From: Chelativorans sp. Marseille-P2723
GTDB taxonomy: Bacteria > Pseudomonadota > Alphaproteobacteria > Rhizobiales > Rhizobiaceae
Direction of reading: 5' to 3'
DNA length: 64,000 nucleotides
NCBI RefSeq assembly: GCF_902809845.1
Contig: NZ_CADDWI010000008.1
Span: 868,001 to 932,000 of the forward strand
The translations under genes were made by a program, and so were the position numbers. Numbering within the stretch: position 1 is the first letter of the stretch; each line of letters opens with the position of its first letter. This document shows positions 1 to 64,000 of the stretch, piece by piece. Under the pieces are notes generated by a model. The model did no database searches. It had not been told where the DNA came from and worked only from the letters and a program-made list of their open reading frames with translations.

Positions 1-621
1 GTAGAGCTTGTCGACGCGCTAGGCCGTGTGAGAGGCACCTCCCAGATCGACCGTGACTTGCAGAAGGCTCGGGAAAGCATTCAGTTCTCCGAAGATGCCT
101 GGTATTTTGGTCTTTCGCCTTTTGGTCCCAAGACGCCAACGCCAAGCTTCTATCGGACGGCCATCGACTCGCTTCGCGCCTTCAATGACCGGCTGGAGAG
201 CTGTGATGCGGTTTTCGATGCCCGCGCTGACAATCTCATCCAGTTTCTTGACCGCATTGCCAGTGATCTCGGCTCCACTTCCGCCATCCTTCGCGAGCGT
301 TCGGAGAATTACAATGGCGGCTGGTTCGACACGCGCGCTGACGACCGCTTCTGGTTCGCCTATGGTCAGCTCTATGGCTACTATGGTCTGCTCCATGCAG
401 CTCGGGGGGATTTTTCCGATGTGGTAAGCCAGCGTTCCCTGGAATCGCTATGGGATGCGACGGAAAGTCAATTCCGGGCGGCGCTCAACATCACGCCGCC
501 CATCGTTTCGAACGGCCGTGAGGATGGCTGGATCATGCCGACGCACCTTGCAACAATGGGCTTTTACATCCTGCGCGCGCGCTCAAATCTGGTGGAGTTG
601 CGGCAGGTTCTGGATCGCTGA
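1..621 (+). CDS. DUF2333 family protein (5' partial)
   Basis: The frame is open from the first base and ends at a TGA at 619-621, so this is the C-terminal ~206 residues of a longer gene. The sequence (RDLQKARESIQFSEDAWYFG near the start, DGWIMPTHLATMGFYILRARSNLVEL at the end) matches what I recall of DUF2333, a family of unknown function in proteobacteria, usually about 350 residues with an N-terminal membrane anchor that would lie before this window. It is not in an obvious operon with the next gene: about 260 bases separate them. The ATG/GTG codons inside the fragment are not believed to be the true start. Function is unknown. Confidence 0.75.
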   Translation, partial: VELVDALGRVRGTSQIDRDLQKARESIQFSEDAWYFGLSPFGPKTPTPSFYRTAIDSLRAFNDRLESCDAVFDARADNLIQFLDRIASDLGSTSAILRERSENYNGGWFDTRADDRFWFAYGQLYGYYGLLHAARGDFSDVVSQRSLESLWDATESQFRAALNITPPIVSNGREDGWIMPTHLATMGFYILRARSNLVELRQVLDR

Positions 622-883
622 GATGCAAGGCGGCATTTGTCTGCGGCAAAATTAGCGGATGTGCAGACTGGTTGAAGTAGTAATGTGTTCAAAGGGCGCA
701 GCGCACGGCGTCTTCGGCTATCATTTTTGACAAAAGAAGTAGAATGCAGGTCCTGTATTGCAGAGGCTCTGTCGCGAATGTTGCATTAGGTGGCAGTTTC
801 GGGACAGCAGCGCGCTTTCAGCAATGCATCTTGTGCGCAGGGCATATTATGTGGTCAAAGCTGGCCAACGGCCGGAGGGACAG

Positions 884-2563
884 ATGGCAGAAATGAATAC
901 GGATATCGAGATTGCGCGCGCGGCGAAGATGAAGCCGATTCAGGAGATCGGCGCCCAGCTCGGTATTCCGCCGGAGCATCTCATTCCGTATGGACATGAC
1001 AAGGCCAAGGTTTCCGCCGCCTTCATCGCTGAGGCGCGAAATAACCCGGATGGCCGGCTGATCCTCGTCACAGCCATCAATCCCACGCCGGCAGGTGAAG
1101 GCAAGACGACCACAACGGTTGGCCTCGTAGACGGCCTCAATCGCATCGGCAAGCGCGCCATGGTCTGCATACGTGAGGCGTCGCTTGGACCGTGCTTCGG
1201 CATGAAGGGCGGCGCTGCCGGAGGGGGTTATGCGCAGGTCGTGCCGATGGAGGATATTAACCTGCACTTCACGGGCGATTTTCATGCAATTACCTCTGCC
1301 CACAATCTCTTGGCGGCCCTCATCGACAACCACATCTACTGGGGCAATGAACAGGGCATTGACACCCGCCGCGTTACCTGGCGGCGCGTGTTGGACATGA
1401 ACGACCGTGCTTTGCGGGAGATTGTCTCCTCGCTCGGAGGTGTCGCCAATGGGTTCCCACGCGAAGCGGGCTTCGATATTACCGTCGCTTCTGAGGTGAT
1501 GGCCATCCTGTGTCTGGCGACGGATCTGGAGGATCTGGAAAAGCGGCTTGGTGACATCATCGTCGCTTACCGTCGCGATCGAAGCCCGGTTTTCGCCCGC
1601 GATCTGAAGGCAAACGGGGCAATGGCCGTGCTTCTGAAGGACGCGCTGCAGCCCAATCTGGTGCAGACGCTCGAAAACAACCCTGCCTTTGTCCATGGCG
1701 GCCCGTTCGCCAATATCGCGCATGGCTGCAACTCGGTCATGGCCACCAGCACCGCCCTGAAGCTATCCGATTACGTAATCACAGAAGCTGGATTTGGGGC
1801 TGATTTGGGAGCTGAAAAGTTCTTCGACATCAAGTGCCGCAAAGCGGGGCTGAAGCCGGCTGCTGCCGTCATTGTCGCCACCGTTCGGGCATTGAAGATG
1901 AATGGCGGGGTGAAAAAGGAAGACCTCGGCGCCGAGGATGTCGAGGCGGTCATCAAAGGTTGTGCCAATCTGGGCCGCCACATCGAGAATGTGAAGCAGT
2001 TCGGTGTCCCGGCGATTGTGGCCATCAATCACTTCCACACCGATACGCCGGCAGAGATCGATGCCGTGAAGGCGTATGTCGCGGCCCAGGGTGAGGAGGC
2101 GATTGTCTGCCGCCACTGGGCAGAAGGCTCGGCCGGTACAGAGGAGCTTGCGCACAAGGTGGTGGCTCTTGCTGATAGAGCTGCCTCGCAGTTCGCTCCG
2201 CTCTACCCTGACGACATGCCGCTATTCGAGAAGATTGAAACCATCGTCAAACGCATCTACCGCGGCTCGGGTGCTATCGCCGACAAGTCCATTCGTGCGC
2301 AACTCAAGCAGTGGGAAGAGCAGGGGTACGGCCATCTGCCCGTTTGCATGGCGAAGACGCAGTATTCCTTCTCCACTGACCCGAACCTGCTTGGAGCGCC
2401 CGTGAACCATGTCGTGCCCGTTCGTGAGGTCCGGCTTGCGGCAGGCGCCGGCTTCGTGGTGGCGATCTGCGGTGAGATCATGACGATGCCGGGACTGCCC
2501 AGGGTGCCATCCGCCGAGCGGATTTTCCTTAACGAGCAAGGCTTTATCGAGGGACTTTCCTGA
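884..2563 (+). CDS. fhs: Formate--tetrahydrofolate ligase
   Basis: Formyltetrahydrofolate synthetase (EC 6.3.4.3) joins formate to tetrahydrofolate with ATP, giving 10-formyl-THF for purines, formyl-Met and C1 metabolism in the cytosol. The 559-residue product has the usual family length. The nucleotide-binding loop [11 protein letters not shown] lies near residues 68-78, followed by the conserved [25 protein letters not shown] block. The open frame runs upstream to 758, but the ATG at 884 is preferred because GGAGGGA sits 4-10 bases before it and the protein then begins [16 protein letters not shown], as in relatives. It stands alone; downstream lies a decayed transposase on the other strand. 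The sequence appears intact. Confidence 0.96.
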
Positions 2564-2599
2564 ACATTTTTGGCGCCATGAACTTCGAGGTTGGATCCG

Positions 2600-3255
2600 G
2601 TCGCATTCGATAATGTGACGTTGGTTCTTTCGGCCTTTGCGCCCAGCAGCGCTTGAGTCTGGCAGAGGCCTTCTCGATGGGATCGGGGAATGAAGGCCGT
2701 GGTCTTCCAATGGCCTTCGGAAACCCAACCCGGCAGCGCGCGCCACGTCGCGCTCTTGCGCAGGCGCGCCGTCTTCGTCGACGGGCCTGCTTTTGTAGAT
2801 GTATACGAGCCTATTAGCTGGATCGAGGAAGAGCTGGCCGTCAAACCAGGTCCGACGGCGCTTCAGGATGCAAGGGCGCTTCTCTCGGGTGCATGGGCCG
2901 ACCTTCTTATATGTTCAGCCGCGGTCACGAAGCAGGGGTAGGGCGCTCCGGCTGATGCGCATCGACCGCTCGGACATGGGCCGCTGCACCATCCGTTCAA
3001 CGTGATGTCCTCGCGCTCCGTGATCGAGGAAGGCGCTGCGCTGCCTTGCGCCGCGCTGTCCGCCGATCTTTGCCCCTGCAACCCCGCGGAACCTGCTTGA
3101 CACGCTAACGTATGCCGCGCAGACATGCCTTCCTCGCAAGCCTTCAGGAACACAACGGCAGATTACCGCCAAGTGCTGTTCCCATCATTCACCTGCGCCA
3201 AAGTAGCCCCAGAAGCACACGCGAACGCACCGCCACATCGCAGTCAAGTCATAAA
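2600..3255 (-). mobile_element. IS630-family element remnant, copy A
   Basis: No intact reading frame exists, but pieces of an IS630-type (DDE, Tc1/mariner-like) transposase can be read on the minus strand through several frameshifts. They include the HTH-side stretch around KACEEGMSARHT, then EREDITLN, STKTARLRKSATWRA, GHWKTTAF, and the C-terminal DPIEKASARLKR. The central catalytic part between GHWKTTAF and PIEKASARLKR is deleted. The same element, less deleted here and more there, lies at 46197-47034 on the plus strand; non-coding flanks also line up, for example the block reading gcgttcgcgtgtgcttctgg. This is a long-dead insertion and cannot move by itself. Confidence 0.8.
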
Positions 3256-3575
3256 GCGCGGGAAGTGCTTTAGCATACGCCCGGAATGCGGGCGCCGAAA
3301 GCGGGATTGAACAGGCGCGCTCGGCAGCGTCGGAGGGCAGGCTTTTCTGGCCACCATAAGCTAAGCGGCGGAAGATATGCTGGCAAGGCGGAGTTTCGGA
3401 CCCCCCTTAGTTACCTTCGAGGGAATCCAGCTCCACGAGGCCAGCATCGGCCACGGATATCAAGATCTTCGTGGACAACGCCCGATTTGGGCGGTCTGGC
3501 GAGCTGCTTGCCGCAAGGTGTGGTGCATAGTTCGGCGCTCGTTGAGAGCACCCTTCAATCGGAGGCAGCCGGTAC
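3256..3575. other. Intergenic region, no gene recognised
   Basis: This stretch separates the IS630 remnant from the end of rnk. Short frames exist on both strands but none has a convincing ribosome-binding site, family motif or codon pattern. It may hold more decayed insertion sequence. I see no RNA gene or clear terminator. Confidence 0.5.
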
Positions 3576-3992
3576 TTACGTACCCTCTGCTCCCACCACC
3601 GCAGGCTTGATCTCCGTGATAGTAAGCCGGTGAGTCCGGCCATCGCGCGCGGTCCAGTCAATGGACTGGCCGACGGAAAGGCCGATCAATGCCGTTCCAA
3701 CGGGTGTCGTAACGGAAATCCTCCCCTGGGTAATGTCGGCCTCGACCGGGAAGACCAGTGTGACAGTGTGCGGCTCGCCGTCATCAGTTGTGTAGGTGAG
3801 CGTCGACCCCATGCGGACCACCGTCTCCGGCAACGCCTTGTCCTCCACAACGCGCGCTCGTTCAAGCTCCGAGATCATCGTCTCTGCCAGCACGGGGTCG
3901 CGCTCTTCTATCGCCTCGGCAAGTCCAAGCAGACGATCATGGTCGGTTCTAGAAACGGTGATTCTGGGCTTGCGCCCGGTCTTCTTTTGCAT
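3576..3992 (-). CDS. rnk: Rnk-type nucleoside diphosphate kinase regulator (GreA/B C-terminal fold)
   Basis: The 138-residue protein has an N-terminal helical segment (residues ~8-45) and a C-terminal GreA/GreB-like FKBP domain (residues ~50-130: VRMGSTLTYTTDDGEPHTVTLVFP...GRISVTTPVGTALIGLSVGQ). Rnk proteins bind RNA polymerase near the secondary channel but lack the long Gre coiled coil, and in E. coli influence nucleoside diphosphate kinase level. The open frame extends 64 codons upstream, but the added residues look like out-of-frame junk, and MQKKTGRKPRITVSRTDHDRL is the expected start. It is a single gene on the minus strand, downstream of the site-2 protease gene by about 230 bases. The true GreA is encoded at 62168. 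Confidence 0.85.
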   Translation of the reverse strand: MQKKTGRKPRITVSRTDHDRLLGLAEAIEERDPVLAETMISELERARVVEDKALPETVVRMGSTLTYTTDDGEPHTVTLVFPVEADITQGRISVTTPVGTALIGLSVGQSIDWTARDGRTHRLTITEIKPAVVGAEGT

Positions 3993-4223
3993 GGCTTTTG
4001 ATCCAAGTGCTGCCGGCTGCCATGCCGGCTCGGGTTTCTGGAAACTGCGCCTGGAACTGTCGCTTCCTTGGTGGGGCGGCGACTGGTTTTGCGCCCCGTG
4101 TTCGGAGGCGCATGACACCGAACCCGGGGTCAGTGTCCCGCGATGGGACACGCTCGAAAAAAGACAATGAGAGGGTTTACGCACGGTGTCATGAATGGAA
4201 GGTGGGGCAGGGCGTCGCAGATG

Positions 4224-5354
4224 TCAAGAACGACGAACGAGCGGTGCACCACCGCGACGGCGTCCCAGACGGAAACCTTCGGGCATCGCGGAGCGTACCA
4301 TCATCATCTCGCCGATCGTCTCATGGGTCAGCAGCCCGACCAGTCGGCCTTCGCTGTCCATCACCGCCACGGCGGGCGCGCCGCTTTCCTGCATCAGGCG
4401 AAAGCTTTCCGTCAGGCTTTGCCGCCGGTGGACGCGCGGAATGTCGGTACGCATCGCGCTGACAACCGGAGCATCCGGCCCGGTTTCCTTCAGGGCAGCG
4501 ATCATGTCGTTACGCGTAAGCAAGCCTTCCAGATGGCCTGCGGGATCGAGTACGGGAAACTCGCTCTGCGTCGTCGCAAGCAGTCGGTCGATCGCCTGGG
4601 CGATGGTGGAGGAACGGTCGAAGGAGGCGAACTCGGTCACCATCACGTCCCCGGTCAGGACGCTGTTGGCGATATCGCGGATCTGCGCATTCTGCGCCTC
4701 GGCTGCTGCCGCCAGATAGACGAAGATGGCAATGAAGATGAGGAGCGGATTGTAAAGAAGGCCGAGAAAGCCGAAGAGAAAGGCCAGCCCCTGGCCGATG
4801 CCGGCCGCAATCTGGGTAGCGCGGGCCCAGGTCAGGCGGGTGGCCAGCAACGCACGCAGCACCCGTCCGCCGTCCATCGGAAAGGCAGGGATCATGTTGA
4901 AGAGCACAAGGAAGATATTCACGCCGGCCAGCCGGACCAGGAAGTCGGCGCGCGGGTCCTCCACCTGCATCATCTGCTCGATCCCTGCAGAGCCTCCAAG
5001 TCCAACAATGATTATGGCAGCGATGACAACATTGACCATCGGCCCCGCTAGGGCGATGAACAACTCCTGCCGTGGCTCTTCAGGCATACGCTCAAGCCGC
5101 GCCAGTCCCCCGATTGGCAGAAGCGTGATATCGGGCGTTTTGATGCCGTACCGGCGCGCTGCTAGCGCATGGCCAAACTCATGCAGCACAACGCAGGCGA
5201 AGATAGCCAGGATATACGCTACCCCCTCCCATGCAGCCGCCGTACCGCCTATGCGGTAATGCATGAACCATATCCAGATCAGGAGCAGGAAGAAGGTCAC
5301 GTGAATACGGATTACCGTTCCGGCGACCTTGCCGATGCTGAACGACCATGTCAT
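4224..5354 (-). CDS. Site-2 protease-like M50 zinc metallopeptidase with CBS domains
   Basis: A 376-residue integral membrane protein. The zinc motif HEFGH is at residues 58-62 and the third ligand region NMIPAFPMDGGRV is near 153-165, both in hydrophobic segments. About six membrane spans occupy residues 18-225, followed by a pair of CBS domains (~235-350) that usually bind adenine nucleotides. This SpoIVFB-like branch of the M50 family cleaves membrane-bound substrates; the substrate here is unknown. The start MTWSFSIGKVAGTVIRIHV is chosen because AGGAG lies 8 bases upstream; an earlier in-frame start 18 codons back is unlikely. It is divergent from the PAP2 gene, sharing a ~118-bp promoter region. 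It appears intact. Confidence 0.9.
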   Translation of the reverse strand: MTWSFSIGKVAGTVIRIHVTFFLLLIWIWFMHYRIGGTAAAWEGVAYILAIFACVVLHEFGHALAARRYGIKTPDITLLPIGGLARLERMPEEPRQELFIALAGPMVNVVIAAIIIVGLGGSAGIEQMMQVEDPRADFLVRLAGVNIFLVLFNMIPAFPMDGGRVLRALLATRLTWARATQIAAGIGQGLAFLFGFLGLLYNPLLIFIAIFVYLAAAAEAQNAQIRDIANSVLTGDVMVTEFASFDRSSTIAQAIDRLLATTQSEFPVLDPAGHLEGLLTRNDMIAALKETGPDAPVVSAMRTDIPRVHRRQSLTESFRLMQESGAPAVAVMDSEGRLVGLLTHETIGEMMMVRSAMPEGFRLGRRRGGAPLVRRS

Positions 5355-5472
5355 GCCAATTGCTCCTTGATGTGCAGCCGCACCAGAAAGGATCACGCAT
5401 CTCAACAATATATAGTCACTTATCTATCACCGCGCCGGTTTTTCAAGTTCGAGGGAAATCAGGAAAGACAGA

Positions 5473-6204
5473 ATGTCATCGCATGGCAACGGGTTGAGCA
5501 GAAGGTTGACGGGACTTGTCAGGGGCATGAAAAGCCGACCCCAGACGGTTACTCCCGCCGTAATGTTGGCCATTCTTGCCTCTGGATTATACGCGTTTCT
5601 AGCCATTGCCGATGAAGTGGCGGAAGGGGAGATCCACGCCTTGGATGAGCAGATCTTCCTTGCGTTCCGCGATCCGGTTGATCCTTCTCTGCCATTGGGC
5701 CCGGAATGGATGCAGGAAGTGGCGCTGGAAATCACCGCCCTTGGTGGTTATCCCGTCATCATTCTATCGCTCGCCGTGCTAACCGGCTTTCTCCTCGTTA
5801 CCCGTCGCTATGGGCCAGCTCTATATGCGGGATTGTCGGTGACGCTCGGCTGGCTGGTGTCGCAGTTCTCGAAGGCATATTTTGCACGCCCGCGGCCTGA
5901 TCTGGTTGAGCATCTGGATAAGGTGCACACTGCCAGTTTCCCGAGCGGGCATGCAATGATGTCAACTGTGGTGTTTCTCACCCTCTCCGCTCTGGTTATC
6001 CGTTTCTTCGATGACATGCGTGTGCGGATCTATGTCGTGGTCGTTGCCCTGTTAATTTCCTTCATCGTCGGTCTGACCCGTATTTATCTTGGTGTTCATT
6101 GGCCCAGCGACGTCGCCGCGGGATGGGCTCTGGGCGGGGCATGGGCAAGCCTTACCTGGCTTGTTTCGGCGGCGCTCCAGTTCTGGCGGAAAGAAGGGAA
6201 ATGA
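5473..6204 (+). CDS. PAP2-family membrane phosphatase
   Basis: A 243-residue polytopic membrane protein of the type 2 phosphatidic acid phosphatase superfamily. All three catalytic motifs are visible: KAYFARPRP (residues 134-142), FPSGH (156-160) and TRIYLGVHWPSD (202-213), with the usual histidines in motifs 2 and 3. Such enzymes dephosphorylate lipid phosphates (phosphatidate, undecaprenyl diphosphate or phosphatidylglycerophosphate); the substrate cannot be told from sequence. A large periplasmic loop (residues ~45-85) precedes the core. An AGGAAAG stretch before the ATG supports the start. The next feature downstream is the trp leader, whose promoter begins just after this stop codon, so the gene is probably its own unit. 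Confidence 0.9.
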   Translation: MSSHGNGLSRRLTGLVRGMKSRPQTVTPAVMLAILASGLYAFLAIADEVAEGEIHALDEQIFLAFRDPVDPSLPLGPEWMQEVALEITALGGYPVIILSLAVLTGFLLVTRRYGPALYAGLSVTLGWLVSQFSKAYFARPRPDLVEHLDKVHTASFPSGHAMMSTVVFLTLSALVIRFFDDMRVRIYVVVVALLISFIVGLTRIYLGVHWPSDVAAGWALGGAWASLTWLVSAALQFWRKEGK

Positions 6205-6217
6205 ACCCGGAAATCGG

Positions 6218-6246
6218 TTGCAAGCATCGCTCTCCGCAGCTATGAA
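6218..6246 (+). promoter_or_regulatory. Predicted trp leader promoter (leaderless start)
   Basis: TTGCAA at 6218-6223 (-35), a 17-base spacer, and TATGAA at 6241-6246 (-10). Transcription would start about seven bases later, at the A of the ATG at 6254, so the trpL message would be leaderless. In Sinorhizobium meliloti trpL is known to be translated from a leaderless transcript, which fits. Predicted by eye. Confidence 0.6.
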
Positions 6247-6253
6247 GACGACC

Positions 6254-6298
6254 ATGAACACTGTTCTTTTCGCAAAGCTTTGGTGGTGGGCTCGCTGA
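6254..6298 (+). CDS. trpL: trp operon leader peptide
   Basis: A 14-residue peptide, MNTVLFAKLWWWAR, ending in TGA at 6296. Three consecutive Trp codons (6281-6289) sit just before Ala-Arg-stop, exactly the ending of the S. meliloti leader peptide peTrpL (also 14 residues, WWWAR). An in-frame ATG lies four codons earlier (6242), but it falls inside the predicted -10 box, so 6254 is preferred. The ribosome position on the Trp codons would control folding of the RNA at 6302-6364 and hence readthrough into trpE(G). In S. meliloti the released peptide and the attenuated RNA also act in trans; whether that holds here is inference. Too short to be called by standard gene finders. Confidence 0.9.
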   Translation: MNTVLFAKLWWWAR

Positions 6299-6301
6299 CA
6301 G

Positions 6302-6375
6302 GCGGCCAGCGCAAGCATTGCGTTCAACAATCAGGAGTGGCCGCAGGTGAGAACCGGGCGGCCATTTGCATTTCT
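6302..6375 (+). promoter_or_regulatory. trp transcription attenuator
   Basis: Three complementary segments follow the leader stop: segment 1 GCGGCCA (6302-6308), segment 2 TGGCCGC (6338-6344), segment 3 GCGGCCA (6358-6364). Pairing 2:3, with an inner GGT/ACC extension closing a GAGA loop, is followed by TTTGCATTTCT and would be the terminator. Pairing 1:2, reinforced by CGCAA/TTGCG (6310-6314/6318-6322), would be the antiterminator. A ribosome at the stop codon covers segment 1 and lets 2:3 form; one stalled at the Trp codons leaves segment 1 free. A further GGCCGC at 6385-6390 could compete for segment 3. Confidence 0.8.
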
Positions 6376-6410
6376 GGGCTTCCCGGCCGCACCTTCGAAG
6401 GGAGCATGGC

Positions 6411-8600
6411 ATGAGCGTGGAAGTCCTTGAAAACGGCGCGGAACGTTTCCTCACGGCGGGCGGTGTCGCGATCACCCGCAGCAGACGCGAGACACCATAT
6501 GCGAGCGCTCTGGACCGGTATGTCGACGCTCTCGACAGCCGTTGCGGCGCTGTCTTCTCTTCCAATTATGAGTATCCGGGCCGCTACACGCGTTGGGATA
6601 CGGCGATTGTCGATCCTCCCATTGCCATCTCCGCACGTGGCCGTGCGATGAAGATCGAGGCGTTGAATGCTCGTGGAACGGCCATGTTGCCAACTATCGC
6701 CTCGGCCATCGTCCGCCTCCCGGAGGTAACCATTACCGGGCAAAAGGCTGATCTTCTAGCGCTCTCAGTTGCAGAGCCGGCAGAGATCGTCAGCGAAGAA
6801 GAGCGATCCCGCGTTCCGTCCGTCTTCACCGTCCTGCGGGCGGTTATTGGTCTTTTCCGTACGGAGCACGATGCAAATCTCGGACTCTACGGCGCCTTCG
6901 GCTACGACCTGGCCTTTCAGTTCGATCCGGTGGAGCCCCGGCTTCAGCGGCCGGAAAGCCAGCGCGATCTGCTGCTTTATCTTCCGGACGAGATTCTCGT
7001 CGTGGATCATTATGCAGCGCGCGCATGGCTCGACCGCTATGATTATGAAGGCGAAGGCTTCTCCACCGTCGGGTTACCGCGCGAGGGTAGGGAGGAGCCG
7101 TTCCACCACAGCACCCGAGTGCCGCCGCGGGGGGATCACCAGCCGGGCGAATATGCAAAGCTCGTTGAAAAGGCGAAGGAAAGCTTCCGCCGCGGCGACC
7201 TTTTCGAGGTGGTGCCGGGTCGGATATTTTTCGAACGCTGCGAAAACCGCCCCTCGGCGATCTCCCGGCGGCTGAAGCTGACCAACCCGTCACCCTATTC
7301 GTTCTTCATTAATCTGGGCGAAGGGGAGTATCTGATTGGCGCCTCGCCTGAAATGTTTGTGCGTGTTTCGGGACGGCGGGTGGAAACTTGCCCCATATCC
7401 GGCACGATCAAACGCGGCGACGATGCCATCTCCGATTCGGAGCAGATACTGAAGCTGCTCAACTCCAAGAAGGACGAGGCGGAGCTGACCATGTGTTCCG
7501 ATGTCGACCGCAACGACAAGTCTCGCGTGTGCGAGCCCGGCTCGGTGCGGGTGATCGGAAGGAGGCAGATCGAGATGTATTCTCGCCTCATCCACACGGT
7601 GGATCACATAGAAGGCCGTCTTAGGGAAGGCATGGACGCTTTGGATGCCTTCTTGTCCCATGCCTGGGCTGTAACGGTCACGGGCGCGCCTAAGCTATGG
7701 GCGATGCGCTTCATCGAGGAGAACGAGAAGAGCCCCCGCGCGTGGTATGGTGGAGCCATCGGCATGATCCACTTCAACGGTGATATGAATACTGGGCTGA
7801 CGCTGAGGACCATTCGCATCAAGGACGGCATTGCCGAGGTGCGGGCAGGCGCAACGCTCCTGGTCGACTCCGAAGGTATCGAGGAAGAGGCCGAGACGGA
7901 ACTGAAGGCATCGGCCATGCTTTCTGCCGTTCGCGAGGCAGGAAAGACGAATATGGCAGACGAGGCTAACGAAACAATGAGAATGGGTCAGGGAATAAAG
8001 GTTCTGCTGGTCGATCACGAAGATTCCTTCGTGCACACCCTTGCCAACTATTTCCGCCAGACCGGGGCGGCGGTCACAACCGTGCGCACGCCAGTCACGG
8101 AGGAGGTTTTCGACCGGGTGAAGCCCGATCTAGTTGTCCTGTCGCCAGGGCCGGGTACTCCGCAGGATTTCGATTGCACGGCCACCATCAGGAAGGCGCG
8201 CGAGCGCGATCTGCCAATTTTTGGGGTTTGCTTAGGGTTGCAGGCGCTGGTGGTTGCCTATGGAGGAGAACTGCGCCATCTCCCCGAGCCGGTGCACGGC
8301 AAGCCGTCGCGCATCAAAGCCGACCCCAGCAGCCTCGTGTTCTCCGGCCTGCCTCAGGAAATTACGGTGGGGCGTTATCACTCCATCTATGCCGATCCGG
8401 CGCGCTTGCCGCAGCCTTTCCGTGTTACCGCGAAAACGGGGGACGGCATTATCATGGCGATCGAGCATGAGAGTGAACCCATAGCGGCAGTGCAATTCCA
8501 CCCAGAATCCATCATGACGCTCGGGCAGGACGCCGGAATGCGGATGATCGAGAACGTGGTGTCGCAGTTACCTGGCAAGGCGAAGAGGAAGGCAGCCTGA
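6411..8600 (+). CDS. trpE(G): Anthranilate synthase, fused TrpE-TrpG
   Basis: A 729-residue fusion, as in rhizobia, converting chorismate and glutamine to anthranilate, the first step of tryptophan synthesis. Residues ~1-515 are the TrpE chorismate-binding subunit ([58 protein letters not shown]). A short linker leads to the TrpG amidotransferase from ~residue 530 ([19 protein letters not shown]), with nucleophile Cys607 in FGVCLGLQ and the His/Glu of QFHPESIM. The ATG at 6411 has GGGAG close upstream; an in-frame TTG at 6366 lies inside the attenuator and is rejected. Regulated by the leader and attenuator described at 6254-6375. Other trp genes are not in this window. Confidence 0.97.
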
Positions 8601-8668
8601 GCCTGCAAGGCATTTCGCCGGGCGGGGCGCTGCGACTGCTGCCTGAAGCTCCGGTAAGACATCGGAAC

Positions 8669-8854
8669 TCAGGCCGCGTCTCGGTCCTCAACGATGCGCG
8701 ATCGGATCGCCTCGATCATGCTCTCGCGGATGATCGCCTCGCCATGTACTGCGCGCATGTGCTCGACGGCGCGGCGGATCACCTCCGCCTCCGCCCCATT
8801 CCGGGTATGCCAGTCGCAGCCGGGGACAAGCGCTCCGCAATGAAACTCCTTCAA
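8669..8854 (-). CDS. DUF1059 small metal-binding-type protein
   Basis: A 61-residue protein with conserved cysteine and histidine residues (KEFHCGALVPGCDWHT) followed by a helix and the pattern IRRAVEHMRAVHGEAII. This matches DUF1059, small proteins believed to bind metal through Cys/His; the role is unknown. I place the start at a TTG (8854) because GAGGAG lies nine bases upstream and relatives begin MKEFHCG; an upstream in-frame TTG at 8884 has no better site. Convergent with trpE(G), no operon partner. Confidence 0.75.
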   Translation of the reverse strand: MKEFHCGALVPGCDWHTRNGAEAEVIRRAVEHMRAVHGEAIIRESMIEAIRSRIVEDRDAA

Positions 8855-9044
8855 TGGACCATTCTCCTCTGTTCCGATTGGCAAGGGTTACCCTAGCACG
8901 TTTCCCTGGAAGTGTGCCAAACCGAGACATTTTCTGCGATCACGATTTATATGACCGCAACAGCCTGTCCATCCGACAAGACGCAAGAGGACGTTGTAAG
9001 GCTAAGAAAACTTTTCTGAGCGACTCGGGGATACCGCCGGTAGC

Positions 9045-10928
9045 CTATTCTGCGGCAAGCCGCTCCTGCAGAAAGCCTCCAGACTGGCGCTTCCAGAGTT
9101 GAGCGTAAAGCCCACTCGCCCGCTTCAATTCCTCATGCGTGCCTTCTTCCACGATCTTGCCCTTGTCGATGACTATCAGCCGATCAAGGGCCGCGATGGT
9201 CGAAAGGCGATGAGCAATGGCGATGACCGTTTTGCCTTCCATAAGGCTTTCAAGATGCTCCTGGATCGCTCCTTCGATTTCCGAATCGAGCGAGGACGTT
9301 GCTTCATCGAGAATGAGAATGGGTGCATCCTTCAGCATCATGCGGGCAATGGCGATGCGCTGACGTTGGCCGCCGGAAAGCTTCACGCCGCGTTCGCCTA
9401 CATAGGCGTCGTAGCCACTGCGGCCGCGGCCATCCCTTACGCCCATGATGAAATCATGCGCAGACGCACGCTTCGCCGCTGCAATGACCTCCTCGTCGCT
9501 CGCACCAGGCTTGCCATAGGCGATATTGTCACGGATAGAACGGTGCATCAGGATCGGCTCCTGACTGACCACGCCGAACTGCGCTCGAAGCGATGCCTGC
9601 GTCACCTCGCGGATGTCATGCCCGTCAAGCAGGATGCGTCCGCTCTCCACGTCGAAGAGCCGCAGCATCAGATTGATGATCGTTGTCTTGCCAGCCCCCG
9701 ACGGGCCGATCAGCGCCACCCGTTCGCCAGGACGGATGTGCAGATTCAGGTTCTCGATGACACCGCCTTCCTTGCCATAGTGGAAAGAGACGTTCTCAAA
9801 GCGGATGTCCCCCTTGCCGCGTTCCAGAAGGCGCGCGTCAGGCGCATCCCGAATGGCTGGCCGGCGTGAAATTACCCCCGTGGCGTCCTGCACCGTCGCA
9901 TAGGCACGGATCAGCCCGTTGACGGAGAACATCATGTAGCCCGACATCTGGTTCAGCCGGAAGACCAGCCCCATTGCGGCGGCAATCTCGCCGGTCGTTG
10001 CGTTCCCGTTGATCCAGCTCATGACGGCAAGCGTTCCAATAGCTGCCATCATGAAGCCGTTCAGGATGAAGACGGTCGCCCGCACGCGCGTTATCGCGCG
10101 GGTCATTGCGCGAACGGCATCAAGAAGCCGGTTCATGCCGTCCCGCACATAGGCATGCTCTCGCCGCCCGCTGTCAAAGAGCTTCACCGCAACGATGTTG
10201 GTGAAGGCGTCAACCATGCGTCCGTTCAGAATCGAGCGTTCGTCGGCCCGGCGCTTTCCGGCCCTTCTCAGAGGAGGCAGAAGATACCGCGCCGCGATCA
10301 GATAACAGATGAACCAGATCGCCAGGACGAGCCCAAGTATGGGATCGAGCGCGGTAAGTATCGTACCCGCCAGCAGAAGAAAGGTCAGGAAGCTCCACAT
10401 GGTCTGGAGAGCCGAGACGATGAAGTCGCCGGTTGCTTCACCGCCCTGCATGATCTTGGTGGCGATACGGCCTGCAAAATCGTTCTGGTAGAACTCGTAT
10501 GGCTGCTCCATCACGCGGCGGAAGGATTGCCAGCGCACGCGCTGATAGAAAGAAGGAGCGATGACCTGTTCCTCGATCACCGTATTGGCGATCATCACCG
10601 CCGCGCGGGCGAAGAGCACCAGGAACAGCAGGCCCAGCAGGGCAGGCCAGTGATCGGCGACAAGCGTCCTGGGCGTCGATGAATCGAGCAGGTCAATGAG
10701 GCGCCCGAGGCCCCAGTAGAGCGCAGCGTCCACAGCGCCCGCCAGCCCGCCGACCAGCAGCAGCAGGATGAAGGGACCCTTTGCCTGCGAGGCGAAGAAC
10801 AGGATGAACTTATGAGCCTCCTGGGGCAGCACTTCCCTTTCGGTATCGCCGAAGGGATCGATCACTCCTTCGGCACGCCGCCAGAGCCTTTCGCCAATGC
10901 TCACCCGGATTTCCTCGTTCACGCCCAT
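9045..10928 (-). CDS. ABC exporter (half transporter), second of a pair
   Basis: A 627-residue type IV ABC exporter half: a six-span transmembrane domain (residues ~50-340) then an ATPase domain with Walker A GPSGAGKTT, signature LSGGQRQR, Walker B ILILDEATSSLDS and the switch histidine in IAHRLST. Such proteins are MsbA/MdlB-like and move lipids, drugs or peptides outward. It starts only two bases after the stop of a paralogous exporter at 10931-12778, so the two are cotranscribed and probably form a heterodimer. Both NBDs look catalytically complete, unlike exporters with one degenerate site. Substrate unknown. Confidence 0.92.
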   Translation of the reverse strand: MGVNEEIRVSIGERLWRRAEGVIDPFGDTEREVLPQEAHKFILFFASQAKGPFILLLLVGGLAGAVDAALYWGLGRLIDLLDSSTPRTLVADHWPALLGLLFLVLFARAAVMIANTVIEEQVIAPSFYQRVRWQSFRRVMEQPYEFYQNDFAGRIATKIMQGGEATGDFIVSALQTMWSFLTFLLLAGTILTALDPILGLVLAIWFICYLIAARYLLPPLRRAGKRRADERSILNGRMVDAFTNIVAVKLFDSGRREHAYVRDGMNRLLDAVRAMTRAITRVRATVFILNGFMMAAIGTLAVMSWINGNATTGEIAAAMGLVFRLNQMSGYMMFSVNGLIRAYATVQDATGVISRRPAIRDAPDARLLERGKGDIRFENVSFHYGKEGGVIENLNLHIRPGERVALIGPSGAGKTTIINLMLRLFDVESGRILLDGHDIREVTQASLRAQFGVVSQEPILMHRSIRDNIAYGKPGASDEEVIAAAKRASAHDFIMGVRDGRGRSGYDAYVGERGVKLSGGQRQRIAIARMMLKDAPILILDEATSSLDSEIEGAIQEHLESLMEGKTVIAIAHRLSTIAALDRLIVIDKGKIVEEGTHEELKRASGLYAQLWKRQSGGFLQERLAAE

Positions 10929-10930
10929 TC

Positions 10931-12778
10931 CTATTCGGCGGCCTCCGCAGGTTGAAGATCAAGAAAGCCGCCGGACTGCCGACGCCAGAGCTGTGCGTAG
11001 AGGCCACCCCGGTCAATCAACTCGTCATGGCTCCCTTCCTCCACGATCCGGCCACCATCCATCACAACCAGCCGGTCCATGGCGGCGATCGTTGAAAGGC
11101 GGTGTGCTATGGCGATCACGGTCTTGCCCTCCATGAGGCGGTAAAGGTTCTCCTGTATGGCGGCCTCGACTTCCGAATCTAGCGCGGATGTCGCCTCGTC
11201 CAGGATCAGGATGGGCGCGTCCTTCAGCATTACGCGGGCGATCGCGATCCGTTGCCGCTGACCGCCTGAAAGCTTTACGCCTCTTTCACCGACATGGGCA
11301 TCGAAGCCTGTTCTGCCCTTTATGTCGTGAAGCTCCTGGATGAAGTCCAGAGCTTCGGCACGCCGCGCTGCTTCCAGCACCATCTGGTCGGTGGCATCTG
11401 GCCGTCCATATACGATGTTGTCGCGCACCGAGCGGTGCAGCAGCGATGTATCTTGCGTTACCATGCCGATCTGCGCGCGAAGGGAATCCTGCCTGACGTC
11501 AGCGATGTTCACACCGTCAATCAGGATACGGCCGCCCTCAAGATCGTAGAAGCGAAGCAGCAGGTTGACCAGCGTCGACTTGCCCGCGCCCGAGCGGCCG
11601 ACGAGCCCGACTTTCTCTCCCCGGCGGATGGTGAGGGAAAGATCCTCGATGACCCCGCCCTTCTTGCCGTAGTGAAATCGGATGCGGTCAAAGACAATCT
11701 CTCCCTTGTCGACGACCAGCTCTCTGGCCCCGGGCTTGTCTTCCACGAGTCGGGGCAGGGATATCGAGGAGATGCCATCCTGAACCGTCCCGATATTCTC
11801 GAACAGCATTGACATTTCCCACATGATCCACTGCGACATGCCCCACAGCCGCAGGACGAGGCCGATAGCTACCGCCACCGCTCCGACAGTGACCGCTTCC
11901 TCCAGCCACAACCACAATGAAAGCGCACCGATGACAAAGAGGCAGAGCGAGTTGAGCAGGTACAAGAGGCCATAGAGGCTCGTGATCAGACGCATCTGAC
12001 GATAGACCGCCTGAAGGAAAACCTCCATTCCCGCCCGCGCGAAGGAGGCTTCCCGGCGCGCGTGGGAGAAGAGTTTTACGGTCTGAATATTGGTGTAGCT
12101 GTCAACCACGCGGCCGGTCATGACGGAGCGGGCATCTGCCTGTTTCTCCGCCACCCGCCCAAGCTTCGGGATGAAGTACCGCAACAGCAGTATGTAGCCC
12201 ACTAGCCATCCACCGAGCGGAATGGCCAGCCTGATGTCCGCGCTGGCCACGATTATGATCATGCCGGTGAAATAGACGACGACGTAATTCAGTACCTCGA
12301 TCAGCTTGATGACGCATTCGCGAACAGCGAGCGCGGTCTGCATCAGTTTGGTAGCGATGCGCCCGGCAAACTCGTCCTGATAAAAGCTCATGGACTGGCG
12401 CAGCAGGTAACGGTGCACGAGCCAGCGGATGCGCATGGGATAGTTTCCCATGAGCACCTGTTGGTTCACGAGTGAGTGTGCGAGCACTGCTGCTGGCAGA
12501 AAGACGAGAATGATGACGGCCATCCCTGCAAGCTTCAGCCCCTCGGTCTGGATGAACGTTTCCCTGTCCTTCTCCGACAACCAGTCGACGATATTGCCGA
12601 GAAAGGAGAACATCCACACTTCGGTGATGGCGATGAGGGCCATCAGCACGGCTGAGACGGCGAGATAGGGCCATGCCCCGCGCGTGAAATGCAGGCAGAA
12701 GGCAATAAGCGTCTTCGGCGGCTCCTCCATCTCCTCAGCAGGAAATGGCTCAAGGCGTTTTTCAAACCAGTTAAACAT
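10931..12778 (-). CDS. ABC exporter (half transporter), first of a pair
   Basis: A 615-residue exporter half, paralogous to its downstream neighbour. The N-terminal transmembrane domain (residues ~30-330) is followed by an ATPase domain with Walker A GRSGAGKST, signature LSGGQRQR, Walker B ILILDEATSALDS and the H-loop IAHRLST. The C-terminal RQSGGFLDLQ closely resembles the RQSGGFLQER of its partner, pointing to an old tandem duplication. It leads a two-gene operon with only a two-base gap. The 670-base region upstream contains no recognisable gene and presumably carries the promoter. Likely in the inner membrane; the substrate cannot be inferred. Confidence 0.92.
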   Translation of the reverse strand: MFNWFEKRLEPFPAEEMEEPPKTLIAFCLHFTRGAWPYLAVSAVLMALIAITEVWMFSFLGNIVDWLSEKDRETFIQTEGLKLAGMAVIILVFLPAAVLAHSLVNQQVLMGNYPMRIRWLVHRYLLRQSMSFYQDEFAGRIATKLMQTALAVRECVIKLIEVLNYVVVYFTGMIIIVASADIRLAIPLGGWLVGYILLLRYFIPKLGRVAEKQADARSVMTGRVVDSYTNIQTVKLFSHARREASFARAGMEVFLQAVYRQMRLITSLYGLLYLLNSLCLFVIGALSLWLWLEEAVTVGAVAVAIGLVLRLWGMSQWIMWEMSMLFENIGTVQDGISSISLPRLVEDKPGARELVVDKGEIVFDRIRFHYGKKGGVIEDLSLTIRRGEKVGLVGRSGAGKSTLVNLLLRFYDLEGGRILIDGVNIADVRQDSLRAQIGMVTQDTSLLHRSVRDNIVYGRPDATDQMVLEAARRAEALDFIQELHDIKGRTGFDAHVGERGVKLSGGQRQRIAIARVMLKDAPILILDEATSALDSEVEAAIQENLYRLMEGKTVIAIAHRLSTIAAMDRLVVMDGGRIVEEGSHDELIDRGGLYAQLWRRQSGGFLDLQPAEAAE

Positions 12779-13446
12779 TTTTGTCCTCGTGCTGGAGGCC
12801 GCTCAGCCACACTAAGGGTGCTGGCGGCACACCCGGCAATTTCCTTGTTCTTTCAGAGACTTTTGCCTTGTTTCGGTAACGGCCTTAACGCCGCCGCTTC
12901 TTGCACGATGCTCGTTCTCCGAATGCCCAATTTGCTGCACAACGTGGCGCTCAAGAGCCGAATCTGTCTCCGCAAAGACCCGTGCCTCGACATGGTAACG
13001 CCAGCGTCCCTTGTGCGTCTCAACGAAAATGTGCCCATGTAGCGCCAAACTTCCAGGCGAAACACCAGACCGTCGACATGGAAGGTCGCCCCCGCGACCG
13101 GAAGCGCTCTGGCCAAAGCTTTGAAATACTTCAAGCACCACTGTGGAAATTGCCGACATCGAGCGAATCCTCAAGCATTCCGGAAAAGCGATCCGGCGGA
13201 TTCCCTCTTTGTGCTGGTAGCTTTAGGAAAAACTGGAGAGCGAAGCCGCCGTCAGGGCCGGGAGCCTGATCACGATCCACGGGCGTACGCTGATCGGGAC
13301 GGTCACTATCTGGAGATCCATGACGCCTCCAACAGTTTGCGATAGACTTGCCTGCCTTATATGCCTTTGAGATGTACCTGGCCAGTAGGGTGGACCTTAT
13401 CGGTCGTCCATTATGGAACACAATTGGGAGGAGCAACACCTGAAAA
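12779..13446. other. Intergenic region upstream of the ABC exporter pair and trmL
   Basis: About 670 bases between divergent genes. Several short frames exist on both strands (60-120 codons) but none shows a family motif or a good ribosome-binding site, and their amino-acid composition looks like shadow frames. It must hold the promoters of the exporter operon and trmL; I could not pick out convincing -35/-10 pairs. Confidence 0.5.
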
Positions 13447-13908
13447 ATGAAACAGAAAGGATTTCGTATTGCATTGTATCAGCCCGACATTCCGGGGAAC
13501 ACGGGTGCAATCCTGCGTCTTGCAGCCTGTCTCGGCGTAGAGGTCGACCTGATCGAGCCTGCGGGCTTTGATCTTGGTGACCGCTCCCTCAAGCGTGCGG
13601 GCATGGATTATCTGGAAATGGCCAATCTTCATCGCCATGATTACTGGGAAGCATTCGACCAATGGCGGCGGCAGGAGGAGCGTCGGTTGATCCTCTTTTC
13701 GACGCGGGGGGCTATTCCTTACACTGCCTTTACATTCCTTGACGGCGACGTTCTGCTTTTCGGTCGTGAATCTGCCGGAGTACCGGACGAGGTGCATGAT
13801 GCTGCTGATTACCGGGTCATTATTCCAATGCGCGACGGGGCGCGCAGCCTCAATGTCGCGCTTGCTGCGGCAATGGGATGCGGCGAAGCGCTCCGGCAAG
13901 TGCGTTGA
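13447..13908 (+). CDS. trmL: tRNA (cytidine(34)-2'-O)-methyltransferase
   Basis: A 153-residue SPOUT-class methyltransferase that 2'-O-methylates the wobble base of Leu tRNAs with S-adenosylmethionine. Recognisable motifs are the N-terminal YQPDIPGNTGAILRLAACLG, the loop LLFGRESAGVP, and the knotted C-terminal IPMRDGARSLNVALAAAMG. Length is typical of the minimal TrmL family, which acts as a homodimer. It is a single gene, convergent with a small hypothetical on the minus strand. Upstream intergenic sequence offers little Shine-Dalgarno signal, but the start fits the family N-terminus. Confidence 0.94.
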   Translation: MKQKGFRIALYQPDIPGNTGAILRLAACLGVEVDLIEPAGFDLGDRSLKRAGMDYLEMANLHRHDYWEAFDQWRRQEERRLILFSTRGAIPYTAFTFLDGDVLLFGRESAGVPDEVHDAADYRVIIPMRDGARSLNVALAAAMGCGEALRQVR

Positions 13909-13934
13909 GACGGGTGACGCCTTGGTATTACGCG

Positions 13935-14195
13935 TCAATCCGCACTGGGCAGACGGCGCATCGTGAATTCGATCACGTCGCCCGGTCGTTCCGCCCAGCT
14001 TTCAATTTCCGTCCAATAGGCTTGTTTGGGCCAGCGCTCCAGCCATTCACGGGCTTTGGCGCGGGCTGCCTCACGCGGCAGCGAGAATGTTTCTCGGATA
14101 AAACCATCGCGCGGCAGGCGCTCCCCTTTTTTGGAACGCCTCTTATCCAGGCTACGTTTCAGCCTGTCCAGCGGCGGTTTGGCGGGTACGCGCAC
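13935..14195 (-). CDS. Small conserved hypothetical protein
   Basis: An 86-residue basic protein starting at a GTG (14195) with AAGGAG seven bases upstream; this start is preferred over the upstream frame start at 14222. The sequence ([67 protein letters not shown]) has a lysine/arginine-rich N-terminus and a C-terminal helix-strand pattern. I recognise it only as a type of small protein found in rhizobia; no domain can be named. It is divergent from hemF, sharing a ~107-base region. Function unknown. Confidence 0.6.
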
Positions 14196-14302
14196 GAAAG
14201 AACTCCTTGACCCGACAGACACGGAGAATAGAGCATCACAACAGGAATTTGCGAGTCTTTTTGTTCGTCGGATACACCGGCCTTGGTAAGCGGAAAGAGT
14301 TG

Positions 14303-15217
14303 ATGGAACGTCCAGACCTGCCGGCAGGCTTGCCGGATGACATTGAGGAAAAGAAGGAGATCGCCCGGAACTGGTTCGAGAACCTGCGAGATGACATATG
14401 TGCCGCTTTTGAGGAACTGGAGGACGAGCTTACCGGCCCACTTTCCACGCGCGCACCCGGCCGGTTCGAGCGCTCTCCCTGGCAACGTAATGGCGGAGCG
14501 GGCGGCGGCGGTGTTATGTCGATGATGCAGGGGCGGGTGTTCGAGAAGGTCGGTGTCCATACCTCCACTGTTTACGGTGAGTTCTCCCCCGATTTTCGCA
14601 AGCAGATCCCGGGGGCAGAGGAGGATCCGCGCTTCTGGGCTTCCGGCATCTCCCTCATTGCTCATCCGCAGAATCCCAATGTTCCGGCCGTGCACATGAA
14701 CACGCGGATGGTGGTCACCACAAGGCAATGGTTCGGCGGTGGCGCGGACCTGACGCCAATGCTCAACCGGCGCCGCAGCCAGGAAGACCCGGATACGATC
14801 GCTTTCCACGAGGCTATGCGCTTCGTGTGCGAGAAACATGCTGGAGTGGCCGCCTACGATAGGTTGAAGCGTTGGTGCGACGAATATTTCTTTCTACCCC
14901 ACCGCAATGAATCCCGCGGGATAGGAGGCATCTTTTACGATTGGTTGAAGACGCCGGAGGAAAAAGGAGGCTGGGAAGCCGATTTTGCTTTCACGCAGGA
15001 TCTGGGCCGCGCCTTCCTCGTGGTCTATCGTCATCTTGTGCGGCGCAACTTCAACGTTAACTGGACCGAAGCCGACCGCGACGAGCAACTCGTACGGCGC
15101 GGCCGTTATGTCGAGTTCAACCTGCTCTACGACCGCGGCACCGTCTTTGGCCTGAAGACGGGTGGCAATGTGGAATCAATCCTATCGAGTCTGCCGCCTC
15201 TCGTACGTTGGCCGTGA
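14303..15217 (+). CDS. hemF: Aerobic coproporphyrinogen III oxidase
   Basis: A 304-residue cytosolic enzyme of heme synthesis that oxidatively decarboxylates coproporphyrinogen III to protoporphyrinogen IX using O2. Diagnostic blocks are [10 protein letters not shown] (near residue 88), [40 protein letters not shown] and [16 protein letters not shown] near the C-terminus. The open frame runs upstream to 14207, but [18 protein letters not shown] is the better start (GGAAAGAG shortly upstream). It is a single gene, ending convergent with a cation efflux gene. Dependence on O2 implies an aerobic lifestyle, though an anaerobic HemN elsewhere cannot be excluded. Confidence 0.95.
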
Positions 15218-15268
15218 ACCTGCGTTTGGGCGGGGTGTAATTTTGGCCGCCGCCTTAGCGAAGATGCC

Positions 15269-16150
15269 TTACGCGTGTTTGGCCTTGTGGGTCGGCTCCA
15301 CATGGATGGTGACGCGCGCACCCGGAATGGATCTTGCCAGCGCATGTTCGATGCGGTCGCAGATTTCATGCGCACGTTCAACTGTCATCTGCGAGGGGAC
15401 GACGAGATGGAACTCTACGAATCGAGCGCGGCCTGCCTCCCGCGTCTTGAGGTCGTGAAATTCCAGCGCCCCTTCGCTATTCTGCGCCACTACTCGCTCG
15501 ATCTCAGCCAGATCCTGCGGATCGATGGCCGTATCCATGAGTCCCTGGACGGATGAGCGCACCAGATGCCAGCCATGCCACAGTATGTTGCCTGCGACGA
15601 CGATCGACATCACTGGATCAAGCCATAGCCAGCCGGTGGAAACAGCCAGCAAAAGGCCGACGATAATGCCTGCCGAAGTAATGACATCGGTCCACAGGTG
15701 CTTGCCGTCGGCAACAAGCGCGGGCGAACGGGCGCGCCGTCCGACGCGCATCAGCACGAAGGCCCATACGCCATTGCCTACGGCTGCGGCTGCGTTGATG
15801 ACAAGCCCGGCTGCCGGTGCGGCCAGCGCGTGCGGCTGCGCGAAGGCAAGCGCCGCCTCGCGCAGGATGAGGAGCGCTGCCACCACGATCAGAACGCCTT
15901 CAAGGACTGCCGAGAAATACTCCGCCTTGTGATGACCGAAGGGATGGTTCTCGTCAGCAGGGAGGAAGGAGACGCGGATCGCATACCAGGCGACTATTGA
16001 AGCCACCACATTGACCACCGATTCCATCGCATCCGAAAACAGCGCCACAGAGCCTGTTATCCACCAGGCGGTGAGCTTAAGGGCGAAGATCGCAATACCA
16101 ATAAGGATCGACCACGAGGAAATACGGCGTATGAGCGTGGTGGACGGCAT
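15269..16150 (-). CDS. Cation diffusion facilitator (CDF) family efflux protein
   Basis: A 293-residue inner-membrane protein with about six spans (residues ~10-205) and a cytosolic C-terminal domain (~210-290) with the FHDLKTREAG and ARVTIHVEP stretches seen in CDF proteins. Metal-site segments are SDAMESVVN in TM2 and ADGKHLWTDV in TM5; the pattern HxxxD in TM5 is typical of zinc/iron transporters of the FieF/ZitB type. HPFGHHKAEY follows TM2 as expected. It probably exports Zn2+, Fe2+ or similar ions in exchange for protons. It ends convergent with hemF and stands alone; no metal-responsive operator was noticed. Confidence 0.9.
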   Translation of the reverse strand: MPSTTLIRRISSWSILIGIAIFALKLTAWWITGSVALFSDAMESVVNVVASIVAWYAIRVSFLPADENHPFGHHKAEYFSAVLEGVLIVVAALLILREAALAFAQPHALAAPAAGLVINAAAAVGNGVWAFVLMRVGRRARSPALVADGKHLWTDVITSAGIIVGLLLAVSTGWLWLDPVMSIVVAGNILWHGWHLVRSSVQGLMDTAIDPQDLAEIERVVAQNSEGALEFHDLKTREAGRARFVEFHLVVPSQMTVERAHEICDRIEHALARSIPGARVTIHVEPTHKAKHA

Positions 16151-16205
16151 CGGGTCTCCTTTGCCTGAAACATAGATACTGGCAAGCCGGACTGAACCCG
16201 GAACC

Positions 16206-17456
16206 TCAATACTCTTCCAGAAGAGCCTCTCGCGTCAGTGAAAAGCCTGATGCGATCCATTTCTCTTCAAGGTTTTTCAGCGCGGCGCCGAGTTGTTCCC
16301 CTGGCGTAAGACCGCGGGCGATGAGGTCCTTGCCTTTTATAGGAAAGACGGGCCGCTTCCACCGGGAGAGCATGTCGAGGAGACGCTGAAAAGCCGCCGC
16401 CTTCACGAAGGCTCGGTCGTCGTGGGTTGCATGGGCGCGCGCCTTTGCAAGGCCGATCTTCAGCCCCCACTTGATGCCTTGGGTTCCGCTTCGGTAGAGC
16501 ATCTCGGCGAATTCGTCATCCCCGAGCTTCGGATCGGGTTCCGGTGCTTCCGCCCAGGCGGCGAGGGCGGCGGTTTCGGCCTTCGAAAAGCGCAATCGCT
16601 TGGCAAGCGCCTCTACCCGCTCCGGATCAGGCGGCAGGATGGCTGCAAGCCTTAAAAGCGGGTCCCTTGTCCAGCCAAGGTCGCGCTCTGCCGCAATCAT
16701 TGAGGGAATTGCATCAATCCCCCACTTCTCGCTTTCCGGCACAACTTGCGTAAGCACGCCGGTTTGACGCATCCATAGAAGCGAGCGCGAAGGATCTGGG
16801 GCCGAAAAGAGCTTCTTCAGCTCTATCCAGATCCGCTCGGCCGAGAGCTTTGACATGCCCCCCTTCAGCCGAGCGCAAGCTTTGAGCCCCTCCGCGTCCG
16901 GACGCCCTGTGCCATACCACGCGTAGAAACGGAAGAAACGTAGTATGCGTAAATAATCCTCGCGGATGCGACTTTCCGGCTCGCCGATGAAGCGCACTGT
17001 GCGCGAACGCAGGTCGGCAAGGCCGCCGACAAGATCGATCACGCGCCCGTCGGGCTCTGCATAAAGCGCGTTGATTGTAAAATCGCGCCGTTCCGCGTCC
17101 GCTGTCCAATCCCGCCCGAAGACGACGCGGGCGTGGCGTCCGAAGGTCTCCACATCGGCGCGCAGCGTCGTCACCTCGTAGGGCTTTCCCCTGGCGATGA
17201 CTGTTATCGTGCCGTGGTCGTAACCCGTGGGCACCACCTTGAAGCCTGCAGCCTTCGCGCGCCTCATTGTTTCGTCGGGCAGGGTGGTGGTTGCGATATC
17301 CACATCGGTCACCTTTTCTCCCATAAGCCCGTTTCGCACTGCCCCTCCGGCGATTCGCGCCTCCTCTCCATCTTCGTTCAAGATGGAGAGGAGTGTCTGC
17401 AGGTCGCGATCCCGTAACCAGGAGGCACCCGCTATGCTGGCTGTCTCTCCGATCAA
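16206..17456 (-). CDS. CCA tRNA nucleotidyltransferase / poly(A) polymerase family
   Basis: A 416-residue class II nucleotidyltransferase. The head domain has ARIAGGAVRNGLMG (residues ~33-46), the metal-binding VTDVDIAT, and the ERRDFTINAL motif; RIREDYLRILRFFRFYAWYG follows. These enzymes add CCA to tRNA 3' ends or A tails to RNA; rhizobial members of this size usually serve as the CCA-adding enzyme, but this cannot be settled by eye. Its start overlaps the stop of the upstream Nudix gene by four bases (ATGA), giving a three-gene overlapping operon DUF1285 - Nudix - CCA polymerase, a combination I recall as conserved in Rhizobiales. Confidence 0.92.
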   Translation of the reverse strand: MIGETASIAGASWLRDRDLQTLLSILNEDGEEARIAGGAVRNGLMGEKVTDVDIATTTLPDETMRRAKAAGFKVVPTGYDHGTITVIARGKPYEVTTLRADVETFGRHARVVFGRDWTADAERRDFTINALYAEPDGRVIDLVGGLADLRSRTVRFIGEPESRIREDYLRILRFFRFYAWYGTGRPDAEGLKACARLKGGMSKLSAERIWIELKKLFSAPDPSRSLLWMRQTGVLTQVVPESEKWGIDAIPSMIAAERDLGWTRDPLLRLAAILPPDPERVEALAKRLRFSKAETAALAAWAEAPEPDPKLGDDEFAEMLYRSGTQGIKWGLKIGLAKARAHATHDDRAFVKAAAFQRLLDMLSRWKRPVFPIKGKDLIARGLTPGEQLGAALKNLEEKWIASGFSLTREALLEEY

Positions 17457-18088
17457 GCATAGAGCCTTTCATAGAGCATGTGCAGGATGCCTGCCGTTAC
17501 ACCCCAAATGAATCTCTCGCCATAAGGCATTGTATAAAAAAATCTTTCCTGTTCTTCCCAAAGACGACTCTCACGGCGGTGGTTGGCCGGGTCCATGAGG
17601 AAGGAAAGGGGCACCTCGAAGGCATCGTCGACCTCGTCGGCATTGAGGACGAGCGAGAAATCCGGCTGCACTACCGCAAGAACGGGCCGGACACGATAGC
17701 CGCTATTCGTCACGTAATCCGGCATGCGTCCCACTACCTCCACGAGCGATGGATCAAGCCCGATCTCCTCCTCCGCCTCGCGCAGAGCGGCATGTTCAGG
17801 GGAGGGGTCGGTCGGGTCGATACGCCCGCCTGGAAGGGCGATCTGGCCGGAATGGTTGCGAAGCTTAGTCGTGCGCTGTGTTAGGATGACGGAGCCTTCC
17901 CTCTCACGATCGACGACCGGAACAAGAACGGCCGCTTCGTGAAGGCGCTGGCGAAGAATCAGGCGCTTCAGATCCGGATTGAGCCGGTGATCGCCATAAT
18001 CTTCAGTGACGAGACTAGGATCCTGCAATGCTGCCCGCCGGCGGAACTCGGCCGCTGAAAAGAGGATGTCATCAATGCTGGCGCTCAT
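17453..18088 (-). CDS. CoA pyrophosphatase-type Nudix hydrolase
   Basis: A 211-residue Nudix protein. The CoA-specific upstream motif is LLTQRTTKLRNHSGQIALPGGRID in form (here ILTQRTTKLRNHSGQIALPG), followed by the Nudix box GGRID...HAALREAEEEIGL (residues ~87-111). This places it with CoA diphosphatases (NudL/YeaB), which cleave CoA and acyl-CoA to phosphopantetheine and 3',5'-ADP; the exact substrate is inference. Middle gene of an operon with four-base overlaps on both sides, coupling its translation to DUF1285 before it and the tRNA nucleotidyltransferase after it. Confidence 0.9.
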   Translation of the reverse strand: MSASIDDILFSAAEFRRRAALQDPSLVTEDYGDHRLNPDLKRLILRQRLHEAAVLVPVVDREREGSVILTQRTTKLRNHSGQIALPGGRIDPTDPSPEHAALREAEEEIGLDPSLVEVVGRMPDYVTNSGYRVRPVLAVVQPDFSLVLNADEVDDAFEVPLSFLMDPANHRRESRLWEEQERFFYTMPYGERFIWGVTAGILHMLYERLYA

Positions 18089-18732
18089 TTGCTTGCCGCC
18101 TCCAGCATATCGGTCGACATGACGGGAAAGACTGCACCTTTCGAGCGCAGGGCGAACATGCGCCGGCCTTCCATCTCTATCTCCTCTCCGAGCGCCAGAA
18201 GCTCGTATGTAACCTGCCTGGCGACCAGTGCCTCCAGCCGGCCCCTAACCAGCACATAGGGCTTCGTGCCGTCGGTGCCGTCTTCTTCGACGAAGCGAAG
18301 CGGGTGATCCGGTCCTGCTTCCACCACATCACCTGCGTTGGTCCGGAATGTAATCGTCTGGTCTTCCCCCTTGCCTGTCGCTGCCATCTCTACCGCGATG
18401 AAGGGGGCGTCCTCGACGCGGATGCCCACCTTTTCCACTGGTGTTACAAGATAGGTCCTGCCGTCCTCATCCTTGCGCAGGACGGATGCAAAAAGGTTCA
18501 CGAGTGCCGGGCGGGTAATTGGCGTTCCAAGATAGAACCATGTGCCGTCTGCGCGGATCTCCATGTCAAGATCACCGCAGAAAGGGGGATTCCAGCGTTC
18601 CACCGGCGGGGGCCCCTTTCCGGCACGAGCTGCCCGGGCAATCAGCGCCGATAATTGTGCCGCATCACCACCTGCCTGCGTCAACTCTTCAGGCTTCCTT
18701 GGGTTTTCCGCGTATATTCTGGACATGGTCAC
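18085..18732 (-). CDS. DUF1285 domain protein
   Basis: A 215-residue protein whose body (VERWNPPFCGDLDMEIRADGTWFYLGTPITRPALVNLFASVL, then LVTPVEKVGIRVEDAPF) is characteristic of DUF1285, a family of unknown function in proteobacteria with a two-domain beta-rich fold. It is the first gene of the DUF1285-Nudix-CCA polymerase operon; its stop overlaps the next start by four bases. It is divergent from the moxR gene, with about 120 bases between. I know no biochemical role; the constant neighbourhood suggests a link to nucleotide or RNA metabolism, which is only inference. Confidence 0.85.
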   Translation of the reverse strand: MTMSRIYAENPRKPEELTQAGGDAAQLSALIARAARAGKGPPPVERWNPPFCGDLDMEIRADGTWFYLGTPITRPALVNLFASVLRKDEDGRTYLVTPVEKVGIRVEDAPFIAVEMAATGKGEDQTITFRTNAGDVVEAGPDHPLRFVEEDGTDGTKPYVLVRGRLEALVARQVTYELLALGEEIEMEGRRMFALRSKGAVFPVMSTDMLEAASK

Positions 18733-18854
18733 GAAATAGTCACTGTTGTTCGGCTTGTCACGGTGGTGAACTCATCTAATTCCAACCAGGTGAGACGCTG
18801 CGATTCCTATATCGCACTGGCCGCCGCTCCGGCAAAGAAGCAAGGAAGGGCTGC

Positions 18855-19877
18855 ATGAGTATTCTAGCGAGGGATCAACGGACCGCCACGACGCCAGCTG
18901 ATGAAGGGAAAATGGTTGCCGAAGCGGAGGCTGCGCTCGCTGACATTGCCCTTGTGCGTGAAGGGGTCGGCCGCGTTATTTTTGGTCAGGAGGCGGTGGT
19001 TGAGCGAACGCTCGTGGCGTTGCTGGCAGGCGGTCACGCACTTCTGGTGGGCGTGCCGGGCCTTGCCAAGACAAAGCTGGTAGAAACATTAGGTATCGTG
19101 CTGGGCCTGGATGCGCGGCGGGTTCAGTTCACGCCAGACCTAATGCCCTCGGATATTCTGGGTTCCGAGGTTATGGAGCAGGACGAGAAAGGCCGCCGCT
19201 CCTTCCGGTTCCTGCACGGGCCGATTTTCGCGCAGCTCTTGATGGCAGACGAGATTAACCGTGCGAGCCCGCGCACCCAGTCCGCGCTGCTCCAGTCCAT
19301 GCAGGAATATCACGTCACAGTGGCTGGGCATCGTTACGACTTGCCCTCGCCATTTCACGTGCTCGCCACGCAGAACCCATTGGAGCAGGAAGGCACCTAT
19401 CCGTTGCCCGAAGCGCAGCTCGATCGCTTTCTCATGCAGATCGACATCCTCTACCCGGAACTGGACGCCGAGCGCCGCATTCTTCTTGAGACAACCGGGA
19501 TCGAGGAGGCGAAGGCGGTAAATGTGCTATCGCCGGAGCGGTTGAAGGAGATTCAGGCGCTCATCCGCCGGATGCCGGTGCCGGAAAGCGTGGTAGAGGC
19601 GATACTTACGCTCGTTCGTTCGGCTCGTCCGGGGCTCGGCAACCCTGAAACTGACCGCCACGTCGGTTGGGGGCCGGGGCCGCGAGCAAGTCAGGCGCTG
19701 ACGCTCTGCGCTCGCGCTCGCGCGCTTTACGATGGGCGGCTTGCACCTTCCGTGGATGATGTTCGCGCGCTGGCGGAGCCGATATTGCAGCATCGCATGG
19801 CGCTTACCTTTGCTGCGCGCGCGGAAGGCATGAGCGTGCGCGACGTTATCGGAAGATTGGTGGCGGCGCTCGGATGA
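18855..19877 (+). CDS. MoxR-family AAA+ ATPase
   Basis: A 340-residue AAA+ ATPase with Walker A GVPGLAKTKL (residues ~69-78), Walker B LLMADEINRASPRTQSALLQSMQE, sensor ATQNPLEQEGTYPLPEAQLDRF and the C-terminal lid (AAA_lid_2). MoxR proteins act as chaperones that help activate or assemble partner complexes, typically together with neighbouring DUF58 and von Willebrand/BatA-type membrane proteins. Here it heads the cluster moxR - DUF58 - BatA/DUF4159 - membrane protein (18.9-25.7 kb), whose next gene starts 22 bases downstream. The client of this cluster in Rhizobiales is not known to me. Confidence 0.93.
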   Translation: MSILARDQRTATTPADEGKMVAEAEAALADIALVREGVGRVIFGQEAVVERTLVALLAGGHALLVGVPGLAKTKLVETLGIVLGLDARRVQFTPDLMPSDILGSEVMEQDEKGRRSFRFLHGPIFAQLLMADEINRASPRTQSALLQSMQEYHVTVAGHRYDLPSPFHVLATQNPLEQEGTYPLPEAQLDRFLMQIDILYPELDAERRILLETTGIEEAKAVNVLSPERLKEIQALIRRMPVPESVVEAILTLVRSARPGLGNPETDRHVGWGPGPRASQALTLCARARALYDGRLAPSVDDVRALAEPILQHRMALTFAARAEGMSVRDVIGRLVAALG

Positions 19878-19899
19878 CAGTACGACGAAAGCGAGGCTA

Positions 19900-20805
19900 A
19901 TGGCGCGGATAGGTGAGGTTACCGCCCCCGTTGCACCGGTCGATGCGCTCATCCGCGCGCGAACGCGCGCATCGCTTGTACCGGACCTGCTGATTGAAGC
20001 CCGCCGTGTCGTCAACAATGTGATTGCTGGCTGGCATGGTCGACGGAAGCAGGGCATAGGCGAAAATTTTTGGCAGTTCCGGCCCTATGTAGAGGGGGAG
20101 GCGGTTGCACGGATCGATTGGCGCCGGTCCGCGCGCGATGATCATATCTATGTGCGCGACCGGGAATGGGAGGCTGCCCACACTGTCTGGCTCTGGGCCG
20201 ACCGCTCGCCTTCTATGCTCTACCAGTCAAAGCTTGCCGATGTTTCAAAGGAGTCCCGCGCGCTGGTTCTCATCCTCGCTCTTGCCGAACTGCTTTCACG
20301 CAGTGGTGAGCGCATTGGCTGGCCAGGTGTTACCAGTCCCTTCGCTGCCCGTAACGCAGCTGAGCGATTGGCACAATATATCAGTCACGCTGAGCCGTCT
20401 TCGGGACCTCCGAACCTGAAGCACATTCGACGCTTTTCCGATGTGGTGTTGGCCGGGGACTTTCTGGACTTGCCCGAAGAGACCATGGCGTGGCTCGATC
20501 CGTTGGTGCATGCAGGCGTTCGCGCGCATCTGATCGAAGTGGCAGACCCTGCCGAGGAGAGCTTTCCCTATTCTGGGCGAACGGAGTTTGTGGACCCTGA
20601 GTCCGGCGCGCGTCTGACTGCCGGACGTGCCGAAACACTTCGCGAGGATTATCGCCGGCTCTATATCGCACGGCGGGAGGAACTGAGCCGCTGGTGCAAG
20701 AAGCTCGGCTGGAGCTATACGGTCAACCACACCGACCGGCTTGCCTCTGAGGCGCTTATTCGCGTGCATGTTGCCATGACGTCCGAGATCGGGGCGCGGA
20801 TATGA
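19900..20805 (+). CDS. DUF58 domain protein of the moxR cluster
   Basis: A 301-residue protein with the DUF58 signature: GENFWQFRPYVEGEAVARIDWRRSARDDHIYVRDREWE (residues ~50-88), then WLWADRSPSM, a MIDAS-like start of a von Willebrand-type domain in which the usual DxSxS appears as DRSPS. DUF58 proteins are partners of MoxR ATPases. The N-terminus has no membrane span, unlike many family members, so it is probably cytosolic or peripherally bound. It follows moxR by 22 bases and overlaps the next gene by four bases (ATGA), so the cluster is translationally coupled. Confidence 0.9.
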   Translation: MARIGEVTAPVAPVDALIRARTRASLVPDLLIEARRVVNNVIAGWHGRRKQGIGENFWQFRPYVEGEAVARIDWRRSARDDHIYVRDREWEAAHTVWLWADRSPSMLYQSKLADVSKESRALVLILALAELLSRSGERIGWPGVTSPFAARNAAERLAQYISHAEPSSGPPNLKHIRRFSDVVLAGDFLDLPEETMAWLDPLVHAGVRAHLIEVADPAEESFPYSGRTEFVDPESGARLTAGRAETLREDYRRLYIARREELSRWCKKLGWSYTVNHTDRLASEALIRVHVAMTSEIGARI

Positions 20806-23630
20806 ATTTCCTGCCGCTCAGTTTCGGCGCACCGATGGTCCTGTGGGGCCTTCTCGCGCTGCCGGTGATCTGGTGGCTCCTGCGGCTCACCCCGCCGCGC
20901 CCGCAACAGGAGGCATTTCCCCCGCTCGCCCTCTTGGCACGCATCATTCGGCGCGAGGAGACACCTCACCAGAGCCCTTGGTGGTTGACGCTGCTGCGGC
21001 TGATGCTTGCTTTCCTGGTTATCCTCGCGCTGTCCGATCCGGTCTTCAATCCGCAAGAGCGCATGGCAATCGGGGGGCGGGGGCTGGCTCTCGTGATCGA
21101 CAATGGATGGTCAAGCGCTCCCGACTGGGATCGGCGCGTCGCGACCGCCAACCGGCTCATCACCGACGCCCGCGAGAGCGGTGCGCCGGTAGTTCTGGCG
21201 CTCACTGCCGAGCCTCCCGCGCAGGATGTTGGCCCCTTCGGCGCAGATGCTGCGCTCGAACGGCTGAACGCGGCTGTTCCACGCCCGGTGCCTGTCGATC
21301 GCCCCGCCATCTATGCCCGCGTTTCAGACGCGCTGGCACAGATGCCCGGCGCTACGCTGGCGCTGCTGACGGACGGGCTTGCCGCCCCAGGCGATGAAGC
21401 GGCTTTCCAGGAACTGTTCACAGCCGGACTTTCGGACGTCATCTGGATTGAGCCGGATGGGTCTGACGCTGTGGCGCTAGCCGACAGTGCCAATGAACCG
21501 GAGCATTTCAGGGTCACCGCGGTGCGTCCTGAACGCGAGTCGGGGCCAAGGCAGATCGGCGTCTATGCCGCCGACGAACAGGGGCGGCGCATCGCGGAAA
21601 CGCTGGTAAGCTTCGGGCCGGGGGAGACGCGTACCTCTGGGGAGATACGCGTGCCCTTCGAGCTGCGCAACGATTTTGCATCTCTCGCCATCGATGGCCA
21701 GCGCCACGCAGGCGCGCTGCGGCTGCTCGATGAAAATGCTCGTCGTCGACGCGTGGGTCTTGTCGCGCCGACGGCGCCGGATACCGCGCAACCACTGCTT
21801 GCCCCACTCTACTACATCCGCAGTGCGCTGGCCCCCTATGCCGATCTTCTGGAACCTTCCAACCCGGAACTGACGGAAGCGATTCCCCAGCTTCTCGAGC
21901 AGCAGCCTGCAGCCATCATCATGGCCGATGTGGGTACGCTACCCGACTCGGTGCGTTCCCCGCTCATCGAATGGATGCAGGCAGGCGGCACGCTTGTGCG
22001 CTTCGCCGGGCCGCGCATGGCCGCTGCTGGCAATGACGATGAACTCCTGCCCGTTCGCCTGCGCGGAGGCGAGCGTTCGCTGGGAGGAACGCTTTCATGG
22101 TCCGAACCCCAGGCCGTGACCGAGTTTCCCGCAGACGGGCCGTTTTCCGACCTTCCGCCCCCGCGTGAGGTGACTGTAAGCCGGCAGGTGCTAGCGGAGC
22201 CTTCGGCTGACATTGTGGCGCGCACCTGGGCCAATCTGGCAGACGGCACCCCGCTCGTGACGGGGGCAGCGCGCGGCGAGGGCAGGGTGATCCTTTTCCA
22301 CGTCACGCCCGAAGCCACGTGGTCGAACCTGCCCATCTCCGGCACTTTCGTGGAGATGTTGAGGCGCGTTGTGCAGCTATCGCGCAACCAGGGGGCGGCG
22401 ACAACTGAAGCGGAGGAGCAGGTTGGGCGGCTCGCGCCTTATCGGATGATTTCCGCCGAAGGGCTTCTTGTGCCGCCGGGACCGGAGGCCGAACCGCTCG
22501 CGTTGCATGCAGACGCACCCGTTACCCTTGCCAATCCGCCCGGTCTCTACGGTTCCGAGGAAGGCGTCATCGCGCATAATCTGCTTGGACCGGATGACGC
22601 GCTTGAATCTCTCATGCAACCTGCCGCCCCCGTGCCGGTGGCGACTGCGGGCTATGCATTCGATTCCTCGCGGCCTCTCCGCGGAACGCTTTTGCTCGCT
22701 GCGCTTGGTCTGCTCGCTCTGGACACGCTGGCAATATTCTGGCTCGGCGGCCTGCTTCAATGGCGACCGAACCGGCGGCGCGCTACAGGCTCGGCTGCAA
22801 CCTTGCTGGCCGCGGCCCTTGGACTTGCACTGATGGCGCCCGATGCATCCCTTGCACAAGACCAGCCAATGCCCGGCGATGAGGAAGCCATTGCCTCCGT
22901 CTCGGCCACCCGCATAGCCTATGTGATCACGGGCGCATCGTCGGTGGATGCTGTAAGTCGCGCCGGTATAATGGGCTTGTCGCGCTTCCTGAGCGAGAAG
23001 ACGGCGCTGGAGCCGGGAGAACCGGCGGGAGTCGACATCGCTACCGATGAACTTTCCTTCTATCCTCTCATCTACTGGCCTATCGACGCAGCGGCGCCCA
23101 TGCCTTCAGAAGAGGCGATAGCGCGCATCGACGCGTATATGCAGCAAGGCGGCACCGTGCTTTTCGACACGCGTGACCAGTATTCCTCTGGGTTCGGTGC
23201 CTCGGGCTCGGTGAGCCCTGAAACGCAGCGTCTTCGCGATATACTTTCCGGCCTCAATGTGCCCCCCCTCGAACCCGTGCCGGATGATCACGTACTGACG
23301 AAAGCGTTCTACATCCTGAATGATTTCCCCGGCCGCTATCGTGGCAGCGCGCTTTGGGTGGAGGCTTCCGTCACCGCGGAGACCCGCGCCGACCGGCCAG
23401 TGCGGACGGGCGATGGCGTCACTCCCATCATGATCACCGGCAACGATCTGGCCGGCGCATGGGCGATTGACAATTCCGGAGCGCCGTTGATGCCCACCGT
23501 TCCCGCCGACCCCATGCAGCGAGTCTACGCGCTCAGGGCGGGCGTGAATATCATGATGTACATGCTTACCGGTAACTATAAGTCGGACCAGGTGCACGTG
23601 CCAGCGATTCTGGAACGGCTGGGGCAGTAG
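20802..23630 (+). CDS. Membrane protein with N-terminal BatA region and C-terminal DUF4159
   Basis: A 942-residue protein. Two spans near the N-terminus (residues 8-28 and ~66-84) form the BatA-like region LWGLLALPVIWWLLRLTPPRP. A long domain follows containing a degenerate von Willebrand-like start (LALVIDNGWSS). A further span lies near residues 628-655 and a signal-like hydrophobic stretch ending in SLAQDQP near 690. The last ~250 residues (RIAYVITGASSVDAVSRAGIMGLSRFLSEKT...GGTVLFDTRDQ) are DUF4159. The MIDAS residues are not complete (DNGWS in place of DxSxS), so metal binding is doubtful. It is coupled to DUF58 before it and starts one base before the next gene. Role unknown. Confidence 0.88.
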   Translation: MNFLPLSFGAPMVLWGLLALPVIWWLLRLTPPRPQQEAFPPLALLARIIRREETPHQSPWWLTLLRLMLAFLVILALSDPVFNPQERMAIGGRGLALVIDNGWSSAPDWDRRVATANRLITDARESGAPVVLALTAEPPAQDVGPFGADAALERLNAAVPRPVPVDRPAIYARVSDALAQMPGATLALLTDGLAAPGDEAAFQELFTAGLSDVIWIEPDGSDAVALADSANEPEHFRVTAVRPERESGPRQIGVYAADEQGRRIAETLVSFGPGETRTSGEIRVPFELRNDFASLAIDGQRHAGALRLLDENARRRRVGLVAPTAPDTAQPLLAPLYYIRSALAPYADLLEPSNPELTEAIPQLLEQQPAAIIMADVGTLPDSVRSPLIEWMQAGGTLVRFAGPRMAAAGNDDELLPVRLRGGERSLGGTLSWSEPQAVTEFPADGPFSDLPPPREVTVSRQVLAEPSADIVARTWANLADGTPLVTGAARGEGRVILFHVTPEATWSNLPISGTFVEMLRRVVQLSRNQGAATTEAEEQVGRLAPYRMISAEGLLVPPGPEAEPLALHADAPVTLANPPGLYGSEEGVIAHNLLGPDDALESLMQPAAPVPVATAGYAFDSSRPLRGTLLLAALGLLALDTLAIFWLGGLLQWRPNRRRATGSAATLLAAALGLALMAPDASLAQDQPMPGDEEAIASVSATRIAYVITGASSVDAVSRAGIMGLSRFLSEKTALEPGEPAGVDIATDELSFYPLIYWPIDAAAPMPSEEAIARIDAYMQQGGTVLFDTRDQYSSGFGASGSVSPETQRLRDILSGLNVPPLEPVPDDHVLTKAFYILNDFPGRYRGSALWVEASVTAETRADRPVRTGDGVTPIMITGNDLAGAWAIDNSGAPLMPTVPADPMQRVYALRAGVNIMMYMLTGNYKSDQVHVPAILERLGQ

Positions 23631-23631
23631 C

Positions 23632-25698
23632 ATGAACTGGTCCATCAGTTTCGAGCCATTAATCTCGTGGACGGTGCTGGGGTTCCTGCTGCTGCCTTTG
23701 GCAACCCTCATGGCCTGGAGCCTCGTTTTCGGCCGGCGCGGCGCGCTGCTTCGGCTTGCGGCGCTTGCAGTCTTGGCTCTCGCCCTCGCCAACCCGGTCC
23801 TGCTGGAGGAGGAGCGCGAACCCCTCAAGAGCGTAGTCGCGCTTGTGGTTGACGAAAGTCAAAGCCAGGATATCGGCGATCGTTCGCAAACCACGCGCAG
23901 GGCGGCGGAGGCCTTGCAGGAACGCCTCTCCGGTTTCAACCAGTTCGAGCTTCGTGTGGTAAGGGCAGGGCGCGGGGAGGCGATGGACGAGCATACCCAA
24001 ACACGTCTCTTCGAAGCGTTGGAAGGAACGCTGCGGGACGTACCGCCCTCGCGCGTGGCAGGCTCCATCCTCATCACGGACGGGCAGGTGCACGATGCGC
24101 CGGCGGGTGCTTCGGGTCTTGCCGGGCCGCTCCACGCACTGATCACCGGCGAGGAGGACGAGCGCGACCGGCGCATCCGCTTTGAGCGCGCGCCGCGTTT
24201 CGGCATTGTAGGCCAGCCGATGGAGATGACCTACCGTGTACTCTCTTCCGACCAGGAAGCCGGAGCCATTGAGGTGGAGGTCTTCGTCAATGGCGAGCTT
24301 GCACTCGTCGAGCAGGCGGTGATCGGGCGTGAGATGCCCATGGAAGTAACCATTCCCAATGCTGGCCGCAACATTATCGAGTTGCGGATCGAAGCGGAGG
24401 AAGGCGAACTTACCAAGACCAACAACCGTGCCGTCGCGCTGGTTGATGGTATCCGCGAAAATTTGCGGGTGCTGCTCGTATCCGGGGAACCGCATTCTGG
24501 CGAGCGTACCTGGCGCAACCTTCTGAAGTCCGACGCTTCAGTGGACCTCGTCCATTTCACGATTCTCCGCCCCCCGGAAAAGCAGGACGGCACGCCCATC
24601 AATGAGCTGTCCCTGATCGCCTTTCCCACACGCGAGCTGTTCGTCGAGAAGATCAACGATTTCGACCTCATCATCTTCGACCGCTACCAGCATCGTGACG
24701 TGCTGCCGATCCTCTACTACGACTATATCGCCGAGTATGTGGAGAATGGTGGCGCGCTGCTGATCGCCGCCGGCCCGGAATTCGCGGGCGACCAGTCGAT
24801 CGCGCGTACACCGCTGATTTCAACCCTTCCAGGGTTGCCAAACGGCGAAGTGGTGGAAGCGGGGTTCTATCCCCGACTTTCCGAAATGGGCGAGCGTCAT
24901 CCCGTGACGCGGGCGCTGGATGGTTCAGCTTCCGAGCCACCGGATTGGAGCCGCTGGTTCCGCATTGTCGGCATCGACCGCCCGCAAGGCCAAGTGGTGA
25001 TGGAAGGACCGGATGGCCGCCCCCTCCTCCTGCTTGCCCGTGAAGGGGAAGGTCGCGTTGGCATGTTCATGTCCGATCAGGGTTGGCTTTGGGCGCGCAA
25101 TTACGAGGGAGGCGGCCCTTACGTCTCGCTATACCGTCGGATCGCGCACTGGCTTATGAAGGAGCCGGAACTGGAGGAAGAACGGCTGACGGCCGAGGGC
25201 CGAGGGATGGAGCTTGAGATTGTCCGCCAGACGATGGACGAGTCGGCGGAAAGCGCTACGGTAACAACGCCCTCTGGCAATAAGCTCGATGTACAGCTCA
25301 CTGCTGCCGGGCCGGGCCTTTTCCACGCGACACTGGAGGTGGGGGAAATCGGCCTCTACCAGATCGAAAATGGCGAGCTTTCCGCGCTTGCCCATGTCGG
25401 CCCGGTCAATGCGCCTGAATTCGCCGATGCCACATCCACCGAGGAGATCCTGCGTCCGGCCGCCGAAGAAAGCCGTGGCAGCGTGCGCCGCCTGGGAGAT
25501 GGCGGGGCCGGTATCCCCAACGTCGTTCCCGTGCGTTCCAATGCCTCTGTTGCCGCTGGCCGGGACTGGATCGGGCTTCAGACAACGAACGACAGCGTTC
25601 TGAAATCCGTGCGGAGGGTGCCGCTCTTTGCTGGCTTTCTCGGCCTTGGCGTTCTGCTACTTGCAATCGGCTCGATGTGGTATCGCGAAGGGCGCTGA
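23632..25698 (+). CDS. Large membrane protein of the moxR cluster (glutamine amidotransferase-like domain)
   Basis: A 688-residue protein with two N-terminal spans (residues ~12-32 and 38-56), then a domain beginning VVALVVDESQSQDIG that resembles a von Willebrand A start, a beta-sandwich-like part, and a segment FDLIIFDRYQHRDVLPILYYDYIAEYVENGGALLIAAGPEF typical of the class I amidotransferase-like fold without a catalytic cysteine. A single span ends the protein (~658-680). It starts one base after the DUF4159 gene stop. Rhizobial moxR clusters usually end with this gene. Function unknown; an envelope-located scaffold working with the MoxR ATPase is a guess. Confidence 0.85.
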   Translation: MNWSISFEPLISWTVLGFLLLPLATLMAWSLVFGRRGALLRLAALAVLALALANPVLLEEEREPLKSVVALVVDESQSQDIGDRSQTTRRAAEALQERLSGFNQFELRVVRAGRGEAMDEHTQTRLFEALEGTLRDVPPSRVAGSILITDGQVHDAPAGASGLAGPLHALITGEEDERDRRIRFERAPRFGIVGQPMEMTYRVLSSDQEAGAIEVEVFVNGELALVEQAVIGREMPMEVTIPNAGRNIIELRIEAEEGELTKTNNRAVALVDGIRENLRVLLVSGEPHSGERTWRNLLKSDASVDLVHFTILRPPEKQDGTPINELSLIAFPTRELFVEKINDFDLIIFDRYQHRDVLPILYYDYIAEYVENGGALLIAAGPEFAGDQSIARTPLISTLPGLPNGEVVEAGFYPRLSEMGERHPVTRALDGSASEPPDWSRWFRIVGIDRPQGQVVMEGPDGRPLLLLAREGEGRVGMFMSDQGWLWARNYEGGGPYVSLYRRIAHWLMKEPELEEERLTAEGRGMELEIVRQTMDESAESATVTTPSGNKLDVQLTAAGPGLFHATLEVGEIGLYQIENGELSALAHVGPVNAPEFADATSTEEILRPAAEESRGSVRRLGDGGAGIPNVVPVRSNASVAAGRDWIGLQTTNDSVLKSVRRVPLFAGFLGLGVLLLAIGSMWYREGR

Positions 25699-25724
25699 CT
25701 GCTGGCCACGCGCTAGTGATGCCC

Positions 25725-26264
25725 TTAAGCTACAACGGGTGCGCTGGCGCCTGCATGCACCATCATTCCGCACATCCTGGATAGAGCGCCTTCTTCGAGT
25801 TCCACTGCTAGCAACCGGTTGGGATCGACAGGACGCGGCATAGTAATCTGCCCGAGGGGAATGCGCGAGAAGCCCAACGGCCCATAATAGGGCTCATCGC
25901 CCACCAAGACAACAACGCCCCAGCCAGCTTTGCGCGCCGCCTCAAGCGCGATCCGCACCAGTTTCTTGCCGATGCCCTGGTTCTTGTAGCTGGGACGCAC
26001 GGCAAGCGGCCCAAGCAGCAGGCCAAGCCCTTCACCAGCAGCAACACGTGTTAGACGGACCGAGGCAACCACATGCCCGTCGTGCATTGCAATGAAGGAG
26101 AGAGCCCTCTCATGCGGCCCCCCTTCGCGGATACGGTAGGCTGCGCGGGCAAAACGGCCCGGCCCGAAAGCTTCGGCGTTGATTTCTTCTATTTCGGCGT
26201 CGTGCGCCGCCTCTTCCGGCAGGAAGAGAATATCGGCTAGGAGCATGGGTCGCGTTCCGGTCAT
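25725..26264 (-). CDS. GNAT-family N-acetyltransferase
   Basis: A 179-residue acetyltransferase. The acetyl-CoA binding motif A is LGPLAVRPSYKNQGIGKKLVRIALEAARKAGWGVVVLVGDEPYYGPLGFSRI (residues ~85-135), with the R/Q-x-x-G-x-G/A pattern as NQGIGK. The YYGPLGF ending is typical of the YhbS-like branch. The substrate cannot be told from sequence. It lies alone, convergent with the last gene of the moxR cluster and divergent from a glutathione transferase-type gene with a ~250-base gap. It appears intact, with a plausible ATG start. Confidence 0.85.
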   Translation of the reverse strand: MTGTRPMLLADILFLPEEAAHDAEIEEINAEAFGPGRFARAAYRIREGGPHERALSFIAMHDGHVVASVRLTRVAAGEGLGLLLGPLAVRPSYKNQGIGKKLVRIALEAARKAGWGVVVLVGDEPYYGPLGFSRIPLGQITMPRPVDPNRLLAVELEEGALSRMCGMMVHAGASAPVVA

Positions 26265-26517
26265 TCGAAAGGATGATCTGAAGGCACGTGCAGTGCCAAT
26301 CGATCGCGCATCTCGGCGCGTCAGCCCTTTCGTCGTCGTTCTACCCGGAACAGGGTCATTGTTTGTTTCTCCTACTGCCGCCCCGCTATCATCAAACGCG
26401 TGCTTAGTCCACTGGATTAAAGCCGCAGGCCTGATTGTTGACGGTCCGTTCAGACCGCCCGCGCTTGGTAACGGCGCTGCACCGTCTTAGATAGCTAAGA
26501 GTTACAAGGAGAATGTC

Positions 26518-27507
26518 ATGGGATTGCTAGTTGACGGTACCTGGCACGATGAATGGTATGACACTTCAAAAACAGGCGGGCGGTTCGAGCGCTCCAAGTC
26601 GCAGTTCAGGGACTTCGTAACGAAGGACGGTGCGCCTGCGCCGGGGCGCGAGCGGGGCTTCGGAGCTGAGCCGGGGCGCTATCACCTTTACGTATCCTTT
26701 GCGTGCCCTTGGGCACACCGTACGCTCATTTTCCGCAAGCTCAAGAAGCTTGAGGAGATCATTTCCGTCTCGGTCGTCCACCATTTCATGGGCGACAACG
26801 GCTGGACGTTTCTCAAGGAAGACGGTGCGACGGGCGACGATCTTTATGGCTCGGACTATTTGCACCAAATCTACACCAAGGCGGATCCGTATTACTCAGG
26901 GCGGGTAACGGTGCCCGTCCTCTGGGACAGGAAGACGGAGACCATCGTCAGCAACGAATCCGCAGAAATCATTCGGATGTTCAACTCCGCCTTCGATGAA
27001 TGGGCAGACCCGTCAATCGATCTTTATCCGGAAAGCTTGCGCAGCGAAATCGACGAGATCAATGAGCGCGTCTATGCCAATGTGAACAACGGTGTCTACC
27101 GGGCGGGCTTCGCGACTACGCAGGAGGCCTATGAAGAAGCTTTTCGCCAACTTTTCGAGACGCTGGATGGACTGGAAGAGCGTTTGGGGCGTCAGCGTTA
27201 TCTCGCCGGCGAGCAGATGACGGAAGCGGACTGGCGGCTCTTTACCACGCTCGTGCGGTTCGATCCTGTCTATGTCGGCCACTTCAAGTGCAATCTCAGG
27301 CGAATAGCCGATTACCCGAACCTTTCGAACTACCTCCGCGAGCTCTACCAGGTGCCGGGCATAGCCGAGACCGTGAACATGCATCACATCAAGGCGCATT
27401 ATTACGCCAGCCATGCAACCATCAATCCGACGCGCATTGTGCCCGTGGGGCCGGAACTGAACTATAATGCCCCGCACGACCGGGAAAGGTTGAAAAAGGC
27501 GGCCTGA
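26518..27507 (+). CDS. Glutathionyl-hydroquinone reductase (Xi-class glutathione transferase)
   Basis: A 329-residue cytosolic enzyme that reduces glutathionyl-hydroquinones, releasing hydroquinone and GSSG. The catalytic cysteine is Cys63 in VSFACPWAHRT; the Xi-class features GGRFERSKSQFRDFV at the N-terminus, VPVLWDRKTETIVSNESAEIIRMFN and the C-terminal FDPVYVGHFKCNLRRI are all present. Length matches the E. coli YqjG / PcpF family. AAGGAG lies close before the ATG. It is a single gene. It may belong functionally with the FMN reductases in this window as quinone detoxification, but no shared operator was found upstream of it. Confidence 0.93.
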   Translation: MGLLVDGTWHDEWYDTSKTGGRFERSKSQFRDFVTKDGAPAPGRERGFGAEPGRYHLYVSFACPWAHRTLIFRKLKKLEEIISVSVVHHFMGDNGWTFLKEDGATGDDLYGSDYLHQIYTKADPYYSGRVTVPVLWDRKTETIVSNESAEIIRMFNSAFDEWADPSIDLYPESLRSEIDEINERVYANVNNGVYRAGFATTQEAYEEAFRQLFETLDGLEERLGRQRYLAGEQMTEADWRLFTTLVRFDPVYVGHFKCNLRRIADYPNLSNYLRELYQVPGIAETVNMHHIKAHYYASHATINPTRIVPVGPELNYNAPHDRERLKKAA

Positions 27508-27532
27508 GGCCCCGCCGCCGGCTTTCCGCCTC

Positions 27533-28030
27533 TCACCATTCCGCGGAGACTGGCTGGCCGTTGAAGATTTCTGCCAGCCGCCGTCGCGTGCCGGATGTGG
27601 TGCCGTCCGGCAGATCATCGAGCGGGAAGAAGCGGGCCTCGGCGATCTCCAGGTCGGGTTTGCGCTTCCCTTCCTGGCGAAAATCGGCAACGAGATAGAC
27701 GGCGACATGATCACGCCTGCTGGCGCTGCGGTTGAGGTGCACAGACTTTAGTACCGGTGACCCGAGCAGGACGATGTTGCCTTCCTCCCGCAACTCGCGG
27801 ACAAGACAGTCTTCAAGCGTTTCACCGGGCTCGACGCCGCCGCCAGGCAGGTGCCATCCGCCTACATAGGTGTGGCGGACGAGCAGGATCGCGCCATGAG
27901 CGTCGATAACAACGGCGCGCACGCCGACAGTCAAAGGTCGACGCAGCAAATGATAAAGATGAAAAATCCGGATGCGCAGTCGCATCCTATCCGGTGGTTG
28001 CGCGTCAACGCTGTGTGAAGAACGGGTCAT
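27533..28030 (-). CDS. Nudix hydrolase
   Basis: About 165 residues with a clear Nudix box WHLPGGGVEPGETLEDCLVRELREEGNIV (residues ~70-98) and a conserved N-terminal LYHLLRRPLTVGVRAVVID. This resembles the NUDIX proteins that rhizobia carry next to the glutathionyl-hydroquinone reductase gene; substrate unknown. The start is uncertain: ATG at 28030 or 27985 both fit, and the longest frame (28075) would run into the neighbouring promoter region. It is divergent from the metallophosphoesterase at 28081 and convergent with the glutathionyl-hydroquinone reductase. Confidence 0.8.
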   Translation of the reverse strand: MTRSSHSVDAQPPDRMRLRIRIFHLYHLLRRPLTVGVRAVVIDAHGAILLVRHTYVGGWHLPGGGVEPGETLEDCLVRELREEGNIVLLGSPVLKSVHLNRSASRRDHVAVYLVADFRQEGKRKPDLEIAEARFFPLDDLPDGTTSGTRRRLAEIFNGQPVSAEW

Positions 28031-28080
28031 CGCGCAGCTCGGGGCTGGAAAGCGAAGCCGTCCTGCACTACACACGGTTT

Positions 28081-29004
28081 ATGTTCCGGCTCGCGCATTT
28101 TTCCGATATCCATCTCGGCCCGCTCCCCGAAGTAAGTTATCGCGAGTTGGTCTCAAAGCGTATTACCGGCTACATCAACTGGCAACGTCGCCGCCGAGTG
28201 AGCCTCGACAAGGGCATTATAGACCGCATCACCGAAGACATTGTGGCTTCTGCGCCTGACCATATCGCGCTCACGGGCGATCTGGTCAATCTTGCGCTTG
28301 ACAAGGAAATCGAAATGGCGCGGCTGTGGTTGGAAGGTATGGGCAGCCCACATGACATCTCCGTTGTGCCAGGCAATCACGATGCCTATGTGCCCGGGGC
28401 GCTCGAAAAGGTTTATGCAGCCTGGGGCGATTACATGATGGGTGACGGGGAGGTTGGGCCGGTTGATCGCAGAAGCTTCCCCTATCTGCGCGTGCGCGGG
28501 CCGATTGCGCTGATCGGCGTTTCCTCTGCGAGGGCAACAGCGCCCTTTCTTGCCAGCGGCTTCTTTACCGAAGAGCAGGCCATCAGGACCGCAAGGCTGC
28601 TGGACGAGACCGGTGATAGCGGCCTGTTCCGGATTATCCTCATTCACCATCCGCCCGTACGCGGTGCGACGGGCGCGCACAAGCGGCTCCTTGGTATCGG
28701 CCGTTTTCAGGACATCGTGCGGCGGCATGGGGCGGAAATTGTCTTACATGGGCATACGCATCTGGCTACCGTCCACCGCATAGATGGATCGCGGGGAACG
28801 ACTATCCCGGTTGTAGGCGTGGCGGCGGCTGGCCAGGCACATGGCGGAGCACACCCCCCAGCCCATTATAATCTTCTTGAGATCATTGGCGCACCTGGCG
28901 CTTGGCAGGTGCGCCTCAGCCGGCGCGGCCCCCGTGTGTCGGGCGGTGAGGTCACTGAGCTTTCCACGCAATGGCTGGTTTCCACTGATCGTGCTCCTGC
29001 GTGA
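28081..29004 (+). CDS. Calcineurin-like metallophosphoesterase
   Basis: A 307-residue phosphoesterase with all metal-binding motifs: FSDIHLG (residues 7-13), ALTGDLVN, VVPGNHDAY, ILIHHPPV and VLHGHTHLAT. The family hydrolyses phosphomono- or diesters (cyclic nucleotides, UDP-diacylglucosamine and others); the overall layout is nearer to the CpdA/YfcE class than to LpxH, but the substrate is not determinable. The start MFRLAHFSDIHLGP is preferred over an upstream ATG at 27994, which adds 29 unlikely residues. It is a single gene ending nearly against a small minus-strand membrane protein (three-base gap). Confidence 0.9.
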   Translation: MFRLAHFSDIHLGPLPEVSYRELVSKRITGYINWQRRRRVSLDKGIIDRITEDIVASAPDHIALTGDLVNLALDKEIEMARLWLEGMGSPHDISVVPGNHDAYVPGALEKVYAAWGDYMMGDGEVGPVDRRSFPYLRVRGPIALIGVSSARATAPFLASGFFTEEQAIRTARLLDETGDSGLFRIILIHHPPVRGATGAHKRLLGIGRFQDIVRRHGAEIVLHGHTHLATVHRIDGSRGTTIPVVGVAAAGQAHGGAHPPAHYNLLEIIGAPGAWQVRLSRRGPRVSGGEVTELSTQWLVSTDRAPA

Positions 29005-29007
29005 GCT

Positions 29008-29205
29008 TCATACCTTCGTGGCAAACCCGGCCAGCAGGCAGATGCCGCTGACGAAGGAAGAGAGGTATCCCATAGGCACCAGATAGAAGCGCTCGTTGCT
29101 TGTGTCCTGGTGGGTGATATCTGTTCCCACGAACATGAAAAAAGCCAGGAAGCAGACTGCTGCGAATATGGCGAATGCGATAAACGCCCATAGAAATCGG
29201 TTCAT
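29008..29205 (-). CDS. Small two-span membrane protein
   Basis: A 65-residue protein with two hydrophobic helices (residues ~4-25 and 43-62) joined by a polar loop GTDITHQDTSNERFY. The start MNRFLWAFIAFAIF is supported by GGAG about eight bases upstream; a longer frame to 29352 adds residues that look non-coding. I do not recognise a family. Its stop is three bases from the metallophosphoesterase stop on the other strand. Confidence 0.6.
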   Translation of the reverse strand: MNRFLWAFIAFAIFAAVCFLAFFMFVGTDITHQDTSNERFYLVPMGYLSSFVSGICLLAGFATKV

Positions 29206-29370
29206 GAAGTGGCTCCATGGAAAAAGGCGAATGGCCGCCGTATCTGAAAAGAGTCCAGAGTTTGCGGGCAGAGCGGCCAAAATGAGTCTTTTGCCAGATT
29301 TCCACGGCTTTTCTCGCGCGCGCTGGAAAGCTGCCTTAATGATCGCGTGCAAGGGCAGAGGGGCGCTGCG

Positions 29371-29985
29371 TCAGGGCTGAAGATATTGCTGCAACTCGGG
29401 AAAGCGGTCCGAGAGGAAGAAGAGCATGGCTGCAACGCCGACAACGCCCCCGGCAGCTACCAGAAGAAGAGCCCCGACGGTGGCTCGCCATATGCTTGGT
29501 TTTGCCGCAGACGCTTCCTGTGCCAAGCTTTGCCGCCTCTCGGACATGCGGGGCAGGGCAACAACCTCGCCTTCAACCAGGCGCTGGCGCTCTACCATGC
29601 GCTCGGCGATATAGCGGGTAACCTGATCGGCAACTGTCCGCACTTCGGTGGATTCTGCCAGAACCACGCGGCCGAGGCGCGTATCGCGCAGAAAGCGATA
29701 GGTGCGCCTATCCGGGCCCATGACGATATGGGCCACAGCATCTATCCAAAGACGCGGTTTTTCACCCGACGAAAGCGCGAAGTCGAAGGTAGGGTCGTCC
29801 TCCGGCACTTCGGCAAAGACAGGTGCAAGCTCCTGTGCGAGAAGTTCCAGCCGTGTACGGCTTGCTTCCCGCATCTCCACCACCACGTCCTCGCGGTCGG
29901 CTGCGGCAGTTTTAATCTCGCGCACGACATCGGAAAGTCTGCGCACATTGCCTGGCGGCGCGACTTTCTGGCCGGCCTCGCTCAT
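29371..29985 (-). CDS. Conserved hypothetical protein with C-terminal membrane anchor
   Basis: A 204-residue protein, mostly soluble and charged, with one hydrophobic segment near the C-terminus (residues ~172-193, ATVGALLLVAAGGVVGVAAMLFF). The middle (LWIDAVAHIVMGPDRRTYRFLRDTRLGRVVLAESTEVRTVADQVTRYIAERMVERQRLVEGE) looks like a conserved rhizobial family of unknown function. The helical N-terminal half may form a coiled coil. It stands alone between a small membrane protein and leuA, on the same strand as both. No function can be assigned. Confidence 0.7.
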   Translation of the reverse strand: MSEAGQKVAPPGNVRRLSDVVREIKTAAADREDVVVEMREASRTRLELLAQELAPVFAEVPEDDPTFDFALSSGEKPRLWIDAVAHIVMGPDRRTYRFLRDTRLGRVVLAESTEVRTVADQVTRYIAERMVERQRLVEGEVVALPRMSERRQSLAQEASAAKPSIWRATVGALLLVAAGGVVGVAAMLFFLSDRFPELQQYLQP

Positions 29986-30255
29986 CCTCGGTCCTCCAGA
30001 CCAAGATCTTTCCTAATCGTTAACACGGCACGCCCGGAAAATCATCTCGAATCGTTTCCGTTCCTGACGAAAACACCGCACTTTCAACCAATCGGAGCAT
30101 GATTGCGCGGCAAGACAAGGCAAGCCCGCTGTGTTGCCGAGGTCCTTCCTTGTAGCAAGACCTTTTTAGAAGCCGGAATCAGCTTTCGGAAAGGCGATGC
30201 CCGCGCGATTGCATGCGTCCGCACCCTCTGCGGCACCGCCCGGTTCCAGCGCGGC

Positions 30256-31968
30256 CTATCCGACGATGCGATTGGCCGCTGAGACCACCGCCTCCAGCGA
30301 AGCAGCAACTATATTTGTGTTGATGCCTACACCGAACAGCCTGCCGCCCGGATGCTCCACATCCATATAGCAGATGGCCGCAGCGTCGGCCCCGCGTTGG
30401 AGTGAATGCTCGGAATATTCGTGGACGGTCATCTCCACCCCCACATAGGCGGAAAGGGCATTGATGAAGCCATCTATAGGCCCATTCCCGATGCCCTTGA
30501 TTGTCGTCTCCTTACCCTTGTCGAGAATTATGGCCTCCACAATGCGCCGGCCCTTTGCATCGGGATCGGGAAAGGTCTGGTGATCGACGAATTTCAGCCG
30601 CGCGCCCGGTTGCTCGACATAAAGCTCCAGAAAGCGGTCGTAGATGCATTTGGACGGCAGTTCTTTACCTTCCGCGTCCGTGATGGCCTGAATATCCTCG
30701 CGGAACTCAACCTGCAGATTGCGCGGCAGGTTCAGGCCGTAATCGGCCTGGAGAACATAGGCGATGCCGCCCTTGCCTGACTGGGAGTTGATGCGGATGA
30801 TCGCCTCATAGGTCCGTCCCACGTCGGCAGGGTCGATGGGCAGATAGGGAACCTCCCACTGCTCCCTGTTAGCTTTGCGGAACGCCTTCATCCCCTTGTT
30901 GATGGCATCCTGGTGCGAACCTGAGAAAGCCGTGTAAACCAGCTCGCCCACATAGGGGTGCCGCTCGGGTATGCGCAGCTGGTTGCTATATTCATAGACG
31001 TCCTTGATCCGGTTGATGTCGGAGCAGTCCAGCATCGGGTCAACGCCCTGCGTATACATGTTCAGCGCCAGCGTTACGACATCGACATTGCCGGTGCGTT
31101 CGCCATTGCCGAAAAGCGTGCCCTCGACGCGCTCGGCACCGGCCATTAGGCCAAGTTCGGTCGCCGCTATGCCCGTACCTCGGTCATTATGCGGATGCAG
31201 GGATACGATGATGCTGTCGCGCCGGTCCAGATGGCGCCCCATCCATTCGATCTGGTCCGCGTAGATGTTCGGTGTGGACATTTCCACCGTTGCGGGCAGG
31301 TTGATGATGAGTTTGTTTTCGGGAGTAGGATCCACGATCTCGATCACCGCATTGCAAATTTCCAGCGCCACCTCTAGCTCCGTGCCGGTAAAGCTTTCCG
31401 GTGAGTATTGGAAGCGATACTCACCACCTGCCGCGGCCGCCATGTCGGTAATCATCCTGGCAGCGTCTGTGGCAATTTTCTTGATGCCTGCAACGTCCTT
31501 TTCGAAGACGACACGGCGCTGCAATTCGCTGGTCGAATTGTAGAAATGGACGATCGGACGTCGCGCGCCTTCAAGCGCCTCAAACGTGCGCGTGATCAGT
31601 TCAGGACGACATTGTACGAGCACCTGGAGCGATACGTCATCGGGCACATTGCCATGCTCGATCGCCCAGCGCGTGAAGTCGAAATCCGTCTGGGAGGCCG
31701 AAGGAAAGCCGATCTCGATCTCCTTGAAGCCCATGTCGAGGAGCAATGCGAACATACGCGACTTGCGTTCGTGCCCCATCGGGTCGATGAGAGCCTGATT
31801 GCCATCGCGCAGGTCTACCGAGCACCAGATCGGCGCCTTTTCGATGCGTTTGGATGGCCAGACGCGGTCAGGAAGATCGATCAGGGGATAAGGTTGATAT
31901 TTTTGCGCCGCATCAGGCATGCCCTTCTTGTCGACGCTCTGCCTGGCATTTCTAATCTTGGAATCCAT
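30256..31968 (-). CDS. leuA: 2-isopropylmalate synthase
   Basis: A 570-residue enzyme of leucine synthesis that condenses acetyl-CoA with 2-oxoisovalerate. The long (type 2) form is evident from KYQPYPLIDLPDRVWPSKRIEKAPIWCSVDLRDGNQALIDPMG at the start, the metal-site SLHPHNDRGTGIAATELGLMAGAERVEGTLFGNGERTGNVD in the TIM barrel, and the C-terminal regulatory domain that binds leucine for feedback inhibition. AGGAGAAG precedes the ATG by four bases; a second in-frame ATG 16 codons later is also possible. Upstream lies a Leu-rich leader peptide and a set of alternative stems (32054-32101), suggesting transcription attenuation. Confidence 0.96.
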   Translation of the reverse strand: MDSKIRNARQSVDKKGMPDAAQKYQPYPLIDLPDRVWPSKRIEKAPIWCSVDLRDGNQALIDPMGHERKSRMFALLLDMGFKEIEIGFPSASQTDFDFTRWAIEHGNVPDDVSLQVLVQCRPELITRTFEALEGARRPIVHFYNSTSELQRRVVFEKDVAGIKKIATDAARMITDMAAAAGGEYRFQYSPESFTGTELEVALEICNAVIEIVDPTPENKLIINLPATVEMSTPNIYADQIEWMGRHLDRRDSIIVSLHPHNDRGTGIAATELGLMAGAERVEGTLFGNGERTGNVDVVTLALNMYTQGVDPMLDCSDINRIKDVYEYSNQLRIPERHPYVGELVYTAFSGSHQDAINKGMKAFRKANREQWEVPYLPIDPADVGRTYEAIIRINSQSGKGGIAYVLQADYGLNLPRNLQVEFREDIQAITDAEGKELPSKCIYDRFLELYVEQPGARLKFVDHQTFPDPDAKGRRIVEAIILDKGKETTIKGIGNGPIDGFINALSAYVGVEMTVHEYSEHSLQRGADAAAICYMDVEHPGGRLFGVGINTNIVAASLEAVVSAANRIVG

Positions 31969-32053
31969 TCCACTTCTCCTGGCGCTTTGCTACAGCGCAC
32001 TTGCCTGCAAGACTTCCTCATTTCCAGTTAAAGAAGGAGCAAGCCAGAAGCTT

Positions 32054-32101
32054 CCGGCGACATCCGATCGCCGGGCGCCCCTTCAGTGGACCCGGCGATC
32101 G
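32054..32101 (-). promoter_or_regulatory. Predicted leu transcription attenuator
   Basis: Read on the minus strand: segment 1 CGATCGCCGGG (32101-32091) lies inside the last codons of the leader ORF, segment 2 CCCGGCGATCG is at 32075-32065, and segment 3 TCGCCGG at 32060-32054. 1:2 pair over 11 bases; 2:3 pair over seven bases (CCGGCGA/TCGCCGG, seven-base loop). The two pairings exclude each other. A ribosome reaching the leader stop would cover segment 1 and favour 2:3; stalling at the Leu codons frees segment 1. The U-tract after 2:3 is poor (CCTTCTTT begins about 17 bases on), so termination at 2:3 is not certain. Confidence 0.6.
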
Positions 32102-32202
32102 CCGATAAGGCCGAGAAGCAGAAGTTCGGATAGAGTAGCATGCAGGTCCGCTCCGATGGAGGCGGCAAGAACAGCAGATTTCGCGCATGCTGAATGGCTC
32201 AT
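32083..32202 (-). CDS. Leu-rich leader peptide upstream of leuA
   Basis: A 39-residue frame from ATG at 32202 to TGA at 32083, ending 115 bases before leuA. It contains four consecutive Leu codons (CTT CTG CTT CTC, 32124-32113), then Gly and another Leu, in the context SELLLLGLIGDRRVH-stop; two more Leu codons lie at positions 20 and 24. The stop codon falls between the first and second halves of a strong stem. This is what a leucine attenuator leader should look like. A predicted -10 box ends six bases before the ATG, so the message would be leaderless, as in the trp leader of this window. Too short for normal gene finding; not known to me from annotation. Confidence 0.7.
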   Translation of the reverse strand: MSHSACAKSAVLAASIGADLHATLSELLLLGLIGDRRVH

Positions 32203-32208
32203 GAGCGT

Positions 32209-32237
32209 CTGATAGACGAGCCGAAAGCAAGATGCAA
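32209..32237 (-). promoter_or_regulatory. Predicted leu leader promoter
   Basis: On the minus strand, TTGCAT (32237-32232) and TATCAG (32214-32209) are separated by exactly 17 bases. The expected start point is the A of the leader ATG at 32202. The layout is the same as for the trp leader (TTGCAA, 17 bases, TATGAA). Predicted by eye. Confidence 0.5.
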
Positions 32238-32409
32238 CCGGCTTTCGCGCTTGACTCGAAGAACAAGGTTCTTGTGGGATGATCTTAGGTTGTAAGTATC
32301 CAGTTAAACGACTTTAAATTGTTATAGTCCAGTCTCATTCCGAATACGCGCCCCCGTCAAGTGGGGCGTTGCCGTGGGGGAGGGCACCGCCGCCCCGCGC
32401 GGTGGAGTC

Positions 32410-32425
32410 CTCCATTTTTATGGAG
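32410..32425 (+). promoter_or_regulatory. Hairpin masking the omp ribosome-binding site
   Basis: CTCCAT (32410-32415) pairs with ATGGAG (32420-32425) around a TTTT loop. The GGAG of the second arm is the ribosome-binding site of the outer-membrane protein gene starting at 32433. Two more GC-rich stems lie upstream (CGCCCC 32349-32354 with GGGGCG 32363-32368; CACCGC 32385-32390 with GCGGTG 32399-32404), so the 5' leader is strongly structured. Confidence 0.5.
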
Positions 32426-32432
32426 TACTCGG

Positions 32433-33119
32433 ATGAGGATATTACACGCCGGAGTTGCTAGCTTTACGCTCTGTTTTCTTGCAGGCGAGCTTTTCGCAGC
32501 GGACGCGCTTTACCTTGACGAAAAGACGCCGGAAGCGCATGCCTTTGACTGGTCCGGGCCCTATTTCGGCCTCGCCGGCGGTTTCGCATGGAGCAAGGCT
32601 GAGGTGGATGGAGGCGCCATCGTCGCCGCCGTCTTACCCGATAAGAAGAGGCTTTATGCCGATGGAATGTTCGGCGGCGTATATGCCGGATACAACCGGG
32701 CGTTCGGTCCTTGGATATTCGGCATTGAAGGCGATGCGCAGCTTTCGGATATCGCACTCGAATACCGCAAAGGTGCATTTTCAGCCAGCTACGACACGGA
32801 CTGGTTTGCTACCGCCCGCCTGCGTGCCGGCTATTCAATCGGCCGGATACTGCCCTATGTGACGGCAGGCGTTGCGCTCGCTCATGGAACCTTAAAGACA
32901 GAACACGAGACGACCCACCACCTGACTTTCGATCAGAAAGATACCTTTGCGGGCTACGCGCTTGGTGCAGGCATGGATATGGCCTTTTCGGAAAGGCTTA
33001 TTGGCAGGCTTGAATATCTTTACCTGGATCTTCCCGACACGCTCCATAAGAGAGTTGGCGACCTCGATATCGAACCTGTGGGGCACACCCTACGCTTCGG
33101 CATGGCTTACAAATTCTGA
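32433..33119 (+). CDS. Omp25/Omp31-type outer membrane beta-barrel protein
   Basis: A 228-residue protein with a signal peptide (MRILHAGVASFTLCFLAGELFA, cleaved near residue 22) and a small beta-barrel: WSGPYFGLAGGFAWSKAEV at the first strand, repeated alternating hydrophobic strands, LRAGYSIGRILPYVTAGVALA, and a terminal strand ending in FGMAYKF with the final phenylalanine needed for barrel assembly. These are features of the Brucella Omp25/Omp31 porin-like family common in Rhizobiales. GGAG lies eight bases before the chosen ATG; the upstream frame start at 32361 adds non-coding-like residues. Its leader RNA may fold over the ribosome site (32410-32425). Confidence 0.9.
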   Translation: MRILHAGVASFTLCFLAGELFAADALYLDEKTPEAHAFDWSGPYFGLAGGFAWSKAEVDGGAIVAAVLPDKKRLYADGMFGGVYAGYNRAFGPWIFGIEGDAQLSDIALEYRKGAFSASYDTDWFATARLRAGYSIGRILPYVTAGVALAHGTLKTEHETTHHLTFDQKDTFAGYALGAGMDMAFSERLIGRLEYLYLDLPDTLHKRVGDLDIEPVGHTLRFGMAYKF

Positions 33120-33130
33120 AGAACCATCGC

Positions 33131-33155
33131 TGGCTGGGACGACAAGCCCCAGCCA
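33131..33155 (+). terminator. Possible terminator after the omp gene
   Basis: Eight-base stem TGGCTGGG (33131-33138) / CCCAGCCA (33148-33155) with a nine-base loop, starting 11 bases after the stop codon. The T-rich tail is weak (TCTATAAT), so it may act as a bidirectional or partly Rho-independent terminator between convergent genes. Confidence 0.4.
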
Positions 33156-33220
33156 TCTATAATGGTCCATGGCACGGAATGCTCTTTCCAGCCGATCCGA
33201 CGATGCTCGAAAAGCCAGTG

Positions 33221-33724
33221 TCAGGCGGCGTTGCTGGCAAGCCAGCTTGCCAGTTCGTCGACTGTCCTGTCGGCAACGGCTTCCATAGTGGCATCGGTCA
33301 CGGCGGGCCATCCTTCCCCGGATCCGCCGGTTGCTCGCTCCTGTCCCTGGATGCGGTGCAGCCGGTTTCCCGCCGGATCGAGGACATCCCAGACATAGAT
33401 GACCGTCGTCTGCCCGTTCTCGGTGATGGTAGAAAAATAGCCCTTTAGGATATGCGTCGCACTTCCGGCATCGCTGGTAACGGGCAAGCCCTGCTGGCTG
33501 GCCCTTGCCTGAAGCCGGCTGGAAAGCGCAGGCACTGCCGCTGCATCCGCGCCGATTACCGGCGTTATCTGCAGGCGAACATTTCGGGCTGGCGTCCGCT
33601 GGCCGAAGAAGGACGTCTGAGTACCTGTTGAGCCTGAATCGGACGAAAACCCGCCCAAATCCATTGACGAACAACCGGCGAGAAACGCCAGTGGTAGAAG
33701 CCATGCTGCCGATCGAAAGCGCAT
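33221..33724 (-). CDS. Lipoprotein, conserved hypothetical
   Basis: A 167-residue protein with a lipoprotein signal MRFRSAAWLLPLAFLAGCSS (lipobox LAGC, Cys18). The mature part includes a Ser/Gly-rich linker then RLQITPVIGADAAAVPALSSRLQARASQQGLPV and ATHILKGYFSTITENGQTTVIYVWDVLDPAGNRLHRI, which looks like a family of rhizobial lipoproteins with an alpha/beta domain that assembles at the envelope. Start chosen at 33724, where AGGAAAT precedes the ATG; the frame extends upstream to 33991 but those residues overlap the M24 gene end and are not plausible. Role unknown. Confidence 0.8.
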   Translation of the reverse strand: MRFRSAAWLLPLAFLAGCSSMDLGGFSSDSGSTGTQTSFFGQRTPARNVRLQITPVIGADAAAVPALSSRLQARASQQGLPVTSDAGSATHILKGYFSTITENGQTTVIYVWDVLDPAGNRLHRIQGQERATGGSGEGWPAVTDATMEAVADRTVDELASWLASNAA

Positions 33725-33765
33725 TATTTCCTTTCCCCGCAAATTCCCCGCTTCTGAACCGACTT

Positions 33766-34920
33766 CTACCTTATGATCAAATCGATACCGTGGCGAGAAA
33801 GGGGCAGGGGGGAGGATTCTGTTGTCAGATAGGTGCGGCCGAGACACATAGCCGTGCCCGACTCCGAGTCCATAATGATCATGTGGGCAAATAACGTCAT
33901 ATCCGCGGCTATGGGCTCGGGATTGCCTGCATAGAACATCGGCGGGTCCATCCAGGAGGGCGAGAAGCGTGCGCCCAGCGAATAGCCGCATGCATTGAGA
34001 CGGTGCTTCGTCAGGCCGCTCGCCTCCATCACCTTGGCGTGGGCATCGAAAACATCTCCGAAGCTGTTGCCGGGCGACATCACCTTTTCACAGGCCAGAA
34101 GAGCAGCGCGCGCGGCCTCGAACAATTCCTGATGGCGGCGGGAAGCCTTGCCGGTCAGTACTGTCTGCATCATGGCGGCATGATAATGATGGTAGACGCC
34201 CGCCCATTCGAGGGTAAGTTGATCGTTCTTGGTCAGCTTGCGCCTGCCGGCCTTATAACGGCAGAGAAGCGCATCCTGGCCTGAGCCGATAACGAATTCA
34301 TTAGCCGGGTAGTCGCCGCCGCCAGCAAGAATCGTTGCCTGCATCGCGGCTAGAATCGCCGCCTCGTCCCCGCCCTGCTTGATGAGCGGAAGCGCCGCAT
34401 CCAGCGCGTCATCGGCAAGGCTTGCGGCCCGCTTTACCTTCTCGATCTCGGCTGGGCTCTTCAGCAGCCTGAGGTGCGCGATGACATCGGATGCGTCTTC
34501 GATCTTGCCGAATGTCTGCAATTGTTCGTCAAGCATCTTGCCGTTCTTTGCAGTCAGCCCATGGGTGTCATACTCCACACCGATGCGCATGCCGAGCAGA
34601 TCAAGGTCATTGAGCAGATTGCGCAGCTCTGCGGCCGGATTGACACCATGACGGTCGTTCCAGACGCGGATATCCTCAATGATGGAGGTGTGCCGTGCCT
34701 GCCGCAGGTCAGCCGAGCGGGTCAGAAGAACCATGGAGCCGTCGGCTTTCACCACAAGACACTGGAAGAAGCAGAAGCCGAAGCTGTCATAGCCCGTCAG
34801 CCAGTACATGCTTTCCTGTGCAAAAAGCAGCATTGCATCCAGTTTGCGCTCCGACATCTCGATGACGAGCCGGTCCCGCCGGGCGTCGAATTCGGCGCGG
34901 TCGAAATGAAGTGCCATCAA
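33766..34920 (-). CDS. M24-family creatinase/prolidase-like protein lacking the metal ligands
   Basis: A 384-residue protein with the creatinase N-terminal domain (residues ~5-150) and the pita-bread C-terminal domain (~160-370). At the five positions that bind the two metals in aminopeptidase P, the expected Asp, Asp, His, Glu, Glu are not found: the LTLEWAGVYHHYHAAMMQTV segment has Glu and Ala, CGYSLGARFSPSW has Tyr in place of His, and the last segments also differ. This places it with metal-free M24 enzymes like creatinase or DoeA-type ectoine hydrolases. Its start overlaps the pgeF stop by four bases. Substrate unknown. Confidence 0.85.
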   Translation of the reverse strand: MMALHFDRAEFDARRDRLVIEMSERKLDAMLLFAQESMYWLTGYDSFGFCFFQCLVVKADGSMVLLTRSADLRQARHTSIIEDIRVWNDRHGVNPAAELRNLLNDLDLLGMRIGVEYDTHGLTAKNGKMLDEQLQTFGKIEDASDVIAHLRLLKSPAEIEKVKRAASLADDALDAALPLIKQGGDEAAILAAMQATILAGGGDYPANEFVIGSGQDALLCRYKAGRRKLTKNDQLTLEWAGVYHHYHAAMMQTVLTGKASRRHQELFEAARAALLACEKVMSPGNSFGDVFDAHAKVMEASGLTKHRLNACGYSLGARFSPSWMDPPMFYAGNPEPIAADMTLFAHMIIMDSESGTAMCLGRTYLTTESSPLPLSRHGIDLIIR

Positions 34921-35723
34921 AATTCCTCCAATGCGATCGCCGATATCTGGCGTCCGTAATCCGGTTCGTTACGATGAACGGAACGGCGGTAGGAGAAGAA
35001 GCATTCCTCCTCCGTATAGGTGCACCGGCCAAGGGCATGCGCGCGCACCCCCGCCCTTTCCAGGCGGTGGAGCGTGTAGAGATTGAGGTCGAAAAAGGCA
35101 TGGCCGGTGCGGAACGACGCCCGGAAATAGCGCTCGTTCTCCGGGTTAGCGGTGGTGAACCGTTCGACAAACTCCGCCCCCACCTCATAGTTCGCCTGGC
35201 TGATGGAAGGACCAAGGACTGCAATGATGCGTTCGCGTTGCGCGCCAAGGCGTTCCATGGCCGCAACGGTGTTCTCAAGAACTCCGGTGAACGCACCCTT
35301 CCAACCTGCATGCGCCGCGCCGATCACGCGGGCATTGTCATCTGCGAGGAGGACAGGCCCGCAATCTGCCGTGAGCACGCCCAGCACCAGGCCGGGACTG
35401 GCGGTGACCATTGCGTCGGCGCGGGGCGGGCTTCCGCGAAATGGCGTCTCCACCACGATCGCGTCGGCCGAATGGCATTGATGAACGGTTATAAGGCGAT
35501 GCGGGTCCCCGCCCATCCGGGCAGCCACCCGCCGGCGGTTTTCATGTACCTTTTCGGGGTGATCGCCTGAACCCAGCCCCACATTGAGGCTGTGATAGAT
35601 ACCCTCCGATACGCCGGCTGCTCGGGTAAAGAACCCATGCCTTACGCCGCTGGCGCGGGCACTATCGAGAAGCGGCGACCGGAGGGGTTCCGGTATTGGC
35701 TGGTCCAGCATGCTGGTTTTCAT
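34917..35723 (-). CDS. pgeF: Peptidoglycan editing factor (laccase-domain protein)
   Basis: A 268-residue protein of the YfiH/PgeF family, which keeps peptidoglycan precursors correct by removing a wrongly added serine in E. coli; related enzymes act as purine nucleoside phosphorylases. Conserved motifs are VHQCHSADA, GVLTADCGPVLL, IGAAHAGWKGAFTGVLENTV and the C-terminal DYGRQISAIAL, with the Cys and His metal ligands present. It lies in a minus-strand operon lgt - MidA-like - pgeF - M24, ten bases after the methyltransferase and overlapping the M24 gene by four bases. The order lgt-midA-pgeF is familiar from other alphaproteobacteria. Confidence 0.93.
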   Translation of the reverse strand: MKTSMLDQPIPEPLRSPLLDSARASGVRHGFFTRAAGVSEGIYHSLNVGLGSGDHPEKVHENRRRVAARMGGDPHRLITVHQCHSADAIVVETPFRGSPPRADAMVTASPGLVLGVLTADCGPVLLADDNARVIGAAHAGWKGAFTGVLENTVAAMERLGAQRERIIAVLGPSISQANYEVGAEFVERFTTANPENERYFRASFRTGHAFFDLNLYTLHRLERAGVRAHALGRCTYTEEECFFSYRRSVHRNEPDYGRQISAIALEEF

Positions 35724-35732
35724 AGTCCGTTT

Positions 35733-36857
35733 TCAGACGCGCGGATCGTGAGGCAGGCAAGGATTCAAGTCAATCGCGTTGCCAAAGGGCGGAACCGACA
35801 TTTCGGGAAGCATGACCGCCAGAACCTTGAACAGCACACCCATCTGCTCCGGATCGGCCAGCCGCTCGACCTCGCTGCGAATACGTTCCTGTTCTTCCAT
35901 GCTCTTGCCTGCGCCTAGCCGTCCTGCCCGTTCAAGCAGCCCAAGCCCAAGCAGGAAATCGCGCTGTAGCATGAGCCGCGACGCAAGACCGTGTGACCGC
36001 GCTACCTTAGCCAGTGCGGTAAAATCCACATGCGCGGTGAGATCCGCCTCGCCGGGGCTGGCGAGTGTGTCCTCATAGGCATGGCGGCGCACGGCCTGAA
36101 GCGTGTCCCCCAGAGCCGGGCCTTCATAGCCGTAATCGATGAAAAGTCCTGCGCCGCCGTCCTTTGCCAGCCGAGCGGCAATCACATCCATAATCGCCTC
36201 CCTGGCGGGCGAGATTTCGAAGATCGTGCCATCCGCCGCACGAGCTGCCTCTGGCGGCAGCAGGGCGGGGTCAAGGGCTCCAGCGCCGGCCATGAAGGCA
36301 AGCCCACCATCCGCATCGAAAGCGACCACCCGCTCGCGCCAGCCCGTGCCAGTCTTCACATACTGACGTATGGGCACGGCATCGAACAACTCGTTGCCGA
36401 CGATAAAGAGCGGTCCGGTGGGAAGTTCCTCGATGCGGTCGTACCAGTGGAGCGGCACGGGTGTGTCAGTCAGCACCCGCCTTTGTACTGCCTTCAGCCG
36501 CGGGCTCGCCTCCACCAGAGTGAAGCGGTGGGATTTCAGGAATGCAGGTGCCACTCGCGCCAGCGTTCGCAGCATATCCTTCATCAGTGTGCCGCGCCCA
36601 GGCCCTATCTCGCAGAAGACGGCATCTTGCGGAGCCCCGGCTGCCTGCCAGGCCGCGTAGAGCCAGATGCCGACAAGCTCGCCGAACATCTGGCTTACTT
36701 CCGGGGCTGTGATGAAGTCGCCCGCAGCCCCGAACGGCTCGCGCGTGGTGTAGTAGCCATACTCCGGGTCGAACAGGCAATGCGCCATGTAGTCGGCAAC
36801 GCTCATCGGGCCTGTGACCTCGATCAACCGGCTGATCTTCTGTCCCAGCAGGTTCAT
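35733..36857 (-). CDS. MidA/NDUFAF7-like SAM-dependent methyltransferase
   Basis: A 374-residue class I methyltransferase with [44 protein letters not shown] at the start, the SAM loop [19 protein letters not shown] (residues ~82-100), the [14 protein letters not shown] stretch, and [17 protein letters not shown]. In mitochondria the homologue NDUFAF7 dimethylates an arginine of a complex I subunit; in bacteria the role is presumed similar but not shown here. It overlaps lgt by four bases at its start and is followed by pgeF after nine bases, so it is translated as part of the operon. Confidence 0.92.
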
Positions 36858-37711
36858 CTTTCCTGTCCGGCAGGGATGGATTTCCGTGCTGTCGCCATAG
36901 CCCAGATTCCTGCGGTCACCATGGGCGTCGACAGAATCATTCCCATCGTCAACCAGCCCCCGGCCAGATAGCCGATGTGAGCATCCGGTTCGCGGAAGAA
37001 CTCGACAAAGATCCGCGAAATTCCGTACCCGCAGATGAACGCTCCGCCCACAAACCGCGGGGTCTTCAGCCTGAAGCGCCGGTGGGTGAGGAAGCGCAGT
37101 ACGAGAAACAGCACCAACCCCTCAAGCGCTGCCTCATAAAGCTGGCTGGGGTGGCGCGGCAACGGGCCGCCACCGGGAAAGACGACGCCCCAGGCAACGT
37201 CGGTCGGCCGCCCCCAAAGCTCCGCATTGATGAAGTTGGAAAGCCGCACCAGCCCGAGCCCGACCGGCGTGCCCGCTGCAACCGTATCGAGCAGGCTCCA
37301 CGCATTGATGCCGCGCGAGCGCGCAAACAGGAGCATGGCGAGAATGGTGCCCAGCATTCCGCCATGGAAGGACATGCCGCCTTGCCATATGGCGATGATG
37401 TCGAGCGGGTTCTCGATATAACGGGACAGGTCATAGAAAAGCACGTAGCCGAGCCTGCCCCCGAGCACCACGCCGGCCGCTGCCCAGATAACGAAGTCGT
37501 CGAGGTCCTCCGGCCGCATGGGCGGGGTCTCGTTCGCCCAAAGGCCTGGCCTGCTGACAAGCCGCTTCGCATACCACCAGGCAAAGAGTATGCCCACCAC
37601 ATAGCCAAGCCCGTACCAATGGATAGCGAAAGGCCCGATCTCAAAGATTATGGGGTCGATATTGGGGAAGGGAAGGGCAGCCAGTGGCAGCAGGAGAAAA
37701 TGATCGCTCAA
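36854..37711 (-). CDS. lgt: Prolipoprotein diacylglyceryl transferase
   Basis: A 285-residue inner-membrane enzyme that moves a diacylglyceryl group from phosphatidylglycerol to the lipobox cysteine of prolipoproteins, the first step of lipoprotein maturation. About seven spans are visible with the Lgt signature [15 protein letters not shown], the catalytic-region [11 protein letters not shown] (residues ~111-121) and [13 protein letters not shown]. Two lipoproteins with lipoboxes (33221, 61109) are encoded in this window as potential substrates. It is the first gene of the lgt-midA-pgeF-M24 operon and shares an upstream region of ~215 bases with the divergent ubiK gene. Confidence 0.96.
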
Positions 37712-37926
37712 GCATGCCTCCTGTTATAGCTGGGGTCTTGCTCCAAAGACCGGAAAGAGGGATTTCCGGGATGCGTGGCGCAGCAAGGCGTCGGGTTCGT
37801 AGGGGCGGACCTATGCGCAAGCATTGCGGCGAGGTCAAGCCCGGGCCATAAAGCGTGCAGAGATGTAGGCGGTTGCATTTGTGGCCGGTGAACCCTAACT
37901 GCATAGAATCAACGAAAGGCGCCAAT

Positions 37927-38229
37927 ATGACCAACGGTACGAACCGAATCCTGGACGAGTTCGCGAAACTGGTAACGGATGCTGCTGGTGCCGCACAGGG
38001 CGTCAGCCGGGAATTCGAGAACTTCTTCCGTGCGCAGGCAGAGCGCATGGTCAACTCGATGGATCTCGTCCAGCGGGAAGATTTCGAGGCGGTTCGTGAA
38101 ATGGCCATCAAAGCGCGCGAAGAGAATATCATGCTGCTCGCGCGCATCGAAGCCTTGGAGGCGAAATTGGCTTCCGGCGCTGCCACCGGGGCCGAAAGTG
38201 CTTCTGATGCGTCACCCACAAAAAAATAA
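37927..38229 (+). CDS. ubiK: UbiK/BMFP-type ubiquinone biosynthesis accessory factor
   Basis: A 100-residue protein with the BMFP pattern: NRILDEFAKLVTDAAGAAQGVSREFENFFRAQAERMVNSMDLVQREDFEAVREMAIKAREENIMLLARIEALEAKL. The N-terminal amphipathic helix (residues ~5-45) inserts in membranes; the C-terminal part (~50-80) is a coiled coil giving a trimer. UbiK supports aerobic ubiquinone synthesis in gamma-proteobacteria; in Brucella a homologue (BMFP) fuses membranes in vitro. Start chosen at the ATG of MTNGTNR; an upstream frame start at 37855 lies in the lgt promoter region. It is a single gene divergent from lgt. Confidence 0.85.
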   Translation: MTNGTNRILDEFAKLVTDAAGAAQGVSREFENFFRAQAERMVNSMDLVQREDFEAVREMAIKAREENIMLLARIEALEAKLASGAATGAESASDASPTKK

Positions 38230-38554
38230 TCCCTGCTTTACTTGGCTGTGAGCAACGCAAAAAACGCTGGCGCTAGAGTCAGTTAAGAGCCAGTGTAAGG
38301 CATCGCAGAACCCCGGCTATCCACATCGCGAGGTTGCGGTTGTGAAAAAAGGGCTGGCCAGACGTTCCGCTATCAATAGACTGAATTTGTTACATGATTC
38401 GGATCATGTGCCGGGCAGGGGCGGGCTCGTCAGTCCTCGTGTATCTTCTTCGCTCCGCTCAGTGTGTCGAACGTGTTCGGTCGCGTGCGTTTGAACCGAA
38501 TGTGCCACATGGCGGGCGCCGTATGGTGCTCCCCAAAAAGGGAAAGCAGAATTT
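38230..38554. other. Intergenic region between ubiK and the YbjN gene
   Basis: About 325 bases, AT-richer than the genes around it, with short runs such as AAAAAACG and GTGAAAAAAGGG. No reading frame of note and no recognised RNA gene. It should contain the YbjN promoter; no convincing -35/-10 pair was found. Confidence 0.4.
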
Positions 38555-39055
38555 ATGAGCCTTCTTGAATACGACGTGATGCGCGGCGCTCACCCAGTGG
38601 ATGTCATCGAGCATGTCGCGCATTCCAACGACTGGAGCTTCGAGCGCAATGGCGATGATGAAATCGCTATCTCGGTCGCTGGCACCTGGACGGATTATCA
38701 CGTCTCCTTCTCCTGGATGGAGGAGTTCGAGGCGCTGCATGTGGCCTGCGCCTTCGACCTGAAGGTGCCGGAACAGAAGGCAGCGGAGATCATGCGCCTC
38801 CTGTCGCTCATCAACGAACAGATGCTTTTCGGCCATTTTGATTTCTGGGAGCGGGAGGGTGTCATCATGTTCCGGCAATCGCTTGTGCTTGCCGGTGGCC
38901 TGGAGCCCACCAGCCAGCAGGTGGAGGTGATGCTCAACAGCGCGCTGGAAGCTTGCGAGTGCTATTATCAGGCATTCCAATACGTGCTGTGGTCGGGAAG
39001 CACCGCACAGCAAGCGTTGAACAGTGTTCTGTTCGAAACCTTCGGCACGGCCTGA
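38555..39055 (+). CDS. YbjN domain protein
   Basis: A 166-residue acidic protein of the YbjN superfamily (type III secretion chaperone-like fold). Typical features: HPVDVIEHVAHSNDWSFERNGDDEIAISVAG at the start, ALHVACAFDLKVPEQKAAEIMRLLSLINEQMLFGHFDFWEREGVIMFRQSL in the middle, and a helical C-terminus rich in Cys/Tyr. In rhizobia this gene is often next to proC; here the next gene, eight bases downstream, is csaA-like instead. A role in stress tolerance or as a chaperone has been suggested for E. coli YbjN; nothing more specific can be said here. Confidence 0.85.
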   Translation: MSLLEYDVMRGAHPVDVIEHVAHSNDWSFERNGDDEIAISVAGTWTDYHVSFSWMEEFEALHVACAFDLKVPEQKAAEIMRLLSLINEQMLFGHFDFWEREGVIMFRQSLVLAGGLEPTSQQVEVMLNSALEACECYYQAFQYVLWSGSTAQQALNSVLFETFGTA

Positions 39056-39062
39056 ATTTGCC

Positions 39063-39413
39063 ATGGGTTCCAGAAAGCCGGAGATAGAATACGCGGACTT
39101 CGACAGGATCGACATTCGCGCCGGCACTGTGGTCGAAGCCAAATCCTATCCAGAGGCACGCAAGCCCGCGATCAAGCTGTGGATCGACTTCGGGCCGGAA
39201 ATCGGAACAAAAAGATCCTCCGCCCAGATCGCCGCCAATTATACACCCGAATCCTTGGTCGGTAGGCAGGTGATGGCGGTCGTCAACTTTCCGCCCCGCC
39301 AGATTGGCAAGTTCCTGTCTGAAGTTCTGACGCTGGGTGTTGCCGACGAGGCTGGGGATGTCGTCCTTGCCAGCGCGGACAAGCCGGTTCCCAATGGGAG
39401 TCGGCTGCATTAG
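39063..39413 (+). CDS. csaA: CsaA-type tRNA-binding domain protein
   Basis: A 116-residue OB-fold protein of the Trbp111/CsaA family: IEYADFDRIDIRAGTVVEAKSYPEARKPAIKLWIDFGPEIGTKRSSAQIAANYTPESLVGRQVMAVVNFPPRQIGKFLSEVLTLGVAD. This is the stand-alone form of the tRNA-binding domain at the end of MetRS and acts as a dimer; CsaA of Bacillus has chaperone-like activity in secretion. The start MGSRKPEIEY at 39063 is eight bases after the YbjN stop; the longer frame to 39024 overlaps YbjN. Probably cotranscribed with YbjN. Confidence 0.9.
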   Translation: MGSRKPEIEYADFDRIDIRAGTVVEAKSYPEARKPAIKLWIDFGPEIGTKRSSAQIAANYTPESLVGRQVMAVVNFPPRQIGKFLSEVLTLGVADEAGDVVLASADKPVPNGSRLH

Positions 39414-39493
39414 CCGGTATTCTTGGGCATCAAGGCTCGGCGCGTTTTGTCGGCGTGCGGCTGGCGCGCTGGTTGCGATAAAGCGCCGTCTTG

Positions 39494-39542
39494 TACTTTG
39501 AAGTAAAGTATCTACTTTCGCCTCGGTATAAAAAATATACTG
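39494..39542 (+). promoter_or_regulatory. Repeat-rich operator region before an FMN reductase gene
   Basis: Two motifs: alternating half-sites TACTTT (39494-39499), AAAGTA (39505-39510) and TACTTT (39513-39518), then CCTC followed by GGTAT-N7-ATACT (39525-39541). The second motif has the same half-sites and spacing as GGTAT-N7-ATACC at 59006-59022 next to an HxlR regulator, and both are preceded by CCTC. This suggests control by that regulator or a paralogue. Confidence 0.5.
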
Positions 39543-39590
39543 CCCTTCCCTTCATCTCGGCACGGGCGGTGCGCAGCATCGAGGAATTGC

Positions 39591-40187
39591 ATGTCATTGA
39601 AGCTCAACATCATTATCGGCAGTACGCGTCCCGGCCGTAAGGGGCCATTCATCGCCAATTGGCTCGCGCAGGTCGCAGGAGCGCATGGCGCGTTCAACGT
39701 TGATCTGGTGGACCTTATGGATTTCAACCTGCCGTTGTTGGACGAGGCTGCGCACCCGCGGTTGCAACAGTATGAGCACGAGCACACACGGCGTTGGGCA
39801 GAAAGCGTCGACTCGGCCGACGCTTTCGTGTTCGTGACGCCTGAATATGATTATTTTCCTCCAGCGAGCGTTGTGAACGCGGTACAGGTCCTGCAGCGTG
39901 AATGGCATTACAAGCCTGCCGGCCTGATGAGCTACGGCGGTGTTTCCGGCGGTATGCGCTCCGCCCAGTCTTTGCGGCTCCTGCTGGGCAACGTGAATGT
40001 TCATGCCCTGCCACAGGAGGTGCCTGTTCCCTTCTTTCCTAAGTTCCTCGGCGAGAACGGCGAATTCGTTCCAGACGAACAGATTGTCGGAGGGGCAAAA
40101 GCTATGCTCACCGAACTGCATAAATGGGCAGTCGCCTTGAAACCCATCCGTAAGGCCGAGCGCAAAGCACAGGTCGAAGCAGCCTGA
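39591..40187 (+). CDS. NADPH-dependent FMN reductase-family protein
   Basis: A 198-residue flavodoxin-like oxidoreductase: LNIIIGSTRPGRKGPFIANWLAQVA at the start (FMN phosphate loop GSTRPGRKG), the active region FVFVTPEYDYFPPASVVNAVQVLQREWHYKPAGLMSYGGVSGGMRSAQSLRLLLGNVNV. Members reduce FMN, quinones, azo compounds or chromate with NAD(P)H. It is a single gene whose upstream region contains operator-like repeats; a second gene with the same family and similar operator is at 59041. Convergent with a histidine kinase gene. Confidence 0.9.
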   Translation: MSLKLNIIIGSTRPGRKGPFIANWLAQVAGAHGAFNVDLVDLMDFNLPLLDEAAHPRLQQYEHEHTRRWAESVDSADAFVFVTPEYDYFPPASVVNAVQVLQREWHYKPAGLMSYGGVSGGMRSAQSLRLLLGNVNVHALPQEVPVPFFPKFLGENGEFVPDEQIVGGAKAMLTELHKWAVALKPIRKAERKAQVEAA

Positions 40188-40267
40188 CCGTGCCTCATTC
40201 CGGGCCTCGAGGCTGAGGCGCAACGCGTCGCCCCATCAATGATTGGGCTGTTGGCCCGCCCCGATGA

Positions 40268-41689
40268 CTATGCCGGCACGCGGATGATGACCCGAAGCCC
40301 GCCCGTCTCGCTACTCTCAAGCACAATATCGCCCCCATGGCTGCGGGCGATATCCCGGGCGATGGAGAGGCCAAGACCTGTGCCTCCCTTGTCCTGGTTG
40401 CGTGCAATATCCAGCCGCACGAAGGGTTTGAAGACTTCCTCGCGTTTGTCGGGCGGTATGCCGGGTCCGTCATCCTCGACCGTGACAGTCAACGTCCCGT
40501 TGCCGTGATAAGCCGTCACCCTCACATTCGATGCGTATCGGAACGCGTTCCCGATCACATTTCCAAGAAGCCTGGAGAAGGCATTCGGGCGTACCAGAAC
40601 CTCGCTATCACCGGTAAGCGAGGCCGTGAATGCACAGCCGCGCAACCGCGCCTCCTCCTCCATCTTTGAGAAAAAGGCTGCAAGATCGAACTTGCCAGGG
40701 TCCTCCAGGGCCTCTCCCCGTGCAAAAGCCAGATAGCCTTCCAGCATCGAGCGCATCTCATCAATATCTGCGTCCAGCGCCTTGATGTCCGCCTTGTTCC
40801 GGGCCACGGCCAGTTGCAGCTTGAAGCGTGTGAGAATGGTGCGCAGATCGTGGGAAACGCCCGTAAGCATCGCCGTACGCTGCTCGATCTGGCGTTCGAT
40901 GCGCTCGCGCATCTGCAGGAAGGCGGAGCCCGCACGGCGCACCTCCTCCGCGCCGTGAGGTTGGAAATCTGTTGTGGACCGTCCCTTGCCGAAGCTCTCC
41001 GCAGCCTCGGCCAGTTGCAGTATGGGCCGGATCTGGTTGCGTAGGAAGGCTACCGCGATGGCTAGAAGGACCAGGGAAGTGCCCACCATCCACAGAAGGA
41101 ATATGTGGGTATTAGACGCATAGGCCTGCCCCCGGCGGGCGAACACTCGCAACACGCTGTCCTCAAGCTGGATACGGATCTCGATGATGTTGGAATTTCC
41201 AACCGTATCGAGCCAGAAGGGCCGGTTTATCTGGCGGGTGATCTCTTCCGTCAGCGTCTGGTCGAGAAGGGAAAAGAAGGGTTTTGGACCGGGAGCGGGG
41301 AGGGGGTCCGGGGGTTCTATGCTGATCCTGAGTTGCAGCCGCTCCTGAGCGATACGAATGATCTCGGCGTAGTCGTCCTCCTGCGGGTAGGATTCGATCA
41401 CATCGATGATGGCAGCGATATCCCGCGTCACCGCTTGGGAAAGACGCTGTGTGACCATCTGCCAATGCCGCTCCATGAAGACGAAGGCAATAACCGACTG
41501 GAGCAGGATCATGGGCGCGATGACGATGATCAACGACCGCGCATAAAGCCGCTTCGGCATGTAGCGGGAGACGATCTGCCAGAAGCGCCGCCAACCCCGG
41601 CGCAAGGGAGAACCCGCCTGCCGCAACCGTGCCAGCGCAGTCCCTGTACCTGCTGCAAAGGGTTCGTATCGAGCCATATGTCCTTCCAT
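40268..41689 (-). CDS. EnvZ-type sensor histidine kinase
   Basis: A 473-residue two-span kinase: cytosolic N-terminus, TM1 (residues ~51-72), a ~120-residue periplasmic sensor, TM2 (~195-217), HAMP, then the H-box GVSHDLRTILTRFKLQLA with phosphorylated His280, the N-box GNVIGNAFRYA, and ATP-lid motifs DDGPGIPPD and GGTGLGLSIARDI. DHp resembles OmpR-partner kinases. The response regulator 400 bases upstream on the same strand (42094) is a likely partner. An in-frame ATG four codons later with AAGGA just ahead is an alternative start. The stimulus is unknown. Confidence 0.9.
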   Translation of the reverse strand: MEGHMARYEPFAAGTGTALARLRQAGSPLRRGWRRFWQIVSRYMPKRLYARSLIIVIAPMILLQSVIAFVFMERHWQMVTQRLSQAVTRDIAAIIDVIESYPQEDDYAEIIRIAQERLQLRISIEPPDPLPAPGPKPFFSLLDQTLTEEITRQINRPFWLDTVGNSNIIEIRIQLEDSVLRVFARRGQAYASNTHIFLLWMVGTSLVLLAIAVAFLRNQIRPILQLAEAAESFGKGRSTTDFQPHGAEEVRRAGSAFLQMRERIERQIEQRTAMLTGVSHDLRTILTRFKLQLAVARNKADIKALDADIDEMRSMLEGYLAFARGEALEDPGKFDLAAFFSKMEEEARLRGCAFTASLTGDSEVLVRPNAFSRLLGNVIGNAFRYASNVRVTAYHGNGTLTVTVEDDGPGIPPDKREEVFKPFVRLDIARNQDKGGTGLGLSIARDIARSHGGDIVLESSETGGLRVIIRVPA

Positions 41690-42093
41690 GCAGGCGGACG
41701 CGCGACAATCGCTGCAGCGCTTGCAGCCGCCCTTTCTTCCACTTTAGCGGCCTTTCACGGCAGCGTCACGGCGGCGAGATGGCTGGCTGTGCTTACCTGC
41801 TCGCCCGCGGCCTGCAAATGGATAAGAAGAGGAGAGCGTTCGAAGTCCTCCCGGCAGGGAGGGGAAGTATCCACCGCAGCACTACTACGTGTTTCGATCG
41901 ATAAGTCAAAGCAGGCGAAGAACGGAACCAGGCGCATTGGCATCTTGAAAAGAAGTAAGGCTTGGCAAAAGATGCGACCTTACCGAGAGTACTAAAATAC
42001 GGCTAGCCACAGTGATGGCGCTGCTGCGCTCTCATTTCGTGCCATGCGTCCTTCTGGACGCACAGCCCGCGGCCCGAACTTTTCTAAAATGCG
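41690..42093. other. Intergenic region between kinase and response regulator genes
   Basis: About 404 bases with no gene I can support. It holds short frames only. The gap suggests the kinase has its own promoter rather than depending fully on the regulator operon upstream. Confidence 0.4.
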
Positions 42094-42816
42094 CTATTCC
42101 ACGCTGAGACGGTAGCCGATGCCCCGCACCGTCTGAAGCCAGACGGGATTGGAAGGGTCTTTCTCGATTTTTCGCCGCAGCCGGTTGATTTGCACATCGA
42201 TGGTGCGTTCGCCGACATCCGAGTCGCTGCCGACCAGCTCATGCCGGGGCACCGTCTCGCCCGCGCGTTCCGCGAAGATCGCCATGATCTCGCGCTCGCG
42301 TTCGGTCAGTTTCAACAACTCGCCGGCCCGCTTCAACTCGCGACGGGTGATCTGGAAAGTGTACGGACCGAAGACAAGTTGCTCCAGCTTCGGCGTGTCT
42401 GGATGGCCTCCCCGGCGGAGGATGTTATTGACACGCAGAACCAGCTCGCGCGGATCGAATGGTTTGGCAAGATAGTCGTCCGCACCTGATTCCAAACCCT
42501 TAATTCGGTTATCGGTCTCCGACAGTGCGGTCAGCATCAGGATCGGCACGTTTCGCGCCTCGCGCAAACTCTTGGTCAGCGTCACCCCGTCCTCGCCCGG
42601 CATCATGATGTCCAGTATGATGAGGTCGAATTCAAGGCCTGCCAACTTGCGGCGTGCCTCAGCCGCGTTGGCCGCCATGCTTACGCGGAAGCCGTTCTCG
42701 CGCAGAAAGCGGTGAAGCAGGGTGCGGATGCGCGTATCGTCGTCGACCACAAGGAGATGCGCTGCATCGTCGGACGGCCTGCCTGTGTCGGCTCCTTCAT
42801 CCTCAACGTCGATCAT
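42094..42816 (-). CDS. petR: OmpR-family response regulator (PetR-like)
   Basis: A 240-residue regulator: receiver domain (residues ~18-135) with acidic pocket VVDDDTR, phospho-acceptor Asp69 in LIILDIMMPGEDG and the conserved Lys in YLAKPFDPREL, then a winged-helix DNA-binding domain (~145-238) ending in WLQTVRGIGYRL. Directly upstream and overlapping by 14 bases is a MarR-type gene, the same order as petP-petR of Rhodobacter capsulatus, where the pair supports cytochrome bc1 gene expression. The name is by context and recalled similarity. The pet operon itself is not in this window. Start at 42816 fits relatives; GAGAGG precedes it. Confidence 0.85.
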   Translation of the reverse strand: MIDVEDEGADTGRPSDDAAHLLVVDDDTRIRTLLHRFLRENGFRVSMAANAAEARRKLAGLEFDLIILDIMMPGEDGVTLTKSLREARNVPILMLTALSETDNRIKGLESGADDYLAKPFDPRELVLRVNNILRRGGHPDTPKLEQLVFGPYTFQITRRELKRAGELLKLTEREREIMAIFAERAGETVPRHELVGSDSDVGERTIDVQINRLRRKIEKDPSNPVWLQTVRGIGYRLSVE

Positions 42817-43333
42817 TTGTCGGCCCTCTCTCTTCCGGCGGGTCGCCATCGGCGGACCGCCTGTCGAGCTGGGCTCTTAGCTCCGGGTTCACCATTGCCC
42901 TCAGGAACCGCTCCAGCCCGGCACGATTCTCTATCCCCGCTTCTTCGAGTGCCTTACGGATACGGCGGGACTGTGGCAAAGCCAGAGCGAGGGCTAGCGC
43001 GTGGCCCTTCTTCGTCACGTAAAGCTCGCGCTGACGCCGGTCGCGTGCACCCTGCACCTGGATGATGTAACCAGTGTCGATGAGCTGCTTCAATACTCGC
43101 GCAAGGCTCTGCTTGGTGATCCGCAGTACTTCAAGCAGTTCCGCTACCGTCAGGCCCGGCCTGCGATTGACGAAATGCAACACGCGGTGGTGCGCCCGCC
43201 CGAACCCATATTGCGGCAGAATCGCATCCGGATCAGACGTGAAATCCCGGTATGCAAAGAACAGAAGCTCGATCAGCGTGAAATCGATGTCCTCGGCCTC
43301 AGGCGCCGGCTGTTCGGACGTCTTTATGGGCAT
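42803..43333 (-). CDS. petP: MarR-family regulator (PetP-like)
   Basis: A 176-residue winged-helix protein. The recognition region is LTVAELLEVLRITKQSLARVLKQLIDTGYIIQVQGARDRRQRELYVTKKGHALA (residues ~60-115), typical of MarR proteins with a wing containing DRRQRE. N- and C-terminal helices form the dimer. Its stop lies inside the start of the PetR-like gene, so the two are translationally coupled. A 27-base inverted repeat lies 27 bases upstream of the start (43360-43386), where a MarR dimer could bind; the repeat also overlaps the ilvE promoter. Ligand unknown. Confidence 0.88.
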   Translation of the reverse strand: MPIKTSEQPAPEAEDIDFTLIELLFFAYRDFTSDPDAILPQYGFGRAHHRVLHFVNRRPGLTVAELLEVLRITKQSLARVLKQLIDTGYIIQVQGARDRRQRELYVTKKGHALALALALPQSRRIRKALEEAGIENRAGLERFLRAMVNPELRAQLDRRSADGDPPEERGPTNDRR

Positions 43334-43359
43334 TTCATCATCTTTTCGGCACAGGTGAA

Positions 43360-43386
43360 AATTACGTCAGCTATATTGACATAATT
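43360..43386. promoter_or_regulatory. Predicted MarR operator
   Basis: Inverted repeat AATTACGTCA (43360-43369) and TGACATAATT (43377-43386) with a seven-base centre and one mismatch. It sits between the divergent MarR (start 43333) and ilvE genes and covers the predicted ilvE -35 box. Placement fits autoregulation. Confidence 0.55.
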
Positions 43387-43404
43387 AGGGGGCGTTGATA
43401 ATTT
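43376..43404 (+). promoter_or_regulatory. Predicted ilvE promoter
   Basis: TTGACA at 43376-43381, a 17-base spacer, and TAATTT at 43399-43404. It is the best sigma-70-type match in the region and would give a ~150-base 5' leader for ilvE. The -35 box lies within the inverted repeat at 43360-43386. Confidence 0.5.
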
Positions 43405-43562
43405 TTTCTAGCTTCTTGGCCCATAGCGAACAAAAAGGCGCTTGGCGACCGCTTTCCGGTTCTTCCCTTGCCGGAATTGCATCGGCAGGTGGTCCTCCGC
43501 ATAATGGCGCTTCCGCATCCGACGCTGCAGTTTTCGGGCTCAGACCCACAAGAGAGGTTACA

Positions 43563-44456
43563 ATGGCATCCGTTCCTTTCGACCAGCTTGATGGCTTTAT
43601 CTGGTTCAATGGCGAGTTCGTCAAATGGGCCGATGCCAAGATCCACGTACTGACCCATGGACTGCACTATGCCAGTGCCGTTTTTGAGGGCGAGCGCGCC
43701 TATGGCGGTGAAATTTTCAAGCTCACCGAACACACGGAACGCCTTCATGAATCGGCCCGCATACTGGGCTTTCGCATTCCCTATTCGGTAGCTGAGATCG
43801 ACGAGGCTTGCCGTCAGCTTCTGGTCAAGCAAGGTCTGGAGGATGCCTATGTCCGTCCTATTGCCTGGCGCGGTAGCGAAATGATGGGTGTTTCGGCGCA
43901 GAACAACCGTATCAATCTGGCCATCGCCATATGGGAGTGGCCGAGCTATTTCGATCCGGAGATGAAGCTGAAAGGCATCCGGCTCGATATTGCCGAGTAC
44001 CGCCGGCCCGATCCGCGGACGGCACCCTCGAAATCGAAGGCCGCGGGTCTTTACATGATCTGTACCCTTTCCAAGCACGCCGCTGAAGCCAAGGGCTATG
44101 CGGATGCGCTGATGCTCGATTGGCGCGGTCAGGTGGCCGAGGCAACCGGCGCCAACATCTTCTTTGTAAAGGATGGTCTGCTCCACACCCCGACGCCGGA
44201 TTGCTTCCTGGACGGAATCACGCGGCGCACGGTCATCGACCTTGCTCGCCGCCGCGGCCTGGAAGTGGTCGAACGGGCGATCATGCCGGAAGAAATGACT
44301 GGCTTTGAGCAGTGTTTCCTTTGTGGCACGGCGGCGGAAGTAACCCCCGTTTCCGAGATCGGCCCCTATAAGTTCCAGGTCGGCGAGATCACTCGTCTTT
44401 TGATGGACGATTATGCGCAGGAAGTAAGACCCCGGCAGTCTTTGGCTGCTGAGTAA
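43563..44456 (+). CDS. ilvE: Branched-chain amino acid aminotransferase
   Basis: A 297-residue fold-type IV PLP enzyme that makes Leu, Ile and Val from their 2-oxoacids using glutamate. Features: GLHYASAVFEGERAYGGEIF (residues ~33-52), YVRPIAWRG, the PLP lysine Lys159 within SKSKAAGLYM, the cofactor-binding EATGANIFFV, and FLCGTAAEVTPVSEIG near the C-terminus. The ATG at 43563 follows AGAGAGG; the frame is open a further 56 codons upstream but across the promoter. Single gene, divergent from the MarR regulator with which it shares an operator-like repeat. Confidence 0.94.
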   Translation: MASVPFDQLDGFIWFNGEFVKWADAKIHVLTHGLHYASAVFEGERAYGGEIFKLTEHTERLHESARILGFRIPYSVAEIDEACRQLLVKQGLEDAYVRPIAWRGSEMMGVSAQNNRINLAIAIWEWPSYFDPEMKLKGIRLDIAEYRRPDPRTAPSKSKAAGLYMICTLSKHAAEAKGYADALMLDWRGQVAEATGANIFFVKDGLLHTPTPDCFLDGITRRTVIDLARRRGLEVVERAIMPEEMTGFEQCFLCGTAAEVTPVSEIGPYKFQVGEITRLLMDDYAQEVRPRQSLAAE

Positions 44457-44577
44457 AGGGCGCGTTTTCTCTTCTTATCAGCGCTTGGTTTCAGATTCGG
44501 TAGCGGCCGGGCGGTCATACTACAGCCGCCGCCAACGAAACCAGGTGGGCGAGAAAGGTAAAATAGTTGCTGGATGA

Positions 44578-44605
44578 CGGATCTTTTGTTCATCCGGCCG
44601 TTTTT
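44578..44605 (+). terminator. Possible weak terminator between ilvE and the MBL gene
   Basis: CGGAT (44578-44582) pairs with ATCCG (44592-44596), followed after four bases by TTTTT (44601-44605). The stem is short, so this may be only partly effective, or part of the 5' leader of the next gene. Confidence 0.35.
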
Positions 44606-44645
44606 CTTATTGCCTTACCTCCCCATTTCTCTATTCCCTACGCTT

Positions 44646-45284
44646 ATGACACTCAAAGCAGCCATAATCCCAGTCACCCCATTCCAGCAGAACTGCACCA
44701 TCCTCTTCGATGATGAGGAAATGCGTGGAGTTGTGGTGGACCCCGGAGGGGAGGTGGAGCGGATCCGCGCGGCGGTCGAGAAGGCCGGCGTTGCGGTTGA
44801 GGCGATTTGGTTGACGCATGGTCATATCGACCATGCGGGTGCGGCGATGGACCTGAAGGACGCGCTTGGCGTCGAGATCATCGGCCCGCATGCCGCCGAC
44901 CTGAAGCTTCTTCACAATCTTGAGACGCAAGCCCAGATGTTCGGGCTTACCGGGCAGGTGCGCAATGTCACGCCCGATCGGTTTCTGGAGGATGGCGACG
45001 TCGTGTCCTTTGCTGGTCATGAGTTTCAGGTGCTGCATTGCCCCGGGCATGCGCCGGGGCATGTCGTCTACTATAGCCCTGATGCAAAGTTCGCTCATGT
45101 TGGCGATGTGCTCTTCAATGGCTCGATCGGCCGCACGGACCTTGCGGGCGGAGACCACGACGCGCTTATCCGCTCCATCAAAGACAAGCTTCTGCCGCTT
45201 GGCGATGATGTCAGCTTTATCTGCGGTCACGGCCCGGGTGGCCGCTTCGGCGACGAGCGGCGTAACAATCCATTCCTGATTTAG
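44646..45284 (+). CDS. Metallo-beta-lactamase-fold hydrolase (glyoxalase II-like)
   Basis: A 212-residue hydrolase with the dinuclear metal motif THGHIDHAG (residues 57-65), the further ligands in LHCPGHAPGHVVYY (His), HVGDVLFNGSIGRTDL (Asp) and FICGHGPGG (His). These belong to the YcbL/GloB-like branch, many of which hydrolyse S-D-lactoylglutathione or other thioesters. The start MTLKAAIIPVTPFQQNC is the family N-terminus; an in-frame start 24 codons upstream encodes a hydrophobic stretch that looks non-coding. Single gene downstream of ilvE on the same strand, 190 bases away. Confidence 0.9.
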   Translation: MTLKAAIIPVTPFQQNCTILFDDEEMRGVVVDPGGEVERIRAAVEKAGVAVEAIWLTHGHIDHAGAAMDLKDALGVEIIGPHAADLKLLHNLETQAQMFGLTGQVRNVTPDRFLEDGDVVSFAGHEFQVLHCPGHAPGHVVYYSPDAKFAHVGDVLFNGSIGRTDLAGGDHDALIRSIKDKLLPLGDDVSFICGHGPGGRFGDERRNNPFLI

Positions 45285-45505
45285 CGGAGTTCCAGCGTCG
45301 AGTGTCCGCGCTCGACGTCACTCGGCGTTTGGATGAAACGTTGAATGATCCAGGAAGGCTCAACGCGCGAGGCGCGCGCATCTCACGCGGCGACGGATCG
45401 GCCAGCGTCCTCCAATCAAGAGGGACCCGTGCGTTCATTCAAAGAACGCACGGAAGATGTCTGACCCGTTGAATGCGGTACTCTTTTGCGGTCGATCCTG
45501 CAACC

Positions 45506-45958
45506 TCAACGTATGTTGCAGAAATGGCGTCTTCCGTCGTAGCCCAGATATGTGCCTGATGCCGGGTCGAAGCTGCGGAAACGTGCGCTGCAGGCCCTGT
45601 ACCATCCGGGGGACCAAGGCTCGAGTGCGCCGTAATAGGTTACGGTGCTCCGATAGACCGGGGCAGGGCGGTAGTGGTAGCGCGGGAACGGAGCGTATAT
45701 CGGCGGCGCATAGACTGGCGGAGCGTAGACCGGCGGTGCCGCGTAGACCGGATTAGGGTAATAGTATCTCGGCTGTGTAAGCGCGCCGCCGACGATCGCG
45801 CCGAGTGCAAGGCCAGCAATGCCGGCCGCAAAAGTATCACTGCTATGGTGGCGGTGGTAGCGCCGCCAATGATGATCGGCCTGCGCAGCCGGAATCGCCG
45901 AAAGCGTGGTCGCCGCGACGGCCACACCTAGCACGGCGCTCTTCAATATCCGTTTCAT
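45506..45958 (-). CDS. BA14K family protein
   Basis: A 150-residue secreted protein with a signal peptide (cleaved after AIPAAQA, near residue 27), a His/Tyr-rich stretch, a glycine-rich segment resembling a glycine-zipper (AAGIAGLALGAIVGGAL), five Pro/Tyr repeats of the form APPVY-APPIYAP, and the C-terminal BA14K motif WYRACSARFRSFDPASGTYLGYDGRRHFC with three cysteines. BA14K is an immunoreactive Brucella protein with lectin-like properties and is restricted to Rhizobiales. Single gene; downstream ~220 bases to the MBL gene contain nothing recognisable. Confidence 0.9.
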   Translation of the reverse strand: MKRILKSAVLGVAVAATTLSAIPAAQADHHWRRYHRHHSSDTFAAGIAGLALGAIVGGALTQPRYYYPNPVYAAPPVYAPPVYAPPIYAPFPRYHYRPAPVYRSTVTYYGALEPWSPGWYRACSARFRSFDPASGTYLGYDGRRHFCNIR

Positions 45959-46196
45959 CGCTTTGTCTCCCGTGTGTGAACACGAGTTAAAGTTGCAGTG
46001 CTGCCAAGGTTACGTGAGCTTAGCTGAACGGTAGCTGAACATCATTGGGCTACAGCCTTCAGCGCGAATGAGGGAGTTTGATTTTCCGCACCTCATTCAC
46101 AGCTCGACCTTCGGTGCATGTAACGCACAGGAAGGGCAGGTTGGTTCCTTTCCGCCAAAACAAAAAGATCCACGTCGAGAGCACTTCGTACGTTTC

Positions 46197-47034
46197 ATGA
46201 CTGGACTGCGATGTGACGTTTGCGTTCGCGTGTGCTTCTGGGTCCACATTGGCTCAGGTGGATGATGGGAAGAGCACTTTGCGGTGATTTGCGGTTGCAT
46301 CCTGAAGGGCTGCGAGGAAGGCATGTGTCTGCGCGGCAGGCCGTGGCTCTACGATTGCTTGTCGCAGGATTTGCCGGGTTGCAGGGCAAAGATCGGCGGA
46401 CAGCGCGGGCAAGGCAGCGCAGCGCCTTCCTGGCAGAGCGTAAGGATATCACGTTGAACGACAGAAGCGCCCGACATCTTGATGCGCCGTCGGACCGGGG
46501 TTGACGGCCAGCTCTTCCTCGATCCGGTCAGGCTCGTATTCATCTGCGAGGCGGGCCTGTCGACGAAGGTGGCGCGCCTGCGCAAGAGCGTGACGTGGCG
46601 CGCGTTGCGGCCTAGCCGAAGGCCATTGGAAGACCACGGCCTTCACTGGTGCGCGCTGCCGTTTGCGAGCATGACCGTTTCCTTTGTCTATAACGGCGCG
46701 CATGAACCGCACCGTGCTTCTGGCCTATTTCGAGCAGGTGCTAGTCCCAACACCGTGCAGGGCATGTTGCGCGATGGACAACCTGCCGGTCCAAAAGGTT
46801 GCAGGCATGCGCGAATCAACAGGCGGCAGGCGCGTGCTTAGCTGGCGGCCTTAACGTTCTCGACTTTCGTCCGATCGAGAAGGCCTCTGCCAGACTCAAG
46901 CGCTTCTCAGCGCAAGGGCCGAATGAACCAACGCCACACTAAGGAAGCGGCCGGACCGATCCTCCACCTTTTCACTCCCGCCGAACTCGCGGAATGCTTA
47001 GGGCAGCCGGATATGCCCCGCAACAGGATGTGGT
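46197..47034 (+). mobile_element. IS630-family element remnant, copy B
   Basis: Plus-strand fragments of the same transposase as copy A (2600-3255): MMGRALCGDLRL and CEEGM at the N-terminus, ERKDITLN, LDPVRLVFICEAGLSTKVARLRKSVTWRA, HWKTTAF-like and FVYNGA segments, MNRTVLLAYFEQVLVPT, MDNLPVQK (catalytic Asp region), DFRPIEKASARLKRF and FTPAELAECLG. Several frameshifts, a stop and a deletion after the helix-turn-helix part show it is dead; the second Asp of the DDE triad sits in MDNLP. It retains the catalytic centre missing in copy A. An IS5-type element has inserted at its downstream end. Confidence 0.85.
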
Positions 47035-47055
47035 CTAGGCTGTGGTGACAGTTTA
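47035..47055 (+). repeat. Left terminal inverted repeat of IS5-type element
   Basis: Begins CTAGGCTGTGGTGACA. It is complementary to 47784-47804 at 20 of 21 positions. Confidence 0.85.
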
Positions 47056-47224
47056 AGGTTTGGGGTTCCCCCTGTGGGAGCAAATCAGGTTCAAGGCCGG
47101 CTTTTGGAGGTTGGCTTTGGAAGGTAAAACTCTTCGTGACGATCGTGTCGGGCGGATGGAAGGGAGCGCGCGGTCCGCGCACGATTATAGCCGTTTCTTC
47201 AATGCGCTGTTGTGAATAGAACGT

Positions 47225-47783
47225 TCGGGCGCGCTGGCATGATCTACCGGAAGATTCGCTTCTATCAGGCGGTGAAGCCACGCTGTTATCGCTGGATCGA
47301 GACGGCGTCTTCGACCGCCTGTTTGAGGCCATTGCCGGGAAATCCCGCCCTCGAATGGCTGATGATCGCTGTCACCCTTGTCCATGCTGAAGCGCCGGAG
47401 CGTGGCGAAAGGGCGGAGTTGAAGGCCGCTTGCGCGGCGGCTCGGCACCAAGCTCCATGCCGTTGTAAACGCTCGCGGCCGGCCGTGCGCTTCTCCATCG
47501 ACCCAGCGAAAGAACGACATAGCACCTGCCTGCCGCCTTATCGCAGGCGGGTTGGCGCAACAGAGCGCGCCACGCCGTCCACCTCTACGATCGGCGGCGA
47601 GCCCCGACATCCCGCTGCCGTCTAGCGAATATCAGCACGACGAGACACGGTCGCCTACAAGAACCGCTGGGGCACGGAAGCTTCTTCGCCAGACTCAAGC
47701 AGTGGCAAGGTTTCGCAACGCGCTACGACAAGCTTGCGGCCAACTTCGTCAAACAGACAAGCATCATGCTCTGGCTCACATGA
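47225..47783 (+). pseudogene. IS5-family transposase pseudogene
   Basis: Readable pieces in order: RARWHDLPE, DGVFDRLFEAIAGKSRP, EWLMI, KGGVEGRLRGGSA or in another frame AARHQAPC, VNARGRPVRFSIDP, NDIAPACRL, then FFARLKQWQGFATRYDKLAANFVKQ near the end. These match the order of conserved segments in IS5/IS427-type transposases (the last being the Glu region, where the E-R-x-F motif has been lost just before FFARLK). Multiple frameshifts and stops, and loss of the N-terminal third, make it non-functional. Confidence 0.8.
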
Positions 47784-47804
47784 TAAATTGTCACCACAGC
47801 CTAG
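47784..47804 (+). repeat. Right terminal inverted repeat of IS5-type element
   Basis: Ends TGTCACCACAGCCTAG. It pairs with 47035-47055 with one mismatch. Confidence 0.85.
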
Positions 47805-47807
47805 AAC

Positions 47808-47833
47808 AAAAAACGCCGGCGCGAGGCCGGCGT
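47808..47833 (-). terminator. Rho-independent terminator of the first csp gene
   Basis: Stem ACGCCGGC (47813-47820) / GCCGGCGT (47826-47833) with a five-base loop, followed on the minus strand by a run of six T. It lies 41 bases after the stop of the cold-shock gene at 47874. Confidence 0.9.
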
Positions 47834-47873
47834 GGAAAAGGCCGTTCCGCCCTCACGGGCGTCCCGTCTAGCT

Positions 47874-48086
47874 TCAGCCAAGCGTCAGATTGACAGCTTT
47901 GGGGCCTTTGCCGCGCTTGTCAGGTTCGGTGTCGAACGACACGTTTTGCCCGTCTTCCAGGCCGGTCAGACCGGACGCCTGAACAGCCGAAATATGGACG
48001 AACACATCCTTCTGACCATCCTCCGGCGTGATGAAGCCGAAGCCCTTGGCGTGGTTAAAGAATTTTACGATGCCTTTCTGGCGCAT
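47874..48086 (-). CDS. Cold-shock domain protein (CspA family)
   Basis: A 70-residue single-domain nucleic-acid chaperone with RNP1 KGFGFITP (residues ~14-21) and RNP2 VFVHIS (~28-33). It binds single-stranded RNA and DNA. A second paralogue lies 425 bases upstream (48512) on the same strand with its own terminator, so the two are separate units. The DUF-free length, acidic middle [18 protein letters not shown] and C-terminal [10 protein letters not shown] are typical of alphaproteobacterial Csp. The region between the genes is long enough for the structured 5' leader common in csp messages. Confidence 0.95.
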
Positions 48087-48456
48087 GGAACGGATTCCTT
48101 TTCTCCCGTCACTTACATCATCTGACCATCAACACAGTGTTTCCTGTCGCTCATGGTCAGGGTTGGTCTCGGTCGTTTACTGGGGGAGAAGAAACAGTCA
48201 GCTCACGCGCGATCCTGCCGGATTTCTTATACGCGCGACATCCCGGGAGCCTTTTCGTGTCGTATGCCGGGGGCATGCTATTCCAGTCTCCGGGCCGGCA
48301 AATGCCCGAACGGGAAAATTGTCCCTCATTTTGACGAAGCGGGCAAGCTAAACTTTATGTCAGTCATGCAACATGACTATTATATCAGTTATCGAAACGT
48401 TGGCGCGGCCTGTCGACCGTTTCGCGCAAGACCAAGAATTCTGCTTGTTCAGCCAC
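48087..48456. other. Long upstream region of the first csp gene
   Basis: About 370 bases between the csp genes (up to the second terminator). No protein gene is supported. It is AT-rich near 48330-48400 (atgactattatatcagttatc), which probably includes the promoter, and would give a long 5' leader like those of cold-regulated csp genes. No specific structure was proven by eye. Confidence 0.4.
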
Positions 48457-48491
48457 ATAAAAAAAGGCGCGTCGGTTGCCCGCGCGCCTTT
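48457..48491 (-). terminator. Rho-independent terminator of the second csp gene
   Basis: Stem AAAGGCGCG (48463-48471) / CGCGCCTTT (48483-48491) with an 11-base loop, followed on the minus strand by a T-run (48465-48458). Located about 20 bases after the stop of the csp gene at 48512. Confidence 0.9.
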
Positions 48492-48511
48492 CATCTTCAA
48501 TGGTCCGTCGT

Positions 48512-48724
48512 TTAGGCAGCGGACAAATTCACTGCCTTCGGCCCCTTGCCCATGCGGTCGGGCTCGATGTCGAATGCAACCTTCTGTCCGTCAACCAGCG
48601 AGCGCATGCCTGAGCTTTCGACTGCCGAGATATGAACGAAGACATCTTTCGCACCGTCATCCGGCGTGATGAAGCCGAAGCCTTTGGTTGCGTTGAAGAA
48701 TTTTACGGTGCCGGTTTGGGCCAT
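48512..48724 (-). CDS. Cold-shock domain protein (CspA family), second copy
   Basis: A 70-residue cold-shock protein, paralogue of the one at 47874: both share [18 protein letters not shown] and [12 protein letters not shown]1 and RNP2 are intact. It has AAGGAG near the ATG and a strong terminator of its own. The two genes are about two-thirds identical by eye, so the duplication is not recent. Divergent from uvrB with ~330 bases between. Confidence 0.95.
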
Positions 48725-49057
48725 GGGGAACTCCTTTTCCCGTTGAGTGTCAGCGTCTGCGCAACGTGCGCAGTTTCGCTTCGCCAGATGTCACGATGTC
48801 GGGGAAAGGGGTCGTCCAATTAACGCGTCCAGTCTCCGGGTCTGCAACCACCCGAGCGTCCGCCACATATCGCACGGATTACGGATTGACGCAAGCGGAG
48901 ATGTTTCATTCAGCACGAGCCGGCTTCAGTCTGTTCCTGACAGTCTACCCCGGCATTGGGCCGCTGGAGCGGCTGCGCGTCCTTTAAGATGCGGCAGCGA
49001 CGCTATAGCATCGCGGCGCCCCTTTCCATTTGCGCTGGGAATCTCCATATTCCGCCA
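48725..49057. other. Intergenic region between csp and uvrB
   Basis: About 333 bases holding the promoters of the second csp gene and of uvrB. The uvrB frame is open across it, but codon use and amino-acid content look non-coding. No LexA-type box (GTTC-N7-GTTC in this order) was identified with confidence. Confidence 0.4.
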
Positions 49058-49322
49058 ATGGCCAAATTATCGCGAAAGAATGTTGGCGGCTTCGCAGAGC
49101 AGTCGCAGCCTCCACTTTCCGGGACTCCTCTTTCCGGTCCCGTTTCGGACTGGGCGGAGCAGATTGCCCGCCAGGTCGAACAGCCACATTCGCATGAGGA
49201 TGCGCCGCGAGCAGCTCGGTCCGCGGCGTCCGGCGCAAAGAAGAAGAAAATTCCGGAACGCTCGGCCGCTCCGGGCAAGACGGCGCGCGGCACGTCGATG
49301 GGCGGCGCGGCTTCCGCGCGAG
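49058..49322 (+). pseudogene. N-terminal extension of uvrB in a different frame
   Basis: From ATG at 49058 the frame reads [17 protein letters not shown], then [12 protein letters not shown], and [14 protein letters not shown], which resembles the N-terminus of rhizobial/Brucella UvrB as I recall it (a basic and Pro/Ser-rich extension with a SDWA-Q motif). It is one base out of frame with the catalytic part: an extra G near 49322 would explain it. If the sequence is right, this part is not joined to UvrB. Confidence 0.6.
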
Positions 49323-51857
49323 ATGATGCCGGTCGCGGGTCTGGACATTACGCTGGAGGAAGCCGAAGGCCTTGCGCCGGGCGGTGTCACGGCCACGGTG
49401 GCCGCGCTGTCGCGCCTTATAGAAGGGGGAGACCCAAACCTCAGGAATTCCTGGGTGCCCCACCGCCCGCCGCGGCCAGAAAAGACGGAAGGCGGCATTC
49501 CCTTCAAGATGGTCACGGAGTTCAAGCCTTCCGGCGATCAGCCCACCGCGATCCGCGATCTTGTGGAAGGCATCGACAACAGCGACCGCACGCAGGTCCT
49601 CCTCGGCGTCACGGGTTCGGGCAAGACCTTCACCATGGCCAAGGTGATCGAGGAGACGCAACGCCCTGCGCTGATCCTCGCGCCTAACAAGACGCTTGCC
49701 GCCCAGCTTTATGGCGAGTTCAAATCCTTTTTCCCGGACAACGCGGTCGAATACTTCGTCTCCTATTACGACTACTACCAGCCGGAGGCCTACGTCCCGC
49801 GTTCCGACACCTATATCGAGAAGGAATCGTCCATCAACGAGCAGATCGACCGCATGCGCCATTCGGCGACGCGCGCTCTGCTCGAACGCGATGACGTCAT
49901 CATCGTTGCGTCCGTTTCCTGCATCTACGGTATCGGCTCGGTCGAGACGTACACGGCCATGACCTTCCAGATGGCCGTGGGCGACCGGCTCGACCAGCGC
50001 CAATTGCTCGCTGATCTCGTGGAACAGCAATACAAGCGACGCGAGGCGGATTTCACGCGCGGCTCTTTCCGCGTGCGTGGCGACACGATCGAGATATTCC
50101 CCGCCCACCTTGAAGACCGGGCATGGCGCATTTCGCTCTTCGGCGACGAGATTGAGGCCATCACCGAATTCGATCCTCTGACAGGCAAGAAGACCGACGA
50201 CTTGAAGTCGGTCAAGATCTACGCCAATTCGCACTATGTCACGCCGCGCCCGACGCTCAACCAGGCGATCAAGGGCATCAAGGAAGAGCTGAAGCTGCGC
50301 CTCGCCGAACTTGAGCGTGCCGGGCGCCTGCTCGAAGCCCAGCGGCTGGAGCAGCGCACACGATTCGATCTTGAGATGCTGGAGGCCACCGGTTCCTGCG
50401 CCGGCATCGAGAATTATTCACGCTATCTCACGGGCCGTGCACCCGGCGAACCTCCACCGACACTCTTCGAATATGTTCCGGACAACGCGCTTGTCTTTGT
50501 GGACGAATCCCACGTCACCATCCCGCAGATCGGCGGCATGTATCGCGGCGACTTCCGCCGCAAGGCGACGCTGGCCGAATATGGTTTCCGCCTGCCAAGC
50601 TGCATGGACAACCGGCCGCTGCGTTTCGAGGAATGGGACGCCATGCGCCCGCAGACCATCGCTGTTTCGGCCACCCCCGGCAATTGGGAGATGGAGGAAT
50701 CGGGCGGCGTCTTCGCCGAGCAGGTGATCCGTCCCACAGGCCTCATCGACCCGCCGGTAGAGGTTCGCCCTGCCAAGTCCCAGGTGGACGACGTTTTGGG
50801 CGAAATCCGCGAGACCGCCAGAGCTGGATATCGCACGCTGGTCACGGTGCTCACCAAGCGAATGGCGGAGGATCTGACCGAATATCTGCATGAGCAGGGC
50901 GTGCGCGTGCGCTACATGCACTCCGACATCGACACGCTGGAGCGCATCGAGATCATCCGTGACCTGCGCCTCGGCGCCTTCGACGTGCTGATCGGCATCA
51001 ACCTGCTTCGCGAGGGCTTGGATATTCCCGAATGCGGCCTCGTAGCCATCCTCGATGCGGACAAGGAAGGGTTCCTGCGCTCTGAAACCTCGCTCATCCA
51101 GACCATCGGCCGCGCCGCGCGCAATGTCGACGGCCGCGTCATCCTCTACGCCGATCACATCACCGGCTCCATGGAGCGGGCGATGGCCGAGACAAACCGC
51201 CGCCGCGAGAAGCAGCAGGCGTGGAATGAGGCGAACGGGATCACGCCGGAGAGCGTCAAGAAGAACATCGGGGACATCCTCGATTCCGTCTATGAGCGCG
51301 ATCATGTGCGCGCCGAGATTGGCGGGGCGAAGGGCGATGACCTCAACAATCTCGTAGGCAACAATCTTCAGGCTCATCTCGAATATCTTGAAAAGTCCAT
51401 GCGGGATGCTGCGGCCGATCTCGACTTCGAGGAGGCCGCCCGCCTGCGTGACGAGATCAAGCGCCTGCGCGAAACCGAGCTTGCCCTTCTGGACGATCCC
51501 ATGTCGCGGGATGCAGGCGTGGAGAACACACAGGAGAAGCGTCGTCAGGCCGCAAAGGGCAGGGGTTCTTCCACTTCGTCGCCTACCAGCCTTTTCCGCA
51601 AGCCTGACCTCGACGAAATGGGTTCGTCCGGTGCCCATGCGGTGCCGGCGGGCAGGGGTCTTTTCCGCAAGAACGACCTGGACGAGATGACTGTGCGCCG
51701 CACGGAAACGCCCCTGGGACGGAGGGCGCCTGCTCCTAGGGAAGACGATGATCTCATTCTGCGGCGCGGCAAGATCGGCGCAGGCTCCTATGAAGACCCT
51801 GCCGAGAAACGCCAGCGCAGGCGGCGTCCAAAGAAATCAGGACGTCCGGGAAGATAG
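49323..51857 (+). CDS. uvrB: Excinuclease ABC subunit B
   Basis: UvrB, the helicase-like damage-verifying subunit of nucleotide excision repair. From ATG-ATG at 49323 it is 844 residues. Motifs: Walker [15 protein letters not shown], the beta-hairpin [45 protein letters not shown] (Walker B), the C-terminal UvrC-binding [27 protein letters not shown], then a ~110-residue basic tail with two LFRK-DLDEM repeats seen in rhizobia. The catalytic core starts ~60 residues in ([20 protein letters not shown]), so it is complete even if the frame-shifted extension at 49058 is not used. Confidence 0.93.
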
Positions 51858-52071
51858 GGATTACCGTAATCGTCTTGCTTGCCCTTTGCCGCCTGATCGC
51901 TACAGGCTCAGGCTTATTTACGATGTTTTTTGGCCGACCTCGTCCTTCATGGAACTGATTTGCAGGATTGGGGTTCCTTTCTCGTCAGCAACAATGGCAG
52001 CGGAACCGTTTCTCGGGTGACGATTCGCCGCCTCGGCGCTGAAATGGCTCAGGAACACGCCGGAGGCTTTC

Positions 52072-52644
52072 ATGTCCGATTTCAAGGTAGGGTATTTCGT
52101 AGGCAGTCTTGCGACGGAATCCATCAATCGCAAACTGGCGAACGCTCTCGTTCGCTTGGCACCCGAAGAGCTGGAGATGACGGAAATCCCGTTTCGCGAT
52201 CTGCCTCTATATAGCTACGACTATGATGCCGACTATCCCCCGATAGCGAGGGAGTTCAAGCAAGCGATCGCGGAGGTCGATGCCGTTCTCTTTGTCACGC
52301 CTGAGTACAACCGCTCCTTGCCTGGCGGTCTGAAGAACGCGATCGATTGGGCCAGCCGCCCTTATGGTCAGAATTCCTTCACAAGAAAGCCCTCGGCTAT
52401 CATCGGTGCTTCGCCGGGCTCTATCGGCACCGCCGTCGGGCAGCAGCATCTGAAAGCGATACTGAGCTTCTGCAATTCTCCGATGATGAATGCTGTCGAG
52501 GCGTACATCCACTTCACGCCGGGCCTGATCTCCGATGACGGCGATGTGAGCGTGGAATCCACCCGGGAGTTTTTGCGGAGCTTTATGGCCGAGTTCCGGG
52601 GTTTTATCGGGCGCGTCCTGTCGGTCTATCCGCGGCCCAATTGA
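52072..52644 (+). CDS. NADPH-dependent FMN reductase-family protein
   Basis: A 190-residue flavodoxin-like enzyme: FKVGYFVGSLATESINRKLANALVRLAP at the start (FMN loop GSLATESINRK) and VLFVTPEYNRSLPGGLKNAIDWASRPYGQNSFTRKPSAIIGASPGSIGTAVGQQHLKAILSF. The second of three such proteins in this window and closest to the quinone/azo/chromate-reductase type (PEYNRSLPG). It is a single gene. The upstream region (51858-52071) shows no GGTAT-type operator. Confidence 0.9.
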   Translation: MSDFKVGYFVGSLATESINRKLANALVRLAPEELEMTEIPFRDLPLYSYDYDADYPPIAREFKQAIAEVDAVLFVTPEYNRSLPGGLKNAIDWASRPYGQNSFTRKPSAIIGASPGSIGTAVGQQHLKAILSFCNSPMMNAVEAYIHFTPGLISDDGDVSVESTREFLRSFMAEFRGFIGRVLSVYPRPN

Positions 52645-52773
52645 GCGGATTTGACAGCCAAGTCTGTGACTTTCTCGCGGCTGCGCGCGGGAACGCTGTA
52701 AGTTGGCATTAACCTGGCTGGAGTCACATTAAAGAGTGAGCGGTTACATCCGCGACCGGACAGGGGGCAAGCC

Positions 52774-53274
52774 ATGCTGATCACGCGTTTGAGCAAGACC
52801 GCCTTCGTGGCGGCGATAGCCTTTTTTGCGACGCTCGTTTCATTCGGCAACATCACGGATTACGGCACCAATTTCGCCTTCGTCGAGCACGTACTGATGA
52901 TGGACACGATCTTCCCGGATGCAACGATCACCTATAGGGCCATCCATAGTCCGGTGCTGCATCATATCGCCTATGTCTTCATCATTGCTTGTGAAACGTT
53001 GACCGCAATTCTGTGCTGGGTGGGCGCCTTCCACATGCTGGGGCAGATCAGCGCCGATGCACGCCTGTTCAACCGGTCAAAATCTTGGGCGATTGCCGGT
53101 CTTGCGCTCGGGTTCCTTGTCTGGCAGGTCGGCTTCATGTCCATCGGGGGCGAATGGTTCGGCATGTGGATGTCGAGCACCTGGAATGGCATCGAATCGG
53201 CCTTCCGCTTCTTTATCACCATCATTGCCGTCCTGATCTTCGTCGCAATGCCGGATGAGGAACTGGCCAGATAG
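52774..53274 (+). CDS. DUF2165 family membrane protein
   Basis: A 166-residue inner-membrane protein with four spans (residues ~8-28, ~62-84, ~102-122 and ~142-160). Typical DUF2165 features include SFGNITDYGTNFAFVEHVLMMDTIFP after the first span, and WMSSTWNGIESAFRFFITI before the last. The family is small and of unknown function, found in many proteobacteria. GGGGG precedes the ATG by six bases. It is a single gene, converging on a SIR2-like gene. Confidence 0.85.
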   Translation: MLITRLSKTAFVAAIAFFATLVSFGNITDYGTNFAFVEHVLMMDTIFPDATITYRAIHSPVLHHIAYVFIIACETLTAILCWVGAFHMLGQISADARLFNRSKSWAIAGLALGFLVWQVGFMSIGGEWFGMWMSSTWNGIESAFRFFITIIAVLIFVAMPDEELAR

Positions 53275-53310
53275 GCAGGAAAGGCAGCTGCATCGCGCCT
53301 GCCTGCCCGT

Positions 53311-54135
53311 TCACTCCTTCTGTGTCGCTATGGCGGCCAGCCGCTTCAGGAAATTGCCGAGCGCCTCCTGCGGGTTGTTGCCCTCCTCGCTAAGCGCCGA
53401 AATTCCCCAACGTGCCAGCACCGCCTCCTCGACCGGGTTGCGGCGTGGCATGAAGACGAACGAGGGCGGCCGGTCCTGCTCATAGCCGGAATCGCGCCAA
53501 GTCTGCCACAGCCGGTGAAGAAGAAGCCTTATGTTCATGTCGGAAATGCTGTAGCCGATGAAGAGGATGGTTCGTCCCAGCGCATCGGCACGGAACTTCA
53601 TGTCGAGCGGTGAATCGAAGGAGAGCCGATTGAAATAATCCGTCTCCGTCAGCACCAGAGACGCATCCTCGTCGAAATCGCCGTGATATTTGACGATCTG
53701 CGTAGCGTCCGGCCTTATGCGGCTCACGTCCCGCGCATTGGCCACCTTCACGAACTCGCGTCCGTGGATCTCGAACGCTACTTCCAGATTGCGGTCATAG
53801 TTGGTCGTGTAGATGATCGGGAAGTCGAGTTCCACGATCAGGCGGTGAAGGACAGAGCGCTTCACCCTTTCCCTCGAAACACTCCAGTTCCGGTCCATCC
53901 AGCTTCTGAGCGGGCCGAGACTTCCCTGCTTCAGCCGGTAATATTCGGCCAGCGTCTGATAACTGTAGCGGGGCTTTCCGGTACTCTCGACCGGGATGCG
54001 CAGTTCCTCTTCCATATGCCGGGTGAGCCTGTCCCACGATGGCAGCCCGACGCTCATCGAAACCCCTGCACCCACGAAAAGGATCGCGTTCCTCTGCCGT
54101 ACCGCCTCGGCGAGACTTTCCATCGGGTTTGGCAT
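53311..54135 (-). CDS. SIR2-like domain protein
   Basis: A 274-residue stand-alone SIR2-like (PF13289-type) protein. Residues AILFVGAGVSMSVGLPSW (18-34) form the NAD-binding GAG loop; Asn111 or 112 in YTTNYDRNLE and His151 in KYHGDFDED are the expected active-site residues, and ILFIGYSISDMNIRLLL closes the domain. The zinc ribbon of protein deacetylases is absent. SIR2-like domains of this type often act as NAD hydrolases in anti-phage systems, fused or paired with sensors; none is fused here and neighbours (DUF2165, clpS) are ordinary. Function is therefore uncertain: NADase, ADP-ribosyl hydrolase or other. Confidence 0.85.
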   Translation of the reverse strand: MPNPMESLAEAVRQRNAILFVGAGVSMSVGLPSWDRLTRHMEEELRIPVESTGKPRYSYQTLAEYYRLKQGSLGPLRSWMDRNWSVSRERVKRSVLHRLIVELDFPIIYTTNYDRNLEVAFEIHGREFVKVANARDVSRIRPDATQIVKYHGDFDEDASLVLTETDYFNRLSFDSPLDMKFRADALGRTILFIGYSISDMNIRLLLHRLWQTWRDSGYEQDRPPSFVFMPRRNPVEEAVLARWGISALSEEGNNPQEALGNFLKRLAAIATQKE

Positions 54136-54203
54136 GCAGCATGATCTCCGTTCCGCAATAACGGTGGAGCGGAGCCTGCGTTCCGGTGGGAAGGAAGCCT
54201 CGC

Positions 54204-54509
54204 CTACTCTTCCGGCTCGCTTGTGAATTGCAGTGGATAGCCGGCCTTCCGCCCAGCCTCGGTCGCCCGGCTAGCTTTCGTCTCGGCGACATCTTTCGGA
54301 TAGACGGATACGACACATGTGCCGCGTCGGTGAGCCGTCATCATCACGCGATATGCCTGATCCTGATTCATGCGGAACTCCGCCTTCAGGACAGCCACCA
54401 CGAATTCGCGTGGTGTGTAGTCATCATTGACAAGAATAACCTTGTGCAGCCGCGGCCGTTCGGTTCCAAGTTTCGTCTTGTCGCGTACCTTGAGGGCTGG
54501 AACGCTCAT
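54204..54509 (-). CDS. clpS: ATP-dependent Clp protease adaptor ClpS
   Basis: A 101-residue adaptor that brings N-degron proteins to ClpA/ClpP. Core: RLHKVILVNDDYTPREFVVAVLKAEFRMNQDQAYRVMMTAHRRGTCVVSVYPKDVAETKA, with the conserved N-end-binding NDDYT and the M/H pattern. The start is taken at ATG 54509 rather than the upstream GTG at 54515. The C-terminus is a little longer than E. coli ClpS and resembles ClpS2 of rhizobia. It is next to the SIR2-like gene (about 70 bases) and a small hypothetical; the clpA gene is not seen nearby. Confidence 0.93.
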   Translation of the reverse strand: MSVPALKVRDKTKLGTERPRLHKVILVNDDYTPREFVVAVLKAEFRMNQDQAYRVMMTAHRRGTCVVSVYPKDVAETKASRATEAGRKAGYPLQFTSEPEE

Positions 54510-54549
54510 GGTCACCCAGCCATGTTATCTTGAGTTTCGTGCCGCTATC

Positions 54550-54765
54550 TTATGCCGCGCCATCGAGACCCGCCTGAACGAGCCCCAACGGGGTGCGGCG
54601 GCCAAGCACCCAGGATCGCATCACATGGGTCGCGATCCGCTCACGGCTAGGCTGATCGGCACGATCAATGCCGAGCTCTGCGCAGACAGCCTCCACCGCA
54701 TTGCGGATTTCCATCATGTCCTCAGCATCATAGACACCGGCTTCGGCCATTCCGGATGGAAGCAT
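54550..54765 (-). CDS. Small conserved hypothetical protein
   Basis: A 71-residue helical protein (AGVYDAEDMMEIRNAVEAVCAELGIDRADQPSRERIATHVMRSWVLGRRTPLGLVQAGLDGAA). Such small proteins, with a C-terminal RRTPL-L...AGLDG, occur in rhizobia; I know no function. It lies 40 bases upstream of clpS on the same strand and may be cotranscribed. The start is uncertain: an ATG five codons later (MAEAG) is equally possible. Confidence 0.6.
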   Translation of the reverse strand: MLPSGMAEAGVYDAEDMMEIRNAVEAVCAELGIDRADQPSRERIATHVMRSWVLGRRTPLGLVQAGLDGAA

Positions 54766-55070
54766 TTTCCTGATCCTTCCCTGTATGGCGTGCGACTACC
54801 CTCCCGCGCAACGCCTCCCGCGATAGCGGGAACGACTGTGGCGTTATCATGCACGATAATCCCGTCCAGATGAAGGGTTTTTTGATTCGCTTTTTGGTCG
54901 TCAAGAGGAAATGGGATTCTATCCCAGCCTTTCAGGAGCGCCTGAAATTTTGGTGTTTTCTACTTACTAAGAGGAACGCTGTGCGCCTTTCCTTATTCCT
55001 GAGAAGGGCATAGAATTGCCGTCATAATCGACGGATAGCAGTTCTCCCGTTGAAACAAGGATCGATTCCC
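54766..55070. other. Intergenic region before sqdB
   Basis: About 305 bases. It includes a perfect six-base hairpin TCCCGC-GATA-GCGGGA (54816-54831) without a T-run, and an AT-rich part (54880-54990) that probably holds the sqdB promoter. No gene was seen. Confidence 0.4.
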
Positions 55071-56291
55071 ATGAAGATTGCTGTTCTCGGCGGCGACGGT
55101 TTTGTTGGCTGGCCAACGTCCCTCCATCTTTCCGCGAAGGGCCATGATGTCCACATCATCGACAATCTCTCGCGCCGGTGGATTGACACGGAGCTTGGCG
55201 TTCAATCTTTGACTCCGATGGACTCAATTCAGGAGCGAACCCGCATCTGGCATCAGGAGACGGGCCGCCGCATCCACTTTCACTTGATTGATCTTGCGCG
55301 GGATTACGAGATCCTGAAGCGCTGGCTGGCAGAGCACCGGCCGGATGCGATCGTGCATTTTGCCGAGCAACGTGCTGCCCCATACTCCATGAAGAGCGAC
55401 CGGCACAAGAATTACACGATCAACAACAACGTCAATGCCACCCACAATCTTCTGAATGCAATGGTGGAAACCGGAGTGGGTGCCCACCTGGTCCATCTCG
55501 GCACTATGGGTGTCTATGGTTACTCCAACATTGGCGCGGCGATCCCGGAAGGTTATCTGACGGTCGGTGTGGAGACGCTTTCGGGAGAGACGGTGAGCCA
55601 GGAAATCCTCTATCCCACAAATCCGGGCTCCATCTATCACATGACAAAGTGCCTCGATCAGCTCCTGTTCCAGTTCTACGCCAAGAATGACGGGCTGCGG
55701 ATCACCGACCTGCATCAGGGAATCGTGTGGGGCACGCATACGCCTGAGACGAAGCTGCATCCGCAACTCGTCAACCGCTTCGACTATGATGGCGATTACG
55801 GCACAGTGCTGAACCGCTTTCTCATCCAGGCGGCCATCGGCTACCCGATAACCGTGCACGGAACGGGAGGGCAGACGCGCGCCTTCATCCACATCCGCGA
55901 CTCGGTACGCTGCATCGAGCTTGCGCTTGCTAATCCGCCTAAGAGCGGCGACCGGGTCAAAATCTTCAATCAGATGACCGAGACGCACCGCGTGCGCGAT
56001 CTTGCCGAGCTTATTGCACGGATAACGGGAGCGGATATCGCCTATCTTCCCAATCCTCGCAAAGAGGCGCCGGAAAACGATCTGGTAGCAAATAACGAGC
56101 AATTCCTGGCGCTCGGTCTGGAGCCTACCACGCTCGCGGAAGGACTGCTGAGCGAGATAGTCGATGTGGCAAAGAAGTTTGCCTATCGCGTCGACAGAAG
56201 TCGAATTCCCTCCGTTTCTGCCTGGACAAAGGACCTCGCGGCCACTGTGGAGCGCGATCCGGAAGGTACCCGCCTCAAGAAGGTCGGGTAA
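55071..56291 (+). CDS. sqdB: UDP-sulfoquinovose synthase
   Basis: A 406-residue extended short-chain dehydrogenase that joins sulfite to UDP-glucose, making the head group of the sulfolipid SQDG. Features: NAD loop AVLGGDGFVGWP (residues 4-15), DNLSRRWIDTELGVQSLTP, the HFAEQRAAPYSMK stretch specific to SqdB, the catalytic Tyr/Lys in IYHMTKCLDQLLF, and GIVWGTHTPET. Start at MKIAVLGGDG; seven extra upstream codons are possible. It is first in the operon sqdB-sqdD-sqdC. Sulfolipid lets bacteria replace phospholipids when phosphate is short; no Pho box was found by eye. Confidence 0.96.
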   Translation: MKIAVLGGDGFVGWPTSLHLSAKGHDVHIIDNLSRRWIDTELGVQSLTPMDSIQERTRIWHQETGRRIHFHLIDLARDYEILKRWLAEHRPDAIVHFAEQRAAPYSMKSDRHKNYTINNNVNATHNLLNAMVETGVGAHLVHLGTMGVYGYSNIGAAIPEGYLTVGVETLSGETVSQEILYPTNPGSIYHMTKCLDQLLFQFYAKNDGLRITDLHQGIVWGTHTPETKLHPQLVNRFDYDGDYGTVLNRFLIQAAIGYPITVHGTGGQTRAFIHIRDSVRCIELALANPPKSGDRVKIFNQMTETHRVRDLAELIARITGADIAYLPNPRKEAPENDLVANNEQFLALGLEPTTLAEGLLSEIVDVAKKFAYRVDRSRIPSVSAWTKDLAATVERDPEGTRLKKVG

Positions 56292-56307
56292 GACGTCCCA
56301 GCTTCGC

Positions 56308-57123
56308 ATGGAAAGGCACGCCTATGTTACCCTCGTCACCAATGCCGACTATGCCATGGGCGCAGTGGCATTGCTCCGTTCGCTCAAGCTGACGGGTACC
56401 AGCGCGGACATTGTGGTCATGCACACGGGTGGCGTGGAGGCGCGCGCGTTGCAGCCGCTTGCGGCGCTTGGCGCGCGCTTGTTGGAAGCGGAGCTTCTGC
56501 CTACCTCCGCCGCCTTCAACGAACGGCACCAGCGGGCGCGGCTGCACGCGGACGCGCCATTTACCAAGGGCAACAAGCCGGCGTTTCATACCCCGCTCGA
56601 CAATTTTGCCAAGCTGCGCCTGTGGCAGCTTACCGAATATGAGCGCGTCGTGTTCATCGATGCGGATGCCATCGTCATCCGCAACATAGACCGCCTGTTT
56701 GCCTATCCCGAGTTCTCCGCCGCTCCTAACGTCTATGAGAGCCTTGCCGATTTTCACCGCCTGAACTCAGGCGTTTTCGTCGCTCGGCCATCGCAGGAAA
56801 CTTTCACGGCGATGGTCGAAAAGCTTGACAGGCCCGGGGCGTTCTGGCGGCGCACCGATCAGACGTTTTTGCAAGAATTCTTCCCAGACTGGCATGGCCT
56901 GCCCGTCTTCTTCAACATGCTTCAATATGTGTGGTTCAACCTGCCGGAGCTTTGGGATTGGCGCTCGGTGTCGGTCGTCCATTTCCAATATGAGAAGCCA
57001 TGGGAGAAAGATCATCCAAAAGCGGAAGCGTTAAGGCCGCTTATCGATTTGTGGCGAGCATATCATGATGGGGCGGATATTCCCGATCCTGCCTTGCTGC
57101 CGAATCCGGGGGATGACGCGTGA
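56308..57123 (+). CDS. sqdD: Glycosyltransferase family 8 protein of the sulfolipid operon
   Basis: A 271-residue GT8-type (glycogenin-like) transferase: HAYVTLVTNADYAMGAVALLRSLKLTG at the start, the metal-binding DxD in VVFIDADAIVIRNIDRLF (residues ~110-127), LNSGVFVARPS and WRRTDQTFLQEFF. In Rhodobacter sphaeroides and Sinorhizobium the sqdD gene behind sqdB encodes such an enzyme, thought to transfer sulfoquinovose to diacylglycerol. The name rests on this order and family. Spacing to sqdB is 16 bases; overlap with the next gene is four bases. Confidence 0.85.
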   Translation: MERHAYVTLVTNADYAMGAVALLRSLKLTGTSADIVVMHTGGVEARALQPLAALGARLLEAELLPTSAAFNERHQRARLHADAPFTKGNKPAFHTPLDNFAKLRLWQLTEYERVVFIDADAIVIRNIDRLFAYPEFSAAPNVYESLADFHRLNSGVFVARPSQETFTAMVEKLDRPGAFWRRTDQTFLQEFFPDWHGLPVFFNMLQYVWFNLPELWDWRSVSVVHFQYEKPWEKDHPKAEALRPLIDLWRAYHDGADIPDPALLPNPGDDA

Positions 57124-58067
57124 AGGCGCCACGGAGCGTAATTTCAGGCGGTACCGGTTATGTTGGCCGATTCATTGCGGAGAACCTGCTGGATGCCGGG
57201 CATCGAGTTGTCGTTCTCGGTCGGAATGCGCCGCCGGAAAATTTTTTCTCCTCGCCCGTGCGGTACGTTCCGTTCTCCTTAGGAGACGAGGAAGTCACCC
57301 ACAGCCTTTTCGAGGGGGCGGATTTCTTCGTGCATTGCGCCTTCGATCATGTGCCGGGACGATATCGCGGGGGGGAAGGAGGCGATCCGGAAGCCTTCCG
57401 GCGCAGGAACATCGATGGCTCGGTGGCGCTTTTCAGCGCAGCGAAGGCGGCGGGTGTCAAGCGAGCGGTGTTTTTGTCCAGTCGCGCCGTCTATGGCCGG
57501 CGTCCGCCTGGAGAATGGTTGGCCGAGACGGATGAGCCACATCCGGACACGCTTTACGGCATCGTGAAGCTCGAAGCTGAAAAGGCGCTGGAGAGGCTTT
57601 GCGGACCGGGCTTTCAAGGCATCAGCTTGCGCGTGACCGGGGTTTACGGGCCCGCAGGCGCTGGTCTGCCGCATAAATGGAGCGGTCTTTTTGCAGATTA
57701 TCTTTCCGGAGAACAAATTGATCCCCGGGTGGGGACGGAGGTGCACGGAGATGATGTTGCCGATGCAGTAAGGCTCGTTCTGGAACGAGGAACTATCGAC
57801 GAAACGCTTCTCAACGTTTCTGATCTCATTGTCGACCGGCGGGAGATCCTCGCCATTCTCAAGCGCAAGAGCGGTGCAAGCCACTCGCTGCCTGCGGCGG
57901 GTAACCGGAGCGCGATCAATCAGATGCGGACCGACAGGCTGCGCGCACTTGGTTGGCGGCCAGGCGGGTTCGAGCTGCTTCAAAGGACGATCGCCGCTCT
58001 TTGCAGGATGTATGACAAGAGTGTCATTGAACAACTCATTTCACAAAATGTTTCACCTGCTTCATAA
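57120..58067 (+). CDS. sqdC: NAD-dependent epimerase/reductase of the sulfolipid operon
   Basis: A 315-residue extended SDR: nucleotide loop SVISGGTGYVGRFIAENLL (residues ~6-24), SSRAVYG and the catalytic YGIVKLEAEKALERL, then RVTGVYGP. It starts at a GTG overlapping the sqdD stop (GTGA). R. sphaeroides sqdBDC ends with a reductase/epimerase-like gene sqdC, so the name follows by position; the exact reaction is unproven. It ends about 75 bases before the thioesterase gene. Confidence 0.75.
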   Translation: MKAPRSVISGGTGYVGRFIAENLLDAGHRVVVLGRNAPPENFFSSPVRYVPFSLGDEEVTHSLFEGADFFVHCAFDHVPGRYRGGEGGDPEAFRRRNIDGSVALFSAAKAAGVKRAVFLSSRAVYGRRPPGEWLAETDEPHPDTLYGIVKLEAEKALERLCGPGFQGISLRVTGVYGPAGAGLPHKWSGLFADYLSGEQIDPRVGTEVHGDDVADAVRLVLERGTIDETLLNVSDLIVDRREILAILKRKSGASHSLPAAGNRSAINQMRTDRLRALGWRPGGFELLQRTIAALCRMYDKSVIEQLISQNVSPAS

Positions 58068-58142
58068 GCCAGATCAGATGGCTGAAGTTACGATTCTTTT
58101 TGTAGGGTTAAATGGTTGAATTTAAAAGAATAAGAGGCTTTA

Positions 58143-58535
58143 ATGACTAGGCAGGATCCGGCCCCTCAGGGCGAGCTTACTCTCCGAACCCAGGCAATGC
58201 CTAGCGATGCGAACGCCGCGGGCGACATTTTCGGCGGCTGGGTCATGGCGCAGATGGATCTTGCAAGCGGCCTGAGGGCAGCCGAGCGCGCCCGTGGAAG
58301 AGTCGTGACGGCGGCCGTAAAGGAGATGGCATTCGCCAGACCGGTCAAGATCGGCGACGCCTTGTGCGTGTACACGCGGGTGGAACGCGTTGGCCGTACC
58401 TCCATGGTGCTGAAGGTCGAGGCATGGGCGCAGCGTTATCTTTCCGAAGTCATGGAGATGGTCACCAGCGCTGACTTCGTCATGGTTGCGCTCAATGAGG
58501 CAGGACGGCCAACTCCTATTCCGCCCGAGATCTAG
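58143..58535 (+). CDS. Acyl-CoA thioesterase (hot-dog fold, YciA-like)
   Basis: A 130-residue hot-dog thioesterase: LTLRTQAMPSDANAAGDIFGGWVMAQMDLASGLRAAERARGRVVTAAVKEMAFARPVKIGDALCVYTRVERVGRTSM. The catalytic Asp is the one in ANAAGDIFGGW, as in YciA/ACOT7-type enzymes that hydrolyse acyl-CoA esters. The C-terminus overlaps the end of the HxlR gene on the other strand by 20 bases. Single gene, AT-rich upstream region with a probable promoter. Confidence 0.9.
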   Translation: MTRQDPAPQGELTLRTQAMPSDANAAGDIFGGWVMAQMDLASGLRAAERARGRVVTAAVKEMAFARPVKIGDALCVYTRVERVGRTSMVLKVEAWAQRYLSEVMEMVTSADFVMVALNEAGRPTPIPPEI

Positions 58536-58962
58536 ATCGCCTTGCCTGCTGGCGGTCGAACCGCTGCCGTGCCTCTTCGATCCGCTCCCGGTTCTCTATC
58601 GCCCAGGCGGACATCGCATTGACCGGTTCGAGCAGGCCGTGCCCGAGACCCGTCAGTTCATATTCGACCTTCGGCGGGATTGTCGGATGGACGGTGCGGG
58701 TCACAAAGCCATCCCGCTCAAGGTTGCGCAACGTTGTCGTCAGCATCTTCTGCGAGATGCCGTCAATTGCGCGCTTCAGCGCGCTGAAGCGCATGGTGCC
58801 GCCGCCGAGATGGTGGACGACGAGTATCGTCCACTTGTCGCCGACGAGCTTGAGGATCTCGTGTATAGGCCGGCACGTATCGACCTGATACGGCCGTTCT
58901 GAGCGGCCACTTCTGGTTGGGGCCTCAACTCTAATGGTCGCATCGAGGTTACCGGGTTTCAT
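58516..58962 (-). CDS. HxlR-family transcriptional regulator
   Basis: A 148-residue winged-helix regulator: CRPIHEILKLVGDKWTILVVHHLGGGTMRFSALKRAIDGISQKMLTTTLRNLERDGFVTRTVHPTIPPKVEYELTGLGHGL. Cys30 precedes the conserved region, in the place of the redox-sensing Cys of several HxlR members (YodB, HypR, CatR). AGGAGG sits seven bases before the ATG. It is divergent from an FMN reductase gene, with a GGTAT-N7-ATACC operator-like site in between (59006-59022), like YodB-AzoR1 of Bacillus. A quinone/diamide-type sensor is likely. Confidence 0.9.
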   Translation of the reverse strand: MKPGNLDATIRVEAPTRSGRSERPYQVDTCRPIHEILKLVGDKWTILVVHHLGGGTMRFSALKRAIDGISQKMLTTTLRNLERDGFVTRTVHPTIPPKVEYELTGLGHGLLEPVNAMSAWAIENRERIEEARQRFDRQQARRSRSRAE

Positions 58963-59005
58963 TAAGGTGCCTCCTTGCGTAGGCCACAGTATCCATTATT
59001 TCCTC

Positions 59006-59022
59006 GGTATCTATTCTATACC
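59006..59022. promoter_or_regulatory. Predicted HxlR operator
   Basis: Inverted repeat GGTAT (59006-59010), seven bases, ATACC (59018-59022), preceded by CCTC, between the divergent HxlR and FMN reductase genes. A near copy (GGTAT-N7-ATACT preceded by CCTC) lies at 39525-39541 before another FMN reductase. Confidence 0.6.
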
Positions 59023-59040
59023 TAAAGAAGGATTCGATAA

Positions 59041-59628
59041 ATGAGTAAAGCGCGCATTGGCATCGTCATAGGATCGACGCGTGAGGGGCGGTTTGCAGAA
59101 AAGCCCGCGAATTGGATATATGATCTTGCCAGCCAGCGTGATGATTTTGCTGTGGAACTGGTCGACCTGCGTGACCATCCGCTGCCGTTCTTCGAGGACT
59201 TGGCATCGCCTGCCTATGGTCCTTCGCCGAACGAGGTGGTGCGCGCGTGGCAGGAGAAGGTCGCCTCGCTTGATGGTTACATTTTTACTGTAGCGGAGTA
59301 CAATCGCGGGCCCACGGCAGTGCTCAAGAACGCGCTGGACTACGCCTATCGCGAGTGGAACAACAAGCCCGCCGCCTTTGTAGGATACGGCGGAACGGGC
59401 GGCGCGCGAGCGGTCGAGCAGCTACGGCTCCATGCGGTCGAGTTGCAGATGGCGCCGATTCGCAACGCGGTCCACATCCTGCTTCCTGACTTTCTTGCCG
59501 TTAACAGCGGAGAGAAGATGCTCTCCCAGATCGAGCATCTGAACAAGAGCGCTGCTGACATGCTGGACCAGTTCGCCTGGTGGGTGCGCGCGCTCAAAGC
59601 TGCGCGGGACGATGACGGGAAAAAGTAG
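59041..59628 (+). CDS. NADPH-dependent FMN reductase-family protein
   Basis: A 195-residue flavodoxin-like oxidoreductase with the FMN loop GSTREGRFAEKP (residues ~12-23), IFTVAEYNRGPTAVLKNALDYAYREWNNKPAAFVGYGGTGGARAVEQLRLHAVELQMAPIRNAV. It is close to the protein at 39591 in length and in the GYGG/SYGGVSGG region. Its start follows AAGGA. Controlled, by position, by the divergent HxlR regulator. Substrates in this family include quinones, azo dyes, chromate and free FMN. Confidence 0.9.
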   Translation: MSKARIGIVIGSTREGRFAEKPANWIYDLASQRDDFAVELVDLRDHPLPFFEDLASPAYGPSPNEVVRAWQEKVASLDGYIFTVAEYNRGPTAVLKNALDYAYREWNNKPAAFVGYGGTGGARAVEQLRLHAVELQMAPIRNAVHILLPDFLAVNSGEKMLSQIEHLNKSAADMLDQFAWWVRALKAARDDDGKK

Positions 59629-59662
59629 AGGCAGCATAAAGCCCGCCCTCTTCCGAAGGGAA

Positions 59663-59688
59663 GCCGGGCCGGCTTTTGCCGGCTCGGC
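59663..59688. terminator. Hairpin between convergent genes, probable terminator
   Basis: An 11-base stem GCCGGGCCGGC (59663-59673) / GCCGGCTCGGC (59678-59688) with one G-T pair and a TTTT loop. It is 35 bases after the FMN reductase stop and 23 bases before the end of the CNNM gene on the other strand. Neither side has a strong T-run. Confidence 0.6.
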
Positions 59689-59710
59689 GGCATGTATTTA
59701 ATGGCCCCGG

Positions 59711-61024
59711 TTATTTGCCGACAGGTTCCTGCTCTTCCGTTTCATCGATCTTCCTCGCAATGACTCGGTCGATGCGCCGGCCGTCCAGATCAACAATCTC
59801 GAAACGCCAGCCCAGTATATCGACGACCGTTCCCGTTACAGGCAGCTCCTGTGTGTATGAAAGGAGAAAGCCCGCGACGGTGGTGTAGTTGCGTTTTCCT
59901 GGAAGTTGCAGGCCGAGGTGGTCGGCCATTTCATCGGCGGGCATCATGCCCGGCAGCAGCCAGCTTCCGTCTTCGCGTTGCACGACATCGGTTTCGCCTT
60001 CATCCAGATCGGAGCGGAACACGCCGGCAATGGCCTCCAGAATGTCGGCTGGCGTTATAATCCCTTCGAAGGCGCCGTACTCGTCATGTACCAGCGCCAC
60101 GGGCACATCCGCCTCCCTCAGCACTTCCAGCACGTGAAGCGCATCGGCAAGATCGTGCACGATGGGTGCTTCCTCAACCAGCGTTCGCGGATCATAAGCA
60201 GTGTCCGAAAGCTGTGATGCGAGCAGATCGCGCGTCTTGATCACGCCAATGATGCTGTCAACAGAGCCTTCGCCGACGGGCAGCCGTTGATGCGGCGATT
60301 TCTGCGCCTGTTGAATGAGCGTCTCGGCGTCTGCGGTCACATCTAGCCAGTCTACTTCGCCCCGCGGGGTCATGATGGCCCGCGCCTTGCGGTCGGCAAG
60401 CCGCATTACGCGCGCGATCATATGGTGCTCGGCAGTCTCAATCGTGCCTGTATGCTCAGCCTCGGCGATCAGTGCCCGGATTTCTTCATCCGTGACGCGT
60501 CGCTGGCTCTCCGAGCTTTGCCCGAGAAGGGTGAGCACCGCCCGTCCGGAAATGTCGAGAAACCAAACAATGGGCAGGGCAAGGCTGGACAGGGCCGACA
60601 TGAAGGGAGCCACGCGCGCCGCGATGGCTTCGGAATGGCGAAGGGCCAATTGCTTGGGGACAAGCTCGCCTATGATCAGCGAAACGTAGGTGATCAGCGT
60701 GACGACGATTCCAACGCCGACCGAATGCGCCACAGAGGGGGGCAGCCCTGCCTCAGTAAGCCAGCCGGCTAGCCGCACCCCGATCGTGGCGCCGGAAAAC
60801 GCGCCGGAAAGAACACCCACTAGGGTTATCCCGATCTGGACGGTGGAAAGGAACCTGCCGGGATCGGCGGAAAGCTCCAGCGCCCGGGCTGCACCGGCCG
60901 TCTCCTTGTCCTTGAGAGCCTTCAGCCGGGCGGGGCGGGCGGATACGACCGCCAGTTCCGACATGGCCATGAAACCGTTGAAGATAACCAGAAGCAGCAA
61001 AATCCCGATCTCTACGATCAGCAT
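59711..61024 (-). CDS. HlyC/CorC family (CNNM domain, CBS pair, CorC_HlyC) membrane protein
   Basis: A 437-residue protein: CNNM/DUF21 transmembrane domain (residues 1-~190, four spans, including AMSELAVVSARPARLKAL and YVSLIIGELVPKQLAL), a CBS pair (~205-330), and the CorC_HlyC domain (~345-430, GMMPADEMADHLGLQLPGKRNYTTVAGFLLS). These are Mg2+/Co2+ efflux-linked proteins (CorC/PaeA-like); older annotation calls them hemolysins. The ATG start is the usual MLIVEIGILLLL. It ends convergent with the FMN reductase. Confidence 0.92.
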   Translation of the reverse strand: MLIVEIGILLLLVIFNGFMAMSELAVVSARPARLKALKDKETAGAARALELSADPGRFLSTVQIGITLVGVLSGAFSGATIGVRLAGWLTEAGLPPSVAHSVGVGIVVTLITYVSLIIGELVPKQLALRHSEAIAARVAPFMSALSSLALPIVWFLDISGRAVLTLLGQSSESQRRVTDEEIRALIAEAEHTGTIETAEHHMIARVMRLADRKARAIMTPRGEVDWLDVTADAETLIQQAQKSPHQRLPVGEGSVDSIIGVIKTRDLLASQLSDTAYDPRTLVEEAPIVHDLADALHVLEVLREADVPVALVHDEYGAFEGIITPADILEAIAGVFRSDLDEGETDVVQREDGSWLLPGMMPADEMADHLGLQLPGKRNYTTVAGFLLSYTQELPVTGTVVDILGWRFEIVDLDGRRIDRVIARKIDETEEQEPVGK

Positions 61025-61108
61025 CAGACGATATACCCCCGAAAGGTGACGAGCCGCTTAGTTAAGTGGGCCCACGTCATCCTATGCCACAGCAGCATTG
61101 GTTTTACA

Positions 61109-61900
61109 CTAGCGGCACGCGCGGTGTCCGTTGCGGCGGTTCTTTATGTCGAAATGGAAGTGGTCCTTGTGGTCGGCGTCGTAGCCGGGACCCAGGACGG
61201 TAGTGAAATAGCCGCAGCCTTGGGCACGGACCTTGTTGAGGAGGCTTTTCTGGCGGAAAGCAAAGAATCCAGGCTTCCGCACGTCGATTTCGCGCCCATT
61301 CTTCAGTCTTATGCTCATGATGTCGAGCGCATTGCCCTTGGAGTGCTCGGAAGCGACACTTGTGCCTCGGATGCGGCGGCAGGAATAGCTTGAACCTTGC
61401 CGAATGGTATCGATGCCGGAAAGATAGCGTGTCCGGGCGGCTGGGGCAAGTTCGGCTCTGGTCCATTGTGCCACGGCTACCGCCATGTTGCAGGTGAGAG
61501 TTGCCGGGGGTTGCATGGTGATCCTGCCCGCCAGGCCGCTTACCTCAACCGGATAATCGATGCGGCACTCGCCACCATCATTGATCAAAGCAAGGTCGCG
61601 ATAGACCACGCCGAGCCGCTTCAGCTCCCGCCTACAAGCCACCTCCTCCGCAGGCATTTGGGCACCGGGACCAGGTTGAGGTACCATGATACGCGGATAG
61701 GCGGTGGTCATCGGAGACGAAGGAAGGACATTTCGCAGCCCTGTTCCCGCGACTGAGGCAGTCTTGACACCCACATCCACCTCCGGTCGCAGCACGGAAT
61801 CCACGGAGCAGGCCGAAATAATCAGCAAGAGGCTAAATCCGATAGCGGCCAATGCAACCTTGCCTGTGCCAAATGGCAGCACCCCGCCGAACTTGAACAT
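61109..61900 (-). CDS. Extensin-like C-terminal domain lipoprotein
   Basis: A 263-residue protein with a lipoprotein-type signal (MFKFGGVLPFG...SLLLIISAC, lipobox ISAC at ~residue 30) and an Extensin_C domain (residues ~85-263): ACRRELKRLGVVYRDLALI, TLTCNMAVAVAQWT, SYSCRRIRGTSVASEHSKGNALDIM and DHKDHFHFDIKNR. The His-x(6)-Asp and terminal His-x-His pattern is that of LAS-type zinc peptidases, so it may cleave peptidoglycan cross-links. Start chosen at 61900; the longer frame to 61984 adds residues before the signal. Single gene. Confidence 0.88.
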   Translation of the reverse strand: MFKFGGVLPFGTGKVALAAIGFSLLLIISACSVDSVLRPEVDVGVKTASVAGTGLRNVLPSSPMTTAYPRIMVPQPGPGAQMPAEEVACRRELKRLGVVYRDLALINDGGECRIDYPVEVSGLAGRITMQPPATLTCNMAVAVAQWTRAELAPAARTRYLSGIDTIRQGSSYSCRRIRGTSVASEHSKGNALDIMSIRLKNGREIDVRKPGFFAFRQKSLLNKVRAQGCGYFTTVLGPGYDADHKDHFHFDIKNRRNGHRACR

Positions 61901-62167
61901 GCTTACCCACCCCGTCCGCTTCCGTGAGGGGTTAAGTCTTGCGCAGAAACGTAAAGGAATGCTCAGCGCCGCCATTGATCCCAACGGCGAAACTGTGGCG
62001 ACAGGGCAAAAATAAGCGGATCAAGATTTCACGTGAAAAAGCCATAGGGATTGCTATATTTCAGCGGAGTCGAATAAGCGGTTCCGTTGGCTCCGGCTGC
62101 CGGACCGTTTTCTTTTGTGTGCCGGAAGGTCCTTTACCGGGCACATGAAGCAGGAAGGTGGTGTTGT

Positions 62168-62641
62168 ATGAACAAGGTCCCTATGACCCTGGCCGGGTAT
62201 GATGCGCTCAAGGAGGAATTGCGCTGGCGCCAGCAGGAGGAGCGTCCGCGCATCATCGAGGCGATAGCCGAGGCGCGCTCCCACGGGGATCTTTCGGAAA
62301 ATGCCGAATATCATGCTGCCAAGGAGTCGCAGAGCCTGAACGAGGGGCGCATCAGCGAGCTTGAGGATCTGATCGCGCGCGCCGAGGTGATCGACGTCTC
62401 CAAGCTATCGGGCGACACCGTCAAATTCGGTGCCACGGTTGTCCTTCTGGACGAGGATACCGAGGAAGAGAAGACCTATCAGATTGTCGGTGATCAGGAA
62501 GCGGATGTGAAATCCGGCCGCGTTTCCATTTCCTCGCCTATAGCCCGGGCATTGATCGGCAAGGGGGTTGGCGATTCGGTCGAGGTCAATGCCCCGGGCG
62601 GCTCCCGCGGCTACGAGGTGGTGCGGGTCGAGTACGTGTAG
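62168..62641 (+). CDS. greA: Transcription elongation factor GreA
   Basis: A 157-residue factor that rescues backtracked RNA polymerase by stimulating RNA cleavage. The N-terminal coiled coil is residues ~5-75 ([58 protein letters not shown]) with the essential acidic pair in [10 protein letters not shown], and the C-terminal FKBP-like domain ends [21 protein letters not shown] precedes the start [12 protein letters not shown] paralogous Gre-like domain protein (Rnk) is encoded at 3576. Confidence 0.96.
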
Positions 62642-62656
62642 CCCGCGGGTTCTCCC

Positions 62657-63748
62657 ATGATGACCCATGGCGGGGCGGGCGTGGCGGCCGAATGCGCGGA
62701 TATGCGGCGCGTTGCGGTTGTTGCCCCGAATTTCAAGCGGCGCCTTTCCGGCGTCACAAGCACCATCGTTCAGCTCGTGCCATTACAGGCAAGGGAAGGT
62801 GTGCCCATTGTCACACTCGGTCCCGGACTGCCCGCCGGCCTTCCGAAAATGCGGTGGTGGCAGGTTCCCTTGCTCATGCGCAAGCCGGCAGCTCGAACGT
62901 TCCGCATTTGGCACGCACGTCGCAACGTCGAGATGGTGGCCGGGCTGGTCCTGCGCGATATCCTGCGCGCTCCCGTGAAGGTCGTTTTTACCTCCGCTGC
63001 CCAGCGCCGTCATAAGCCCTTCACACGCTGGCTCATACGGCGAGTGGATTCGGTGGTCGCCACCAGCGCCCGATCCGGTTCGTTCCTTGAGGTTCCGCAC
63101 CGGGTGGTCATGCACGGCATCGACACGAACCGATTTCATCCAGCCAGCGGTGCTGAGTCGGAATGGCGCGCTTCAGGGCTGCCAGGGCGCTACGGAATAG
63201 GGTGTTTCGGACGGGTACGTCACCAGAAAGGCACCGACCTCTTTATCGATGCCATGGTCGAACTCCTGCCCCGCTATCCGGAGTGGACCGCCGTGGTCCT
63301 GGGCCGCGTGACTGCCGAGAATCGCACCTTTGCCGAGGAGCTCCGCAAGAAGGTGCATAATGCTGGGCTTGAGGGCCGCGTGTTCTTCCTTGGTGAGGTT
63401 GCCGATGTGCGGCCCTGGTTCCAGCGCATCAGTCTCTGTGTGGCGCCATCGCGTAATGAGGGCTTTGGCCTCACGCCGCTGGAGGCCATGGCAAGCGGAA
63501 AAGCGGTAGTGGCGAGCGACGCCGGCGCCTACCCGGAAATGATTGTTCCGGGACAAACTGGAAAGATCGTGCCTTCCGGCGATGCATCTCTTCTTGCCCG
63601 CGCCATAGAGCCTTATATGCTGGAACCCTGGCGAGCGTCGCAGGAAGGTGCCTCCGCACGCGCGCATGTGGTTGCCCATTTCGCCCTGCCGGGCGAGGCG
63701 GCGGCATTGCAGGAAGTTTATGAGTCACTCTGGGGGTGGCAGCCGTGA
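62657..63748 (+). CDS. GT4 glycosyltransferase (LpcC/LpsE-like, LPS core)
   Basis: A ~363-residue GT-B glycosyltransferase: VAVVAPNFKRRLSGVTSTIVQLVPLQ at the start (a stretch I associate with rhizobial LPS-core mannosyltransferases LpcC/LpsE), GRVRHQKGTDLFIDAM, LGEVADVRPWFQRISLCVAPSRNEGFGLTPLEAMASGKAVVASDAGAYPEMI with the EGFGLTPLEAMA catalytic Glu pair. Start uncertain: ATG at 62657, or 62702 (MRRVAVVAPN), neither with a strong ribosome site. The stop overlaps the next gene by four bases (GTGA), so both act in one LPS-assembly operon. Confidence 0.88.
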   Translation: MMTHGGAGVAAECADMRRVAVVAPNFKRRLSGVTSTIVQLVPLQAREGVPIVTLGPGLPAGLPKMRWWQVPLLMRKPAARTFRIWHARRNVEMVAGLVLRDILRAPVKVVFTSAAQRRHKPFTRWLIRRVDSVVATSARSGSFLEVPHRVVMHGIDTNRFHPASGAESEWRASGLPGRYGIGCFGRVRHQKGTDLFIDAMVELLPRYPEWTAVVLGRVTAENRTFAEELRKKVHNAGLEGRVFFLGEVADVRPWFQRISLCVAPSRNEGFGLTPLEAMASGKAVVASDAGAYPEMIVPGQTGKIVPSGDASLLARAIEPYMLEPWRASQEGASARAHVVAHFALPGEAAALQEVYESLWGWQP

Positions 63749-64000
63749 GAGCGGAAGCATTCATCATACATCTCGCCCGTGCCAGCGGTCGCGCTCCGCA
63801 GGTTGAGCGTTTGAAGGCCGGGCTGCCGCTACCGGCTACCGTCGTCGATGCGGTCGATGCCCAGTCCTTGGGCGAGCATGAGCGCGCCATGGTCTATCGG
63901 CCACAGCTTCACCGCCCTCATTATCCCTTTCCGCTGCGCGATACGGAGATCGCCTGTTTTTTGTCGCATCGCAAGGCCTGGCGGATGATCATCGAGCGCG
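63745..64000 (+). CDS. GT25-family LPS glycosyltransferase (3' cut by window end)
   Basis: Starts at a GTG overlapping the preceding stop (GTGA) and stays open to the end of the window: ~85 residues beginning VRAEAFIIHLARASGRAPQVERLKAGLPLP, then VVDAVDAQSL, and DTEIACFLSHRKAWRMIIER. The EIACFLSHRKAW motif is the signature of GT25 (LgtB/LpsA-like) glycosyltransferases that build LPS outer core. It follows the GT4 gene directly, supporting an LPS operon. The downstream part and true product length are not visible. Confidence 0.85.
   Translation, partial: MRAEAFIIHLARASGRAPQVERLKAGLPLPATVVDAVDAQSLGEHERAMVYRPQLHRPHYPFPLRDTEIACFLSHRKAWRMIIER

Follow-up and report, generated by a model that had tools for sequence, protein, structure and literature searches.

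The window, a 64,000-nucleotide stretch of the genome of Chelativorans sp. Marseille-P2723, carries on its minus strand a leuA gene encoding 2-isopropylmalate synthase, as identified by profile scores of 866 bits against NF002991 and 762 bits against TIGR00970 (cut-off 697). The nearest named relatives found, in a search that may omit the record of the genome itself, are two Chelativorans with a leuA identity of 86%. The leuA ATG at position 31968 lies 114 nt downstream of the stop codon of a leucine-rich short open reading frame (sORF), which is accompanied by the arms of three helices, termed H1, H2 and H3, and by a predicted promoter. The divergent neighbour gene (32433-33119, plus strand) encodes an outer-membrane beta-barrel protein (PF13505), and its promoter would occupy the same intergenic region as that of the leuA leader. 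The features are arranged as follows.

30256..31968, minus strand: leuA, 2-isopropylmalate synthase (TIGR00970 type), with the Shine-Dalgarno (SD) motif AGGAG at 31980-31976
32029..32034, minus strand: weak U-rich stretch after H2, TCTTTA, from hairpin and T counts
32035..32040, minus strand: 3' arm of H2, GCTCCT, pairing with 32082-32077 and about 30 nt beyond the 5' arm
32054..32060, minus strand: segment 3, the 3' arm of H3 (7-bp repeat), which rivals segment 1 for segment 2
32065..32075, minus strand: segment 2, the 3' arm of H1 and 5' arm of H3 (inverted repeat, pairing conserved)
32077..32082, minus strand: 5' arm of H2, AGGGGC (AGGAGC in most relatives), just after the stop codon; covaries
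32083..32085, minus strand: leader stop codon TGA in the loop of H1, its letters re-read
32083..32202, minus strand: leader sORF of 39 codons, MSHSACAKSAVLAASIGADLHATLSELLLLGLIGDRRVH, with ATG at 32202 and a TGA ending at 32083; a Leu-rich leader in 109 of 110 loci
32091..32101, minus strand: segment 1, the 5' arm of H1, within the coding part of the leader (inverted repeat, pairing conserved)
32107..32124, minus strand: regulatory codons Leu27-Leu30, Gly31 and Leu32 (CTT CTG CTT CTC GGC CTT), in the peptide stretch ELLLLGL
32209..32214, minus strand: -10 element TATCAG of the predicted leader promoter, 6 nt upstream of the leader ATG
32232..32237, minus strand: -35 element TTGCAT, spaced 17 nt from the -10 element in the predicted leader promoter; TTG in all 40 loci listed

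A sequence-only reading of this region had described the 39-codon frame with its ELLLLGL run, a TGA between two 11-bp arms and a competing 7-bp stem, and each of these was found on the minus strand where it had been placed. That reading missed the third covarying helix, H2. To follow the leader in relatives, we assembled 110 leuA loci, comprising 80 named loci, 29 more from the same family (Rhizobiaceae) and that of the window; some of them are near-duplicates, so that they do not amount to 110 independent observations. A Leu-rich frame with a related C-terminal motif precedes leuA in 109 of the 110 loci, and the remaining one (L073) has only 2 nt of upstream DNA. The leader peptide of the window ends in ELLLLGLIGDRRVH. 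The C-terminal motif reads LLLLGLIGDRR(V/A)R in many Chelativorans and Mesorhizobium loci and LLLLGLTRGCRV(R/L) in many Rhizobium loci, with variants occurring in both groups. Analysis of codon usage revealed that CTT makes up 57% of the leader Leu codons, compared to 4% in the leuA genes of the same loci, where it is a rare codon. In 106 of the 109 loci, the final Leu codon of the leader is CTT and the next base is A. Across these 109 loci, between 105 and 255 nt separate the leader stop codon from the leuA start chosen.

H1 is a perfect 11-bp inverted repeat (32101-32091 with 32075-32065) that holds the leader TGA between its arms, and H3 is a 7-bp repeat (32074-32068 with 32060-32054). Segment 2 is common to both, and the two predicted helices are mutually exclusive. 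Among 108 loci, H1 shows standard pairs in 1184 of 1188 cells, with arms located by pattern, a procedure that favours the structure. To examine the pairing on an alignment made without structure (A1), we used 64 of the 103 distinct leaders. RNAalifold picked H1 from this alignment unprompted, and six of its 14 pairs are changed on both sides in at least one sequence, five of the six in H1 proper. Taken together, H1 and H2 on A1 have 98.7% standard pairs, compared to 33-54% when slid, and 39 cells changed on both sides; none of 500 shuffles is as high in either measure, and five of 500 reach the seven pairs with both-sided changes, with shuffles that ignore the relatedness of the sequences. Mapped onto the leuA protein tree, the 64 changes in H1 comprise 10 compensatory, 51 one-sided with pairing kept and three breaking, and the 37 in H2 comprise seven compensatory, 14 one-sided with pairing kept and 16 breaking, where the arms were again located by pattern or complementarity in favour of the structure. 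The breaking changes of H2 fall partly in loci with possibly misplaced arms. H2 is fully paired in 103 of 109 loci when its 3' arm is taken as the best complement, again a choice that favours the structure, and it appears as AGGGGC:GCCCCT in three; only two of its six pairs are changed on both sides on A1. H3 is variable in sequence, and in 36 of 108 loci the fold of segment 2 plus the spacer falls in the top 5% when set against spacer shuffles, with a mean z of -1.28. Overall, covariation supports the predicted helices H1 and H2, and H3 more weakly. The conservation of the Leu codons and of the pairing, which had been proposed as a check on the sequence-only reading, was borne out by these alignments.

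H2 and H3 form a nested hairpin, whereas the 5' arm of H2 sits in the loop of H1, so that H1 and H2 could form an H-type pseudoknot. The two are similar in predicted stability, with means over 108 loci of -25.1 kcal/mol for H1 and -22.8 kcal/mol for H2 plus H3, H1 being lower in 90 of the 108. In single-sequence folding, the whole leader of the window is unremarkable (z -1.78), with a somewhat stronger signal for the core around H1 (z -2.63).

The predicted -10 and -35 elements were obtained by a search that presupposed a promoter near the leader ATG and chose the best-scoring hexamer pair. In 106 of 109 loci the -10 element ends 6-8 nt short of the leader ATG, and just five of the 109 show an SD-like motif ahead of this ATG. 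Because the -10 element sits only 6-8 nt before the ATG, this placement suggests that the leader transcript starts at or next to the ATG and is thus a leaderless mRNA. The trpL leader of Sinorhizobium meliloti is likewise leaderless according to a passage of PMC10117765. The sequence-only reading depended on a transcript that begins upstream of 32202; the predicted promoter pair agrees with this, but a strict consensus scan of 31900-32500 found no promoter, so that the leader promoter rests on conservation and on the best-of search.

The distribution of the leader was analyzed with a covariance model (R1) built on the 64 leaders. In the Chelativorans genome itself, R1 yields one strong match of 82 bits; the search for further copies of the element gave weak matches only, the best of 23.6 bits. 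R1 matches 144 of 151 sampled family genomes with 146 copies, some of them by construction, as the training leaders come partly from these genomes. Each of the 146 copies is followed on its own strand by a leuA match no more than 500 nt away, with a median distance of 114 nt, and in two genomes copies also precede second leuA copies. Among the seven family genomes without an R1 match, five have no leuA match, one has a leuA fragment only and one is a 1.1-Mb genome. In the latter (locus L222, G006) leuA is kept and the leader region looks divergent, perhaps decayed. Outside the family, one of 145 sampled genomes of the order matches R1 under strict filters, in front of a LeuA of the same type. 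At this locus, L221 (G194), inspection by eye showed a tandem pair of leader-like frames (about 1-45 and 155-240) before a type-2 leuA: the first frame has a hairpin around its stop codon, then TTTT, and the second is H1-like, with H1 kept by changed but complementary arms and H2 not seen.

The other families of the order mostly possess a distant LeuA of type 1 (about 25-30% identity), and some possess type 2. A second leader architecture was found in 23 of the 24 loci examined (L149-L152, L155-L170 and L172-L174), in which CTTA...CCCCTGA or a variant forms the end of a Leu-rich sORF; in most of them, some 80-180 nt lie between the leader stop and leuA. Its helix comprises 7 bp, with the stop codon in the 5' arm and TCAGGGG or a variant, taken as the best complement, as the 3' arm. 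On the alignment, this helix is 99.5% paired and two of eight pairs are changed on both sides, yet the covariation support is modest because shuffled alignments have at least as many pair types. None of the 23 loci has more than three T in the 8 nt that follow the helix. The corresponding covariance model (R2), whose 23 training leaders come from the same genome sample, matches 105 of 121 sampled genomes of the order but none of the four that belong to the family, that is, 105 of the 117 others; 104 of 107 R2 matches are directly upstream of a leuA match. The stretch CTTA, composed of the last Leu codon and the next base, is invariant or nearly so in both leuA leader types (columns 16-19 of A1 and 22-25 of alignment A2). 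By eye, some loci from orders further removed within the class carry a Leu-rich frame whose stop codon is enclosed by a hairpin.

Given its conservation throughout a bacterial family, the element is almost certainly a genuine sensor of leucine, in line with the earlier proposal of a leucine leader before leuA with mutually exclusive stems and a stop codon in the loop of the first. We propose that it acts in cis as a ribosome-sensed switch for leuA that works by premature termination without a canonical terminator, perhaps assisted by Rho, a reading we hold with somewhat better than even confidence. RNA polymerase would start at or next to the leader ATG, as the promoter placement implies, and a ribosome would translate the leaderless sORF. 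When charged tRNA-Leu is scarce, the ribosome would stall at the Leu run, 12-23 nt upstream of segment 1, leaving this segment free; H1 would then form and block H3, and leuA would be transcribed, making starvation the on state. When leucine is plentiful, the ribosome at the stop codon would cover segment 1, so that segment 2 could pair with segment 3 to form H3. H2 would then close the base of the H3 hairpin, and premature termination in the leader would lower leuA expression in this off state. The sign of the switch (H1 on, H2 plus H3 off) would follow if the footprint of the ribosome is taken to reach about 12 nt past the first base of the A-site codon; stalling on Leu32 would then hide roughly half of segment 1. 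The start site, the stalling and the output are inferred as well. A pseudoknot of H1 and H2 could keep H2 in both states, in which case H2 would not distinguish them.

The output was compared with the trp leaders of the same family as a control. The trp leader of the window itself, MNTVLFAKLWWWAR, lies at 6254-6298 on the plus strand, before a trpE(G) gene starting from about 6417 (TIGR01815). In the leu leaders, the 8 nt after H2 contain 1.95 T on average, with at least five T in five of 103 and at least four in 12 of 103, compared to a mean of 5.83 T and at least five T in 29 of 30 trp leaders, counted over the 8 nt after GGCGGCC. The weakness of the U-tract noted in the sequence-only reading is thus right for the window, and across the family the tract is mostly absent. 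Moreover, when the whole interval from the leader stop to leuA was scanned for a hairpin followed by a T-rich tract, nine of 109 leu loci gave a match, compared to 27 of 30 trp loci. The leuA leader therefore lacks a standard intrinsic terminator as a conserved element, and a terminator further downstream before leuA was rejected, being present in nine of 109 loci at most. These counts bear directly on the possibility of a classic transcription attenuator, in which the H2/H3 hairpin would be an intrinsic terminator that works despite its poor U-tract. Its sensor half would be as in trp, and in the window the hairpin followed by TTCTTTAA passes the loose hairpin-plus-T rule and the leuA leader has 4 T of 8, equal to the window's own trp leader (ATTTGCAT), the sole one of the 30 below five. 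The contrast between the leu and trp U-tracts thus holds at the family level, not in the window alone. A consensus scan of 31900-32500, by contrast, found no terminator-like site, and with the family counts this makes the classic attenuator unlikely. Accordingly, the earlier claim of classic logic in the same arrangement as the trp leader holds for the sensor half and for the two leaders of the window, which are alike in their U-tracts, but not for the terminator across the family.

The leader structure might instead govern translation by masking the leuA ribosome-binding site (RBS), for example through an anti-SD-like GCTCCT arm freed by a ribosome on the leader stop. The H2 arms do resemble SD (AGGAG) and anti-SD (CTCCT) sequences, the both-sided changes confined to two H2 pairs would suit such a constraint, a CCGGGAG that resembles segment 1 was seen by eye before leuA in a number of relatives, and pairing with the leuA SD has been proposed for the actinobacterial leuA leader in PMC1262725. 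However, the predicted accessibility of the leuA RBS is the same with the ribosome at the stop or at the Leu run (0.454 versus 0.447; more masked in 12 and less masked in 12 of 109 loci). When the leuA RBS of other species served as comparison, neither the 3' arm of H2 (p 0.12) nor the 5' arm of H2 with segment 2 (p 0.84) showed a significantly better match to its own, and the distance from stop to leuA varies more than twofold. Masking of the leuA start was thus not supported, showing neither dependence on the ribosome state nor an RBS match of the H2 arms, and we regard translational attenuation as improbable. Still less probable, at a small fraction of the whole, is mRNA processing or decay, or a short leader RNA or peptide that acts in trans as in the S. 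meliloti trp leader. The unpaired, A-rich and G-poor stretch after a stable hairpin would make a plausible cleavage site, and peTrpL is described as acting in trans in S. meliloti in part of PMC7298713, but the conserved end of the peptide coincides, by eye, with the Leu run and segment 1. A chance combination of a Leu-rich frame with an unrelated palindrome, to which the unremarkable fold of the whole leader might point, is refuted by the conservation and covariation and has a negligible probability.

The candidates left for the output of the proposed ribosome-sensed switch are termination with the help of Rho, termination by a U-poor hairpin, and processing. Since most of the family lacks a U-tract, the output is most likely not a standard intrinsic terminator, and we weakly favour termination assisted by Rho, acting on the unpaired RNA downstream of H2, which is poor in G. 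The 30 nt after H2 are A+T-rich, with a G fraction of 0.16 compared to 0.33 after the trp U-tract, and C exceeds G in 94 of 108 loci. In the window, by contrast, this stretch is not G-poor (4 C and 8 G), and its U count equals that of its own trp leader; in addition, formation of H1 leaves more downstream RNA unpaired, an effect expected to favour Rho under starvation and not to impede it. For the order as a whole, we put forward with less than even confidence that Hyphomicrobiales control leuA by hitherto undescribed terminator-less, ribosome-sensed leader RNAs: in the family, an H-type pseudoknot of H1 and H2 with a leaderless Leu-rich sORF, and in the rest of the order, a CCCCTGA:TCAGGGG hairpin with the stop codon in its 5' arm, neither of them read out by intrinsic termination.

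Leader-peptide control is textbook knowledge, its usual output being a U-tract terminator, and the leu operon attenuator of enterobacteria has a leader peptide with consecutive Leu codons and alternative stems. The leuA leader shares these two features, but places its Leu codons upstream of segment 1 and lacks a conserved terminator. Rfam includes a Leu leader family; a search of the whole window against Rfam 15 gave no family at the gathering score, the leader region searched to an E-value of 10 gave only two unrelated matches (a snoRNA and a microRNA), and eight related loci of both leader types gave nothing relevant, only a tRNA. The open-access literature, searched by title and start of abstract, gave no leuA leader in rhizobia or alphaproteobacteria, with the 2004 survey of proteobacterial attenuators outside this scope. 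Searches of the main texts of PMC2873474, PMC3616915, PMC2573895 and PMC1273637 for leuA or leucine gave no mention of the term sought; PMC1273637 does mention an ilvB leader peptide, citing the 2004 survey in FEMS Microbiol Lett. The alphaproteobacterial ilv leaders are a related case of branched-chain amino-acid control by leader peptides, in the same class but for a different gene, and a rho-independent terminator is described for Caulobacter ilvBN in a section of PMC4117421.

The actinobacterial LEU element, compared here by its description in part of PMC1262725, resembles the leuA leader in having a Leu-rich leader peptide, a proposed pseudoknot and an alternative hairpin before leuA. In that element the Leu run and the leuA SD pair with each other to form a base stem, whereas the leuA leader gave no support for RBS masking. 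As to the pseudoknot, H1 and H2 of the leuA leader both covary and interleave. The same part of the article reports that mutations in the Streptomyces leuA leader do not fit classical attenuation, so that a Leu-rich leader need not act as an attenuator. Translated leader ORFs without an intrinsic terminator occur in two further systems according to excerpts of their reports, namely a DUF1127 gene of S. meliloti, with uORF attenuation in which Rho is suspected (PMC12218461), and toiL-topAI of Escherichia coli, where the coupling of the uORF to Rho was shown (PMC12121999). Both are antibiotic-responsive, and no relation to the leuA leader is claimed.

The closest system is the rhizobial trp attenuator (trpL/rnTrpL), present in the window itself, which like the leuA leader places an sORF of cognate codons and competing stems before a biosynthetic gene. 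The two differ in the U-tract across the family, with the pair in the window being equal. The leuA leader has kept its codons, competing stems and promoter spacing across the family, whereas most trp leaders of that family end in a normal terminator. If the proposed switch is true, the leader would offer a natural test case of how a translated leader stops transcription, or translation, without a U-tract terminator, in an element without an Rfam 15 match upstream of leuA in laboratory-tractable rhizobia. Altogether, leader-peptide control of leu genes is known, and it is in the missing terminator, the third helix and the spread that the leuA leader differs.
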